In this document: in pieces, positions 1 through 37,639 of the stretch
Position numbering within the stretch: position 1 is the first letter of the stretch
How the letters are laid out: each line of letters begins with the position of its first letter
Source: a virus
IMG/VR virus record: IMGVR_UViG_3300035670_000639
Span: 1 to 37,639 of that record
Length of the DNA stretch: 37,639 nt
Strand: one strand, 5' to 3'
Notes under the pieces: generated by a model
What the model was told of the DNA's origin: nothing
What the model saw: the letters and a program-made list of their open reading frames with translations, nothing else
The model's database searches: none
Program-made: the position numbers and the translations under genes

Positions 1-1948
1 CAAAGCAAGCCTTGTGCTTTTGTGTTGGCGTAAAACTATATAAAGTAGTTACAACGTTTGATTCCTCTTTAACAAAGTGAATAAGTTTGTTCGTTGCGCC
101 TCGTGCTTCATAGCCTAACAAATTAGATGAATTGTCCCCTATGTAATTAGTCGGCACTGAAGTTACCAGTGTTTCAAAAGTGATGTCTTCAATTTCAGTA
201 AACCAAGAACCCGTAGTTGCCCCTAAAAGGCTTGAGGGATTAAAACTAACAGCATCCGCCACACGGGTCACGCTTGTGCCGTAGGTGGGAATCAGCGAGG
301 TTGGGTATGTTGCGCTTGGCTCTGCTTGTGCGCCATACAGATAAATTCCGCTCGTTCCATCGCCAGTATAGGAACGGGAATTGTCCGCATCAGCCAAACC
401 AATAGAAAATAAAGTGCTATTTGCCGCTGGGGTGGTTGCGGTAATGCTTACACGATACCAGCCGTTTGCGTACTCTTCTATTGTTGAACTCGTAGAAGAA
501 TCCGTTAGGATTTGGCCCGTGCTTATATTAAAGTAAGTAATGCCCAAACCGCTTCCCGTTGAGGCATTCTCCATTCTTAAATACATAATGTTTCGCCCGT
601 TGGGTTTTACGAATGCACTCAATGTGTGAGCCGTGCTGAATGCCGCCACAATATTATCATACATAACGTGAAATCCGCTTGAGGTATCTTCTGTGAACGT
701 AGAAGCATTCCCTATGCCTTCGGGTGAGGTGGCTTGATTTGTCGCTATCGACCCATTGATTTTAACCCAGTCAGCGGCCCCAAAATAATTTGATTGAGGC
801 AAAATGTTCGTCCGCTGTGGTTCAAGCAACAAGCGAGGACAACCAACACTACCATCTGCGTTAATCGGGTAGTCAAGACGAGGAAGGTTGCTTACAGGAC
901 CAACAGATACAGCAGTAGTGGTAGTTGGGATGTAGTCCGTTGCGATGTCGCCCGTTTCGAGCTGGGCGTTTTGGATGTAGACGTTATCTCCAGCACTTAC
1001 GTTTATGTCCACATCCGCAGCCGCAATGAATATATATACACTCGTAATGCTTCCCGTTAATCCGCTTATAGAAATTCGGTAGTATCCATTCCCAGCGGGT
1101 GTAATAGAATAAGGAATGCCGCTACCACTTCCAGCCGTACCGTTTGCTAAATTGAAATACTGGTTACCTATTCCGCTCAAGTTTATGCGTATCCAGTCGG
1201 TGGTACCAGCCTTTGCGTAAACGCTAAAAGTAATCGGTGCAGACGCGCTGTACATTTGATATATGTCGCGACTTGAGCCAGCGGTAGGGGCTTCCAGTTT
1301 CCAAGCGTTTGTACTTCCGTCGTAGCCGCTTTGTCCAGCCGTTACCGTCGCGCCATTTTCTTTCTGCCAAGCCGCATTGCTAAAGTCGTTTGAGTACGTC
1401 AGCAAGTTAGTCCGCACCTTCTCGATATACCCATCAGGTCCAACACGAGTAGCACCACTAGCCCTTGTAAAGGTCAGCTGGCCGTTAGCATCCAAAGGAC
1501 GCTCAGCGTATACAATACTCGTCTTGTAAAGGCTCGGTACCAACACAAGACTAGCCTGTGCGTAGTACTTGTCAAGCAATGGCTCAATAGCATCCTTAGC
1601 GCAGTCAGCAGCTTCAATAGTCGCTCCGTTGTTGAGTCCGTAGGTGTTGATGTACGACCAAACGCTCTCAATGTCTGTAGCTCCAGCTAGGTATGCAGTA
1701 ACCTCACCAACAGAAACGCTAACAGCGGTGAACAGACCGTAGATGGTCGTCCCCGCATAAACCTGTAGGTCTGTGATGTCATCTCCGATAACGCTCGTAG
1801 CGCTGATGGTAGAATCTTGCGTTGCTACCAGTACTCGGTAGTACTCTCCCTCGACGTAAGCCTGAGAGGTGGAGATGGTGCGCATACCGCTCTGTCCAAA
1901 GCCCTGAAGCTGGTAGTTCGGTGCTGCATTTATGTTACTATATCCCAT
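1..1948 (-). CDS. Tail fibre / adhesin with carbohydrate-binding-like repeats (3' end cut by window edge)
   Basis: The frame is open from the ATG at 1948 to the left edge, giving 649 codons with no stop, so the C-terminus lies outside. The N-terminal 140 or so residues (start MGYSNINAAPNYQLQ) look like a virion-attachment part. Residues about 150-165 carry the LTFTRASGATRVGPDG motif often seen in phage fibres. Two tandem beta-sandwich modules follow, each opening with TNLLTYSNDFSNAAW or TNILPQSNYFGAADW and each containing an NG(Y/W)YRISI or NGWYRVSI strand, at about residues 165-300 and 330-490. A LamG-like (concanavalin-type) domain begins after about residue 505 and is cut. By analogy with other phage fibres the protein probably binds a host surface glycan; that is inference. 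It follows the portal gene on the same strand, with a short hairpin between them. Confidence 0.8.
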   Translation of the reverse strand, partial: MGYSNINAAPNYQLQGFGQSGMRTISTSQAYVEGEYYRVLVATQDSTISATSVIGDDITDLQVYAGTTIYGLFTAVSVSVGEVTAYLAGATDIESVWSYINTYGLNNGATIEAADCAKDAIEPLLDKYYAQASLVLVPSLYKTSIVYAERPLDANGQLTFTRASGATRVGPDGYIEKVRTNLLTYSNDFSNAAWQKENGATVTAGQSGYDGSTNAWKLEAPTAGSSRDIYQMYSASAPITFSVYAKAGTTDWIRINLSGIGNQYFNLANGTAGSGSGIPYSITPAGNGYYRISISGLTGSITSVYIFIAAADVDINVSAGDNVYIQNAQLETGDIATDYIPTTTTAVSVGPVSNLPRLDYPINADGSVGCPRLLLEPQRTNILPQSNYFGAADWVKINGSIATNQATSPEGIGNASTFTEDTSSGFHVMYDNIVAAFSTAHTLSAFVKPNGRNIMYLRMENASTGSGLGITYFNISTGQILTDSSTSSTIEEYANGWYRVSITATTPAANSTLFSIGLADADNSRSYTGDGTSGIYLYGAQAEPSATYPTSLIPTYGTSVTRVADAVSFNPSSLLGATTGSWFTEIEDITFETLVTSVPTNYIGDNSSNLLGYEARGATNKLIHFVKEESNVVTTLYSFTPTQKHKACF

Positions 1949-1961
1949 AGCCAAAAGAAAA

Positions 1962-1991
1962 GTTAAAAATCAAACGCAAGGCTATTGCGTT
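1962..1991 (-). terminator. Hairpin between portal and fibre genes
   Basis: Stem AACGCAA/TTGCGTT (1973-1979 and 1985-1991) with a 5-base loop. Read on the minus strand it is followed by TGATTTTT. It could be a partial terminator for the portal transcript. A TATTTTTG -7-like box (1993-2000, minus) overlaps the portal stop, so the fibre gene may also have its own promoter here. Confidence 0.4.
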
Positions 1992-2001
1992 ACAAAAATA
2001 G

Positions 2002-4443
2002 TTACTGGTTCAATATCATATTTAAGATGTCGTCACCCTCTTCCTCAGTGAGCTCGGGACGCTGTCCCTGGCGCTGAGAGATGAGTTTGCTTTGCTCAAC
2101 AGCTTGCTTCTTAACGCGTTCGTCCTTTCTATCTTCTTTTTCTTCTTCCAAAGAAGCCTTCTGCTGAAGGGACTCTGCATTAACCTGAGCATTGATGCCA
2201 AGACGCATCTGCTCAAGCTGCATACGAAGAGCGTACTCTTTGTCCAACAGCTCAAGCTTAGCCATCTTATCCGCCTCAATCTTAGCGAGGTCAAGCTGGC
2301 TCTGCGCTCCAATCTCAGCAATCTTACCTTGAGACGTTGCCTGCGCTACCTGAGCATTTGCCTGCGCCTGCATCTGAGAGTTGGCCATCGCCTGCTCCTG
2401 CTTCTCACGCATACGCTTCTTACGGCGTACAATCAACAGCCTCTCTGCTTGGTCCACATCCTTAAGCTGACGGATAGCGATAGCATCTTCAAGGTTAATC
2501 TCGCCAATAGAGATGGCAGCCTGAATGTTAGCTTCCAAGTAAGCCTTGTCTCTGTCGTTCATCTCAGTGACAACACGCACTCCGAAGTTGTACATCGGCA
2601 AGTCCTTGAACGAAGACAGCACCTTCATATTCTCAATGCCAACAGCGTTCTCATAAGCCTTGAACACCACCGACATCGGGGGGAGAATCTGAAGACAACG
2701 AACTACGTCCTCACATACTCTGCGGAACAGCACCATCGAAGCGTTGGTAATGTCGTACAGCGCGTTGTTGGCAGCAGCGATAGCTTGGTCTCTAACTCCT
2801 ACAAGCTGCTCTCCCTTAGGAGTTGTGCCATCCACCACCTCGTTGATTCCCGTTGCATCACGAATCATACGCAGGTTGTGGTTGTAGATACCAATCAACT
2901 CGTTGATGTTTCTGATGCTGTTATCCAGCGGGCGGATAGGCGGATTCTGGAAGCTTCCATCGGCGTTCTTTGAGCGGTAGTAGAAAATACCAGTCTGCTC
3001 GTAGATGTCCTGAATCTCCAAGGGCTGGAGCTCACCACCGCGACCGAGCTGTACGTTCTCAAGACCTTCAATGTCTACAATCAATCCATCGGGCTTGGCC
3101 TTGGCGATTGACTGCTGGAGTTTGAGGTGGGTAATCTGAAGCTGGTCAGCGAAGGTGATAATTGAGCTAACCATCGACTTTGGAATCATCCGACGCAGGT
3201 TCGTAGCCACAGCGCTGTATGAGAAGCTGGCACGAGATAGGTCGTGTACGTTCTTCGGGATGTTCTTCTTAAGGCCGTAGTCGAACAAGTAATCTGTTCC
3301 AATCACATACTTGCCGCCGTAGATGGTGGCGTTCTGCATATACACAGGCTCGCGGTCATACACCGACTGCGTAGGCATCTTGTACTCGTATCCCTTGTAG
3401 TAGAATCCTACGTTACCAAAGCGAGACTCCTTCTTCTCGAAGATTATGTCGTCTACGCTAAGGAACTCGAACTCAAGGATAGAGATGGTGTACTGGTCGT
3501 ATCCGTACTGATATACGCCAAGGGCTGAGTCGTAGGTAGACTCGGACAGCCTATCTGGGTTATTGCCAAACGTATTAGCAACGCTCTGAGCCATCTGCTT
3601 GTACTCGTCCTCGGTGAACTGGTTGCCAGCCATCCGCTTGAGCTCCTGAATAGACACCTGACGAATGTGACCCATATACGTACAATCCGTAAGATTGGGG
3701 TCGTCGGTGATGCTGTGGATGAAATATGCAGGGTCTACATATTCCTCTTTGATTCCGTAGTTGGGGTCATTGTTGCGCTTAACGACAGCCATACCAACGG
3801 TAACCAAGTCTTCAACATTGCGACGATAGATACGCTCGCTAAAGTCGTTCCAGCTAAGGGTGAGGCGAGTGGCAATCTGGGCTGCAATCTCAGCCTGGGT
3901 CTTGATGTTGGTTTCAAAGAAAATCTCAGCCTCCTCCGTAGTATCGGGGATGTTAGCTGGGTCTACCTGAACCTGCAGGCCCATCTGCTTGGCCTCTTGG
4001 TACAGCTCTTTGTTCTTAATGGCGGCCTTAATCTTGGCCTTCTCCCTGTCTTTCTCCGTTTGGGAAAGGGGGTCGATGGCTTCGATATTTGGCGTAGGGT
4101 CGGTAGAGAGAATCTTATTGACTACAATCTTTACGAACTTAGGGATAATCGGTACTGGAGACCAGTCGATAGAAAGCAGAGCGCCATCCCCGTTGTTAGG
4201 GTCAAGTGACGTTAGAATCTGCTTGTAGATGTTAACATCTTGCGTTCCGTTGGCGTAGTCTCTGTTAATCTGAAACTCCTTCCAACGTACGTTATACAAA
4301 GAGCCAGTAGTGTTGACTCCACCCCATTGAGCATATACGCCTTTCGCATATTGCAGTCCGTATTGCTTCGTGACCTTTCTGGCGTGGTTAGCCAACGGGT
4401 CAGGGAAGTTTACGGTGCTACTCAAGTAATTGTAATCCGACAT
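2002..4443 (-). CDS. Portal protein
   Basis: The portal forms the dodecameric DNA gate at the capsid vertex. The product is 813 residues from the ATG at 4443. A TTG at 4467 would add eight residues, but the ATG lies 22 bases after a TATATTTG -7 box, so I chose the ATG. Support comes from position directly after the large terminase, from size, and from content: an N-terminal alpha/beta body (PKFVKIVVNKILSTDP, then a charged helix TEKDREKAKIKAAIK), a central region with FADQLQITHLKLQQSIAKAKPDG, and a long helical Gln/Ala/Glu-rich C-terminal tail (about residues 660-800) typical of portal barrel or crown regions. The layout resembles portals of crAss-like and other Bacteroidota podoviruses. That resemblance is from memory and not tested. 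Confidence 0.85.
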   Translation of the reverse strand: MSDYNYLSSTVNFPDPLANHARKVTKQYGLQYAKGVYAQWGGVNTTGSLYNVRWKEFQINRDYANGTQDVNIYKQILTSLDPNNGDGALLSIDWSPVPIIPKFVKIVVNKILSTDPTPNIEAIDPLSQTEKDREKAKIKAAIKNKELYQEAKQMGLQVQVDPANIPDTTEEAEIFFETNIKTQAEIAAQIATRLTLSWNDFSERIYRRNVEDLVTVGMAVVKRNNDPNYGIKEEYVDPAYFIHSITDDPNLTDCTYMGHIRQVSIQELKRMAGNQFTEDEYKQMAQSVANTFGNNPDRLSESTYDSALGVYQYGYDQYTISILEFEFLSVDDIIFEKKESRFGNVGFYYKGYEYKMPTQSVYDREPVYMQNATIYGGKYVIGTDYLFDYGLKKNIPKNVHDLSRASFSYSAVATNLRRMIPKSMVSSIITFADQLQITHLKLQQSIAKAKPDGLIVDIEGLENVQLGRGGELQPLEIQDIYEQTGIFYYRSKNADGSFQNPPIRPLDNSIRNINELIGIYNHNLRMIRDATGINEVVDGTTPKGEQLVGVRDQAIAAANNALYDITNASMVLFRRVCEDVVRCLQILPPMSVVFKAYENAVGIENMKVLSSFKDLPMYNFGVRVVTEMNDRDKAYLEANIQAAISIGEINLEDAIAIRQLKDVDQAERLLIVRRKKRMREKQEQAMANSQMQAQANAQVAQATSQGKIAEIGAQSQLDLAKIEADKMAKLELLDKEYALRMQLEQMRLGINAQVNAESLQQKASLEEEKEDRKDERVKKQAVEQSKLISQRQGQRPELTEEEGDDILNMILNQ

Positions 4444-4464
4444 ATTATAATATCCGTTATAGTG

Positions 4465-4472
4465 CAAATATA
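4465..4472 (-). promoter_or_regulatory. -7 box upstream of portal gene
   Basis: TATATTTG on the minus strand, 22 bases upstream of the portal ATG, fits the Bacteroidota TAnnTTTG -7 consensus. I see no clear TTTG -33 element 19-20 bases further upstream, so it may be weak or fortuitous. Confidence 0.4.
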
Positions 4473-4481
4473 CAGATATAT

Positions 4482-6602
4482 CTAACGCCTGATTTCTCGT
4501 GCCTTACGAAAGAATACTTTGTTAGAGAAGTCAGCCTTAGGCTTTTCTGCGGCGACCTTTTGGGCAGCCAAAAGAGCAAGCCCCGAAGAAATCGTCAAGT
4601 CAAACTTCGTTCGGTCGTCAATCTTAAAGTTAATCCAATCCTCCAGCGTCCTGTTGAAGTACATCTTCCCATAGTTTCCCGTCTCATCATTGATGCCCAC
4701 GTGGTGGTGGATGTAGGCCTCTACCGCCTGAGCGTGTGCTTGGATAACATCTTGGCTGTTGGACGGGATACCCTTGGTCTTGACGTTATTATGGGAGTTG
4801 GCAGCGAGGAGGTGGGCAGGCCTATCCATAAGGTATCCGTCGTAGCCCCTTGACTCAAAGTATCTTACGATACCATATTTGTTGTTCTCCACCAGAAGGG
4901 GGAAGCCAAAGAAGAAAGCTGCCATCAACACATCCTCATAGAATATCTTAGCCAGCGGTGGGCGTGAAGCATACTCGGCCACGAACATATTCGACGGGTA
5001 CTGCATATTGAACTTAGTCATTATATGGCAGGCTCCTTTCGAGGCCCTTCCGTCGATGGTAGCGTCAAGGTCATAGGAGTCGACTCCACCACATCCAAAG
5101 GCATCGTTGGGGGCTACCTTCTGTCCTCTGTCAATCTTGATTCTATTCTGAAGCTCAGCGGGAGGCATCCACGTAATCCTCCACCTTCCGTTAGCATCGG
5201 GCTTGAAGATGACCTTGGTATCCTGAACTCCGTTCTCCCAGTGGAAGTTTCCGATAACAACAGGATTAGGAAACAATTCATCATTGTACTGAATCTGTTC
5301 GTATATCTTGGCGATGTTAAAAAGGCTCGTCTTGGTAGAGTCGCGGAACGCCTCGTCAGCAGTAAAGGGAAACTGACGGATGAATTCGTTGAGCTCGTTG
5401 CTGTCATTAACCAGCGCCTTTCTCTCGTTCTTCAAGAACGTCTTAGCCCCAACCTTAATGATGTCGCCATCAATACCGATAATCGGTGTCTCTGGGTCGT
5501 CAATAACTGGGTTGCCGTACTTATCGAAGAAGCCCTCTAGCGCCTCATACGCAGGGATAAAGATTCGGTATAGTCCGCTCTTTGTTCTGTCGTTCTCGTT
5601 TCTATCGGAAGTATCAGAACTCTCGTACATCTTTCGGTACTGGCGGCCTCCTTGGTCAAGAGGGTTTACCGTTGAGCCCACCAACGCCTTACCGATAATC
5701 TTACGACCAATCATCAAACAGGTCTTATGGATGCGCCACGACTCATTGACATCCGTCGGCTTCACCCACTTGCCAGCCTCATCGAAGAAGAGCATATGCG
5801 TCTTGCTTCCGTCGTAGGCGTTGTTGGTGGTGTTCTTCCAGTTGATGATGGTGTCCAGTGCCTCGCCAGCCTGAGAGGTCTTGTTGTTCTTGGTAATCCT
5901 CTTAGCAGGCTCGCGGAAGGCAAGCTCCATCCGTGGGTTGGTAGTACCATCCTGAATAGGCTTGAAGAAGAACGGGTAGCTACGGAAGACGGGGATGACC
6001 TTGCTCATAAAGACAGCCTCCTGAGCATCGGGTCCCGTCTTACTCATAATACCCAGCAGCTTTTGCTTTACCTGCGTGGCCTCATCCACCAAGATGGCGC
6101 TACACATATTGGTATAACCAGAGCGTCGGCACTTGACATATAGCTGGCCAAAACTCCTCGGGTCCACCTCGCAAGCCATCTGATGAAGGAACAGCTTTCT
6201 CTGGAAGTCAAGATAGCTAGGGTATCCAATATCAATCTTGCTCCACTGAAGGAACATATAGTGGTGACCAGTGATGTAGGTGGGAACGCCGTTGTTGTAA
6301 AACCACACGCCGTTTCTCCTGCGCTCAAACTCCCTGTCAATCAAAGGTGAGTACCTGTTCTGAAACTCCCTAGGCATCTCCCTCCAGTCGTCCATTGACT
6401 TAATATCCAGCAGCTCCTTGGGAAGCTCAATGCGCTTCCACATCTGGTCCTGCTTCTTTAGGTTGTAAAACAGAATCTTGGTGCGCTCTGGTTTTTTGGG
6501 AAGCTGGATGTGCAGGTCGGCAAGCTCAATAATATCCCCTTCCGTCCCGTCAGGACAGATGTTGATAATGGTCTTGTCCTTGATGATATTTAGTCCAGCC
6601 AT
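4482..6602 (-). CDS. terL: Terminase large subunit
   Basis: ATP-driven DNA packaging motor and headful/cos nuclease; 706 residues, a normal to long size. The ATPase half shows a deviant Walker A (K157-C-R-R-S-G-Y-T164, lysine at the front, as in the KARQxGxS type of terminases), a Walker B LFFDEAG (271-277) and a coupling motif GSTVNP (309-314). The RNase H-like nuclease half shows GVDSYDLD (506-513), a second acidic residue in LVENNK (E572) and a third in DRTKFDLT (about D668). The ATG shares one base with the TGA of the upstream gene (TGATG), so translation is probably coupled. The next gene downstream is the portal, the standard packaging order. Confidence 0.95.
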   Translation of the reverse strand: MAGLNIIKDKTIINICPDGTEGDIIELADLHIQLPKKPERTKILFYNLKKQDQMWKRIELPKELLDIKSMDDWREMPREFQNRYSPLIDREFERRRNGVWFYNNGVPTYITGHHYMFLQWSKIDIGYPSYLDFQRKLFLHQMACEVDPRSFGQLYVKCRRSGYTNMCSAILVDEATQVKQKLLGIMSKTGPDAQEAVFMSKVIPVFRSYPFFFKPIQDGTTNPRMELAFREPAKRITKNNKTSQAGEALDTIINWKNTTNNAYDGSKTHMLFFDEAGKWVKPTDVNESWRIHKTCLMIGRKIIGKALVGSTVNPLDQGGRQYRKMYESSDTSDRNENDRTKSGLYRIFIPAYEALEGFFDKYGNPVIDDPETPIIGIDGDIIKVGAKTFLKNERKALVNDSNELNEFIRQFPFTADEAFRDSTKTSLFNIAKIYEQIQYNDELFPNPVVIGNFHWENGVQDTKVIFKPDANGRWRITWMPPAELQNRIKIDRGQKVAPNDAFGCGGVDSYDLDATIDGRASKGACHIMTKFNMQYPSNMFVAEYASRPPLAKIFYEDVLMAAFFFGFPLLVENNKYGIVRYFESRGYDGYLMDRPAHLLAANSHNNVKTKGIPSNSQDVIQAHAQAVEAYIHHHVGINDETGNYGKMYFNRTLEDWINFKIDDRTKFDLTISSGLALLAAQKVAAEKPKADFSNKVFFRKAREIRR

Positions 6603-6898
6603 CAGGACTTGAGTTTACGCTCAGCAAAACCTCCTTTGAAGTCGCTATGCTGGGCAATCTCTCCGTCTTCGTCGAGTGTGCGTATCATCTCCTCGAGCTT
6701 CTGGCGCTCCTGAAGCAGCTCGCGGCAATCCACCACGCTCTGCTTGATGGACGACAGCTCCGCCTTGCGAGCAGCCCCAACGATGTCGGGGTCTACTGGC
6801 TTCTTTATCTCTTCAATGAGGCCACTGATGGCCACCTCCATAGATTCAAGCAGCTTTCGTGCTGCGTCAACTGTGGTGAACTTACTCTTGATAGCCAT
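6602..6898 (-). CDS. Small coiled-coil protein, candidate small terminase subunit
   Basis: 98 residues from the ATG at 6898 (start MAIKSKFTTVDAARKLL). A TTG four codons earlier is possible but lies further inside the upstream gene, with which it already overlaps by 17 bases. The protein is almost entirely helical, with two amphipathic helices (about 10-30 and 45-75, KQSVVDCRELLQERQKLEEM). No DNA-binding motif is recognisable. Its place immediately before terL, with a TGATG overlap, makes the small terminase subunit the leading guess, by position only. Confidence 0.6.
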   Translation of the reverse strand: MAIKSKFTTVDAARKLLESMEVAISGLIEEIKKPVDPDIVGAARKAELSSIKQSVVDCRELLQERQKLEEMIRTLDEDGEIAQHSDFKGGFAERKLKS

Positions 6899-7463
6899 CG
6901 ACAATAGCAATTAGGTGGCTTACATTCATACGCCATAGCTTCTTGCCTTCAATCTCCATCTCGTAATCTGCGTCTTTGGCGAAGTAGACAATATCTCCCC
7001 TTTTAACGCCAAGCTCCTCAAGTGCTGGTGAGTCGCAGTAGATGCGTCCGTATCTGTTAGGCTGTTTCTCGTACTGGACAATCTCAAGGATAGAGCTCTT
7101 TAGCTCGTTGGGCTGTTTTACGGGCTCTACAAGAATCCAGTCAGTGAGAACCTGAAGGCCATCGTCACTCTTATAGGCGTAGCACTGGGTGGAGAACCCG
7201 CCGTCTGGGTGGAACTTCACCTTATAGTTGCCATCACCCATACTGTTTCCCTCATCCATAATGACGTGGTGGTGGACATAAAGGGTATCGCCAGCTTTAA
7301 CGCCAGTTTTATACTTCAAAGGAGTAGACACTACGGTTCCGTAGGGGACACGATGCTCAAACTCGTTGAACTTCGTCTCGATGTATATCTCTACATCGCC
7401 TATCTTTTTGGTGTCTTGTACTCTTTTGGGGATATGTATTAGGAAGTGTTCTAGGTACTGCAT
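6882..7463 (-). CDS. GroES-like co-chaperonin with two tandem domains
   Basis: 193 residues. Residues 107-190 read as a full GroES fold: DWILVEPV at the start, GVKRGDIVYFAKDADY (152-167) at the dome strand, and SHLIAIVDG (182-190) at the end, each matching the corresponding GroES strand. Residues 6-103 look like a second, diverged copy: HFLIHIP, PYGTVVSTP (40-48) and GVKAGDTLYVHHHV (54-67). GroES itself is about 97 residues, so this looks like a duplication and fusion. Phage co-chaperonins such as T4 gp31 assist folding of the capsid protein with host GroEL. The location just upstream of the packaging genes fits such a late role. Known: the family. Inferred: the duplication and the partner. 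Confidence 0.75.
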   Translation of the reverse strand: MQYLEHFLIHIPKRVQDTKKIGDVEIYIETKFNEFEHRVPYGTVVSTPLKYKTGVKAGDTLYVHHHVIMDEGNSMGDGNYKVKFHPDGGFSTQCYAYKSDDGLQVLTDWILVEPVKQPNELKSSILEIVQYEKQPNRYGRIYCDSPALEELGVKRGDIVYFAKDADYEMEIEGKKLWRMNVSHLIAIVDGYQE

Positions 7464-7472
7464 TTGTTTTAA

Positions 7473-7706
7473 TTAAAATTCACAGGAGAACTCTACAATC
7501 ACTGACTGGTGCTGGATACGCTTCCATAGCATAATGCCGCGTGAGTCTTTAATGTAGATGTTATAACGTTCTTTTCCGTGGGTGGACAGATAGCGCTCGT
7601 CAAAAACGATAGCGTCAATCTTTGAGCGTCCTACGTCCTGACCTATTACATAGGCAAGACCTTTCAGTGGGTCAGTGCCCACGACGATTTTTCTAATCAA
7701 TTCCAT
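7473..7706 (-). CDS. Hypothetical protein (77 aa)
   Basis: Starts MELIRKIVVGTDPLKG and is predicted to be mostly beta. It contains no motif I recognise. It sits between two other small late genes, 3 bases downstream of the 96-residue gene and 9 bases before the GroES-like gene, so it belongs to the same late operon. Confidence 0.7.
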   Translation of the reverse strand: MELIRKIVVGTDPLKGLAYVIGQDVGRSKIDAIVFDERYLSTHGKERYNIYIKDSRGIMLWKRIQHQSVIVEFSCEF

Positions 7707-7709
7707 TTT

Positions 7710-8000
7710 TTAATTATTTAGCCAAAAGTCGATGGACGACGTGTCATTGTCGTTGTCATCATCATCTTGGTAGTTTTTGTTTAGGAAGTCTAGTACTGTG
7801 TTTAATTCATTTTCGTTGTCTACCTCTAGGCGAGAGACAGCTTCTATGGTGAAGAGTCCGCCTTTCTCTTTTACGATGCCAACTGTGCATACCATTAGAA
7901 GCTCATCAGTAAATCCCATCTCTTCCGCAAGTTCCGCTATATCGTCTAGCTTCGCTTGAGCTCGGATTAGGAAATCCATCTTAGCCTCTTCTTTGGTCAT
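7710..8000 (-). CDS. Hypothetical acidic protein (96 aa)
   Basis: Starts MTKEEAKMDFLIRAQ. The N-terminal half is helical; the C-terminus is strikingly acidic, with a run of Asp and Asn (YQDDDDNDNDTSSIDF). The ATG overlaps the stop of the C1q-like gene by one base (TAATG), indicating coupled translation. Function unknown. Confidence 0.7.
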   Translation of the reverse strand: MTKEEAKMDFLIRAQAKLDDIAELAEEMGFTDELLMVCTVGIVKEKGGLFTIEAVSRLEVDNENELNTVLDFLNKNYQDDDDNDNDTSSIDFWLNN

Positions 8001-8911
8001 TACAGCTTGCGTAAGTGGAATACGCTATACTTGTTTAACGTAACCGAGACAGAGCCAGTCTCTTCTGCTAAAATCGAAAGGGTGTCTCCACTAGTCAAGT
8101 TCACAACCGTTGACTGCGTAACAAAGTGGTCTGTTCCAGAGCCAAGCGGTGTTTCGTTTATGTTTACGGTGCTTCCGTTTATGTCAAAAGAAAACTTAAT
8201 TTGAGCACCAGAGCCGCCACCAGTTAAAATACTTGCCCCAAGGGTTACCTGATAAACACCATCAAAGTTTACACGAACACCATCGTTGGTACCTCCGTAT
8301 GGGCTTACAAGTGTATAGGTTGTGCTTGCAGCACCAACTTCAGTGGAGTCCGTAGGTCCAGTAGCTACGCCAGCAAACTCAAGGTACTGAGGTGAGGCGG
8401 TAAGCACAAGGTCTGCCGCGGTGCGGGCAACAAGCTCAGGAGCCGACTGGTAGACCAGCGGGTTTATGAGGGCCGACAGCGAAGAGTAGTCAATGCGCTT
8501 CCACGTAGTAAGCGATGCATCGTAAATCAAAAAGCGGTCACCAGAGGCAGGGGTGCCAATGTCAGATAGAGACGATGGGTTAGCCATACGAACGTCCGAG
8601 CCAGAGACAGCAAGTGGTAGTGATGCTGTTGTTAGCGCTCCACCAGAGAATGCGGCAGCATTAAGCGTGCGCTTTACTACTTGATTGGAGCCGTTAAGGA
8701 AAAGGGCACTCGTTTCCGTAGTTCCTGTTGCTGGGACGGTAGGGAACTCCAGTGTTCCATTGATGCCCACCTTGTTGGTGGCGAGCTGCAATGCGGTAGC
8801 CACTCCATCACCAGACTCTACGTTTTTAAGGGTGGTGGTGGCGGTGTTGGTTGCTAGCTTAATAAGCGAAGCAAACGCATCTTTTACCTTTTGGCCTGAT
8901 AATGTTGCCAT
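8000..8911 (-). CDS. Virion-associated protein with C-terminal C1q/TNF-like beta domain
   Basis: 303 residues, Ser/Thr/Ala/Gly-rich and low in Cys, as in trimeric phage fibres. Residues 1-60 (MATLSGQKVKDAFASLIKL) are a helical attachment segment. Residues 60-160 hold an appendage-like segment with repeated short strands. About 165-303 looks like a C1q/TNF jelly roll: GVYQVTLGASIL, IKFSFDINGSTV, then NLTSGDTLSILAEETG and a final FHLRKL strand. It is the first gene of the minus-strand run leading to terL, behind a TATATTTG box at 8928-8935. The likely role is a head or tail decoration or receptor-binding fibre; this is inferred from fold type only. Confidence 0.65.
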   Translation of the reverse strand: MATLSGQKVKDAFASLIKLATNTATTTLKNVESGDGVATALQLATNKVGINGTLEFPTVPATGTTETSALFLNGSNQVVKRTLNAAAFSGGALTTASLPLAVSGSDVRMANPSSLSDIGTPASGDRFLIYDASLTTWKRIDYSSLSALINPLVYQSAPELVARTAADLVLTASPQYLEFAGVATGPTDSTEVGAASTTYTLVSPYGGTNDGVRVNFDGVYQVTLGASILTGGGSGAQIKFSFDINGSTVNINETPLGSGTDHFVTQSTVVNLTSGDTLSILAEETGSVSVTLNKYSVFHLRKL

Positions 8912-8917
8912 ATTGAA

Positions 8918-8935
8918 TACTTTTGTACAAATATA
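8918..8935. promoter_or_regulatory. Overlapping divergent -7 boxes
   Basis: On the plus strand TACTTTTG lies at 8918-8925; on the minus strand TATATTTG lies at 8928-8935. Both fit TAnnTTTG. They are 2 bases apart and point away into the 8950 gene (plus) and the C1q-like gene (minus), so the two promoters cannot easily be occupied together. Confidence 0.45.
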
Positions 8936-8949
8936 AAGTTTAATTCAAG

Positions 8950-9405
8950 ATGGCTAAGCACACTCGAAAGAACAAGAGTAAGATGTTCCGAGAGTTCAAT
9001 AAGTTACCTGAGCGTAACATCACACATACTGGACTCAAGCACCTCGGTATTGCCTACACATACTTCAGAAAAAGATTCGGCCTAGGCCAAGGCCACGTGC
9101 ACCTTATGCTGTTGGTGTACGACCTTGAGTTCTTCACCACCGACCACGCCTGTAAGGAGATGAAGATGTACAGGGGTATGTTCTACAAGCGCCTTATCCT
9201 CCCCCTTGTGAGGGAGGGTTATCTTTACCATCACTTTCGTCAGGGCAGCCCTGGGATTATGACTATGGAAGAGATGCTATTCCGTGGGGAAGGACAGTTT
9301 AACTATCGCTCACGGATGGCGCTATCCCAAAAGGGGAGGCTGTTGGTTGGTAGGTTCTACCGAGCGGCAGAGACTGGCATTATGCCAGACAACCTAGACT
9401 ACTGA
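8950..9405 (+). CDS. Winged-helix-like protein, possible regulator
   Basis: 151 residues and very basic. The middle (about residues 45-100) reads like a winged helix: HLMLLVYDLEFFTTDHACKE, then a recognition-type helix YRGMFYKRLILPLVREGYL, then strands; a later segment LSQKGRLLVGRFYR resembles the C-terminal wing/helix of MarR/PadR-type proteins. It is the only plus-strand gene inside the late minus-strand block, and it shares its promoter region with the C1q-like gene. Its 3' end overlaps the convergent 55-residue gene by 7 bases. A late-gene transcription regulator is plausible; a structural or DNA-binding virion protein is an alternative. Confidence 0.6.
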   Translation: MAKHTRKNKSKMFREFNKLPERNITHTGLKHLGIAYTYFRKRFGLGQGHVHLMLLVYDLEFFTTDHACKEMKMYRGMFYKRLILPLVREGYLYHHFRQGSPGIMTMEEMLFRGEGQFNYRSRMALSQKGRLLVGRFYRAAETGIMPDNLDY

Positions 9406-9566
9406 TGTTTGGTGATGACCTTAAAGGGCATCTCTAGGGCAGCGTCCTTATGGGGGACAAACTTCCCTTCGTGGGGCATAAGGTAAAACCTTCCGCCTTT
9501 ATTCATCCAATGGTAGCCCTCTGGGGCTTTTACCATCACTCGCTGGGTCTTACGCTTGGCCTTCAT
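9399..9566 (-). CDS. Small basic hypothetical protein (55 aa)
   Basis: Starts MKAKRKTQRVMVKAPEGYHW and contains MNKGGRFYLMPHEGKF. The ATG at 9566 overlaps the end of the 42-residue gene by 17 bases, and the stop overlaps the plus-strand gene by 7 bases. The MKAK opening is shared with the genes at 10454 and 10627. Function unknown. Confidence 0.6.
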   Translation of the reverse strand: MKAKRKTQRVMVKAPEGYHWMNKGGRFYLMPHEGKFVPHKDAALEMPFKVITKHQ

Positions 9567-9678
9567 TGATTAGTTTGTTCACTGTTAGTAAACTCTTTAA
9601 GCCAGCAGCGACGCGGTCCTTGCTCACTCGCTTGACCCCGTTGGTGTTGGCTACTCTTTTCTTCGCGCTCTTTGCCAT
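9550..9678 (-). CDS. Very small basic protein (42 aa)
   Basis: Reads MAKSAKKRVANTNGVKRVSK and ends VNKLINEGQA. It fits tightly into the run of overlapping small genes: 2 bases after the TGA of the 34-residue gene and a 17-base overlap with the next. No recognised family. Confidence 0.5.
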   Translation of the reverse strand: MAKSAKKRVANTNGVKRVSKDRVAAGLKSLLTVNKLINEGQA

Positions 9679-9680
9679 AA

Positions 9681-9785
9681 TCAGCTTCCGCAGGCCTCGC
9701 AGTCCTCGGGGTTGTCAATGTTGCACGTAGGTTGCTTGGCCTCTTCCAATTCGTTTAGCCAGCTATCGAAGTTATTGTCGCTCAT
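9681..9785 (-). CDS. Small Cys-containing protein (34 aa)
   Basis: Reads MSDNNFDSWLNELEEAKQ and ends with a three-Cys tail (PTCNIDNPEDCEACGS). The start uses an ATGA overlap with the preceding gene. The tail recalls short metal-binding or redox tails, but three Cys are too few to call a zinc site. Confidence 0.5.
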   Translation of the reverse strand: MSDNNFDSWLNELEEAKQPTCNIDNPEDCEACGS

Positions 9786-10027
9786 TTCTTTGCTCTGTTT
9801 TTGGATGCAGACATCATTCTGCGTTCTGAATGGTCGAAGTCAAGGCCGTCTCCGTTTCCGTAGGTGCCCATCTTTCTGTTTACTTTATTGAGGAAGGCGC
9901 GGTACTTCTTCCGCTCGTCGGAAGAGTGGTACTCTTTATTATAGGCGTTCTTCTTCTCGCGAGCTTCGTCGTTCTCGCGGAAGTACTTAGCTGATTTGGA
10001 CAGCTCCTTTTTCTTAGCTTTCGCCAT
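9782..10027 (-). CDS. Basic small phage protein (81 aa)
   Basis: Starts MAKAKKKELSKSAKYFREN; the centre is NKEYHSSDERKKYRAFLN and the end is YGNGDGLDFDHSERRMM. Highly charged and helical. Proteins with the YGNGDG-x-D-x-DH pattern recur in marine phages as far as I recall, without known function. It overlaps the endonuclease VII gene by 14 bases and hands over to the next gene by ATGA. Confidence 0.65.
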   Translation of the reverse strand: MAKAKKKELSKSAKYFRENDEAREKKNAYNKEYHSSDERKKYRAFLNKVNRKMGTYGNGDGLDFDHSERRMMSASKNRAKK

Positions 10028-10454
10028 AATGTCCTCGTTCGTTTAGATAGTCAAGTGCTCGTTGTGCGTTGTCGGGGTTGTCCTTTAGGAATCCTAGAGA
10101 GCTGTTGCAGTTCTTGCACAGCAATCCCCTGAATTCTTTAGTGGCGTGGTTGTGGTCAATAGCGCAGGTATCAAGCTGAATATTCTCCGTGCAAATTACG
10201 CATTTACCTTCTTGTTCTTTGTAGGTGTGCTTTACGACTTCGGGGCTGACCTTGTGCCTTTTGCATCTACGCTCGAAGGTCCACTCGGGCTTGATGGCGG
10301 CCATCTTCTCAGGGTTCTTGGCCTTCCACTGCTTAAACACCTCGTAGTTGCAGGACTTGCACCTGTTGCCAGGTTTATCCTTATTCCGTCCGTGGTGTCT
10401 AAACTCACCAATGGGCTTCTCTGTTAGGCAGCCCTTACAGAGACGCTGTTCCAT
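10014..10454 (-). CDS. Recombination endonuclease VII family (HNH resolvase)
   Basis: 146 residues, close to the 157 of T4 gp49. An N-terminal zinc-ribbon-like segment has C6-x2-C9 and C32-x2-C35. The endonuclease VII core follows: C85-x2-C88, the catalytic DHNHATKEFRGLLC segment (D100, H101, N102, H103), then C113-x2-C116 and NCNSSLGFL. The family cleaves branched DNA such as Holliday junctions and clears replication intermediates before packaging. It lies in the late block, as in T4. The ATG overlaps the upstream stop by one base (TAATG). Confidence 0.88.
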   Translation of the reverse strand: MEQRLCKGCLTEKPIGEFRHHGRNKDKPGNRCKSCNYEVFKQWKAKNPEKMAAIKPEWTFERRCKRHKVSPEVVKHTYKEQEGKCVICTENIQLDTCAIDHNHATKEFRGLLCKNCNSSLGFLKDNPDNAQRALDYLNERGHYGES

Positions 10455-10627
10455 TAGTCCTCGCTATAGTAGCACGCCTTCACCTTATAATGGGTGGGCA
10501 TCTTGCCACTAGCTTTCACTGCTGCTTCAAGCTGTTTAACTGCAGAGGAGAGGTCTTGGGCTTTGATTTCAATCTCATCGCCCATCTCGTCCATCTTACC
10601 TCCGTAGTTGTACTTCTTAGCTTTCAT
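10454..10627 (-). CDS. Small hypothetical protein (57 aa)
   Basis: Starts MKAKKYNYGGKMDEMGDEIE and continues as one amphipathic helix (QDLSSAVKQLEAAVKA). It is coupled at both ends: TAATG with the 122-residue gene upstream and TAATG with endonuclease VII downstream. Its first dozen residues resemble those of the upstream gene (MKAKKMYAKGGM). Confidence 0.6.
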   Translation of the reverse strand: MKAKKYNYGGKMDEMGDEIEIKAQDLSSAVKQLEAAVKASGKMPTHYKVKACYYSED

Positions 10628-10995
10628 TACTTCTTCAGCATCTTGAAGTCAGAACCAGTAATCTTTCCGTCCTTGTTGGCATCGAGCTTAACCTGTCCTC
10701 CCTTGAGGTATTTAGCCATACCACCTTTAGCGTACTTCATCATACCGCCACCCATCATCTTCTTAACGGGACGCTTTACGACTTTGAATCCTTTGGCGGC
10801 AAGCTCCTTATCGAACTTGGCAAGAGCTTCTTTACCTTCTGGCTTAAGAGCGTTGCGCATCTCGGTAAGGTTCTCTGCTTCGCGAGACTTAGCGTTAGCG
10901 TTGAACTTCTGGTCAGCAGTCATCATCTTCTGCTTCTTGGGGTCGGGTACAATAGGAGACATTCCTCCCTTGGCGTACATCTTTTTAGCTTTCAT
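10627..10995 (-). CDS. Lys/Gly-rich small protein with an EF-hand-type loop
   Basis: 122 residues. The motif YAKGGM occurs near the N-terminus (7-12) and again near residue 88, followed by KYLKGG. The C-terminus (about 104-117) is DANKDGKITGSDF, a textbook EF-hand calcium-binding loop (D1, N3, D5, G6, I8, D12). The middle is a charged helix. Proteins with repeated KGGM segments occur in other phages in late regions, usually unannotated. A calcium-dependent virion or lysis accessory role is possible. It sits directly downstream of the endolysin gene. Confidence 0.7.
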   Translation of the reverse strand: MKAKKMYAKGGMSPIVPDPKKQKMMTADQKFNANAKSREAENLTEMRNALKPEGKEALAKFDKELAAKGFKVVKRPVKKMMGGGMMKYAKGGMAKYLKGGQVKLDANKDGKITGSDFKMLKK

Positions 10996-11009
10996 AATAG
11001 CAAAAGTAA

Positions 11010-11477
11010 TTATTTATATGGAACGTATTTTGTCTTACCCCCTTCGCGGTACGCCTCTAGGACTTGATTTCTATTGGCCCCCTTTCGATATCCTACGTGC
11101 ACCCAATCGCAGTCTCCGTCTGCACGCTTAAACTCCATTATGAGTTGGTCAAACTCTAGATTGTCCTTAATAAAGTTAAAGACATCCTTATTGCGTACAC
11201 CATTTCCGTGACCATCTTGGTCAAGGTCAAGTGCACGACCATTGTTATGGTCAGAGGTAGCACTGCCTCCAATAGCCTTATTCAAAGCTGCAGAACGATA
11301 CCCACTAGAGATAAAGATGGGCACACCAAAGTGCTCACGAACCTTATCAAAAACATCCTCACAAATGGTCTTAAGGTTCTCTAGGTGTTCTGGGGTTGGT
11401 TCATTGCTAATCCCTTTACGCTTGGCAGTGTCACTACGCGTTACCTCTGCCAGGGATACATACTTGCTCAGTTTCAT
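11010..11477 (-). CDS. Endolysin, peptidase M15 (VanY/D-Ala-D-Ala carboxypeptidase-like)
   Basis: 155 residues. Zinc ligands and active-site motifs of the M15A family are all present: SSGYRS (57-62), SDHNNGRALDLD (75-86, with H77 and D84) and WVHVGY (125-130, with H127). No signal peptide is visible, so export would need a holin, which I could not identify. It is the first gene of the minus-strand late block next to the non-coding region. A TATCTTTA box (7 of 8 to the -7 consensus) lies just upstream on the minus strand. The reaction is cleavage in the peptidoglycan stem peptide; the exact bond is not decided by sequence. Confidence 0.9.
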   Translation of the reverse strand: MKLSKYVSLAEVTRSDTAKRKGISNEPTPEHLENLKTICEDVFDKVREHFGVPIFISSGYRSAALNKAIGGSATSDHNNGRALDLDQDGHGNGVRNKDVFNFIKDNLEFDQLIMEFKRADGDCDWVHVGYRKGANRNQVLEAYREGGKTKYVPYK

Positions 11478-11553
11478 AAGTTGTCTACGTTTTGTTTTGT
11501 AAAGATAGGAAAGAAGCTGTTTCTCTTTCTTAAGGGAAAAATATTAACAATGC

Positions 11554-11584
11554 TTGCAAATGTCAAAAATATCGTGTAACTTTA
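11554..11584 (+). promoter_or_regulatory. Candidate promoter for the 11.6 kb RNA
   Basis: CTTG at -33 (TTG 11554-11556), a 20-base gap, then TAACTTTA (11577-11584), 7 of 8 to TAnnTTTG. The predicted start would be about 11590, just before the paired RNA structure. Confidence 0.4.
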
Positions 11585-11600
11585 CGGTCGTAACGTCACT

Positions 11601-11690
11601 ACGGGCAGAACATCCTCAACATATACTGCCTAAAGGGGGCCCCCACAAGGCCCCCCAAAGAGGCAGCCAGAACAATCTTTTGCCCTCCAG
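11601..11690 (+). ncRNA. Structured RNA candidate, copy A
   Basis: Three nested helices: P1 603-610/678-685 (GGGCAGAA with TTTTGCCC, one G-U), P2 626-631/661-666 (CTGCCT with AGGCAG), and P3 635-641/649-655 (GGGGGCC with GGCCCCC) closed by a 7-base loop CCCACAA (numbers plus 11,000). A second copy with the same architecture and compensating base changes lies at 18609-18690. No open frame covers it convincingly. The strand is assumed from the promoter-like sequence upstream and from copy B, which lies in a plus-strand leader. Confidence 0.5.
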
Positions 11691-11693
11691 CAG

Positions 11694-11727
11694 GCTCGGA
11701 CTTGCCAACGTCCCTTCGGGTCCGAGC
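11694..11727. other. Hairpin after RNA copy A
   Basis: Perfect 8-base stem GCTCGGAC (11694-11701) with GTCCGAGC (11720-11727) and an 18-base loop. There is no U-tract after it, so it is not a normal terminator. It may be a further helix of the RNA. Confidence 0.45.
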
Positions 11728-11757
11728 AGTCGACCTAACAATGACAAGACGTGAGAC

Positions 11758-11808
11758 ACGGGCAAGAACTGTAAAGTCATTTTACACCATTCTCAACATA
11801 CTGCCTCT
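11758..11808 (+). repeat. Degenerate partial repeat of the 5' half of RNA copy A
   Basis: ACGGGCA-AGAAC followed by CATTCTCAACATACTGCCT resembles ACGGGCAGAAC and CATCCTCAACATATACTGCCT at 11601-11631, with about 20 extra bases between the two blocks. The G-rich P3 helix is not repeated. A shorter pair, CAGCATCTTA, occurs at about 11815 and 11846. Confidence 0.5.
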
Positions 11809-12087
11809 CATTTCCAGCATCTTACAACCAACAAAGAAGGGTAACAGCATCTTATCCTAGCAAAATTTGCCTGCGTTCTGTTGTATAACAACTAAAGCTG
11901 TCACTCACCTAGTGTGGACTCGTTTGAAAAGAGAGTTCTATTTAGAGTGGGGAGAATATATACTTAAAAACGATTGGCTTAGCAAACCGAAACGAAATCC
12001 AGAACCCATCCCCCTTACGCACGTACCCATAGTTAGAATAAATCCAGCGTTTTGCTACTACCTACAGCCGTAGACCCATAGGAACTA

Positions 12088-12290
12088 CCTATCAGATACA
12101 GACATATTCCCCAAGTATCTATCTATTAGCGATAGGGAAAACCTATCAGAAGTCGCTGATGTAATTGCTAACTACCTGAGAATCAGGGGGAACAATAACC
12201 CCTCTAATATCCCCAATAGTCAACTCCTATCAACCACTACCTTCCCAAGGCTTCATTCTCGCGAGGCCATAGGCTTTGGCTATCAGGCAA
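12088..12290. repeat. Iteron-like CCTATCA repeats
   Basis: CCTATCAGA at 12088-12096 and 12142-12150, CCTATCAA at 12226-12233 and GCTATCAGG at 12279-12287. Inverted GATAGG-like units are at about 12131 and 12289. Spacing is irregular (54, 84 and 53 bases). Confidence 0.4.
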
Positions 12291-12406
12291 TAGGTAAAAA
12301 CTATCGATGTTGCGAATCGTTTTCGGCGAGGTTATATTACGCGCTGGGGTGATGTGCGGGTTATGTGCAGGTGACGCTACCGTGTGTCTGCGGACGCGTG
12401 CGCACG

Positions 12407-12480
12407 ATAGTCAATAGTAATTCTAAACAAAATATAGTTGTTTCTCAACTATATTTTTTAAGAATTATTCTATTGACTAT
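12407..12480. other. Near-perfect 74-base hairpin
   Basis: Three collinear stems: ATAGTCAATAG (12407-12417) with CTATTGACTAT (12470-12480); TAATTCT (12418-12424) with AGAATTA (12461-12467); AAAATATAGTTG (12429-12440) with CAACTATATTTT (12446-12457). The loop is TTTCT. The inner stem followed by T-runs on either strand could act as a bidirectional terminator, insulating early from upstream transcription. A cruciform at an origin is the alternative. Confidence 0.7.
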
Positions 12481-12505
12481 TTCCTACGAGGAAGCCCTAT
12501 CTTTG
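12473..12505 (+). promoter_or_regulatory. Promoter of the first early gene
   Basis: TTG at 12473-12475, a 22-base gap (slightly long), then TATCTTTG at 12498-12505, a full match to TAnnTTTG. The predicted leader to the ATG at 12535 is about 25 bases. The -33 element lies inside the right arm of the large hairpin. Confidence 0.55.
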
Positions 12506-12534
12506 CCTCGAATCCCACCAAAAATCGTGTTCCG

Positions 12535-12819
12535 ATGGCTAAAGTAAAAAGAAATACAAACTCGAACTACACTCACAGGTTTACCCCTAATAGTAGTAGT
12601 GTATATCAAGAACAGATATACATTAGCCATAAGTTTACTAAGTTCAAGACCAAGTTTCGTACTAAGTGTTTTGATACAGGTAGTATCCTTGATGCAGGAA
12701 CTATTGTAGCCTTTGATGTACTAAGTCGTAAGGTGTTCTCTTTGAATAGTCCTACTTATGCTTACTACTTAACGTCTACTTCTCGTTTAGTTCGTGGAAT
12801 AAATTGGGCTAAGGTATAG
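12535..12819 (+). CDS. First early gene, basic hypothetical protein (94 aa)
   Basis: Starts MAKVKRNTNSNYTHRF; rich in Lys, Ser, Thr and Tyr, with no acidic cluster. It directly follows the early promoter and precedes the amidoligase cassette. First genes of early phage regions often encode small host take-over proteins, but nothing in the sequence identifies this one. Confidence 0.7.
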   Translation: MAKVKRNTNSNYTHRFTPNSSSVYQEQIYISHKFTKFKTKFRTKCFDTGSILDAGTIVAFDVLSRKVFSLNSPTYAYYLTSTSRLVRGINWAKV

Positions 12820-12897
12820 TCCAAGGTAACTAAAGGTGTTGGTACAGCCTTAAATGTACTTAATTGTTTATTTTTTTTCTTGTAATTCCTAATTGTT

Positions 12898-14097
12898 ATG
12901 GAAAATCGTGTTGTTCTTTCTTGTGGTACTGAGGTTGATGCTTCTGAGGCTATTGAGATTACGTCTGGCTTTCATAAAGGTGAGTTCTTTCACGTTGATG
13001 ATGCTATTGAGATTACCTATGGTTACCTACGAGGTAATATAGTACCTAAGGATGATACTATCTATACTTATGATGATGAGGTAGTTATGTCTGATGATGC
13101 TATCTATTGTGAATCAGATGGTGAGTATTATGCTGATTCTTCTGACTTAGCCTACGTTAGTTATGGCTTTTATAGCGATAAGTATTACCATATGGATGAA
13201 GTAGTTTATTGTGTCTCTGATGATGAATACTACCATACTGACTCTATTGGTCACTATATCTACCTACATAGTGATGGTGAGTATCGTGACTATGAAGAAG
13301 AAAATCTGTACTGCCACGATTACCATTGTGGTGACCGATACGACCTGACTACTTCAGATACTCAGTTTACTATTGGCTTCGAGGTTGAGAAAGAAGACCT
13401 TAATGTACTTCAGCGTTGGGACTTGTCTGACGTAGATGATACTAAGTGGGTACGAGAAACAGATTCGTCGCTTGACGATGACTCTGGCTTTGAGTTAGTT
13501 AGCCCTACCTACGACCTTATGACCGATAACCTTGACAAAGATGTTGCAACAGATATTTTGTCGGCCCACCTTAATGCTTCGCATTCTTCTCGGTGTGGTG
13601 GTCATATCAACTTCGGAATCAAGGGCTTAAATGGTTCTGAGGTTTATGAGAAAGTGCAGGGCTTTGTACCTGTATTGCTGTCTCTATACCAACAGAGACT
13701 ACGTAGTCGTTACTGCTCACCTAAGAAAGAGTATAAGTACGGCGATGGTAAGTTCTCTGCTGTCCACGTTAAGAGTGGGTACATTGAGTTCCGTGTTCCT
13801 TCTGCTGTCCTTTCTGCTACCAACTTGCTATGGCGTAGAGATTTGCTACGTATAATGGCTAAGAATGTAGATAAGGGTACTCTGTTCTTTATCCGTGAGA
13901 TGCTTACTCCTACGAGTGAGTTACACAAGCACTTGCTCAAAGTTGTAGATGCGCCTACGATTAACCGCCGTGCCGCCTTTGCCGCAGCACTTGGTGAGGC
14001 TATGACAGGCCGTGACTATGCTAAGTGGGTGTCCTACGAGGGCTTCGCTGAGGCTAAGGAATCGCTGAAGGCTACTGCCGAAGGTCTTATTGCATAA
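12898..14097 (+). CDS. Amidoligase (Amidoligase_2 / COOH-NH2 ligase family), copy 1
   Basis: 399 residues. The C-terminal half has the signature motifs of the glutamine-synthetase-like amidoligase family: IGFEVEKED (159-167), ETDSSLD (187-193), FELVSPTYD (198-206), CGGHINFG (233-240) and IEFRVPSAV (296-304). These acidic residues and the His are expected to bind Mg-ATP. The N-terminal 150 residues are a very acidic, Tyr-rich repeat with units such as VVYCVSDDEYYHTDS, a likely binding surface. The family joins a carboxylate to an amine using ATP; the substrate is unknown. The neighbours are a class II glutamine amidotransferase and a second amidoligase. The gene ends inside a strong terminator, so it may be expressed separately from the rest. 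Start: ATG after CTAATTGTT, a leader motif it shares with the amidotransferase gene. Confidence 0.82.
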   Translation: MENRVVLSCGTEVDASEAIEITSGFHKGEFFHVDDAIEITYGYLRGNIVPKDDTIYTYDDEVVMSDDAIYCESDGEYYADSSDLAYVSYGFYSDKYYHMDEVVYCVSDDEYYHTDSIGHYIYLHSDGEYRDYEEENLYCHDYHCGDRYDLTTSDTQFTIGFEVEKEDLNVLQRWDLSDVDDTKWVRETDSSLDDDSGFELVSPTYDLMTDNLDKDVATDILSAHLNASHSSRCGGHINFGIKGLNGSEVYEKVQGFVPVLLSLYQQRLRSRYCSPKKEYKYGDGKFSAVHVKSGYIEFRVPSAVLSATNLLWRRDLLRIMAKNVDKGTLFFIREMLTPTSELHKHLLKVVDAPTINRRAAFAAALGEAMTGRDYAKWVSYEGFAEAKESLKATAEGLIA

Positions 14098-14107
14098 GAC
14101 CTTTTTT
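14081..14107 (+). terminator. Intrinsic terminator at the end of amidoligase 1
   Basis: Stem AAGGTCTTAT (14081-14090) with ATAAGACCTT (14094-14103), loop TGC, then a T-run to 14107. The stem includes the last sense codons and the TAA stop (14095-14097), so a ribosome at the stop would open it. Confidence 0.8.
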
Positions 14108-14116
14108 CTGAAAAAT

Positions 14117-14150
14117 AGGGTTTGCTTGCAAGCCCTCCTTGACAAACCCT
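14117..14150 (+). other. Second hairpin downstream of amidoligase 1
   Basis: AGGGTTTG (14117-14124) pairs with CAAACCCT (14143-14150). The loop contains the self-complementary GCTTGCAAGC. Only a weak T-rich tail (TTTATATTG) follows. It could be a backup terminator or a leader structure of the 29-residue gene. Confidence 0.4.
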
Positions 14151-14163
14151 TTATATTGTATAT

Positions 14164-14253
14164 ATGCGTGAAGCAAATTTCTCCCTTGAGGTAGTCGGCG
14201 TTGTTGCTACTATCTGTCTATTTGTGATGGCGATTGTCGCCATTGCTTACTAA
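14164..14253 (+). CDS. 29-residue single-pass membrane peptide
   Basis: Reads MREANFSLEVVGVVATIC then LFVMAIVAIAY. About 20 consecutive hydrophobic residues form one membrane helix, after a short polar N-terminus. It lies between the amidoligase 1 terminator and the amidotransferase, and its stop overlaps the leader repeats of the next gene. It could be a holin-like or regulatory peptide, or a partner or substrate of the amide-forming enzymes; none of these is shown by sequence. Being short, it may also be chance. Confidence 0.4.
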   Translation: MREANFSLEVVGVVATICLFVMAIVAIAY

Positions 14254-14292
14254 TTGTTTAACCCTAATTGTTTAATTCTAAATCTAATTGTT
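14252..14292 (+). repeat. Triple CTAATTGTT leader repeat
   Basis: Three copies of CTAATTGTT within 41 bases directly before the amidotransferase ATG; the last abuts the ATG. The same nonamer abuts the ATG of amidoligase 1 at 12898, and TTCTATTGTTT precedes amidoligase 2. It may be a translation-initiation element or operator. Confidence 0.5.
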
Positions 14293-15177
14293 ATGTGTAT
14301 TGCTATCTTAAATAAATCTTCTCAACTATCTCGTAAGACCCTCAAGAATTGCTGGGACTCTAACGATGATGGTGCTGGCTTTATGTACGTCAAGGACAAG
14401 ACCTTGCAAATGTTTCATCAGCCTAACCTATCCCCTGAGGACTTCAACAGCCTCTACCTTGCGTATTGTACTGCCTACAAGCAACGCGACAAGGATACCC
14501 CTATTGTATTGCACTTCCGTATTGCTACTCACGGCTTGACTCCTGAGTTCTTGCATCCCTTTGCGGTATCTGATACTTTGGGCTTTGTCCACAACGGCAT
14601 CCTACACGGAATGGGTACACACGAATACTCAGACACTGCGGAACTACGTGACCTACTTGCTGACCTGCCTAAGGTGATGACTAAAAGTGTGGCGGGGTTG
14701 CTCAATCCTCGGCTTATGTTTGCTATGCTTCAGCACTTTATCGGCAAGGGCAACAAACTAATCTTCCTCGATAACCTTGGTGACTTCGAGATTGTCAACG
14801 AGGCGGCGGGTTCTTGGGACAATGGTAATTGGTTCAGCAACAACTCCTACAAAGAGCGTGGTGTACGCTACTACGGCTCCTACGCTGTCCGTGACTACGG
14901 CAAGGGTGTAGGCTCTGCGTATGGTGAGAAGGATGCTAAGTACTATGCTGACTTTGATTGGGATACGCTTGAGGAAAAGGAATGGAATGCGTCCTTTGGC
15001 ACTGCGTTGCTTCCTGAATCTACGCAAGCGTTTGACTCTGCGTTGGTGGAACAGACCTACCACTGCTCTACGTGCAAGGCTGAGACTGCGGTCAACGCCT
15101 TCTCTGAGTGCCTTGAGTGTGGTGAGTACAACATTAAGGCTGAGAGTGATGTGATTGCTCGTCTGTATATGGACTAA
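14293..15177 (+). CDS. Class II glutamine amidotransferase (Ntn hydrolase) with C-terminal zinc ribbon
   Basis: 294 residues. The start is set by the catalytic Cys, which must be residue 2: MCIAIL at 14293; an upstream in-frame ATG at 14254 would bury it. Further family motifs are HFRIATHG (74-81), FVHNGILHG (98-106, the oxyanion and glutamine-binding segment) and SDTAEL (113-118). Residues 258-276 carry C-x2-C and C-x2-C, a probable zinc ribbon. The family releases ammonia from glutamine, or rearranges gamma-glutamyl amides, and passes it to a partner. Lying between two amidoligases, it may supply ammonia or a glutamyl group to them. The order amidoligase, GATase II, amidoligase argues for one pathway. 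Confidence 0.82.
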   Translation: MCIAILNKSSQLSRKTLKNCWDSNDDGAGFMYVKDKTLQMFHQPNLSPEDFNSLYLAYCTAYKQRDKDTPIVLHFRIATHGLTPEFLHPFAVSDTLGFVHNGILHGMGTHEYSDTAELRDLLADLPKVMTKSVAGLLNPRLMFAMLQHFIGKGNKLIFLDNLGDFEIVNEAAGSWDNGNWFSNNSYKERGVRYYGSYAVRDYGKGVGSAYGEKDAKYYADFDWDTLEEKEWNASFGTALLPESTQAFDSALVEQTYHCSTCKAETAVNAFSECLECGEYNIKAESDVIARLYMD

Positions 15178-15225
15178 GTTATTATCTATTAGTTTATTGT
15201 TTGTTTTAATTTAATTCTATTGTTT

Positions 15226-16725
15226 ATGTCTATTAATGTTCTTGTTAAGCCTTGGGCTAATCGTTCAACTGATTGTGTTGGTGTCAATATGCTTGAGCCA
15301 CACTACTCACGATACAATGAACTACTTAACGGCTATCTGTCAGTCGTTGAGCAGGGAAATGTTGAGGTTGATGTGTTCGCCCCTCTGTTCTCTATGTTTA
15401 AATATGGCGCTAACCGAGAGATGGTTAATATGGTCAGCGATAACTTCCTTGACTTCGGCTACAGACGCGGATGTGTCTACGGCAGCAACGTCACACCCAA
15501 TGGTGGGCGTATGTCTATCGGTGAGTACTCGTGGTCGGGTCGTGACCTTATGACTCCGTGGAATATGTTGGCTGAGGAATTCGGTGGGCCTGTGGTATTT
15601 TGGTTCGGCAAGGTAGATGGCGCTTGGTATGGTATCCGCCACGACTCGCCGCGTGAGACTTGGCAGGCTGTCAACGAGGCTATTGCTGATATTGGTGAGG
15701 CTATGCTAAGTGCCAGCGCAAGGCTTGATGCACTCACCACGTGGACGAGTAACAGCCTACGCTTGTCTGGTGTGTGCATTGACCGCAACCCAGAAAGTTC
15801 GGTGGCCGCCATTGAGACTGATATTCTTTTATCTGAACTTGCCGCTGAGATTGCTCGTCAGCAAATGATTGAGGACTCTGCTTCTTCTGTAGATGACTGG
15901 CACGGAGGTGTACGTGGTAACCGCACCCGACCTTCCTACGCAACTAAGTCAACGGAATTTACCATTGGCTTCGAGGTAGAGAAAGAGGATGATGATGTGA
16001 AGCATAGCATCAACCACGTTAAGTTCCGTAAGGCTACAGGTTGGGACAAGGAACGCGACGGCTCCCTTAACGAGTATGGCTATGAGATTGTGTCTCCTAC
16101 GTACGACCTGTACGACAACCGCTTCGATGAGGACTTACACAACGATATACTTCGAGAGCATATCAACGCCGACTATTCTCGCCGATGTGGTGGGCACATC
16201 CACTTAGGTGCTGTAGGTATGCGTGGCACTACGTTCTTCGACCGCATTGCTCCGTGGCTACCGCTTATCTACGCTATATATGTGGGGCGCATCAATGGCG
16301 AACACTGCAAGGTCAAGAAGAACGACAGCATCAAGTACTCGTCTGATAAGTATCAGTCTGTCCGCTTGTTCGATGACCACATTGAACTACGCATCCCAAG
16401 TGCTGTGTCAGACGTAGAGAATCTGTTGTGGCGTCGTGACCTACTGCGCATTATCTGCGACAACCTTGATGCTACTCCCCTACGTATTGTGGGTATGCTT
16501 ACCGACAAGCGTAGCAAGTTGCACAAGCATATGAGCAAGGTCTACAACGAGGCGCGTATGTTGGAGAAGTTCCGACTCTATGTGTACTTCGCCAATGAGT
16601 TGCTTGATGATGCGTACACTACTATCCCCGAGCGTATCCCACAATGGGAGAATCTGTTCAACAAGTCACAGATTTCTCACCTACGTAACGAGGGCTTCCG
16701 TCAAAAATCTAACGTAATAATCTAA
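15226..16725 (+). CDS. Amidoligase (Amidoligase_2 family), copy 2 with a long N-terminal domain
   Basis: 499 residues from ATG 15226 (a TTG at 15220 would add two). The amidoligase domain spans about 240-460: IGFEVEKED (247-255), ERDGSL (276-281), YEIVSPTYD (286-294), CGGHIHLG (321-328) and IELRIPSAV (386-394). These match copy 1 closely, and LLWRRDLLRI is identical in both, so they are paralogues. The first 235 residues differ completely from the acidic repeat of copy 1: a soluble alpha/beta segment with WSGRDLMTPWNMLAEEFGGP and a helical linker. The unlike N-termini suggest different targets for the same chemistry. It is preceded by a leader like that of the other two cassette genes. Confidence 0.82.
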   Translation: MSINVLVKPWANRSTDCVGVNMLEPHYSRYNELLNGYLSVVEQGNVEVDVFAPLFSMFKYGANREMVNMVSDNFLDFGYRRGCVYGSNVTPNGGRMSIGEYSWSGRDLMTPWNMLAEEFGGPVVFWFGKVDGAWYGIRHDSPRETWQAVNEAIADIGEAMLSASARLDALTTWTSNSLRLSGVCIDRNPESSVAAIETDILLSELAAEIARQQMIEDSASSVDDWHGGVRGNRTRPSYATKSTEFTIGFEVEKEDDDVKHSINHVKFRKATGWDKERDGSLNEYGYEIVSPTYDLYDNRFDEDLHNDILREHINADYSRRCGGHIHLGAVGMRGTTFFDRIAPWLPLIYAIYVGRINGEHCKVKKNDSIKYSSDKYQSVRLFDDHIELRIPSAVSDVENLLWRRDLLRIICDNLDATPLRIVGMLTDKRSKLHKHMSKVYNEARMLEKFRLYVYFANELLDDAYTTIPERIPQWENLFNKSQISHLRNEGFRQKSNVII

Positions 16726-16726
16726 T

Positions 16727-16945
16727 ATGAAAAATAACTTCTTTGCCTTCCTTGCCTACAGGTACATCATCCAAGACCTGCGTGAATACGATAGCCTTAC
16801 TGATGATGAGGTGTGGGACAAGTGCCTGGAGATTGAGAAGGAGTTCTTACGTTGGGATGCTAAGCGTCCCAGCGTTCCTCCTGGTATGTATGACTCCTTT
16901 ATGGAGTTTCGTGAGTTCGTGTCCTACGATGAAGACTTAATCTAA
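16727..16945 (+). CDS. Hypothetical protein (72 aa)
   Basis: Starts MKNNFFAFLAYRYIIQDLREYDSL and is helical and acidic towards the end. It begins one base after the amidoligase 2 stop, so it belongs to that operon. No family recognised. Confidence 0.65.
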   Translation: MKNNFFAFLAYRYIIQDLREYDSLTDDEVWDKCLEIEKEFLRWDAKRPSVPPGMYDSFMEFREFVSYDEDLI

Positions 16946-16950
16946 TTACT

Positions 16951-17124
16951 ATGAAATTAATTGAATTGAAAGAAATGCTGTTCGCCTTCCCTGAGGACAG
17001 CGAGGTAGTTATTGAACTACCTGATAATGAGTTGATAGGTGATGACCTGTACAACTTCACCGTTAGCCACGTTATGCTTGATGATGGCTACGAGATTCGA
17101 CTTTGTTTAACCCCAAACTATTAA
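16951..17124 (+). CDS. Small hypothetical protein (57 aa)
   Basis: Reads MKLIELKEMLFAFPEDSEVV, a helix-then-strand start, and continues IELPDNELIGDDLYNF. The pattern resembles short phage proteins in which a helix and two strands follow (ElkeML-FPEDxEV), which I know only as unannotated. It lies 5 bases after the previous stop. Confidence 0.6.
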   Translation: MKLIELKEMLFAFPEDSEVVIELPDNELIGDDLYNFTVSHVMLDDGYEIRLCLTPNY

Positions 17125-17128
17125 TACT

Positions 17129-17719
17129 ATGCCTAACTGGTGTTACAATGTGCTTACTGCAAGGGGCACTAAAGAGGAGATTGACTCCTTCCTTGCTAAG
17201 ACTACTAAGCCCAATCAGTCAACAGACTTTGCTGATATGGAGCCACTTGTGTTTGACTTCAACAGCATCATACCTATGCCTAACAATGTGTTCCGAGGTA
17301 ATATCGGACAGAAGGAACAGGAGGAGTGCCGTGCTCAAGGCATACCCAACTGGTACGACTGGTCTATCGGTCACTGGGGCACTAAGTGGAATGCCTGCTA
17401 CACTTCGGTGATACGTGATGCTGATGATAAGGTATCTATATCGTTCTCTACTGCGTGGTCGTATCCCCTACCTGTAATGAACGAGATGATAGATATGTAT
17501 CCAAACATTGACTTCGACATTACTTCACACGAGGAGTCTGATGCCTTCGTCCTACAGCATACTCGTGAGGGTATAGAGGAGGGAGAGAATCGCTACTACG
17601 CTGACGGTAAGGTAGTTGAGTACAACGATGAAAAAGATAAATGGATTGATGCCGATGGCAATGAGTACGATGAGTACGATGAGTCTGGCTATTGGTTCCC
17701 TTCTGATGATATGTTCTAA
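17129..17719 (+). CDS. Api92-like / DUF1281 ferredoxin-fold protein
   Basis: 196 residues. The opening MPNWCYNVLTARG, then FNSIIPMPN and NWYDWSIGHWGTKWNA, matches the DUF1281/YubB/Api92-like family found on plasmids and phages; its members have a ferredoxin-like fold and unknown function. After the core the C-terminus is acidic, with a DEYDEYDESGYW tail. It is in the same orientation and close behind the amidoligase genes. Confidence 0.75.
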   Translation: MPNWCYNVLTARGTKEEIDSFLAKTTKPNQSTDFADMEPLVFDFNSIIPMPNNVFRGNIGQKEQEECRAQGIPNWYDWSIGHWGTKWNACYTSVIRDADDKVSISFSTAWSYPLPVMNEMIDMYPNIDFDITSHEESDAFVLQHTREGIEEGENRYYADGKVVEYNDEKDKWIDADGNEYDEYDESGYWFPSDDMF

Positions 17720-17738
17720 CTAATTAAAAATCAAAACT

Positions 17739-17981
17739 ATGAAAGAGATTAAACGTACCTACAAATTTGAGCGTACATACACACACGGCCTGAACGGACA
17801 CGATGCCACCGTGTTTTGCGAGGTAGAGGTTGACAAAGAGAAAAAGGTATTCTTTGTCAACAACCTAACTACCCACCACCTCAATGGTGCAGGCTATGAG
17901 TATAACATACCGAAAATCAAGGCAACGATTGAGATGCACCTTGATGTCGCTGAGTTCCTTGAGCGTGAGTTCGCTTCGTAG
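17739..17981 (+). CDS. Hypothetical protein (80 aa)
   Basis: Starts MKEIKRTYKFERTYTHGLNG; predicted mixed beta strands and a C-terminal helix (HLDVAEFLEREF). 19 bases after the DUF1281 gene. No recognisable motif. Confidence 0.65.
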   Translation: MKEIKRTYKFERTYTHGLNGHDATVFCEVEVDKEKKVFFVNNLTTHHLNGAGYEYNIPKIKATIEMHLDVAEFLEREFAS

Positions 17982-18094
17982 TTGGTACCACGACCTACTG
18001 GTTAGGTACAGCATACGTCCTACCAAAACCATACGTGTGTCTAAACATATGTATTTACTTGTTTACAAAAATCAAAAAACCAAAATTGTTCTAT

Positions 18095-18547
18095 ATGACT
18101 AAGATTCTTCACTCCTCTGTTTACCTTCTCAAGAAAGCGATGTTTACTATCATCACTCTCTTTTCCCCCTATCGCCGCGCTGATGTCATCAACGTGCGCT
18201 TTGTCCGCGATGAATGGGGTCTTTGGTACGTTGACCTTCCCACGTGGAAGGGGCCAAAGGCAAACCTCCTGATGGTTGGAGGCACCGAACTCGTGCTTGA
18301 CAAGATGCTCAAGTGGGAGCGTACGTTCGGCAACCGAGATGCCCACGCTGTTCACGTTGTTGTATCCGCTAAAGAGGGTATGGTAAAGAACTGCCACTAC
18401 TTCACCCTTGATGAGGTATGTACCTACGATGGCGCGTTCTACGAGCACAGCAAAGGTGGACGTGTATGGTTCTGCGACGTGCTCAAGTATGTAATGGGTG
18501 AGTTCCCAGAGACTATCTACTACCGCCACGATGTCAAGAAAAAATAA
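18095..18547 (+). CDS. DUF6717-like hypothetical protein
   Basis: 150 residues from ATG 18095; earlier frame starts lie in AT-rich leader. The core VRFVRDEWGLWYVDLPTW, then ANLLMVGGTELVLDKML, resembles the phage family I know as DUF6717 (W-YVDLP followed by LMVaGA), of unknown function. The N-terminal helix (VYLLKKAMFTIITLF) is hydrophobic, but its basic residues make a membrane anchor uncertain. It is the last gene before the second structured RNA. Confidence 0.6.
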   Translation: MTKILHSSVYLLKKAMFTIITLFSPYRRADVINVRFVRDEWGLWYVDLPTWKGPKANLLMVGGTELVLDKMLKWERTFGNRDAHAVHVVVSAKEGMVKNCHYFTLDEVCTYDGAFYEHSKGGRVWFCDVLKYVMGEFPETIYYRHDVKKK

Positions 18548-18608
18548 CCTTTTTCGGTCAGCAGATTGACTAAAATTGGGTAGACTTTATCATTTCTCAC
18601 GACTAACT

Positions 18609-18690
18609 TCGCCCAGTGTTCAGGACACCCGCAGCGCAGGGGGCTCTCCACAAGCCCCCCAGCAACGCGGCTCAGGAGGTTTTGGGCGCA
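18609..18690 (+). ncRNA. Structured RNA candidate, copy B, in a gene leader
   Basis: Same three-helix plan as the RNA at 11601: P1 610-615/683-688 (CGCCCA with TGGGCG), P2 629-632/667-670 (CCGC with GCGG), P3 639-645/653-659 (GGGGGCT with AGCCCCC) with a 7-base loop CTCCACA (numbers plus 18,000). P1 has GC pairs flipped relative to copy A, and the last P3 pair is T-A instead of C-G, which keeps the pairing. A small extra hairpin GTGT/ACAC lies between P1 and P2. It ends 16 bases before the ATG at 18706, so it is probably a leader element of that operon. Confidence 0.5.
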
Positions 18691-18705
18691 CTATTTTATT
18701 TAAAA

Positions 18706-18873
18706 ATGTCACACTTAAACTATAGTTCAGATACTCTGTCTCAGTTGTTATCTATTCAGAATCAACGGATTACTGCTTTGGCAAAAGAGAACGAAGAACT
18801 TAAAATTAAATTAAAATCTTATGAAGGCAACCAACAACCTTCCATTACTCACAAGCGTAAAGCAAGCGAGTAG
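18706..18873 (+). CDS. Small coiled-coil protein (55 aa)
   Basis: Starts MSHLNYSSDTLSQLLSIQNQ and continues with a leucine-zipper-like helix (ITALAKENEELKIKLKSYE). ATG 18706 was chosen because everything upstream in frame runs through the structured RNA. It is the first gene of the glucosaminidase cluster. Confidence 0.6.
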   Translation: MSHLNYSSDTLSQLLSIQNQRITALAKENEELKIKLKSYEGNQQPSITHKRKASE

Positions 18874-19063
18874 ACTCGCGCACAAGATGGATACCGATAT
18901 TGGTATCAAGCGCATAGAATACATACTGCACAGAGGCGAACGCATTGGCGTAGTGTCTGATGCTGTTATCTATGCAACACGTAGGTATAGCCTCGCGTTG
19001 TTTGACACTCAGGCGTATCTGCTTGACAAGTACAATCTGGTCTTACATAGTATTACTCTGTAA
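18821..19063 (+). CDS. Hypothetical protein (80 aa, or 58 aa from an internal ATG)
   Basis: ATG 18821 overlaps the previous gene by 53 bases; the ATG at 18887 (MDTDIGIKRIEY) would avoid the overlap and is at least as likely. The core has strands then a helix (GERIGVVSDAVIYATRRY, ALFDTQAYLLDKYNL). It ends in TAATG, coupled to the glucosaminidase gene. Confidence 0.55.
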   Translation: MKATNNLPLLTSVKQASRLAHKMDTDIGIKRIEYILHRGERIGVVSDAVIYATRRYSLALFDTQAYLLDKYNLVLHSITL

Positions 19064-19608
19064 TGTTTTTTGTGTACGACAGGAAGGCTGTTCTCTACCG
19101 CAAGGTTGGATGGGGACAGCCTCTCCTTATCCTTGCCGCTACAGCGTTCATTTCAGCGTTGTCTGCGTTTGGTTTTGGATATGGAGAGAGAGTATATGAG
19201 GGTATAGTCAACGTATACCTACACGAACCAAAGTTCTCTGAGGAACGCCTTGTCGCCAAACTCAAGGAACTCAACGTAAAGTACCCACACATTGCCCTTG
19301 CTCAGGCCAGGGTGGAGTCTGCTAACTATACGTCTACGATTTTCAAAGAGAACAACAATCTGTTTGGAATGAAGCAAGCACGTAGCCGCATCAATCTCGC
19401 TAAGGGTACCAATCGCTCACACGCGTACTACGCAAGTTGGGAGGACAGCGTACTTGACTACGCCTTCTGGTGTGCCACGTATGCTAATAAGTGTAGGAAT
19501 GAAGATGATTTCTTTAACTTGCTGTCCTCTTATGCTGAGGCTGACTACTACGAAAGTGCTCTGCGTAAGGCTATTGAGAATAACGATTTAAAATCTAAGT
19601 TCAAATGA
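19063..19608 (+). CDS. Membrane-anchored glucosaminidase (GH73/FlgJ-like)
   Basis: 181 residues. A hydrophobic segment at about 19-40 (PLLILAATAFISALSAFGFG) follows a basic N-terminus and should act as a signal anchor. The catalytic domain shows ALAQARVES (78-86, with E85 the expected acid), NNLFGMK (98-104) and a late ADYYES motif (160-165), as in the FlgJ/GH73 hydrolases that cut the MurNAc-GlcNAc glycan. Unlike the M15 endolysin it is on the early strand and tethered. Possible roles are a signal-arrest-release-type lysin or an early wall-remodelling enzyme. Confidence 0.82.
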   Translation: MFFVYDRKAVLYRKVGWGQPLLILAATAFISALSAFGFGYGERVYEGIVNVYLHEPKFSEERLVAKLKELNVKYPHIALAQARVESANYTSTIFKENNNLFGMKQARSRINLAKGTNRSHAYYASWEDSVLDYAFWCATYANKCRNEDDFFNLLSSYAEADYYESALRKAIENNDLKSKFK

Positions 19609-19745
19609 AAGAGAGAGAACAGTTTATGCGGATAGCGATGGCTCGCCTACGTGGCGAATACAGGTTCTATCCTCAGCGACTCGCTGTAGCCGCGTCTATG
19701 TGGAAACGATTCTACGATAATAAGTTCAATGATAAGAAAGGATGA
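19605..19745 (+). CDS. Small basic protein (46 aa)
   Basis: Starts MKEREQFMRIAMARLRGEYR, helical and Arg/Lys-rich. It uses an ATGA overlap with the glucosaminidase gene and overlaps the next gene by 17 bases, a pattern that supports real translation. Function unknown. Confidence 0.6.
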   Translation: MKEREQFMRIAMARLRGEYRFYPQRLAVAASMWKRFYDNKFNDKKG

Positions 19746-19938
19746 CCCTGTTGAAGATAGGGAGAGCCTGTTCCTTGCCTTCGCAGGGGCAACAGCCTTA
19801 TTGCTATCTAAAAACATAGAGAAGAAGTACACACCCAAGAGGCTTATGACTGAATGGAACAAGGTGTGTAAGCCGTACAACGACATCATTATATCTGAAT
19901 TTAAAGCGTTTAAACCATATGACAGAAGAACAGATTAA
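19729..19938 (+). CDS. Hypothetical protein (69 aa)
   Basis: Starts MIRKDDPVEDRESLFLAF and contains GATALLLSKNIEKKYTPKRL. The hydrophobic stretch (LFLAFAGATALLL) is too short for a sure membrane helix. It overlaps the gene on each side (17 and 20 bases). Confidence 0.6.
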   Translation: MIRKDDPVEDRESLFLAFAGATALLLSKNIEKKYTPKRLMTEWNKVCKPYNDIIISEFKAFKPYDRRTD

Positions 19939-20215
19939 CCTACACCATACGCTTGTCAAGTTGGTGGTATGCTCACAGATTACCCTTGAGTTGATGGATG
20001 AATTAAAGGGCACTAAGTCCTACCGACAGGACATCAAGTTCCACGGAAATAATTTTTCATCACTCCTTGAGGAAATGCTAACCAGAGTATACAAGAACCT
20101 TGACAGCGAGATGGAGGATACCTACGTTACCATAGAGCGTAGCCTACGCAACTTCATTGCGCTACCTGTTGAGGAACTATACAAACTTGGGGAAACCAAT
20201 GAAGGAAAAGTATGA
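19919..20215 (+). CDS. Hypothetical helical protein (98 aa)
   Basis: Starts MTEEQINLHHTLVKLVVCSQ and is nearly all helix, with charged faces (SSLLEEMLTRVYKNLDSEM). Overlaps the following DUF3310 gene by 17 bases. Not recognised. Confidence 0.65.
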   Translation: MTEEQINLHHTLVKLVVCSQITLELMDELKGTKSYRQDIKFHGNNFSSLLEEMLTRVYKNLDSEMEDTYVTIERSLRNFIALPVEELYKLGETNEGKV

Positions 20216-20432
20216 CTACGTAAGTCCATCCCACTACCAACAGAACTCTAAAGAGGTCTGGGAGATGATGATTGACATATGGGGTGTTGATGCCTTTATC
20301 ACACATTGTGAGATAACAGCATTCAAATACCGAATGAGGCTCGGACTAAAGCCTGACCAACCTATTGAGAGAGACTTGGCTAAGGCTCAATGGTATGAGA
20401 ACAAAGCCAAAGAACTAAAAGAAAAACGATGA
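20199..20432 (+). CDS. DUF3310 protein
   Basis: 77 residues from ATG 20199 (MKEKYDYVSPSHYQQN). The family pattern is visible: SPSHY near the start, then a helix with EITAFKYRMRLGLK and finally DLAKAQWYENKAKEL. DUF3310 is a phage nucleotide-metabolism-associated family of undetermined activity, often near MazG-type genes, as here. ATGA-coupled to the next gene. Confidence 0.8.
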   Translation: MKEKYDYVSPSHYQQNSKEVWEMMIDIWGVDAFITHCEITAFKYRMRLGLKPDQPIERDLAKAQWYENKAKELKEKR

Positions 20433-20629
20433 AAGTAGAATTCTACTATATGCACGAAGACACAGGCGAGGCTGACACCTACGCCTTTGACGTAGAGTCG
20501 GCGGCAACGCTGTTCTCTATGATTGAAGAATACCAGAACAAGTTGGGTACCAATGCCGTAGACGTATACGTTGGCGAGCACTTTGAGTTCCCGATGGTGA
20601 TATTTCGTAAAGAGATTGAACCATTTTGA
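20429..20629 (+). CDS. Hypothetical protein (66 aa)
   Basis: Starts MKVEFYYMHEDTGEADTYAF; a small alpha/beta protein (SAATLFSMIEEYQNK helix, then VDVYVGEHFEF strand). Last gene before a strong promoter. Confidence 0.65.
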   Translation: MKVEFYYMHEDTGEADTYAFDVESAATLFSMIEEYQNKLGTNAVDVYVGEHFEFPMVIFRKEIEPF

Positions 20630-20661
20630 TTTGGTATTAACACAATTATTAACTACATTTG
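20630..20661 (+). promoter_or_regulatory. Promoter of the recombination operon
   Basis: TTTG (20630-20633), a 20-base gap, then TACATTTG (20654-20661). The gap ends in ATTAAC, identical to the promoter at 25669. The ATG follows 22 bases after the -7 box. Confidence 0.75.
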
Positions 20662-20683
20662 TCAATAACTTAATTTAATTCTT

Positions 20684-21307
20684 ATGGCTACACGCAGAGC
20701 GTCGGCAGATTCTGTTGACACAACCAAACTGACTTTAGGAGAGCGCCTCGTTCACATTCAGAACGAACTCAAGGCACCTAAGTCTCAGTACAATTCATTC
20801 GGTAAGTACGCTTACCGCAACCAGGAGGACATCCTCGAAGCACTAAAGCCACTGCTGTTTTCCTACGGAGTGACTATGACTATCTCGGACAGCATCCACG
20901 AAGTCTTCGGCCTCGTATACGTAGAAGCAGAGGTTCGCGTATCTGCAGGAGATGATGAGATTGCTGTAACTGCTCAGGCGGGCATTGACCCCAACCGCAA
21001 GGGTATGGACATCGCCCAGTCGTTCGGCTCGTCATCGTCCTACGCTCGTAAGTATGCGCTCAACGCTATGTTCCTGATTGACGACACCAAGGATGCTGAT
21101 GCTACCAACACCCACGGAAAGGGCGCTGTTAAGACTCCTGCTCCTGTTGCCGCAACTGTAGCGCCTGCTCAGGATGACCTGTTCCAACGTGCTGTGTCGT
21201 CTATGAATTCAATCGGAACGCAAGAGCAATACGAAAAGATTATTGCTTCGGCTGGAGATAAGTTTACAGAATCTCAGAAGAACGCCCTGTCTAAACTCAT
21301 CAAGTAG
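20684..21307 (+). CDS. erf: ERF-family single-strand annealing recombinase
   Basis: 207 residues. The ERF core is clear: LGERLVHIQNELKAPKSQYN, then YAYRNQEDILEALKPLL, then GMDIAQSFGSSSSYARKYAL and NAMFLIDDTKDAD. A Pro/Ala-rich linker (about 145-160) leads to a small C-terminal helical domain. ERF proteins form rings that anneal complementary single strands during phage recombination and circularisation. It is first in an operon whose next gene is a RecE-like exonuclease, the classical annealase-exonuclease pair. Confidence 0.9.
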   Translation: MATRRASADSVDTTKLTLGERLVHIQNELKAPKSQYNSFGKYAYRNQEDILEALKPLLFSYGVTMTISDSIHEVFGLVYVEAEVRVSAGDDEIAVTAQAGIDPNRKGMDIAQSFGSSSSYARKYALNAMFLIDDTKDADATNTHGKGAVKTPAPVAATVAPAQDDLFQRAVSSMNSIGTQEQYEKIIASAGDKFTESQKNALSKLIK

Positions 21308-22101
21308 TGGACGAGGTAATTCTTTTGGATGGCACATCGTGGGACAGGCCTACCTTATTGGAGGCTATGCGCGATGATGACTTCTACTATGGGTATTTGG
21401 GGAAGGCAGCGATGTCTTCCTCAAACCTAAAGAAGTTGAACGACTCGCCACGTGAGTACGCCCGCTACCTACAATACGGAGAGGATGGCGACACCACTGC
21501 GCTTGTGATGGGTAACCTAATCCATACGTTGCTTCTTGAGCCACACCTTCAAGAAGGCTTTGTACCTGTTGAATGTTCAAACAAGAATACCAACATATGG
21601 AAAGATGCTGTCGCTCACTACGAGGGCTCAGGCAAACGCCTACTCGTGCGTAAGGACTACGACAACTGCTACTACGTGGCTGATGCGCTGAAGAAGAACA
21701 GCTTTGTCAAAGACGCTATGGCTGATTCCGACTACGAACTACCAGCAATTGGTACATTGTACGGCATTCCTTTCCGAGGCAAGGCCGACATTAAGAAGAA
21801 GGACAGCCCTGTTATCTACGATTTAAAGACAACTTCAAGCATTAAAGAATTCAAGTACAGTGCGGCTAAATATGGCTATGCATCTCAGGCGTACATCTAC
21901 TGCACGCTGTTCGATGTGCACCCAGATAACTTTAAGTTCATTGTCGTAGACAAGGGCAGTAAGGACATCGGAGTGTTTGACATATCCGAAGAGTTCTTTG
22001 AGAAGGGCCGCCTACTTGTTGAGAGTGGCGTAGACAGATACGTGCGCTTCTTCCTTAATGGAGAAGACTTAGACAACTACGTTATACGCGGAACGCTTTA
22101 A
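21307..22101 (+). CDS. RecE-like PD-(D/E)XK exonuclease
   Basis: 264 residues, GTG start at 21307 sharing a base with the ERF stop (TAGTG). The nuclease motifs are MGNLIHTLLLEP (68-79, H73), FRGKADI (156-162, D161), IYDLKTT (170-176, D172 and K174) and a QAYIY helix (194-198). This is the layout of the RecE C-terminal nuclease (DUF3799/PDDEXK family). It should chew one strand from double-strand ends, creating substrate for the ERF protein. Confidence 0.85.
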   Translation: MDEVILLDGTSWDRPTLLEAMRDDDFYYGYLGKAAMSSSNLKKLNDSPREYARYLQYGEDGDTTALVMGNLIHTLLLEPHLQEGFVPVECSNKNTNIWKDAVAHYEGSGKRLLVRKDYDNCYYVADALKKNSFVKDAMADSDYELPAIGTLYGIPFRGKADIKKKDSPVIYDLKTTSSIKEFKYSAAKYGYASQAYIYCTLFDVHPDNFKFIVVDKGSKDIGVFDISEEFFEKGRLLVESGVDRYVRFFLNGEDLDNYVIRGTL

Positions 22102-22102
22102 G

Positions 22103-22483
22103 ATGGAGTACAACAGCGACTTTAGATTCGACCTTAAGATAGGCAACGAAGGCGAGGAGCTGTTCGGCTCCCTCTTTAGCGGGACTGAGATGGAAGTTAA
22201 AACAGATTTCCAGACTCACCGTACAGGGAACTTCTACATAGAGTATGAGTCAAGGGGTAAGCCATCGGGCATCGCTACTACGCAGGCGAAGTATTGGTGC
22301 CTGATTGCCACTAAGACCCCCGAGAAGACTCTTGATGATAATCTGTTGTATATGATTACAATAGAAACAGATAGACTCAAGTCAATATGTAGGGGGTATT
22401 TGTCTTCCTCTGGGACAACTCTTGGCGGAGACAACAACACCTCAAAGGGAATACTGATTCCAGCAAATGCTTTAATGATGTAA
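22103..22483 (+). CDS. Small PD-(D/E)XK nuclease-like protein
   Basis: 126 residues. The motifs are GNEGEELFGSL (14-24, metal-binding Glu), MEVKTD (30-35, the ExK signature) and TGNFYIEYESRGKPSG (41-56), followed by TTQAKYW. Similar small nucleases occur in marine phages. The activity may be junction resolution or nicking; not decided here. It starts one base after the RecE-like stop. Confidence 0.75.
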   Translation: MEYNSDFRFDLKIGNEGEELFGSLFSGTEMEVKTDFQTHRTGNFYIEYESRGKPSGIATTQAKYWCLIATKTPEKTLDDNLLYMITIETDRLKSICRGYLSSSGTTLGGDNNTSKGILIPANALMM

Positions 22484-22493
22484 ATGAACGATT

Positions 22494-22694
22494 ATGGAAT
22501 GGGATGACTTAGGCGACAGCCAACAACACGTAGACAACCAAGTAAAGCCGAGCCCTTGCTCAAACCACGCTATTCAGCAGGACGAGGATGAGAAAGCTCA
22601 AGACCTTAGATGGAGGGCAATTATGCAGAATGGCCCAGAGGGTACGCATTACCCAGAGTATAAGGACTATATGGACGACACGGAAGATGAGTAA
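22494..22694 (+). CDS. Acidic hypothetical protein (66 aa)
   Basis: Starts MEWDDLGDSQQHVDNQ and ends YKDYMDDTEDE; strongly acidic and probably disordered. It overlaps the next gene by 8 bases. Not recognised. Confidence 0.5.
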   Translation: MEWDDLGDSQQHVDNQVKPSPCSNHAIQQDEDEKAQDLRWRAIMQNGPEGTHYPEYKDYMDDTEDE

Positions 22695-22980
22695 GTACAC
22701 TAACCGATACGGAGATGAGTTCACGTTTGAGAAAAACGAGAACGGCAACATTGACTGGAAGGGAAACTTCAAGTACACACGCTACGGGTGGAAGGATGAC
22801 GACAGTATTATATTCGTAGACCCGAGCGGTGGCCCATACATACCTGTCGGCACAAAGATGTCGCTGTACGGGCTAGACGGAATCGCATCAGGATTCGTTG
22901 AACACGAAGACTATTGGGAGATTCTAATTGAGGATAACGAGTCATTACGGGTAGCGGAATCCACGGTTTCGTGCCCCTAA
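22687..22980 (+). CDS. Hypothetical protein (97 aa)
   Basis: Starts MSKYTNRYGDEFTFEKNENG. Beta-rich, with a repeated strand-turn pattern (SLYGLDGIASGFVEHEDYW). ATG 22687 overlaps the previous stop and is better than the upstream in-frame starts, which read through that gene. Function unknown. Confidence 0.65.
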   Translation: MSKYTNRYGDEFTFEKNENGNIDWKGNFKYTRYGWKDDDSIIFVDPSGGPYIPVGTKMSLYGLDGIASGFVEHEDYWEILIEDNESLRVAESTVSCP

Positions 22981-23142
22981 ATGCTCGCTATGAAACAAGA
23001 CGCCATCCACAAACGAGGTAAGCAATTCTGCTTACACTGCCAAAAGGTAACTACACATACACCTAAACTTGGTCTCGTTATGGAAGGCAAGCGTCTGTGT
23101 GAAGAGTGTCATAGGTCTAACTATTTCAACACTGAAGAATGA
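22981..23142 (+). CDS. Small zinc-finger-like protein (53 aa)
   Basis: Starts MLAMKQDAIHKRGKQF (the second ATG at 22990 is an alternative start). C17-x2-C20 and C40-x2-C43 can form one zinc site. It begins directly after the previous stop and is coupled by ATGA to the next gene. Confidence 0.6.
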   Translation: MLAMKQDAIHKRGKQFCLHCQKVTTHTPKLGLVMEGKRLCEECHRSNYFNTEE

Positions 23143-23417
23143 AACGACTAACCAGAGAACAAAAGAAAGAGAAGGCAGTGATTGACCTAATCAACCAGAT
23201 GTTTGTAATCGCTGGTCATAACGTTACCTACGAAGACATTGCTGGCGTAGACAAGTGGTTCCAGAAGTACACTATGACTGTCGAGCAGGCTGAAGAGTTT
23301 ACGAAGTGGGGTAAGCAATACCTTATGAAAGAACTCAAGATGCGAGCGGCCTATGCCGAGAAGGAGATGCGCTGGTTCAATGTAATGTGGGGATTGACTT
23401 ACTCAGATTGGAAATGA
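23139..23417 (+). CDS. Hypothetical helical protein (92 aa)
   Basis: Starts MKRLTREQKKEKAVIDLI. Helical, with WFQKYTMTVEQAEEFTKW and a C-terminal WGLTYSDWK. ATGA overlap at both ends. Proteins of this kind are common in flavobacterial phages as far as I recall, without a function. Confidence 0.65.
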   Translation: MKRLTREQKKEKAVIDLINQMFVIAGHNVTYEDIAGVDKWFQKYTMTVEQAEEFTKWGKQYLMKELKMRAAYAEKEMRWFNVMWGLTYSDWK

Positions 23418-23578
23418 AAATAGAACTTCAACCATACTGGCACACCTGCGGAGATGGATGCTGTGATGAATACGGATACAACGTGCTTGTAGACGGCAAG
23501 ATGATTGGCCCTATCGGGGAAGGTGCTCAAGAGTTAGCAGAACTATTAAATGAAACCTTTAAAACTAACGACAAATGA
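23414..23578 (+). CDS. Small Cys-containing protein (54 aa)
   Basis: From ATG 23414: MKIELQPYWHTCGDGCCDEY, three Cys and a His in a short stretch, then a strand-helix. It ends FKTNDK, the first of several neighbouring genes with a TN(D/E)K-like end that overlaps the next ATG. Confidence 0.6.
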   Translation: MKIELQPYWHTCGDGCCDEYGYNVLVDGKMIGPIGEGAQELAELLNETFKTNDK

Positions 23579-23847
23579 AACAGACAGCAGTAGAGTGGCT
23601 ATACCACGAATTAGATAACACCCTATCTGATATGTACCCATACGAGTGGGATGCGTTTAAAATCGCAATTCAGAAAGCCAAAGCAATGGAGAAGGAGCAA
23701 GTGCGTACCATTTTGTTAGCATATAACGAGGAAAGAAACGACCGAACAGATGGCGCTCAAAACTACTGGGAACCATACGAGGTAGATGACTTCTTGGAAA
23801 AGTACAACGAAACCTTTAACATCAATGACCGACATCACCAAATGTAG
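23575..23847 (+). CDS. Hypothetical protein (90 aa)
   Basis: Starts MKQTAVEWLYHELDNTLSDM; the core helix has AIQKAKAMEKEQVRTILLAY. I recall many flavobacterial phage proteins with the TAVEWL and AKxMEKEQ motifs, all uncharacterised. ATGA start; overlaps the next gene by 23 bases. Confidence 0.7.
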   Translation: MKQTAVEWLYHELDNTLSDMYPYEWDAFKIAIQKAKAMEKEQVRTILLAYNEERNDRTDGAQNYWEPYEVDDFLEKYNETFNINDRHHQM

Positions 23848-23986
23848 TGGCGCAGATTGCGACCTCAAGTTGACGTGCTACCGATACACCGCCCCTACGG
23901 GAACGTGGCAATCCTATTTTATGAACGCACCTATCAAAGATGGAGAGTGCGAATACTATTGGAATACTAAAACCAACGAGAAATGA
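23825..23986 (+). CDS. Small Cys-rich protein (53 aa)
   Basis: From ATG 23825: MTDITKCSGADCDLKLTCYR, then QSYFMNAP and GECEYYW. Four Cys (7, 12, 18 and one near 43) can bind a metal. Similar short ITKCxGxxCxxKxxCYRY proteins recur in phages. Ends TKTNEK with an ATGA overlap. Confidence 0.65.
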   Translation: MTDITKCSGADCDLKLTCYRYTAPTGTWQSYFMNAPIKDGECEYYWNTKTNEK

Positions 23987-24081
23987 ACTATCCAGACTTT
24001 GAAAAGTTCTCACTTTACGATGAAAGTATTGTAACAATAGCAACAAATACTTCATCACCAATTGTAGAAACCTTTAATTAG
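23983..24081 (+). CDS. Very short gene, possibly truncated (32 aa)
   Basis: Starts MNYPDFEKFSLYDESIVTIA and ends IVETFN followed by TAG. The ATGA overlap supports initiation, but the product is short and stops 8 bases before an HNH gene, so it may be the head of a gene interrupted by that insertion. Confidence 0.4.
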   Translation: MNYPDFEKFSLYDESIVTIATNTSSPIVETFN

Positions 24082-24088
24082 CGAAGAC

Positions 24089-24700
24089 GTGAAGAACTGT
24101 AATAAGTGTAAAGAAAGCAAGTCAATTGATTCCTTTAGCAAAGACAACAGGGCAAAAGACGGCCTTCAAGGAGTTTGCAAAAGCTGTTACAGAGAATGGC
24201 GCAATGAAAATTCCGAAACCATAAAGGCTTTAGCCAAAGAGTACAGAAAAAAAAATAGAGAGTCTCATAGCGAGTACGGAAAAGCTTGGAGGTTGAAGAA
24301 CAAGGAATACGTTAGGAACTCTGACAAAGAGAGGCGAGCCATAAGAAAGAAGAAAGACCCAATGTTTAGAGCTATATGCAATCTTCGTTCAAGACTTTCT
24401 ATTTTCTGTAGAGCGTCATCTATGGACAAGAGATTTAAAACACTTGATTCTGTTGGGCTCTCACCTGAGGAGTTTAAGTCTTACATTGAGTCTTTGTTCT
24501 CTGACGGTATGAATTGGGACAACTATGGAATTGGAATTGGGAAATGGTCTATTGACCACACGAAACCATTATGTGTTGCCACAACGCTTGATGAGCTGTA
24601 TGCATTGAATCATTATACAAACCTAACGCCTATGTGGAATGAAGAAAACTTTTCAAAGGGCGGTAAGTGGATTGAAAACAATTTAACCAACGAGAAATGA
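24089..24700 (+). CDS. HNH-type homing endonuclease
   Basis: 203 residues, GTG start. N-terminal zinc-ribbon: CNKC then CKSC at about 4-7 and 32-35. The middle is a long basic helix region. The C-terminus has an HNH-like core: KWSIDHTKPLC, then LTPMWNEENFSKG. Such genes move themselves into cleaved sites. The sequence here is richer in A+T than its neighbours. The gene is flanked by AACCAACGAGAAATGAA at 23971-23987 and again at 24685-24701, so it looks inserted between two gene junctions. Confidence 0.75.
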   Translation: MKNCNKCKESKSIDSFSKDNRAKDGLQGVCKSCYREWRNENSETIKALAKEYRKKNRESHSEYGKAWRLKNKEYVRNSDKERRAIRKKKDPMFRAICNLRSRLSIFCRASSMDKRFKTLDSVGLSPEEFKSYIESLFSDGMNWDNYGIGIGKWSIDHTKPLCVATTLDELYALNHYTNLTPMWNEENFSKGGKWIENNLTNEK

Positions 24701-24894
24701 AAGGAGCTTTTATATGTCCATATTGTAAGACCCGAAACGCTTGTGATTGTAAATCTTGCAAAGAATACATTCAAGAAGGTGAGTTTGTAATAACTTTTTC
24801 AGAAGATGGAGAATATATGACGTGCGGCAAATGCAATAGACCATTTTCATTTGACCAAGCAACTGATGAAGAATACAAAAACAACGAGAAATGA
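24697..24894 (+). CDS. Small zinc-binding-like protein (65 aa)
   Basis: Starts MKGAFICPYCKTRNACDCKS. Cys pairs CPYC, CDCKSC and CGKC could bind one or two zincs. ATGA start; ends KNNEK with another ATGA overlap. Confidence 0.6.
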   Translation: MKGAFICPYCKTRNACDCKSCKEYIQEGEFVITFSEDGEYMTCGKCNRPFSFDQATDEEYKNNEK

Positions 24895-25208
24895 GAATCA
24901 GCAAAGGAAAATACGTAGACCAGTTTGCCATAGGCGTAACGTGGCTACGATACCCAAACGTAACGTGGTCTATCATCTTTGACTTCGGTCTATGGTACGT
25001 AGAGGTGTCAAGCGACTTCAATGATAATGCTGATTGGAATCCATACGGATTAGCCAACACACTCGTGTGCGATAGGTGTGGCTCACCGAATGACGTGTAC
25101 CATCATCTCAACGAGGAGTTGAAATCTGAATTGGTATGTGCCGAATGCATTCGTTATGAAGACTATATGAATAGCCTAAGAAATGAAGAACCAGAAGCTA
25201 ATACTTGA
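24891..25208 (+). CDS. Hypothetical protein with C-terminal zinc ribbon (105 aa)
   Basis: Starts MRISKGKYVDQFAIGVTWLR, a beta-rich N-terminal half. CDRC (about 60-63) and CAEC (about 83-86) form a probable zinc ribbon. Overlaps the next small gene by 26 bases. Confidence 0.65.
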   Translation: MRISKGKYVDQFAIGVTWLRYPNVTWSIIFDFGLWYVEVSSDFNDNADWNPYGLANTLVCDRCGSPNDVYHHLNEELKSELVCAECIRYEDYMNSLRNEEPEANT

Positions 25209-25341
25209 GCAGTACAAGAAGGCTCAATACAATCGCAACGTATGTTTGTACAGCCGTAGAGACACCGAAGCCAAGTATTGGGAAGGATACGTTAACGCAC
25301 TTAGTTTAATTTTAGAATTAGAAGAATGGACTCAATCATAG
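25183..25341 (+). CDS. Small hypothetical protein (52 aa)
   Basis: Starts MKNQKLILEQYKKAQYNRNV. Two helices joined by SRRDTEAKYWEGY; the layout (a coiled pair, KYWEGYVNAL) recurs in small phage proteins. It overlaps both neighbours (26 and 16 bases). Confidence 0.55.
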   Translation: MKNQKLILEQYKKAQYNRNVCLYSRRDTEAKYWEGYVNALSLILELEEWTQS

Positions 25342-25628
25342 ATTTAGAAATGAAAGTAGTAGACTGGGCTATTGAGCGCGGTCTGCTCGAAAGAGAGAAT
25401 GCAAACAAGCAGATGCTCAAAGTAATGGAAGAGGTTGGTGAACTTGCCTCAGCCATTGCCAAACAGAAAGAAGAAGAAACCATTGATGCTGTTGGTGACG
25501 TTCTCGTAACGCTCATCATTCTATGCGCTCAACTCGAACTCAACCCCTGGGATTGCTTAGAGACAGCATATAACGAAATCAAAGGACGCAAGGGTAAACT
25601 CGTCAACGGAGTGTTTATCAAAGAGTAA
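25326..25628 (+). CDS. MazG-like nucleotide pyrophosphohydrolase
   Basis: 100 residues. The metal-binding pattern is visible: EEVGEL (35-40, the ExxE part), then EEETIDAVGDVL (49-60, ExxD and a further Asp) and a final helix. MazG-type enzymes hydrolyse NTPs or dNTPs, and in phages may lower (p)ppGpp or clean the nucleotide pool. It ends in a terminator. Confidence 0.85.
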   Translation: MDSIIDLEMKVVDWAIERGLLERENANKQMLKVMEEVGELASAIAKQKEEETIDAVGDVLVTLIILCAQLELNPWDCLETAYNEIKGRKGKLVNGVFIKE

Positions 25629-25660
25629 GAGGGAAGAACGCAAGGCGCTCCCTCTTTTTA
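25628..25660 (+). terminator. Intrinsic terminator after mazG-like gene
   Basis: AGAGGGA (25628-25634) pairs with TCCCTCT (25649-25655), followed by a T-run. The loop can pair further. It separates the mazG operon from the SSB promoter. Confidence 0.75.
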
Positions 25661-25668
25661 CAAAGTGT

Positions 25669-25700
25669 TTTGCAATTAACAACTTTATTAACTACATTTG
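25669..25700 (+). promoter_or_regulatory. Promoter of the SSB gene
   Basis: TTTG (25669-25672), a 20-base gap, then TACATTTG (25693-25700). Near copy of the promoter at 20630, including TTATTAAC before the -7 box. Confidence 0.75.
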
Positions 25701-25716
25701 TTTAAAATCTAATACA

Positions 25717-26034
25717 ATGGAAAATAAAACAGAGAAAATCTTTTGTGGCTACGTTAAGTCAGCAAAAGTATGGGATGACGCTTCGCGCTCTTTTGTAGAA
25801 CCCAATGGCGGCGTATCTGTACGCTTCAGCCTTTCAGTTGCCGAGATGAATGACCTCCAGCGTTACGCTACCAAGGGAGAGAAGCCGTTCGTTTCGTTTG
25901 ACCTTAAGCGCAGCTCTAAAGGTAACTACTACTTGGAAGTGTCTGACCCCGCCACGTGGGGCTCTAAGCCACAACAGGCAACATCAGCTCCTCAAGGTCG
26001 TGTAGCCCCAAGCAATGACGACTTGCCCTTCTGA
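25717..26034 (+). CDS. ssb: Single-stranded DNA-binding protein
   Basis: 105 residues. A short OB-type beta body (IFCGYVKSAKVWDD, VSVRFSLSV, FVSFDLKRSSKGNYYLEV) is followed by a flexible Gln/Ala/Pro linker and the acidic tail SNDDLPF. That tail is the hallmark by which SSBs recruit partner enzymes. It has its own strong promoter, as expected for an abundant protein. The body is shorter than in bacterial SSB. Confidence 0.8.
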   Translation: MENKTEKIFCGYVKSAKVWDDASRSFVEPNGGVSVRFSLSVAEMNDLQRYATKGEKPFVSFDLKRSSKGNYYLEVSDPATWGSKPQQATSAPQGRVAPSNDDLPF

Positions 26035-26416
26035 GCTACTTGAATCATCACTAGCCTACCTAGTGGGACTAGAATGGGGGATAGACATATTGAAGGTTGA
26101 CTCCCCCTTCTTTTTTGGTTCAACTCCAACGAAGAAGACTGCGTGGTTTGAGGTTGTAAAGGCGCACTCAGATAAGGGCGTTGTCCACTTAGAGAAGCTG
26201 TCCGACAAAGAGTTCACGGTAATCCACTTCCCTAAGAAGCGAGGAGACAACGTAATACTTGTTAGAACAGATAGCCTTCCGTCGACCCAGTTAGATGGAC
26301 AGACTCTTGCAACACTTATTCTGCGCAGGGCGGAGATTCACGTGGAAGAGATAATCAACCAAGGAATCTGGAAGGAGCTCGAGGCTAAGAAAAACAAAGC
26401 CTCAGAGGCGATTTGA
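26015..26416 (+). CDS. Hypothetical protein (133 aa)
   Basis: Starts MTTCPSELLESSLAYLVGLE, overlapping the end of the SSB gene by 20 bases. Mixed alpha/beta, with DKEFTVIHFPKKRGDNVILV and a C-terminal charged helix. No family recognised. It ends just before the tRNA promoter. Confidence 0.6.
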   Translation: MTTCPSELLESSLAYLVGLEWGIDILKVDSPFFFGSTPTKKTAWFEVVKAHSDKGVVHLEKLSDKEFTVIHFPKKRGDNVILVRTDSLPSTQLDGQTLATLILRRAEIHVEEIINQGIWKELEAKKNKASEAI

Positions 26417-26442
26417 TTCTAACAAGAAACTTCTTATATTTG
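26412..26442 (+). promoter_or_regulatory. Promoter of the tRNA
   Basis: TTTG (26412-26415), a 19-base gap, then TATATTTG (26435-26442), 12 bases before the tRNA. Confidence 0.65.
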
Positions 26443-26453
26443 TGGTATTAATA

Positions 26454-26527
26454 GCCCTCGTCGCCTAATGGATATGGCACACGCCTTCTAAGCGTGACAA
26501 ATCCCAGTTCGAGTCTGGGCGGGGGCG
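26454..26527 (+). tRNA. tRNA-Arg (anticodon TCT)
   Basis: The cloverleaf folds by eye: acceptor GCCCTCG with CGGGGGC (one T-G), D stem GCC/GGC, anticodon stem CACGC/GCGTG around loop CTTCTAA (anticodon TCT), T stem CCCAG/CTGGG with loop TTCGAGT. No CCA is encoded. It reads AGA and AGG. It has a promoter of its own and is directly followed by an HNH gene and a second tRNA 3' half. Confidence 0.9.
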
Positions 26528-26541
26528 CAAATCATAAACAT

Positions 26542-27087
26542 ATGAAATATCCAAATCCATCTAGCTACGATAAGCATATAAAAACAAGAGTAGACAAGAC
26601 TCTTGGTTATGTATACTTTCTAGATTCAGAGCATCCATTATCAAGCCGAGGAGGTAAGGTTTATTACCATAGACACGTAATGTCTGTCAAGATGGGGAAG
26701 TGGATTGATAAAAGCTATCAGGTGCACCACATAGATGAAAATAGATGTAATAATGACCCAAGCAATCTAGAGGCACTTTCTCCAACTATGCACGGAAGGA
26801 AACATAGTAATTCAATTAAATCAGTAAAGAGATGTAAAAACTGCACAAAAAAGTTTATAACTGTGGATTATAATTTTTGCAGCGTATCCTGCGCTTCGGC
26901 ATTTAGGCAGGTTGGAGGAGTTCACAACAAAATAACCCCTGAAGAATTAAGCATTCTTGTTTGGGAAATTCCAGCAACTAAAATTGCCAAAAAGATAGGA
27001 TGCTCTGACGTTATGGTTTCAAAACTTTGCAAGAGGTGGGGCATATCAAAACCTGGCAGAGGATACTGGATGAAAAATAAAAATTAA
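26542..27087 (+). CDS. HNH homing endonuclease next to tRNA
   Basis: 181 residues from ATG 26542. The HNH_3-like core is KVYYHRHVMSVKMGKW, YQVHHIDENRCNNDPSNLE and LSPTMHGRKH. A Cys cluster follows (CKNC and CSVSC), then a C-terminal helix-turn-helix (PATKIAKKIGCSDVMVSKLC). This is the usual plan of phage HNH homing endonucleases with a DNA-recognition tail. The gene is A+T-rich compared with its neighbours. It lies between an intact tRNA-Arg and an extra tRNA 3' half, so it probably entered by recombination at the tRNA. Confidence 0.85.
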   Translation: MKYPNPSSYDKHIKTRVDKTLGYVYFLDSEHPLSSRGGKVYYHRHVMSVKMGKWIDKSYQVHHIDENRCNNDPSNLEALSPTMHGRKHSNSIKSVKRCKNCTKKFITVDYNFCSVSCASAFRQVGGVHNKITPEELSILVWEIPATKIAKKIGCSDVMVSKLCKRWGISKPGRGYWMKNKN

Positions 27088-27093
27088 AAAACT

Positions 27094-27118
27094 GCGCGTT
27101 CGAGCCGCGCCGAGGGTA
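27094..27118 (+). pseudogene. tRNA 3'-half remnant (T arm and acceptor strand)
   Basis: GCGCG-TTCGAGC-CGCGC forms a perfect T arm, followed by CGAGGGT and a discriminator A. No D or anticodon arm precedes it. CGAGGGT pairs with the 5' acceptor strand GCCCTCG of the tRNA at 26454 (six Watson-Crick pairs and one G-T), so this may be the original 3' end of that tRNA, displaced by the HNH element. Confidence 0.65.
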
Positions 27119-27136
27119 CTAAATAAATTATTTAAA

Positions 27137-27619
27137 ATGAAAGACATAGGATACTCAGAAAGAGATGTCAATGGTTTTGTAGATGTTGCTTGCGAATATT
27201 TTAAGATGAACTTGCTTAGCAAAACCAGACTGCAAAGCGTTGTATCTGTTCGTCAAGCATTGTTCTACGCACTACGCACGAGAGGCATTCCGTACTCTGT
27301 AATCGCTAGAGCATTCGATAAGAATCACGCTAGCGTAATACACGGACACAAAAAGGTATTCGACTATTTAAACATTAAAGACAAGGCTACAATTGTTCTC
27401 CAAAAGCAAGTAGAAGACTTTGCAAAGGAGTACTTTAATGAGGTGAGTAACGCTGTTAAGTTCTCACCAGAGATGCGCCTAAACATCTACCGAAACAGAT
27501 TCATTGACTTTATGAATGAGGCCGAGTTCCTTTTGCCTTACGACACAAAAGAAGAGCGATTGATTGCATCACAGACAATTATTAAAGAAGTATTTAGCTA
27601 TGCAGAAGAGACTGAATGA
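27137..27619 (+). CDS. Protein with a DnaA domain IV-like helix-turn-helix
   Basis: 160 residues. Residues about 25-75 match the DNA-binding domain of DnaA: SVRQALFYALRTRGIPYSVI, then ARAFDKNHASVIHGHKKV, where the last part is the DnaA signature loop. There is no AAA+ ATPase part. The C-terminal half is an unknown helical region. An origin-binding or helicase-loading role is plausible because a primase-helicase follows two genes later, and because repeats lie in the 11.5-12.5 kb region. Inference only. Confidence 0.72.
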   Translation: MKDIGYSERDVNGFVDVACEYFKMNLLSKTRLQSVVSVRQALFYALRTRGIPYSVIARAFDKNHASVIHGHKKVFDYLNIKDKATIVLQKQVEDFAKEYFNEVSNAVKFSPEMRLNIYRNRFIDFMNEAEFLLPYDTKEERLIASQTIIKEVFSYAEETE

Positions 27620-27758
27620 ATCTGTTAAAGCTCTTTCTATGGTAAAGATGCACGGAAAAGAAGATGCCATCAAACACGCAACGCAGTGTATGTATATGGC
27701 CAACGAGAAAGGCTACGATTACTGGAAGAAAGTAATATCTATAATCGAAGGGATATGA
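27600..27758 (+). CDS. Small hypothetical protein (52 aa)
   Basis: From ATG 27600: MQKRLNESVKALSMVKMHGK, ending DYWKKVISIIEGI. Helical; the overlap with the upstream gene is 20 bases and with the primase-helicase it is ATGA. Not recognised beyond being a common small phage helix pair. Confidence 0.6.
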   Translation: MQKRLNESVKALSMVKMHGKEDAIKHATQCMYMANEKGYDYWKKVISIIEGI

Positions 27759-29602
27759 GTATACTTGATAAGAATGTAACCATATTCAGGAGTGTCTTTG
27801 AGAAAGATGCACCCAACTACATCACCGTATTGCAAGCCCTTGAGCGAATCAGAGAGGGCAAGCAGAGTGAGCGAGTAACCCTAATCAGAGAAGGAGAGAA
27901 AGAACTCAAGACCAAGCTACCTGTAGTCTTATGGAGTGGGGAGTTCGAGTCAAGAAATGATGATGCCCTAACCGAACATAGCGGGCTAATAGTCATAGAC
28001 ATCGACCACGTAACTAAGTTCTCTACGGTAGAGGAGGTTAAAAACGCTCTGTGTTTAGACAAACATATCATTGCGGTATGGGTGAGTCCCTCTGGAGATG
28101 GCATCAAAGCATTGGTGCAGATTCTATACCCAGAGCGACACAGAGACCATTTCCGAGCACTTGAGCACTACTTCGATAACAAGTATGGCATCGTTATAGA
28201 TACGTCGGGAAAGAACGAATCTCGTGCTTGCTTTGAGTCATACGACCCAGACATCTGTGTGAAGAATGCTGTCCCATTTCCTAACCTGATATCAGAGGAA
28301 TACGAACAGCGAAAGACACAAGAGATTAAGGTAGAGAAGGCAACAGACTACCAGCGACTCAACATCGCGGCTACAATGATACGCAGAGCTCCCGATGGGG
28401 AGAAGCACAGCACATTGCTACGAGCAGCAGTTCTGTGTGGTGGATACATTGCCGCAGGCAAGATGGAAGAGGATGAGGTGTTCCGAGTTCTCCTACGTGA
28501 GATTGAACGTAGAGATGTAGAGAGTCTAGACTCCGCCAAGAAGACCATTACCGACGGCATCGAAGAAGGGAAGCGTAGGCCTATACGTGAAATCATCACA
28601 GCCGAAGATACCGAAACACGAAAGCTAAAGCTTCAGGATGGAGATATGTCCTTCATATCTTCAGATGATGCCGATGAACAATGGATTGCAGACTTTGCAG
28701 AAGGCCGCATACAGCTTGGCCTGACCACAGGGCACGCTGAGATAGATAGGTACTTTGTATACAAGAAGGACTTCACCATTATCAACGGACACAGCAACAT
28801 CGGAAAGACCACGCTTGGACTTCATCTGATGGTTAACGCGGCAATACGCCACGATTGGCGATGGGTTGTGTACTCATCAGAGAGTAGGACAGCCTCTATT
28901 AAGATGCGCCTTATGCAGTACGCCTGCGACAAGGAGATTCGTGAGATGAATTATATGGTTCGCAAGAGGGCCTACGATTGGGTGAAAGAACACTTTATCT
29001 TCATCAACAACAACAAGGTCTTTTCTTATATGGACATCCTCCTGTACTGCGAGAAGATACTCCAGTACAAGAAAGTAGATGGCATATTCATTGACCCATA
29101 CAACTCACTACGTGTAGATATGTCACGCACCTCAGGGGTAGGCGTACACGAGTATCACTACGATGCGGCCTCTGAGTTCCTTACATTCTCCAATACCAAT
29201 CAGGTAGCGCTGTGGCTAAACACCCACGCCATTACCGAGTCGGCACGAAGGAGAGGAGAGGACGGCCTTCCTGTCGCTCCTGGCGCTGAAGACAGCGAAC
29301 ACGGGGGCAAGTGGGTGAACAGGTCGGATAACTTCCTTACGTTTCACCGCAAGATTCAGCACTCTGTCCCACAGATGCGAAGGACAATGGAGTGGCACGT
29401 ACGCAAGATTCGAGAGACGGAAACAGGCGGAGAGCCTACATCATTCGACTCGCCAATCCTTTTGGAGATGAACAACTCGCGCACCTCCCTACGTACTCAA
29501 AGAGGTGAATTGCTGTTCCCTCCATTAGGTAGTTACGTGGAACAGAAGGAAATACTTTTAGGGCACGACTATTTAAATGATGATTATAGCAAGATATTTT
29601 AA
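27755..29602 (+). CDS. Primase-helicase (BT4734/VirE-N-like primase plus RecA-fold helicase)
   Basis: 615 residues from ATG 27755. The N-terminal 180 residues resemble the BT4734-like/VirE_N domain, linked to archaeo-eukaryotic primases: GLIVIDIDHV (77-86, the DxD pair), WVSPSGDGIKALVQI (109-123) and SRACFESYDPD (156-166). A helical linker follows (200-300). The C-terminal part is a RecA-like helicase: Walker A GHSNIGKTT (345-353), Walker B GIFIDPYNS (443-451), a WLNTHAI motif (487-493) and arginine-rich HVRKIRE. It unwinds and primes the phage genome. The genes before it (DnaA-like) and after it (RusA) fit a replication module. Confidence 0.85.
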   Translation: MSILDKNVTIFRSVFEKDAPNYITVLQALERIREGKQSERVTLIREGEKELKTKLPVVLWSGEFESRNDDALTEHSGLIVIDIDHVTKFSTVEEVKNALCLDKHIIAVWVSPSGDGIKALVQILYPERHRDHFRALEHYFDNKYGIVIDTSGKNESRACFESYDPDICVKNAVPFPNLISEEYEQRKTQEIKVEKATDYQRLNIAATMIRRAPDGEKHSTLLRAAVLCGGYIAAGKMEEDEVFRVLLREIERRDVESLDSAKKTITDGIEEGKRRPIREIITAEDTETRKLKLQDGDMSFISSDDADEQWIADFAEGRIQLGLTTGHAEIDRYFVYKKDFTIINGHSNIGKTTLGLHLMVNAAIRHDWRWVVYSSESRTASIKMRLMQYACDKEIREMNYMVRKRAYDWVKEHFIFINNNKVFSYMDILLYCEKILQYKKVDGIFIDPYNSLRVDMSRTSGVGVHEYHYDAASEFLTFSNTNQVALWLNTHAITESARRRGEDGLPVAPGAEDSEHGGKWVNRSDNFLTFHRKIQHSVPQMRRTMEWHVRKIRETETGGEPTSFDSPILLEMNNSRTSLRTQRGELLFPPLGSYVEQKEILLGHDYLNDDYSKIF

Positions 29603-29614
29603 TAAATTTGTTTA

Positions 29615-30175
29615 ATGCCCGATGATTACAGAGAGATTACAATACCTGTTCCGAAGCCACCTAGCCTTAACGCGCTATATTCTGGTAAACACTGGAGCAA
29701 TCGTTTCGGCGAGAAATCTTCCTTTGGAAAAGAAATTAAGCAAACACTTCACGGTTTCGACAGGTTCACTGCTAGCAAGATTAGCATACACCTTAGGTAC
29801 AATTGTAGGTTTGATGTCGACAATACTATCGTTGCTATTAAGTTTCTTGCTGATTATCTTAAGTCTCACGGATACATTGTTGACGATACCCCGAAATATT
29901 TTACTGCTATTAGCTCAGAGTATGATAATTCCCTCGGAAAAAACGAATTCTTAGCCACTATAAAATGCTGGGGGTACGAAATTGTAGAAGATGACCAAGA
30001 GCCAACTATCAAGACAGTATCACCTAGCCGCAGAAGGCGTACACAAAGCGATGACGGAGCTGTACGAACAACTGCACGACCACCAAGGAAACCCGTTGGT
30101 AGAAAAAGAGTTAGTAGAAAAAAAACTACAAAGGTTCCAAGCGTGCCTAAGGGAAGAGCTCAACGGGATTCGTGA
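29615..30175 (+). CDS. rusA: RusA-like Holliday junction resolvase with a long basic tail
   Basis: 186 residues. The RusA core occupies 1-125: PVPKPPSLNALYSGKHW, the catalytic DVDNTIVAIKFLADYL (67-82, D67, D69, D80) and GYIVDDTPKYF (86-96, D90, D91). Ordinary RusA ends near here. The remaining 60 residues are Arg/Lys/Pro-rich (RRRRTQSDDG, RKPVGRKRVSRKK) and are encoded on top of the next gene in another frame, so the tail may be a stop-loss extension. A TAAATTTG box (29603-29610) lies so close to the ATG that a transcript from it would be nearly leaderless. Confidence 0.8.
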   Translation: MPDDYREITIPVPKPPSLNALYSGKHWSNRFGEKSSFGKEIKQTLHGFDRFTASKISIHLRYNCRFDVDNTIVAIKFLADYLKSHGYIVDDTPKYFTAISSEYDNSLGKNEFLATIKCWGYEIVEDDQEPTIKTVSPSRRRRTQSDDGAVRTTARPPRKPVGRKRVSRKKTTKVPSVPKGRAQRDS

Positions 30176-30203
30176 GTCTCTAAAAGAATACTATAAAGAA
30201 TGA
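29991..30203 (+). CDS. Small helical protein overlapping the rusA tail (70 aa)
   Basis: Starts MTKSQLSRQYHLAAEGVHKA and continues as a long amphipathic helix (EKELVEKKLQRFQACLREEL). Ordinary composition, so this frame looks more like a selected protein than the RusA tail in the other frame. It overlaps rusA by 185 bases and hands over to the glycosyltransferase by ATGA. Confidence 0.6.
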   Translation: MTKSQLSRQYHLAAEGVHKAMTELYEQLHDHQGNPLVEKELVEKKLQRFQACLREELNGIRESLKEYYKE

Positions 30204-31162
30204 TTACAATTGTCCACATTGATGGGCTTGGTGGCGTTAACTACCACCGCCTTATCGTACCATTGCGCAGACTCCAGTCACAAGGTGTAAACCTACACTG
30301 GATTCAGTCGCTCAACGAGCTGAAAGACATCAACTTAGACTTGGTTGACAACCTAATCGTATCGCGTAAGGTATCTGTCAATAACCACAAGGAGTTCAGC
30401 CGTATGCTCAAGAAGCACGGAGTGAAGCTCATCCTTGACAACGACGACTACTGGGTGCTTAACCCAGAGAACCCAGCGCGTCAGATGTACGAGGTTTACT
30501 ATGGGCCAGACATCAAGAAGACCATCAAAATTGCTGATGTCATTTGGACTCCATCTACGTATCTCGCTAAGATGATGGCTGACGTAAACCCTAAAGCAAT
30601 CATTGAATTCGTAAACAATGCAATCGACACCACTGAACAGCAATGGACCGAACAAACCAAGTCACGAAATTCTGTGGTTAGGTTTGGCTACGTTGGCGCT
30701 CTGGCTCATATTAATGACATTAAGACCATAGGATACGACTTCTCTAAAGTCTACACCTTTGGAGTAGAGGGTATGGAGTACGACGACATATTCAAGTACA
30801 ACAAAACACTACCCCCTGCCGACATCTGGAACTACGCCAAGTTCTATAAGCACTTCGATGTTAGCCTTGTACCCTTAGTGGCGAACAGATTCAACTGGAG
30901 CAAGAGCGACCTGAAGATAACCGAAGCCGCCGTGACTAAGACGGCAGTTATCGCCGCCAACACGAAGCCATACAGCAAGACCATCATCCACGGAGAGACA
31001 GGACTTCTTGCTTCCGACCAAAAGGAATGGGCCGAGGCCATCGAGATGATGGACAAAAATCTAGCAAAGAAGTTAGGACGAAACCTGTTTGAACACCTAA
31101 AGGATTCTCCAGACCACAACCTTGACTTGGTAAACCAAAAAAGACTTAAATACATTTCATAA
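30200..31162 (+). CDS. Glycosyltransferase, GT4-like
   Basis: 320 residues. Two Rossmann halves: the N-terminal half begins MITIVHIDGLGGVNYHRL, with the GGVNYHR loop for acceptor binding, and the C-terminal half shows RFGYVGALAHINDI and then SDLKITEAAVTKTAVIAANT, the donor-binding E-x7-E-like region. It probably transfers a nucleotide-sugar residue. It starts by ATGA and leads by TAATG into the DUF3431 gene, in the same operon as UDP-galactopyranose mutase. Confidence 0.82.
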   Translation: MITIVHIDGLGGVNYHRLIVPLRRLQSQGVNLHWIQSLNELKDINLDLVDNLIVSRKVSVNNHKEFSRMLKKHGVKLILDNDDYWVLNPENPARQMYEVYYGPDIKKTIKIADVIWTPSTYLAKMMADVNPKAIIEFVNNAIDTTEQQWTEQTKSRNSVVRFGYVGALAHINDIKTIGYDFSKVYTFGVEGMEYDDIFKYNKTLPPADIWNYAKFYKHFDVSLVPLVANRFNWSKSDLKITEAAVTKTAVIAANTKPYSKTIIHGETGLLASDQKEWAEAIEMMDKNLAKKLGRNLFEHLKDSPDHNLDLVNQKRLKYIS

Positions 31163-31725
31163 TGGACGTAGTTATTGCATCCTACAAAGAAGACTTGTCG
31201 TACGTGAAGCGTATAAGCGCCAACACAATCGTATACGACAAGGGCGATAGGGGTATTGGTATTCAATTGCCAAACGTAGGGAGAGAGGCGCAAACCTATG
31301 CATATCATATTGTAAAGAATTACAAGTCGTTGCCAGAATGGACAGCATTTATTCAGGGCAACCCATTTGACCACGCCCCACACGTTCTGTCTCTGATTAA
31401 CGACTTCGACAGAATCTCCGAATCAAGCAAGAATGAGAAGTTCTACTTTGTGGGCAACTCTATTGTTCGGTGCGACATCAATGGACTCCCTCATCACGCA
31501 GGACTTGACTTAGCTGGATTCCAAATTGCGCTGTTTGGCACCATCGTGCAGATGGATATGATGTTTGTTGCTGGCGCTCAGTTCATCGTGCACCGCGACC
31601 TTATCAAGAATAAGAAGCTGTCCTTCTGGAAGAGTGTATTGCGGGTGCTTGAAAGCGACAAGTATCCCGATGGACCGTGGTGCGCAGAGCGTATGTGGAC
31701 ATACATCTTCAACTACCACAAGTAA
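31162..31725 (+). CDS. DUF3431 protein, glycosyltransferase-like
   Basis: 187 residues. Typical DUF3431 features: VVIASYKEDLSYV at the start, TIVYDKG, QLPNVGREAQTYAYHIVKNY and FIQGNPFDHAPH. The family is found in sugar-transfer loci of bacteria and fungi and is thought to be glycosyltransferase-like. TAATG at both ends couples it to its neighbours, so the three genes are surely made together. Confidence 0.8.
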   Translation: MDVVIASYKEDLSYVKRISANTIVYDKGDRGIGIQLPNVGREAQTYAYHIVKNYKSLPEWTAFIQGNPFDHAPHVLSLINDFDRISESSKNEKFYFVGNSIVRCDINGLPHHAGLDLAGFQIALFGTIVQMDMMFVAGAQFIVHRDLIKNKKLSFWKSVLRVLESDKYPDGPWCAERMWTYIFNYHK

Positions 31726-32804
31726 TGTACGATTTTCTGATTGTTGGCGCAGGTCTCTACGGAAGCATCTGCGCTAGAGAGTTGACCGACAAGGGCTACA
31801 AATGTCTTGTCATCGACAAGCGACCGCACATCGGAGGGAACTGTTACACCTCCAAGCAGAAGGGCATAGATGTACACGTATATGGGCCACATATCTTTCA
31901 CACATCAAACGAGGAGGTATGGAACTACATCAACAGATTCGCTACATTTCATCAGTATAAGTTCAGCCCCGTAGCCAACTACTTGGGAAACATATACTCG
32001 CTCCCCTTCAACCTTTGGACGTTCCAGCAGATATACGGAGTAAGCAGTCCATACGAGGTAGAAGAAAAACTCAAGGAGATGAAGAAGTTTGATGAGCCGC
32101 AGAACCTTGAGGAGGTAGCCATCAACTCCATCGGGTGGCTGATGTACCAAAAGTTGGTATACGGATACACCAAGAAGCAATGGATGCGTGAGCCCAGCGA
32201 ACTGCCTGCTGAAATTATCAAGCGTCTTCCTGTTCGCCTAACCTTTGACAACAACTACTTCAACGATAAGTATCAAGGCATTCCTGTTGGTGGATACACT
32301 GGGATATTCGAACAGCTTTTAGATGGAGTCGAGGTGCAACTTGGTGTTGAATTCAATGATTTGTCTGGCGACATATTCGCCAAGAACATCATATACACTG
32401 GTAAGATTGATGAGCTGTTCAACTACGTCTATGGAGACCTAGAATACCGTAGTCTTAGGTTCGAACAGAAGACCCACAAGAAGGAGAACTACCAAGGGAC
32501 GGCAGTGATAAACTTCACCGATGACGTGACCAAGTTTACACGCTCAATAGAGCACCGTCACTTTGACCGAGACGTAGAGTCTGAGTACACCATAGTAACC
32601 AAGGAGTATCCATCTGAATACTTCCGTGGAGCTGAGCCATACTATCCTATTGAAACGAAGACCAACAGAATCAAATACATCCAGTACAAAGCACTGGCTG
32701 ATGCGTGGAAAGGTCTACACTTGGGGGGTAGACTTGCTGAATACAAGTACTACGATATGCATCAAGTGATAGAAAAGGCGCTTAACTTCTGTAAGGGCTT
32801 TTAG
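31725..32804 (+). CDS. glf: UDP-galactopyranose mutase
   Basis: 359 residues, near the family's usual 365-390. FAD-binding motif LIVGAGLYGS (5-14), KRPHIGGNCYT (32-42), YGPHIFHTSNEEVW (53-66, with the His-loop), GYTKKQW (147-153) and TYHRH-equivalent region EHRHFDRD (276-283). The enzyme interconverts UDP-galactopyranose and UDP-galactofuranose using reduced FAD. With the two transferase genes before it, it implies that the phage adds galactofuranose, or a related sugar, to a surface polymer or virion component. Start ATG by TAATG coupling. The stop overlaps the convergent gene by 4 bases. Confidence 0.92.
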   Translation: MYDFLIVGAGLYGSICARELTDKGYKCLVIDKRPHIGGNCYTSKQKGIDVHVYGPHIFHTSNEEVWNYINRFATFHQYKFSPVANYLGNIYSLPFNLWTFQQIYGVSSPYEVEEKLKEMKKFDEPQNLEEVAINSIGWLMYQKLVYGYTKKQWMREPSELPAEIIKRLPVRLTFDNNYFNDKYQGIPVGGYTGIFEQLLDGVEVQLGVEFNDLSGDIFAKNIIYTGKIDELFNYVYGDLEYRSLRFEQKTHKKENYQGTAVINFTDDVTKFTRSIEHRHFDRDVESEYTIVTKEYPSEYFRGAEPYYPIETKTNRIKYIQYKALADAWKGLHLGGRLAEYKYYDMHQVIEKALNFCKGF

Positions 32805-32938
32805 CCTTGCCCTACGCTTAGTTTAGCGTAGTTTTTGCTGTTCTTACTCTTAGAGTATTTTGTCTTAGCGTGAACTCCTGGACGCTTGCGACGTGCCTTG
32901 CGTTGAAACGTAGACTTTACTTCTTTTACCTTAGCCAT
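32801..32938 (-). CDS. Small basic protein (45 aa)
   Basis: From ATG 32938: MAKVKEVKSTFQRKARRKRP, then GVHAKTKYSKSKNSKNYAKL and GQG. A third of the residues are Lys or Arg. The RPGVHAKTK-x-SKSKNSKNY pattern recurs in many phages, particularly of Bacteroidota, and may be a capsid-associated or nucleic-acid-binding peptide; function unknown. Its ATG overlaps the end of the spanin gene by 13 bases, and its stop is convergent with glf. Confidence 0.75.
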   Translation of the reverse strand: MAKVKEVKSTFQRKARRKRPGVHAKTKYSKSKNSKNYAKLSVGQG

Positions 32939-33375
32939 CTTGTTGCGAATCTTGTAGCCAAGATAAATAATAAAATCACAATAAGAGACAATAGCAAGAC
33001 ATTTTTCGCCTTGTCTACCCAAGTCTTTGGGGTCGGAAGATACTCAACCACAGGCACTTTCACCTCAACATCTCTTACGATGTTATAGGGCTTCACCTTA
33101 GTCTTTACAATTATTCTGTCCTCGTACTTGATAAGTGTTGTAACAACTGTATCGTTGCTCACCACTACGCTGTCAACTCCAGAAAAAGAAACTGTATCCG
33201 CATACACAATCTCTTTGGTTACAACAGTATCCGTTTTTACTATCACTCTTTCTTTTAGCAATGATGGATTCAATCGCGTTGCGCGGTTGAGATGCCACGT
33301 CGCCCGCTTGTTGGCTGAGCAGCCCGATAAAAGGATGCTCATCAATAATGCCAGTGCAACAAATTTCTTCATCAT
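32926..33375 (-). CDS. Unimolecular spanin (u-spanin) candidate
   Basis: 149 residues. N-terminal lipoprotein signal with lipobox LLSGC (C19), so the mature end should be in the outer membrane. The centre is a series of beta strands rich in Val/Thr/Asp (VIVKTDTVV, VVVSNDTVV). A single membrane helix lies near the C-terminus (about 124-142, NVLLLSLIVILLFILATRF) with a basic end for the inner membrane. One protein tethered in both membranes is the definition of a u-spanin, which fuses the membranes after endolysin action. The two Met codons at the start are equivalent choices. It overlaps the LPD38 gene (ATGATGA). Confidence 0.8.
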   Translation of the reverse strand: MMKKFVALALLMSILLSGCSANKRATWHLNRATRLNPSLLKERVIVKTDTVVTKEIVYADTVSFSGVDSVVVSNDTVVTTLIKYEDRIIVKTKVKPYNIVRDVEVKVPVVEYLPTPKTWVDKAKNVLLLSLIVILLFILATRFATRWLR

Positions 33376-36300
33376 TGTTTTTGTGTGTATAGTTTTCGGA
33401 TGACAGCATAGAACTCTTCGTTAGGGCGGAATCCAGTCTCACGTAGGTCCTTCATTACGTCGTTAAACTCCTCAGGTTCAAGCTTTCCGAACTTATCGTA
33501 GAACACTCGTGCGGCTTCGCTCGGCGTGTCTGCAAATCTAATGCTCATCAGGCTCTTGTCCTTGTCGCTAGAGGCGATTGCGTAGAAGTATTTACGACCA
33601 ATACGCTCTCTCTTTTCGGCTGGTAGACCAGACAGAATCTTATTTAGCTCCTCCTGATATTGCTTGCCGTTCTTCTCAAAGCGACCCTGCTCCTTGTGCT
33701 TCTTAGCAAGAGCTTTAATCTTCTCGCTGGCAAGATAATCTTCAGTAGATTCCTCAAGTTTAATCTCCTGTTGTGAACCTGCACGCTTAACGTAGTCAGG
33801 CCAGTTAGGATTCACCGAGCGAACAAACACCTTGGTGGCATTGCTCTTGATGTTCTTGAGCTCTCTCGTAGCGCGTCCCTCAACAGACTCCTGAAGCTGC
33901 TTGTCGGACAGGTCTACGTCTTCTACGTTGAGTGCATCAGTTGTTGCTCTGGCAGCCAAGTCAAGAACGCCATACGCTACGCCAACGAGGAAGTTGGTGG
34001 TCGGGCTGGTGATGATTGATTCTACGCCAGCCTTCAAGCGAGGAGCTGAAATATCTGGGATAAACTCAGACTCAGAAGCCTTAGCAAGCGCCTTGTAGAA
34101 GTACTCTACACGGTCACTACTGCGCCCCTCTGCGTACGGCTCTACCTGTCCGAAGATATATTCTGGAACAATGGTAGCATTGCGGAATGAGTCGTAGTTA
34201 AAGAACGACTTGGCAATCACAGACATCACTGGGACTCTGTTCATAAGGTCGTAGGCCTTGTCAACCCCAGGAACAAAGAAAGGAACACCATCAGCAGCAT
34301 TTTCCCAAGCGAGCTTAATCTCCTCGTCTGAGAACTTCTTAGGCTTGCCGTTTATCGTAGAGGCCCAAGACTGAGCCAGCATTTCGATGGGCACAGTAAG
34401 CGGTAGAAGCTGTTGTGGTTTCTTCAAGCGGATGTATTGACGCTTTCCGTCCTCGTCCTTTGTGGGAAGGAGGATGATGTGGTAGCGGTAGCGCATATAC
34501 GGGTCTACATCCTCGTAGTCATCGTCTCCGTAGGTTAGGATGTTATAGAACACAAGCCCCATAAGGCCAGCGGCATATTGGAAGAACTTCTCAGCAAATG
34601 CTTTCGGGTTGTCCTTGATTCCATTAAACGTAGCCGCAGTAGCTTGGAACGCTACGTTTAGGTAAGGAGCGATAGCATCAAGGTCTTTGGTAAGCGTACC
34701 ACCCTTACTGAAGTCTACGATGGAACGAGCCTCAGCAGCAGCCATAAACTTAATCTTCTCAAGCCCATCTTTGGTCTTAGCCAAGTCAGGATACTGCTGC
34801 TTGAGATTAGAAATCATACGACTGTAAACAGCTAGGCGGATACCAATCTCAAAGGTTTCACCCGTGAAGGCAATTCCCTTAGCAACCTTATCCCAGCGCT
34901 TAGCAAGAGCGTACTCGAGGCTGTTCTTGTACTTCTCCTTGAAGCGGTACTCTGGGCGGAACTCCTGACTCATAAATGACATACCTCCTCCGTGGGCAAA
35001 GTAGTCACGAACAAGTTCTTGGTCTGTAGCTTTGGAATAGATACCGACAGCATAGTCCTTAGCCATCTTCAAGATTGCAACAGGAAGGAAGCTGTCCTTC
35101 CCATACACCTTGTTTCTAGCCATAACGATAGCCAGAGATTCAGGAACTACCAGACCAAACCCGAAGAATACGTTGTATCCAGTTGCGAAGGCACGAAGAA
35201 CAGGGGCTCCAGAAAGAGCCGACAGAATCTTCTTAGCGCGGCCACCGACACCAAAGAAGCTTCGGTTAGCGTCCTGCCACTGAACATACATATCATTGCG
35301 TAGCTGGAATGCACGAAGCTTTCCGTTCTCTTTGTAGAATACGTTGGTGAATCCTTTATCAGCAGGGTCAACTTTGTTGTTGCCGTATTGGTCGGTAGCA
35401 ATGCTTCCGTCAAACAACGTAGCGTAGTTAGCCTTGCGAAGGAAGTCAGCGCTATCTGGAGAAATCTCTTTAGCGAGCTCCCTGTTGGCGATGTTCTCAA
35501 AGCGCTTAGCCTCTTGAGACTTATAGGCAAGAGACAACAGCATACGAGAGTCCATAAGAAGGTTGCCTTCGCTACCCTCTTCGATAGACTTGAGTACGTC
35601 TTGCTTAAGACCCATACCAGAACGCTCAAACACCTCATCGTCAAGAGCCTCAAAGATTTTCTCTACGAACTTGCGAGGCTCGTAGTCGTCCTTAACGAAT
35701 CTGTCAAACGTCTGCTTGTCGATAAGGCCATTCTGCTCGTAGGTTCTCAAGATGTTTCTGAACTCATTGAAGTAAGCATCAGCACGCATATTGAGCTTTC
35801 CAAACATCGTAGCTCCAAGCTTTCGCTCCATTGCGGTAATGGCTTGGATAGCCTCTTCAGCGTTGAGACCTTTCGGGTGCTGGGGGCGAACAGCATAATC
35901 ATCAGCGTACTCCTTGAGCTTTTCACGCTGCTGACGGATGTTCATCTTGTCGTTCTCAAGCTCACTAATAAACTTATTGTCAGGCTTGGACTTGGCCTTT
36001 TCTGACTTGATGAGCTCATCAATGGCCTTGATGTCAACGACCATCTTCGCATCGAAGTTGTTGAGATTCTGTTCCGCCAATGCTTTGCGCTCATCCCAAT
36101 TGGAATCAATCTGGATGACGCGACGCATAAAGATGATTTGGTCAAGAGCCTCAATATCACCACGAGAAAGGTCTCTATAGATTTGCTTCTCTGCTCGGTT
36201 GAACAAGTCTGTTGCGTTCGCCTGAGCACCAGCACGAAGCGTCATAAGATTCTCGGCATAGTCCATTCCGCCATCAATCATAGCCTCGCGGATGTCTGCC

Positions 36301-37639
36301 TGACGGTCGAGCCACGCCTTCTTTGAGAAGATACTAGTCTTCTTCTCGTTGAACAACTTCATACGCTCCGCATACTCCTTGTCCGAATCGTAGGAAGCCT
36401 TAGCCACCTTATCCAGTGCAGCATCTTCTGCGTTTTCCTCGATAGGAGACAGCTTGATGCGCTTAGAGAACTGAACAGCCGAGCGGGTAAACTGCGTAGG
36501 CGCGTTCAGGTTCATAAAGATTTTTGGAATGGGTATGATTTCTCCATTCATACTATGAGCTTGGAACAACTTAGCGTACTGCTCTACGTAATCAATAGGG
36601 TCAAGATTAAGGCGCTTTGAGTTTTTGCGAATCTGTGCTTCGTCAAGAATGACTCTAGCGTTTAATCTTTCTAATGTTTCTTGAAGAAGATTGACCTTCT
36701 CCGTCTCTGATAGGTTGTCAAATCCTGCTTGAGAAAGAGAATTCATAAGCTGGTCATACTTTTCAGACGGAAAAGCATACAGTACTCCAAGCTTATCAAC
36801 GTATTCAAAATCACTAAGAAGAACTTCGTTATCCTTATTGACCTTAAGAGAGAATAGCTGTCCAACCTTGCGGATGTAGGCTTGGTTATTTAGTTGAATA
36901 CGGCGGTAATTGCTTACCTCTTTATCGTGCTTGTGCTCCTTAGCCAAAAGGTCATTAGCTTCTTTAGCAACCTTTTCGTCTTTAGACTTTGACAGCTTAG
37001 TTAACTTGTCGATGTATTCCTTGTATAGACCGATGTTATCATCCTTACTGTCGGAAACCGCAGTGAAATCAACCCCAGCATACTCAATATCTGGGAACAT
37101 CGTAGGAATAGTGTTTACGATTCTGCTGAATATCTCAGATGTTCCAGACGACAGGAATGGAGGTATGTTGTTGTATCCAAATACTTTAGAGTCATAGGCT
37201 ACCCCAATGATTCTAGTATTAGGATTGTAGGTGAGATTTATAGTGTACTTATCCTGAAGCTCCTTACCCTTGTAGTCTTTTTTGATTACGTCAAGACCAC
37301 GATAAAGCGTGGGTACTTTCCAAGTATAGTCAAATGACGACGTTCTAGTATACAGGTCTCTAGAGGCTATGCCCTGACCCATAGTAGAAATAGCTAAGCG
37401 AAGGTCATCAATGGATACAACTCCTTCTTTGTCAATCTTGTCGTATATGCTTTTTACACTTCTGTCTTTATCTGAGGCCTTTTCGTTGTATTGGATTAGG
37501 CTGTTTAAAGTATCCTTGATGTAGGACCTTAACTCAGGCCCAGGCTCTGAAAACTCAGAAAGCATAATTCTGTATCCAGCCTCTCCACTAGTTGAAACCG
37601 CAGGCTTATACAAGTAAGCTGTAAATGAAACTCCAATGT
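33372..37639 (-). CDS. Giant virion protein with LPD38-like domain (5' end cut by window edge)
   Basis: 1,421 residues are visible and the frame runs off the right edge. The TTG at 37613 is not a believable start, since the frame continues upstream. The N-terminal third is mixed helical with charged coils. A C-terminal section (about 780-1000 of the visible part) resembles the large polyvalent protein domain LPD38: FATGYNVFFGFGLVVPESLA, FTGETFEIGIRLAVYSR, EARSIVDFSKGG and LNVAFQATAATF. Hydrophobic segments (GLMGLVFYNILTY) could pass a membrane. Such proteins are packaged in podovirus heads and may be injected with the DNA. The end overlaps the spanin gene by 4 bases, so late expression is expected. 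Confidence 0.75.
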   Translation of the reverse strand, partial: IGVSFTAYLYKPAVSTSGEAGYRIMLSEFSEPGPELRSYIKDTLNSLIQYNEKASDKDRSVKSIYDKIDKEGVVSIDDLRLAISTMGQGIASRDLYTRTSSFDYTWKVPTLYRGLDVIKKDYKGKELQDKYTINLTYNPNTRIIGVAYDSKVFGYNNIPPFLSSGTSEIFSRIVNTIPTMFPDIEYAGVDFTAVSDSKDDNIGLYKEYIDKLTKLSKSKDEKVAKEANDLLAKEHKHDKEVSNYRRIQLNNQAYIRKVGQLFSLKVNKDNEVLLSDFEYVDKLGVLYAFPSEKYDQLMNSLSQAGFDNLSETEKVNLLQETLERLNARVILDEAQIRKNSKRLNLDPIDYVEQYAKLFQAHSMNGEIIPIPKIFMNLNAPTQFTRSAVQFSKRIKLSPIEENAEDAALDKVAKASYDSDKEYAERMKLFNEKKTSIFSKKAWLDRQADIREAMIDGGMDYAENLMTLRAGAQANATDLFNRAEKQIYRDLSRGDIEALDQIIFMRRVIQIDSNWDERKALAEQNLNNFDAKMVVDIKAIDELIKSEKAKSKPDNKFISELENDKMNIRQQREKLKEYADDYAVRPQHPKGLNAEEAIQAITAMERKLGATMFGKLNMRADAYFNEFRNILRTYEQNGLIDKQTFDRFVKDDYEPRKFVEKIFEALDDEVFERSGMGLKQDVLKSIEEGSEGNLLMDSRMLLSLAYKSQEAKRFENIANRELAKEISPDSADFLRKANYATLFDGSIATDQYGNNKVDPADKGFTNVFYKENGKLRAFQLRNDMYVQWQDANRSFFGVGGRAKKILSALSGAPVLRAFATGYNVFFGFGLVVPESLAIVMARNKVYGKDSFLPVAILKMAKDYAVGIYSKATDQELVRDYFAHGGGMSFMSQEFRPEYRFKEKYKNSLEYALAKRWDKVAKGIAFTGETFEIGIRLAVYSRMISNLKQQYPDLAKTKDGLEKIKFMAAAEARSIVDFSKGGTLTKDLDAIAPYLNVAFQATAATFNGIKDNPKAFAEKFFQYAAGLMGLVFYNILTYGDDDYEDVDPYMRYRYHIILLPTKDEDGKRQYIRLKKPQQLLPLTVPIEMLAQSWASTINGKPKKFSDEEIKLAWENAADGVPFFVPGVDKAYDLMNRVPVMSVIAKSFFNYDSFRNATIVPEYIFGQVEPYAEGRSSDRVEYFYKALAKASESEFIPDISAPRLKAGVESIITSPTTNFLVGVAYGVLDLAARATTDALNVEDVDLSDKQLQESVEGRATRELKNIKSNATKVFVRSVNPNWPDYVKRAGSQQEIKLEESTEDYLASEKIKALAKKHKEQGRFEKNGKQYQEELNKILSGLPAEKRERIGRKYFYAIASSDKDKSLMSIRFADTPSEAARVFYDKFGKLEPEEFNDVMKDLRETGFRPNEEFYAVIRKLYTQKQ

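Follow-up and report, generated by a model that had tools for sequence, protein, structure and literature searches.

A compact viral gene cassette, AL1-GAT-AL2, is described here in which two paralogous amidoligases (AL1 and AL2), assigned to the glutamine synthetase (GS) fold, flank a single class II glutamine amidotransferase (GAT), with all three genes on the + strand. On balance, and with slightly better than even confidence, we view this cassette as encoding a cytosolic module that forms amides at the expense of glutamine and ATP, and which would act on two acceptor carboxylates, perhaps those of envelope precursors. The general kind is already described and is widespread in phages, i.e., as the amidoligase/GATase modules of LUZ24-, RIO-1-, Marvin- and OM43-phages, of which AL1-GAT-AL2 is a virus-specific and divergent form. 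The cassette lies at positions 12898-16725 of IMG/VR virus record IMGVR_UViG_3300035670_000639, the 37,639 nucleotides of which are the whole stretch of DNA that was analysed (the ‘window’). That record is probably incomplete, and the hosts of the virus are Bacteroidota-type bacteria. The features are as follows.

12473..12505, +, promoter-like element of Bacteroidota type, TTG-N22-TATCTTTG, preceding the cassette
12535..12819, +, 94-aa ORF of unassigned function, between the promoter and AL1
12861..12897, +, leader of AL1, containing TAATTGTT twice, the second copy directly adjoining the ATG
12898..14097, +, AL1, putative GS-fold amidoligase, 399 aa (paralogy with AL2, invariant catalytic residues, dN/dS 0.20-0.26)
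14164..14253, +, ORF in the AL1-GAT gap, 29 aa, with a single predicted membrane helix, MREANFSLEVVGVVATICLFVMAIVAIAY
14251..14292, +, leader of GAT, containing TAATTGTT three times
14293..15177, +, GAT, predicted class II (Ntn) glutamine amidotransferase, 294 aa, Cys2 nucleophile (AlphaFold, structure matches, invariant residues)
15064..15120, +, zinc-ribbon-like CxxC...CxxC at the GAT C-terminus (C258, C261, C273, C276)
15226..16725, +, AL2, second putative amidoligase, 499 aa (AlphaFold core pLDDT >90, GS fold at Z about 10)

That two amidoligase paralogs flank a class II amidotransferase was the core of the original prediction, and folds, invariant residues and purifying selection all bear this out. 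Particularly, the three genes are under purifying selection, with dN/dS of 0.08-0.33, and the cassette thus would seem to be more than a chance arrangement.

AL1 and AL2 are 41% identical over 217 residues (E 1e-50). AL1 consists of an acidic, tyrosine-rich region (residues 1-147) followed by a core at about 150-350, and AL2 of a variable N-terminal region (residues 1-235) followed by a core at 240-440, with dN/dS within AL2 of 0.08 for the core and 0.30 for the N-terminal region. The AL2 core is modelled by AlphaFold at pLDDT >90, its best Foldseek matches being GS, Dop, GmaS and YbdK (E 3.6e-4 and up), and it aligns with glutamine synthetases at a VIA-align Z of about 10 over about 175 residues. 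The resemblance to the gamma-glutamylmethylamide synthetase GmaS and to YbdK is about as close as that to GS. As the AlphaFold model is of AL2, the fold assignment of AL1 is by way of its 41% identity to that protein. Both amidoligases, as had been claimed, retain all signature motifs: The catalytic set GxExE, DxS, GxE, GGHxx, R, ExR is invariant as a whole in 41 sequences (E250/E252, D278/S280, E287, H324, R355 and E387/R389 in AL2 numbering), with the key residues D, S, G, E, H, R, E, R invariant as well in a set of 16.

Family profiles place these proteins at some distance from curated members. Pfam Amidoligase_2 (PF12224) matches AL2 with 16.5 bits (E 0.0083), which is below the curated cut-off of 22 bits, and the PHROG ‘amidoligase’ profile matches it at E 0.0013; AL1 has no Pfam match. 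Known phage amidoligases straddle that same cut-off, with MEP402 (19.6) and MosMoris (19.3) below and ctgrD200 (30.7) above, and a profile of the AL core matches phage amidoligases of this MEP402/MosMoris/ctgrD200 type at a probability of 96.7% and E 3.8e-10. Judged from sequence, AL1 and AL2 thus are divergent relatives of PF12224 rather than members by Pfam's rule; judged from sequence and model together, they are assigned to the GS-fold amidoligase superfamily. NCBIfam gave no useful match for the cassette proteins; a methyltransferase hit to AL1, with 17 bits versus a cut-off of 240, is noise.

The N-terminal regions had been described as unrelated, and indeed they display no mutual similarity, except that a [YW]HxGxR motif immediately ahead of the core is common to both in most relatives. 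The description of the AL1 region as acidic and tyrosine-rich is accurate (36 D/E and 21 Y in 147 residues, pI 4.1). For AL2 the 235-residue length stands, but an ‘alpha/beta domain’ is not established, the region being of mixed helix and strand with low AlphaFold confidence.

In class II amidotransferases the Cys2 nucleophile has to be an exposed N-terminus, and GAT therefore can carry no leader peptide and is presumably cytosolic. Its start is the M-C at 14293, with a longer alternative TTG ORF from 14254 less likely. Residues 1-195 form the catalytic part, and the AlphaFold model (pLDDT 80.7) matches the GlmS glutaminase domain (Z 13.6), EgtC (13.3) and PurF (12.2), with proteasome subunits at about 6. 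By profile, GAT matches GlmS chains (E 4.5e-5) and, weakly, Pfam GATase_6 (E 0.021). Invariant in 40 relatives are Met1-Cys2 and, within the motifs HFRxxTxG, HP, HNG and SDT, H74-R76, T79, G81, H88-P89, H100-N101-G102 and D114, so that retention of Cys2 and of the glutamine-binding motifs holds as predicted. GAT thus is assigned, by model and by sequence, to the class II (Ntn) amidotransferase superfamily, and a placement of the three proteins in unrelated families, which would have spoken against the prediction, is not what was found. The four zinc-ribbon-like cysteines (4/4) are invariant in seven close relatives, with weaker conservation further out.

Linkage between these genes is near-obligate and in fixed order. 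Scanning IMG/VR from the GAT side, an amidoligase is directly upstream in 78/78 evaluable contigs, with a median gap of 26.5 nt; scanning from the amidoligase side, GAT is present in 70/78 contigs, the remaining 8 being interrupted by a contig end. One of the latter, L142, starts inside an AL2. In the window and in all evaluable contigs of both scans the amidoligase and GATase genes are adjacent and on one strand, and the pairing spans about 60 clusters of GAT, drawn at 70% identity. The possibility that the genes never occur together, raised at the outset, is thus contradicted almost without exception, while the search for the same gene order elsewhere, also suggested then, found it in other viruses, nine cassettes having the full AL1-GAT-AL2. 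In a tree of these nine the AL1s and AL2s form separate, supported clades, which suggests that the triple is an old unit and not a one-off. A tenth contig, L097, appears to have arrived at AL-GAT-AL independently (AU p 0.011 against a single origin).

Profile scans for GAT and AL in 84,980 bacterial and archaeal genomes, scans which depend on short conserved peptides, found no relatives, which argues only for the absence of this close branch from chromosomes. Among 50,697 phage records neither a DNA similarity search nor a protein search with AL1 found a match.

As scans for sigma-70 promoters and for terminators did no better than on shuffled sequence, promoters were sought by the Bacteroidota -33/-7 pattern. 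The resulting promoter-like element is found also upstream of AL1 in four relatives (L003, L006, L007 and L032). By itself the TTG-N22-TATCTTTG pattern is no rarity, the window having 7 where 2.3 are expected, and the element is credited because the surrounding TTGACTATTTCC...CTTTG is conserved. The 94-aa ORF that follows it has no family match in Pfam or PHROG and may be co-transcribed with the cassette. Leader motifs had been thought common to the three genes. This is so for AL1 and GAT, the leaders of which hold all 5 exact TAATTGTT sites of the window, but not for AL2, the leader of which is T-rich and has no exact copy. The 29-codon ORF (14164..14253) is suggested by its sequence to be a conserved candidate membrane peptide: In L003, L006 and L007 its position, length (29 aa from an M-R/K-E start) and hydropathy (2.9) are kept while its sequence has diverged, and a comparable membrane-helix ORF occurs in 1.4% of shuffled gaps. 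Neither this ORF nor the promoter was part of the original prediction.

Modification of the cell wall by phage amidoligase/GATase modules was proposed by Iyer 2009, as cited in PMC10580990, with the same hypothesis in PMC5498523. That no such module has a proven product, as had been remarked, agrees with these papers and with PMC3890496. Predicted ‘peptidoglycan modification’ cassettes are described for RIO-1/PSA-HP1, LUZ24/tf/PaP3/UFV-P2, PA11, phiEco32 and PhiM6 (PMC5498523, PMC3890496, PMC6256558). These likewise combine amidoligase and GATase in one cluster with no proven product; the clusters, of seven genes in the full RIO-1/LUZ24 type, however, additionally hold an ATP-grasp enzyme, a COOH-NH2 ligase and often a gamma-glutamyl cyclotransferase (GGCT), whereas in the window two amidoligase paralogs surround one GAT and the sequences are far diverged. 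In the window a single-seed search found no ATP-grasp match, and a search for COOH-NH2_lig that was silent also in controls, hence uninformative, found nothing. Comparable are mycobacteriophage Marvin/MosMoris, OM43 phages MEP401/402, and Manatee Spring ctgrD200 and ctfjg026, in which an amidoligase is directly upstream of a homologous GAT, as here, but with one ligase per GAT rather than two. The GAT of ctfjg026, unlike that of the window, is fused to a gamma-glutamyl cyclotransferase; the terminases of the two are 49% identical. With MurT/GatD there is only a works-like analogy and no homology, MurT being Mur-ligase-like and GatD a class I amidotransferase. That two-protein, glutamine-dependent system amidates peptidoglycan D-Glu, i.e., a wall-precursor carboxylate (PMC3267633).

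That the three proteins together form amide bonds on something is the reading best supported by folds, residues and near-obligate linkage. GAT would hydrolyse glutamine by means of Cys2, releasing ammonia, and each ligase would use ATP to convert the carboxylate of its acceptor into an acyl phosphate, which ammonia then would attack to yield an amide. This biochemistry, glutaminase ammonia supplied to ATP-dependent ligases, is reasonably probable. AL1 and AL2 would draw on the one GAT, with their N-terminal regions presumably choosing the acceptor. As both ligases seem to have been kept separately over the long term around one GAT, they may serve two different carboxylates or instead act one after the other on a single molecule.

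It is, however, not a given that GAT donates ammonia, as EgtC, a gamma-glutamyl-amide hydrolase, ranks level with the GlmS glutaminase domain in structure comparison. Both share with GAT the class II Ntn fold and N-terminal cysteine; GlmS carries its own synthase domain, while EgtC hydrolyses a gamma-glutamyl intermediate in ergothioneine synthesis. From this perspective the ligases, akin to GmaS, GCS or EgtA, would attach glutamate via its side-chain carboxylate to an amine, with GAT later hydrolysing that bond in a protect/deprotect or amine-handling pathway. The likeness of the AL core to GmaS and YbdK fits. So does the GGCT of relatives, which about 20 of them carry as a fusion with GAT and others encode separately: It would be doing the same job, and its presence is a hint of gamma-glutamyl chemistry in place of plain amidation. 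We nevertheless judge this unlikely, if well worth keeping in mind: No GGCT is detectable in the window, nor in AL-GAT-AL records (0/12 versus 13/31 single-AL records; Fisher p 0.008, with records partly related and incomplete), and the immediate, order-preserving coupling of ligase and GAT is seen more typically where ammonia is transferred.

Given amide formation, the acceptor that we would name first is a cytosolic or membrane-side envelope precursor, e.g., a peptidoglycan stem peptide, such that the wall of the infected cell would be changed, e.g., as a guard against superinfecting phages or lysins. An envelope target is suggested by the conserved single-membrane-helix ORF within the cassette along with the published wall hypothesis (PMC5498523; PMC10580990, citing Iyer 2009), and is held only tentatively. 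More doubtful still is that AL1, membrane peptide, GAT and AL2 are a self-contained, virus-specific, membrane-associated amidation machine, with one glutaminase and two ligases of different acceptors giving rise to a doubly modified envelope (or other) product made by no known cell.

The target could instead be a host or phage protein, a tRNA or a DNA base, e.g., toward blunting a host enzyme or shielding phage DNA. The module does sit among small ORFs and recombination/replication genes in the rightward region, and phages of Mycobacterium, Methylophilales and Stenotrophomonas, the walls of which differ, have related modules, such that a common target is possible. A gene of thymidylate-synthase type, such as often takes part in base hypermodification, is nevertheless present in only 1/23 records, and PADLOC matched no known defence family, leaving such targets improbable. 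Least plausible by far is auxiliary nitrogen metabolism, i.e., aid to host nitrogen assimilation as suggested for Planctomycetes phage ZRK32, which carries amidoligase, GATase, GGCT and glutathione synthase genes and promotes growth with nitrate or ammonium, a case argued, in the available part of that account, from gene content and with individual genes untested (PMC10945688); a glutaminase/ligase pair costs ATP and glutamine with no nitrogen gain, and two diverged ligases fit poorly.

What is seen here is the near-obligate AL-GAT pairing along with a compact form in which a pair of ligases is combined with a single glutaminase and a small membrane-helix ORF. Host-wall remodelling by such modules was proposed in 2009, with no product in the papers found. 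A minimal set of three enzymes and a peptide, which can be expressed and assayed, makes the product question of these modules directly testable, with the cassette itself offering a built-in comparison: AL1 alone, AL2 alone, and both.

Standard profiles barely detect the products of AL1, GAT, and AL2, i.e., the two paralogous amidoligases and the glutamine amidotransferase encoded between them, and their families therefore were tested by other means. The cassette consists of the following:

12473-12505, Bacteroidota-type promoter element, overlooked in the original prediction and kept upstream in the related IMG/VR contigs L003, L006, L007, and L032
12898-14097, + strand, AL1
14164-14253, 29-codon ORF with one predicted membrane helix, between AL1 and GAT, likewise overlooked
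14293-15177, + strand, GAT
15226-16725, + strand, AL2

The two ligases are 41% identical across 217 residues. An AlphaFold model of AL2, as built from a 41-row alignment, possesses a core (residues 240-440, pLDDT >90) that matches glutamine synthetases, gamma-glutamylmethylamide synthetase, YbdK, and the Pup-pathway enzyme Dop. Invariant in 41 relatives are GFEVE, DxS, GxE, GGH, R, and ExR, which make up the expected glutamine-synthetase-type active site. In profile-profile comparison, the core pairs with recognised phage amidoligases at a probability of 96.7%. With GAT (model pLDDT 80.7), the first 190 residues score Z 13.6 to the GlmS glutaminase domain, 13.3 to EgtC, and 12.2 to PurF, far above the Z of about 6 reached by proteasome subunits, which also have the Ntn fold. 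Across 40 relatives, neither Met1-Cys2 nor the motifs of the glutamine site vary. The predicted amidoligase and class II amidotransferase identities, that is, both hold, as does retention of Cys2 and of the glutamine-binding motifs. Over all three genes dN/dS is 0.08-0.33.

That these genes occur together was borne out by two independent IMG/VR scans. Using a GAT profile, an amidoligase gene was found directly upstream on the same strand in 78 of 80 contigs (median spacing 26.5 nt), with the remaining two ending at a contig edge. Using an amidoligase profile, GAT was present in 70 of 78 contigs; seven others end at a contig edge, and the sole apparent exception, L142, begins within its AL2 gene, where a downstream GAT is not expected. 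As the GATs form 61 clusters at 70% identity, this near-obligate pairing is not one phage counted repeatedly. Neither profile found relatives of this branch in 84,980 cellular genomes, and the branch apparently is virus-specific.

The ligase-GAT-ligase order is seen in the window and in L003, L006, L007, L032, L033, L035, L038, and L039. First ligases of these nine cassettes form one group (support 99/95, with single-ligase L045 nested inside), and second ligases another (98/94). The ligases therefore split before these phages did and then stayed side by side; as read from the tree, the triple is an old unit. L097 has this order too, yet its ligases are sister to each other, with a single origin disfavoured (AU test p 0.011), which marks it on phylogenetic grounds as an independent invention. 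In L038, a second GAT lies 3' of AL2, giving a ligase-GAT-ligase-GAT tandem (L038:4420-9503); this second GAT has a C-terminal stretch resembling, by eye, a degenerate gamma-glutamyl cyclotransferase (GGCT).

L003, L006, and L007 carry a 29-residue ORF (from an M-R/K-E start) of equal hydropathy and position to that of the window, strongly diverged in sequence in L006 and L007; a comparable ORF arises in 1.4% of shuffled gaps. More distant cassettes have hydrophobic-stretch ORFs of 54 and 56 aa between ligase and GAT (L032:4777-6000, L077:5185-5994). Leader motifs were predicted to be shared by all three genes. This stands for AL1 and GAT, whose leaders account for every exact TAATTGTT site in the window (five in all), but not for AL2, whose leader has no exact copy. 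Directly 5' of the promoter element is a perfect hairpin, AAAATATAGTTG/CAACTATATTTT (12429-12457). About 1 kb lacking a clear gene (11480-12472), containing this hairpin and a GGGGCCCC palindrome (11628-11651), separates leftward structural genes from the rightward cassette. A DUF1281_C/Api92-like protein is encoded 3' of the cassette (17129-17719, +), and a 198-aa ORF between AL1 and GAT of L032 (4930-5526) is similar to it by eye.

The 37,639-base window, an IMG/VR virus record, lacks end repeats and probably is incomplete. The original assignment to Bacteroidota phages is reasonable, as the large terminase encoded here shares 40-49% identity with its counterparts in Flavobacterium elemo phages and spring phage ctfjg026. 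Close to the terminase is a GroES/Cpn10-like domain (6882-7463, -; Pfam E 5.6e-5); related phage ctfjg026 has groEL. Consecutive genes for a glycosyltransferase (phrog_7162), a DUF3431 protein, and the UDP-galactopyranose mutase Glf (30200-32804, +), possibly a glycan-decoration set, adjoin a tail-fibre-like ORF of 1413 aa (33372-37613, -).

Folds, residues, linkage, and selection are the observed part of the cassette's mechanism. Beyond these, GAT would free ammonia from glutamine, and the ligases would use ATP to activate carboxylates and then amidate them. One GAT may supply both ligases, with their unlike N-terminal regions perhaps choosing different acceptors. Cys2 of a class II GAT must end as a free N-terminus, making a leader peptide impossible and the chemistry therefore cytosolic. 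The envelope is tentatively favoured as target, given the membrane-helix ORF and what has been proposed for related phage cassettes (PMC5498523, PMC10580990).

The main rival to amidation is gamma-glutamyl attachment with later removal, which is consistent with the EgtC-like fold score of GAT and with cyclotransferase fusions in its relatives. Many more distant GATs are GGCT fusions, and some close single-ligase phages encode GGCT elsewhere. GGCT is found in 0 of 12 two-ligase versus 13 of 31 single-ligase records (Fisher p 0.008), a contrast which is a lead only, as these records are related and partly incomplete.

Clustering of phage amidoligase and GATase genes is already well described, with most descriptions reportedly relying on a prediction by Iyer et al. 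in 2009. Such clusters are noted in LUZ24-like phages (PMC3890496, PMC3517423), RIO-1-like phages (PMC5498523), OM43 phages (PMC10580990), and a Planctomycetes phage (PMC10945688), and in PhiM6 as a peptide-bond module (PMC6256558); the relevant passages of these papers report no proven product. New here are a divergent, apparently virus-specific branch of amidoligase/GAT modules, numbers for its near-obligate pairing, a membrane-helix ORF embedded within the cassette, and the placing of two ligases around one glutaminase, which is ancient and has arisen a second time independently.

Follow-up and report, generated by a model that had tools for sequence, protein, structure and literature searches.

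An HNH endonuclease gene in a phage tRNA-Arg gene, probably a homing element that carries a replacement tRNA

Why does an HNH endonuclease gene lie between a complete tRNA-Arg gene and the 3' end of a second tRNA? This arrangement is found in a viral DNA of 37,639 nucleotides (IMG/VR record IMGVR_UViG_3300035670_000639), the whole of which is called the window hereafter. A preliminary description had reported an intact tRNA-Arg, an HNH gene and then a second T arm with its acceptor strand, and ARAGORN, Rfam, Pfam and the sequence itself bear this out. ARAGORN found one tRNA in the window, a tRNA-Arg(TCT) at 26454-26527/8, which matched the Rfam tRNA model with 54.5 bits and adopted a cloverleaf on folding (z = -2.3). 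The downstream piece reads GCGCG-TTCGAGC-CGCGC-CGAGGGT-A at 27094-27118, which corresponds to a T arm followed by the 3' acceptor strand and discriminator of a tRNA. The features of the locus are listed below; L002 and L010-L013 are relatives that lack the HNH gene.

26015-26416, plus strand: upstream gene, with a new C-terminus in the window (ORF list compared with the L002 and L010-L013 sequences)
26375-26401, plus strand: left edge of the resident site, ending in GCC, nucleotides 1-3 of the resident tRNA-Arg (27 nt identical to L002 5269-5295)
26412-26442, plus strand: promoter-like site of the Bacteroidota type, TTTG-N19-TATATTTG (motif match, inside the replaced stretch)
26454-26527, plus strand: carried, foreign intact tRNA-Arg, anticodon TCT (ARAGORN, Rfam, cloverleaf fold, identity to the L002 resident)
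26542-27087, plus strand: intact HNH endonuclease gene of 181 aa, ATG at 26542, stop at 27087 (Pfam HNH_3, E=3e-11; phrog_15471, 1e-27)
26833-27066, plus strand: C-terminal zinc ribbon and helix-turn-helix, proposed targeting module (alignments; predicted helices 115-165; tRNA association test)
27093-27118, plus strand: resident tRNA-Arg remnant, comprising the last variable-loop nucleotide, T arm, 3' acceptor strand and discriminator (L002 identity)
27137-27619, plus strand: downstream flanking gene with a DnaA-C-like helix-turn-helix, syntenic in relatives (Pfam Bac_DnaA_C, 4e-9; tblastn synteny)

The left edge was defined by the longest exact match to L002, and the blastn alignment ends at window position 26401. 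The small product of the downstream gene, with its DnaA-type C-terminal DNA-binding domain, diverges fast (37-64% identity among relatives), and a primase-helicase gene adjoins it.

Comparison with the HNH-free relatives shows what the locus looks like when the nuclease is missing. L002 is the same locus, with a primase-helicase 95% identical to that of the window and flanking DNA 85% and 75% identical on either side of the insert. The DNA alignments break at window 26401 and resume at 27093. At this place L002 has a single complete tRNA-Arg(TCT), and window 27093-27123 is an exact match of 31 nt, flank included, to the 3' end of that gene (TGCGCGTTCGAGCCGCGCCGAGGGTACTAAA), meaning that the downstream piece did not arise by chance. 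The prediction of the preliminary description that HNH-free relatives would have a tRNA whose 3' end is the downstream T arm with CGAGGGTA was verified in L002. In L010-L013, too, a lone tRNA-Arg(TCT) occupies this place and overlaps the tail of the upstream gene; each of the five HNH-free relatives that have a tRNA at the locus carries exactly one, and the two complete tRNAs named in advance as the contrary outcome were not seen. In L002 and L010-L013 the TAG stop of the upstream gene falls within the resident tRNA, and in the window this C-terminus has been replaced (26402-26416). Given the single-tRNA state of these relatives and the 31-nt identity with L002, we conclude that the piece at 27093-27118 is the final third of the phage's original tRNA-Arg(UCU), and by the same comparison window 26402-27092 has replaced nucleotides 4 to ~44 of this resident gene. 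When we looked for an eroded resident 5' half in window 26394-26453, the local alignment did not score above shuffled sequences (p=0.45). The phage collection yielded no DNA relatives of the window, whether close or distant.

Occupied (window and L001) and empty (L002 and L010-L013) alleles of one site thus exist, in keeping with the earlier suggestion that the HNH gene at this tRNA is mobile. The gene has its own start and stop codons and is not fused to another protein (ORF list), no Rfam intron model matched this stretch of the window, and the insert holds no integrase gene, the HNH gene being the gene there. Residues H62, H63, D65, N70, N71, N75, H84 and H88 are invariant in the family alignment, and the AlphaFold model has a pLDDT of 88. 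With intact HNH residues, occupied and empty alleles and neither intron nor intein, the protein has the marks of a free-standing homing endonuclease. The GC content of the HNH gene (36.8% vs 45.8% for the window) is as expected if the gene is a newcomer. Pfam matched HNH_3 and no GIY-YIG domain; weak PLATZ/RWP-RK and HIV_GSL3 matches, which fell below the cut-off, were disregarded. Elsewhere in the window, positions 24089-24697 encode a possible second nuclease of 203 aa with an HNH-like IDHTKP...N motif and CxxC pairs; tblastn found no match to it in L002 or the other relatives, and it is possibly a second homing gene of this phage.

We then considered the origin of the intact tRNA-Arg. In one alignment of the carried tRNA with the residents of L002, L010, L012, L018, L019, L028, L041 and L017, it was 43-54% identical to the resident-type tRNA-Arg(TCT) genes (54% to L002), which are 64-96% identical to one another; with free gapping the value for L002 was 66%. 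The carried gene does not match the resident in 5' half, D arm or leader, and the leader with the promoter motif at 26412-26442 is absent from L002. Motifs of this type, which follow the consensus of Bacteroidota promoters, occur five times in the whole 37.6-kb window, this one included, and since it lies inside the replaced stretch it probably came in with the cassette. By these comparisons the intact upstream tRNA-Arg is foreign as a whole, and it came in together with the HNH gene and a promoter-like site of its own. The two 3' ends are unlike in sequence and derive from separate tRNA-Arg genes, so the 3' half is not duplicated as first described; nor was a new 3' end supplied in the manner of an integrase, the upstream tRNA being foreign throughout and the resident missing from nucleotide 4 to ~44. 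The observation that CGAGGGT pairs with GCCCTCG as well as the present CGGGGGC does was correct (six Watson-Crick pairs and one G-U each). GTTCGAG does occur at both edges, but as a universal T-loop motif it has no weight alone. The GCCCTCG 5' acceptor strand is common to the carried and resident genes, which could hint at partial conversion. No donor with a closely similar tRNA-Arg and HNH gene was found in viral_contigs or genome_contigs. As AGA makes up 19% of Arg codons in the 28 long ORFs of the window, a tRNA-Arg(UCU) is plausibly useful to this phage.

An independent replicate was found in phiKZ and its kin. Both phiKZ and PA1C have an intact tRNA-Asn(GTT) of class-II-like form, followed by an HNH gene, between the halves of a second tRNA-Asn. 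In phiKZ the 5' half of the broken gene (TCCGTGATAGCTCAGTCGGTAGAGCAAATGACTGTTA) is directly upstream of the intact tRNA-Asn and the 3' half (AATCACTGGGTCCCTGG...TCACGGAGCCA) directly downstream of the HNH region, the split falling between GACTGTTA and AATCACT, in the anticodon loop of the resident. phiKZ therefore keeps both resident halves, whereas the window keeps the 3' end only. phiLC and fnug, identical to each other here, have the resident tRNA-Asn whole and no HNH gene; in phage 30-1 it is also whole, with small changes. A distant-mode search gave ~12 occupied and more than 12 empty relatives. No intron model matched the phiKZ or PA1C insert. In phiKZ, too, the whole class-II-like tRNA-Asn is foreign. 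In phage T2P and its kin the same carried tRNA-Asn lies inside a tRNA-Asn copy elsewhere, beside a tRNA-Asp and without the HNH gene, a placement which suggests that the tRNA gene itself is the target. In Pseudomonas phage T2P (L102:1200-1364, set against L104, fnug) both the HNH gene and the 3' half are gone, so that this is apparently a cassette that shed its nuclease and retained the spare tRNA.

Further broken tRNAs were found beside related nucleases. In L240 an intact tRNA-Thr(TGT) and an HNH gene lie between GCCGGTTTAGCTCAGTTGGTAGAG... and ...AACCGGCACCA; because 70 of the 75 typed phage tRNAs starting with the 5' sequence of the broken gene are Thr(TGT), the latter is most likely also a tRNA-Thr. 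L109 has the same shape as the window, with an intact tRNA-Met(CAT), an HNH gene and then a remnant beginning at a CAT anticodon arm. A tRNA with a CAT anticodon can be Met, fMet or Ile; with 28 tRNA matches in the L109 contig, a Met/Met pair by chance is not negligible, and a search for an empty-site relative returned L109's own contig only. Both the Thr/Thr and the Met/Met cases are probable. Carried and broken anticodons thus agree in all four cases in which both can be identified (Arg in the window, Asn in phiKZ, Thr by inference in L240, Met in L109). In two further cases only a nuclease gene interrupts the tRNA and no carried tRNA accompanies it: a Thr-like tRNA in L007 and a tRNA-Gln(TTG) in L253. 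In the latter (L253:1856-2700, no intron match) a PD-(D/E)XK nuclease with the same C-terminal helix-turn-helix splits the gene exactly beside the anticodon. An apparent split tRNA-Arg in L117 was set aside as too degenerate. Group I introns (RF00028) were also seen near nucleases of the same family (L217:786-977, L252:1814-2044, L222:2961-3162, L007:3405-3653), and those of L217 and L252, which interrupt tRNA-Asn anticodon loops, may represent collaborative homing.

What these nucleases share is their C-terminal part. The window protein, assigned to phrog_15471, has an N-terminal HNH domain followed by a CxxC...CxxxC ribbon and a helix-turn-helix ending in KPPRGYW. The ribbon and helix-turn-helix are also joined to other HNH types in phages Munch and Muenster and, in L253, to the PD-(D/E)XK nuclease (Pfam PDDEXK_5, 1e-16). 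We compared 124 non-redundant nuclease loci for the presence of an ARAGORN tRNA within 150 nt: 48 of the 76 loci with the C-terminal domain had one, compared with 5 of the 48 without it (odds ratio 15, p=3e-9). The real rate exceeds 48/76, because ARAGORN overlooks odd tRNAs at several other loci (L088, L107). We infer that the zinc ribbon and helix-turn-helix target the nuclease to tRNA genes. The tRNA-linked family spans unrelated phages, and many of its members merely lie between intact tRNAs, in tRNA arrays, with no visible remnant. In L106, L110, L112 and L120 the stop codon of the nuclease overlaps the 5' end of the following intact tRNA.

Unusual structures are more frequent in tRNAs adjoining the nuclease. 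Eight of the 34 directly upstream of family genes were over-long for their isotype, compared with 12 of 187 (p=0.005), and at no fewer than nine loci the nuclease adjoins a tRNA-Arg(TCT) whose D arm is re-arranged, both comparisons having been defined post hoc on data already seen. These shapes fit a carried copy altered to evade cutting. tRNA-Arg(TCT)-like genes that have no normal D arm occur beside the nuclease gene in L088, L090, L091, L107, L110, L113, L191, L222 and L230. In these genes the 3 nt following T8-A9 pair with 3 nt located 3' of the anticodon arm, and the pairing covaries (CTC/GAG, CGC/GCG, CGT/GCG, TGC/GCA, CGG/CCG); a TAAyTGGAnnAT-like linker and then the T arm follow. Such genes are overlooked by ARAGORN and score low with Rfam. 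Since a 2024 paper holds every known bacterial tRNA to be a canonical cloverleaf (PMC11551756), this looks like an undescribed tRNA shape.

The reading that we favour, and hold to be likely, is that a free-standing homing endonuclease breaks a tRNA gene and, in place of self-splicing, brings along a copy of that tRNA with the same anticodon, divergent in sequence and presumably resistant to cutting. The cassette would consist of a promoter, a complete tRNA-Arg(UCU) and the HNH gene, and would have invaded the phage's resident tRNA-Arg(UCU) gene. The nuclease would cut the resident gene of a co-infecting phage, with the anticodon loop or its immediate vicinity as the most likely site, and repair of the break would copy the cassette into it. 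This cut site is proposed from phiKZ and L253, since the window has lost the resident 5' half and the search there gave no trace of an eroded copy. As the cassette, unlike an intron or intein, could not splice out, the resident tRNA would be destroyed; the carried one would make up for the loss with the same anticodon and a sequence too different for the nuclease to cut. The resident halves would then decay, and the window now retains only the T arm with the 3' acceptor strand. The earlier idea that the element keeps the tRNA working would then stand as to function, but the means would be a whole spare tRNA and not a new 3' end. On the more general proposal, that a widespread family of phage endonucleases, directed to tRNA genes by the common zinc ribbon and helix-turn-helix, destroys the resident at its anticodon loop and comes with a structurally altered tRNA of the same anticodon that it cannot cut, as a natural home-and-rescue system, our judgement is evenly balanced; if it is true, the nuclease would be hard to lose and would drive the turnover and odd shapes of phage tRNAs.

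Two alternatives concern how the two tRNAs came together. An ancestral pair of tRNA-Arg genes, with an ordinary HNH gene landing in or beside the second and deleting its 5' half, would involve no rescue and would suit the many family members that sit between intact neighbours in tRNA arrays. We nevertheless find this quite improbable: the one tRNA present in each of the five HNH-free relatives is the broken one, and in phiKZ the split tRNA encloses the intact one instead of adjoining it. Unlikely, to a lesser degree, is that the foreign tRNA-Arg spread by helping the phage, either in decoding or in resisting host defences that cut tRNAs, and that the HNH gene takes an adjoining tRNA along by co-conversion, like SegB in T4/T6, with breakage of the resident as a side effect. 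SegB does spread and amplify tRNA genes, phage tRNAs can counter tRNA-cutting defences (PMC2988022, PMC13096335, PMC11555353), and T2P-type phages retain the cassette tRNA-Asn without the HNH gene; yet selection for the tRNA alone explains neither why the broken and carried tRNAs have the same anticodon nor why the carried one is placed inside the split one.

The other two alternatives concern the nature of the insert. That an HNH element entered the tRNA and supplied a new 3' half, as integrases do, was suggested by the ability of both 3' strands to pair with the one GCCCTCG strand. L002 refutes it for the window: the intact tRNA has neither the 5' half nor the leader of the resident, and identity is low throughout. 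The class-II-like tRNA of phiKZ is wholly foreign, and we give this idea hardly any credence. Equally far-fetched is a degenerate group I intron with an HNH reading frame: such introns do occur in tRNA-Asn anticodon loops near nucleases of this family (L217, L252), but the window and phiKZ/PA1C inserts match no intron model, the non-coding sequence left is too short, and the insert contains a complete tRNA. Breakage of the resident gene by a nuclease that brings its own spare remains our preferred explanation. It would help to account for phage tRNA genes that duplicate a function, for the turnover of tRNA arrays and for unusual phage tRNA bodies, and since phiKZ and its empty-site relatives can be cultured, the idea is directly testable.

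tRNA-linked homing endonucleases are already known in phages, and the split-plus-spare arrangement appears to be new: among open-licence papers we found no description of a nuclease cassette in which a split tRNA is accompanied by a spare with the same anticodon. HNH genes are known in tRNA clusters (PMC6409571), and SegB of T4/T6 cuts in the tRNA region, leading to preferential inheritance or amplification (PMC2988022, PMC13096335). Like SegB, the window HNH is a free-standing endonuclease tied to phage tRNA genes; unlike SegB, a GIY-YIG enzyme in a tRNA cluster, it is an HNH protein whose target is a single tRNA gene, apparently at the anticodon loop, and a split resident with a carried same-anticodon tRNA is not described for SegB in the accessible parts of those two papers. 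phiKZ gp296 and its relatives (phrog_15471) belong to the same family and show the same order of intact tRNA, HNH gene and broken tRNA of the same anticodon; gp296 is annotated as an HNH endonuclease only, and we found no account of the split or the carried tRNA-Asn of phiKZ among open-licence papers. The closest PDB fold is I-HmuI of SPO1, a weak match (Foldseek probability 0.72, E 0.04); I-HmuI is encoded in an intron, whereas the window HNH lies outside any intron and has a different C-terminal module. The element resembles the integrases that restore a tRNA 3' end in compensating for the tRNA it invades, and differs in having no integrase, a whole tRNA instead of a 3' end and no duplicated identity block. 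Homing endonucleases spare the genes they invade by splicing out, as introns and inteins, or by intergenic placement; breaking the gene and supplying a spare seems to be a third solution, one otherwise engineered by geneticists. In engineered home-and-rescue (HomeR) and cleave-and-rescue designs, a gene-destroying nuclease is combined with a recoded working copy (PMC7968924). The likeness lies in a nuclease that destroys a gene and an altered spare copy of it, the difference in that HomeR devices are synthetic CRISPR constructs in insects, whereas the present cassette would have arisen naturally in phages and would use a protein endonuclease.
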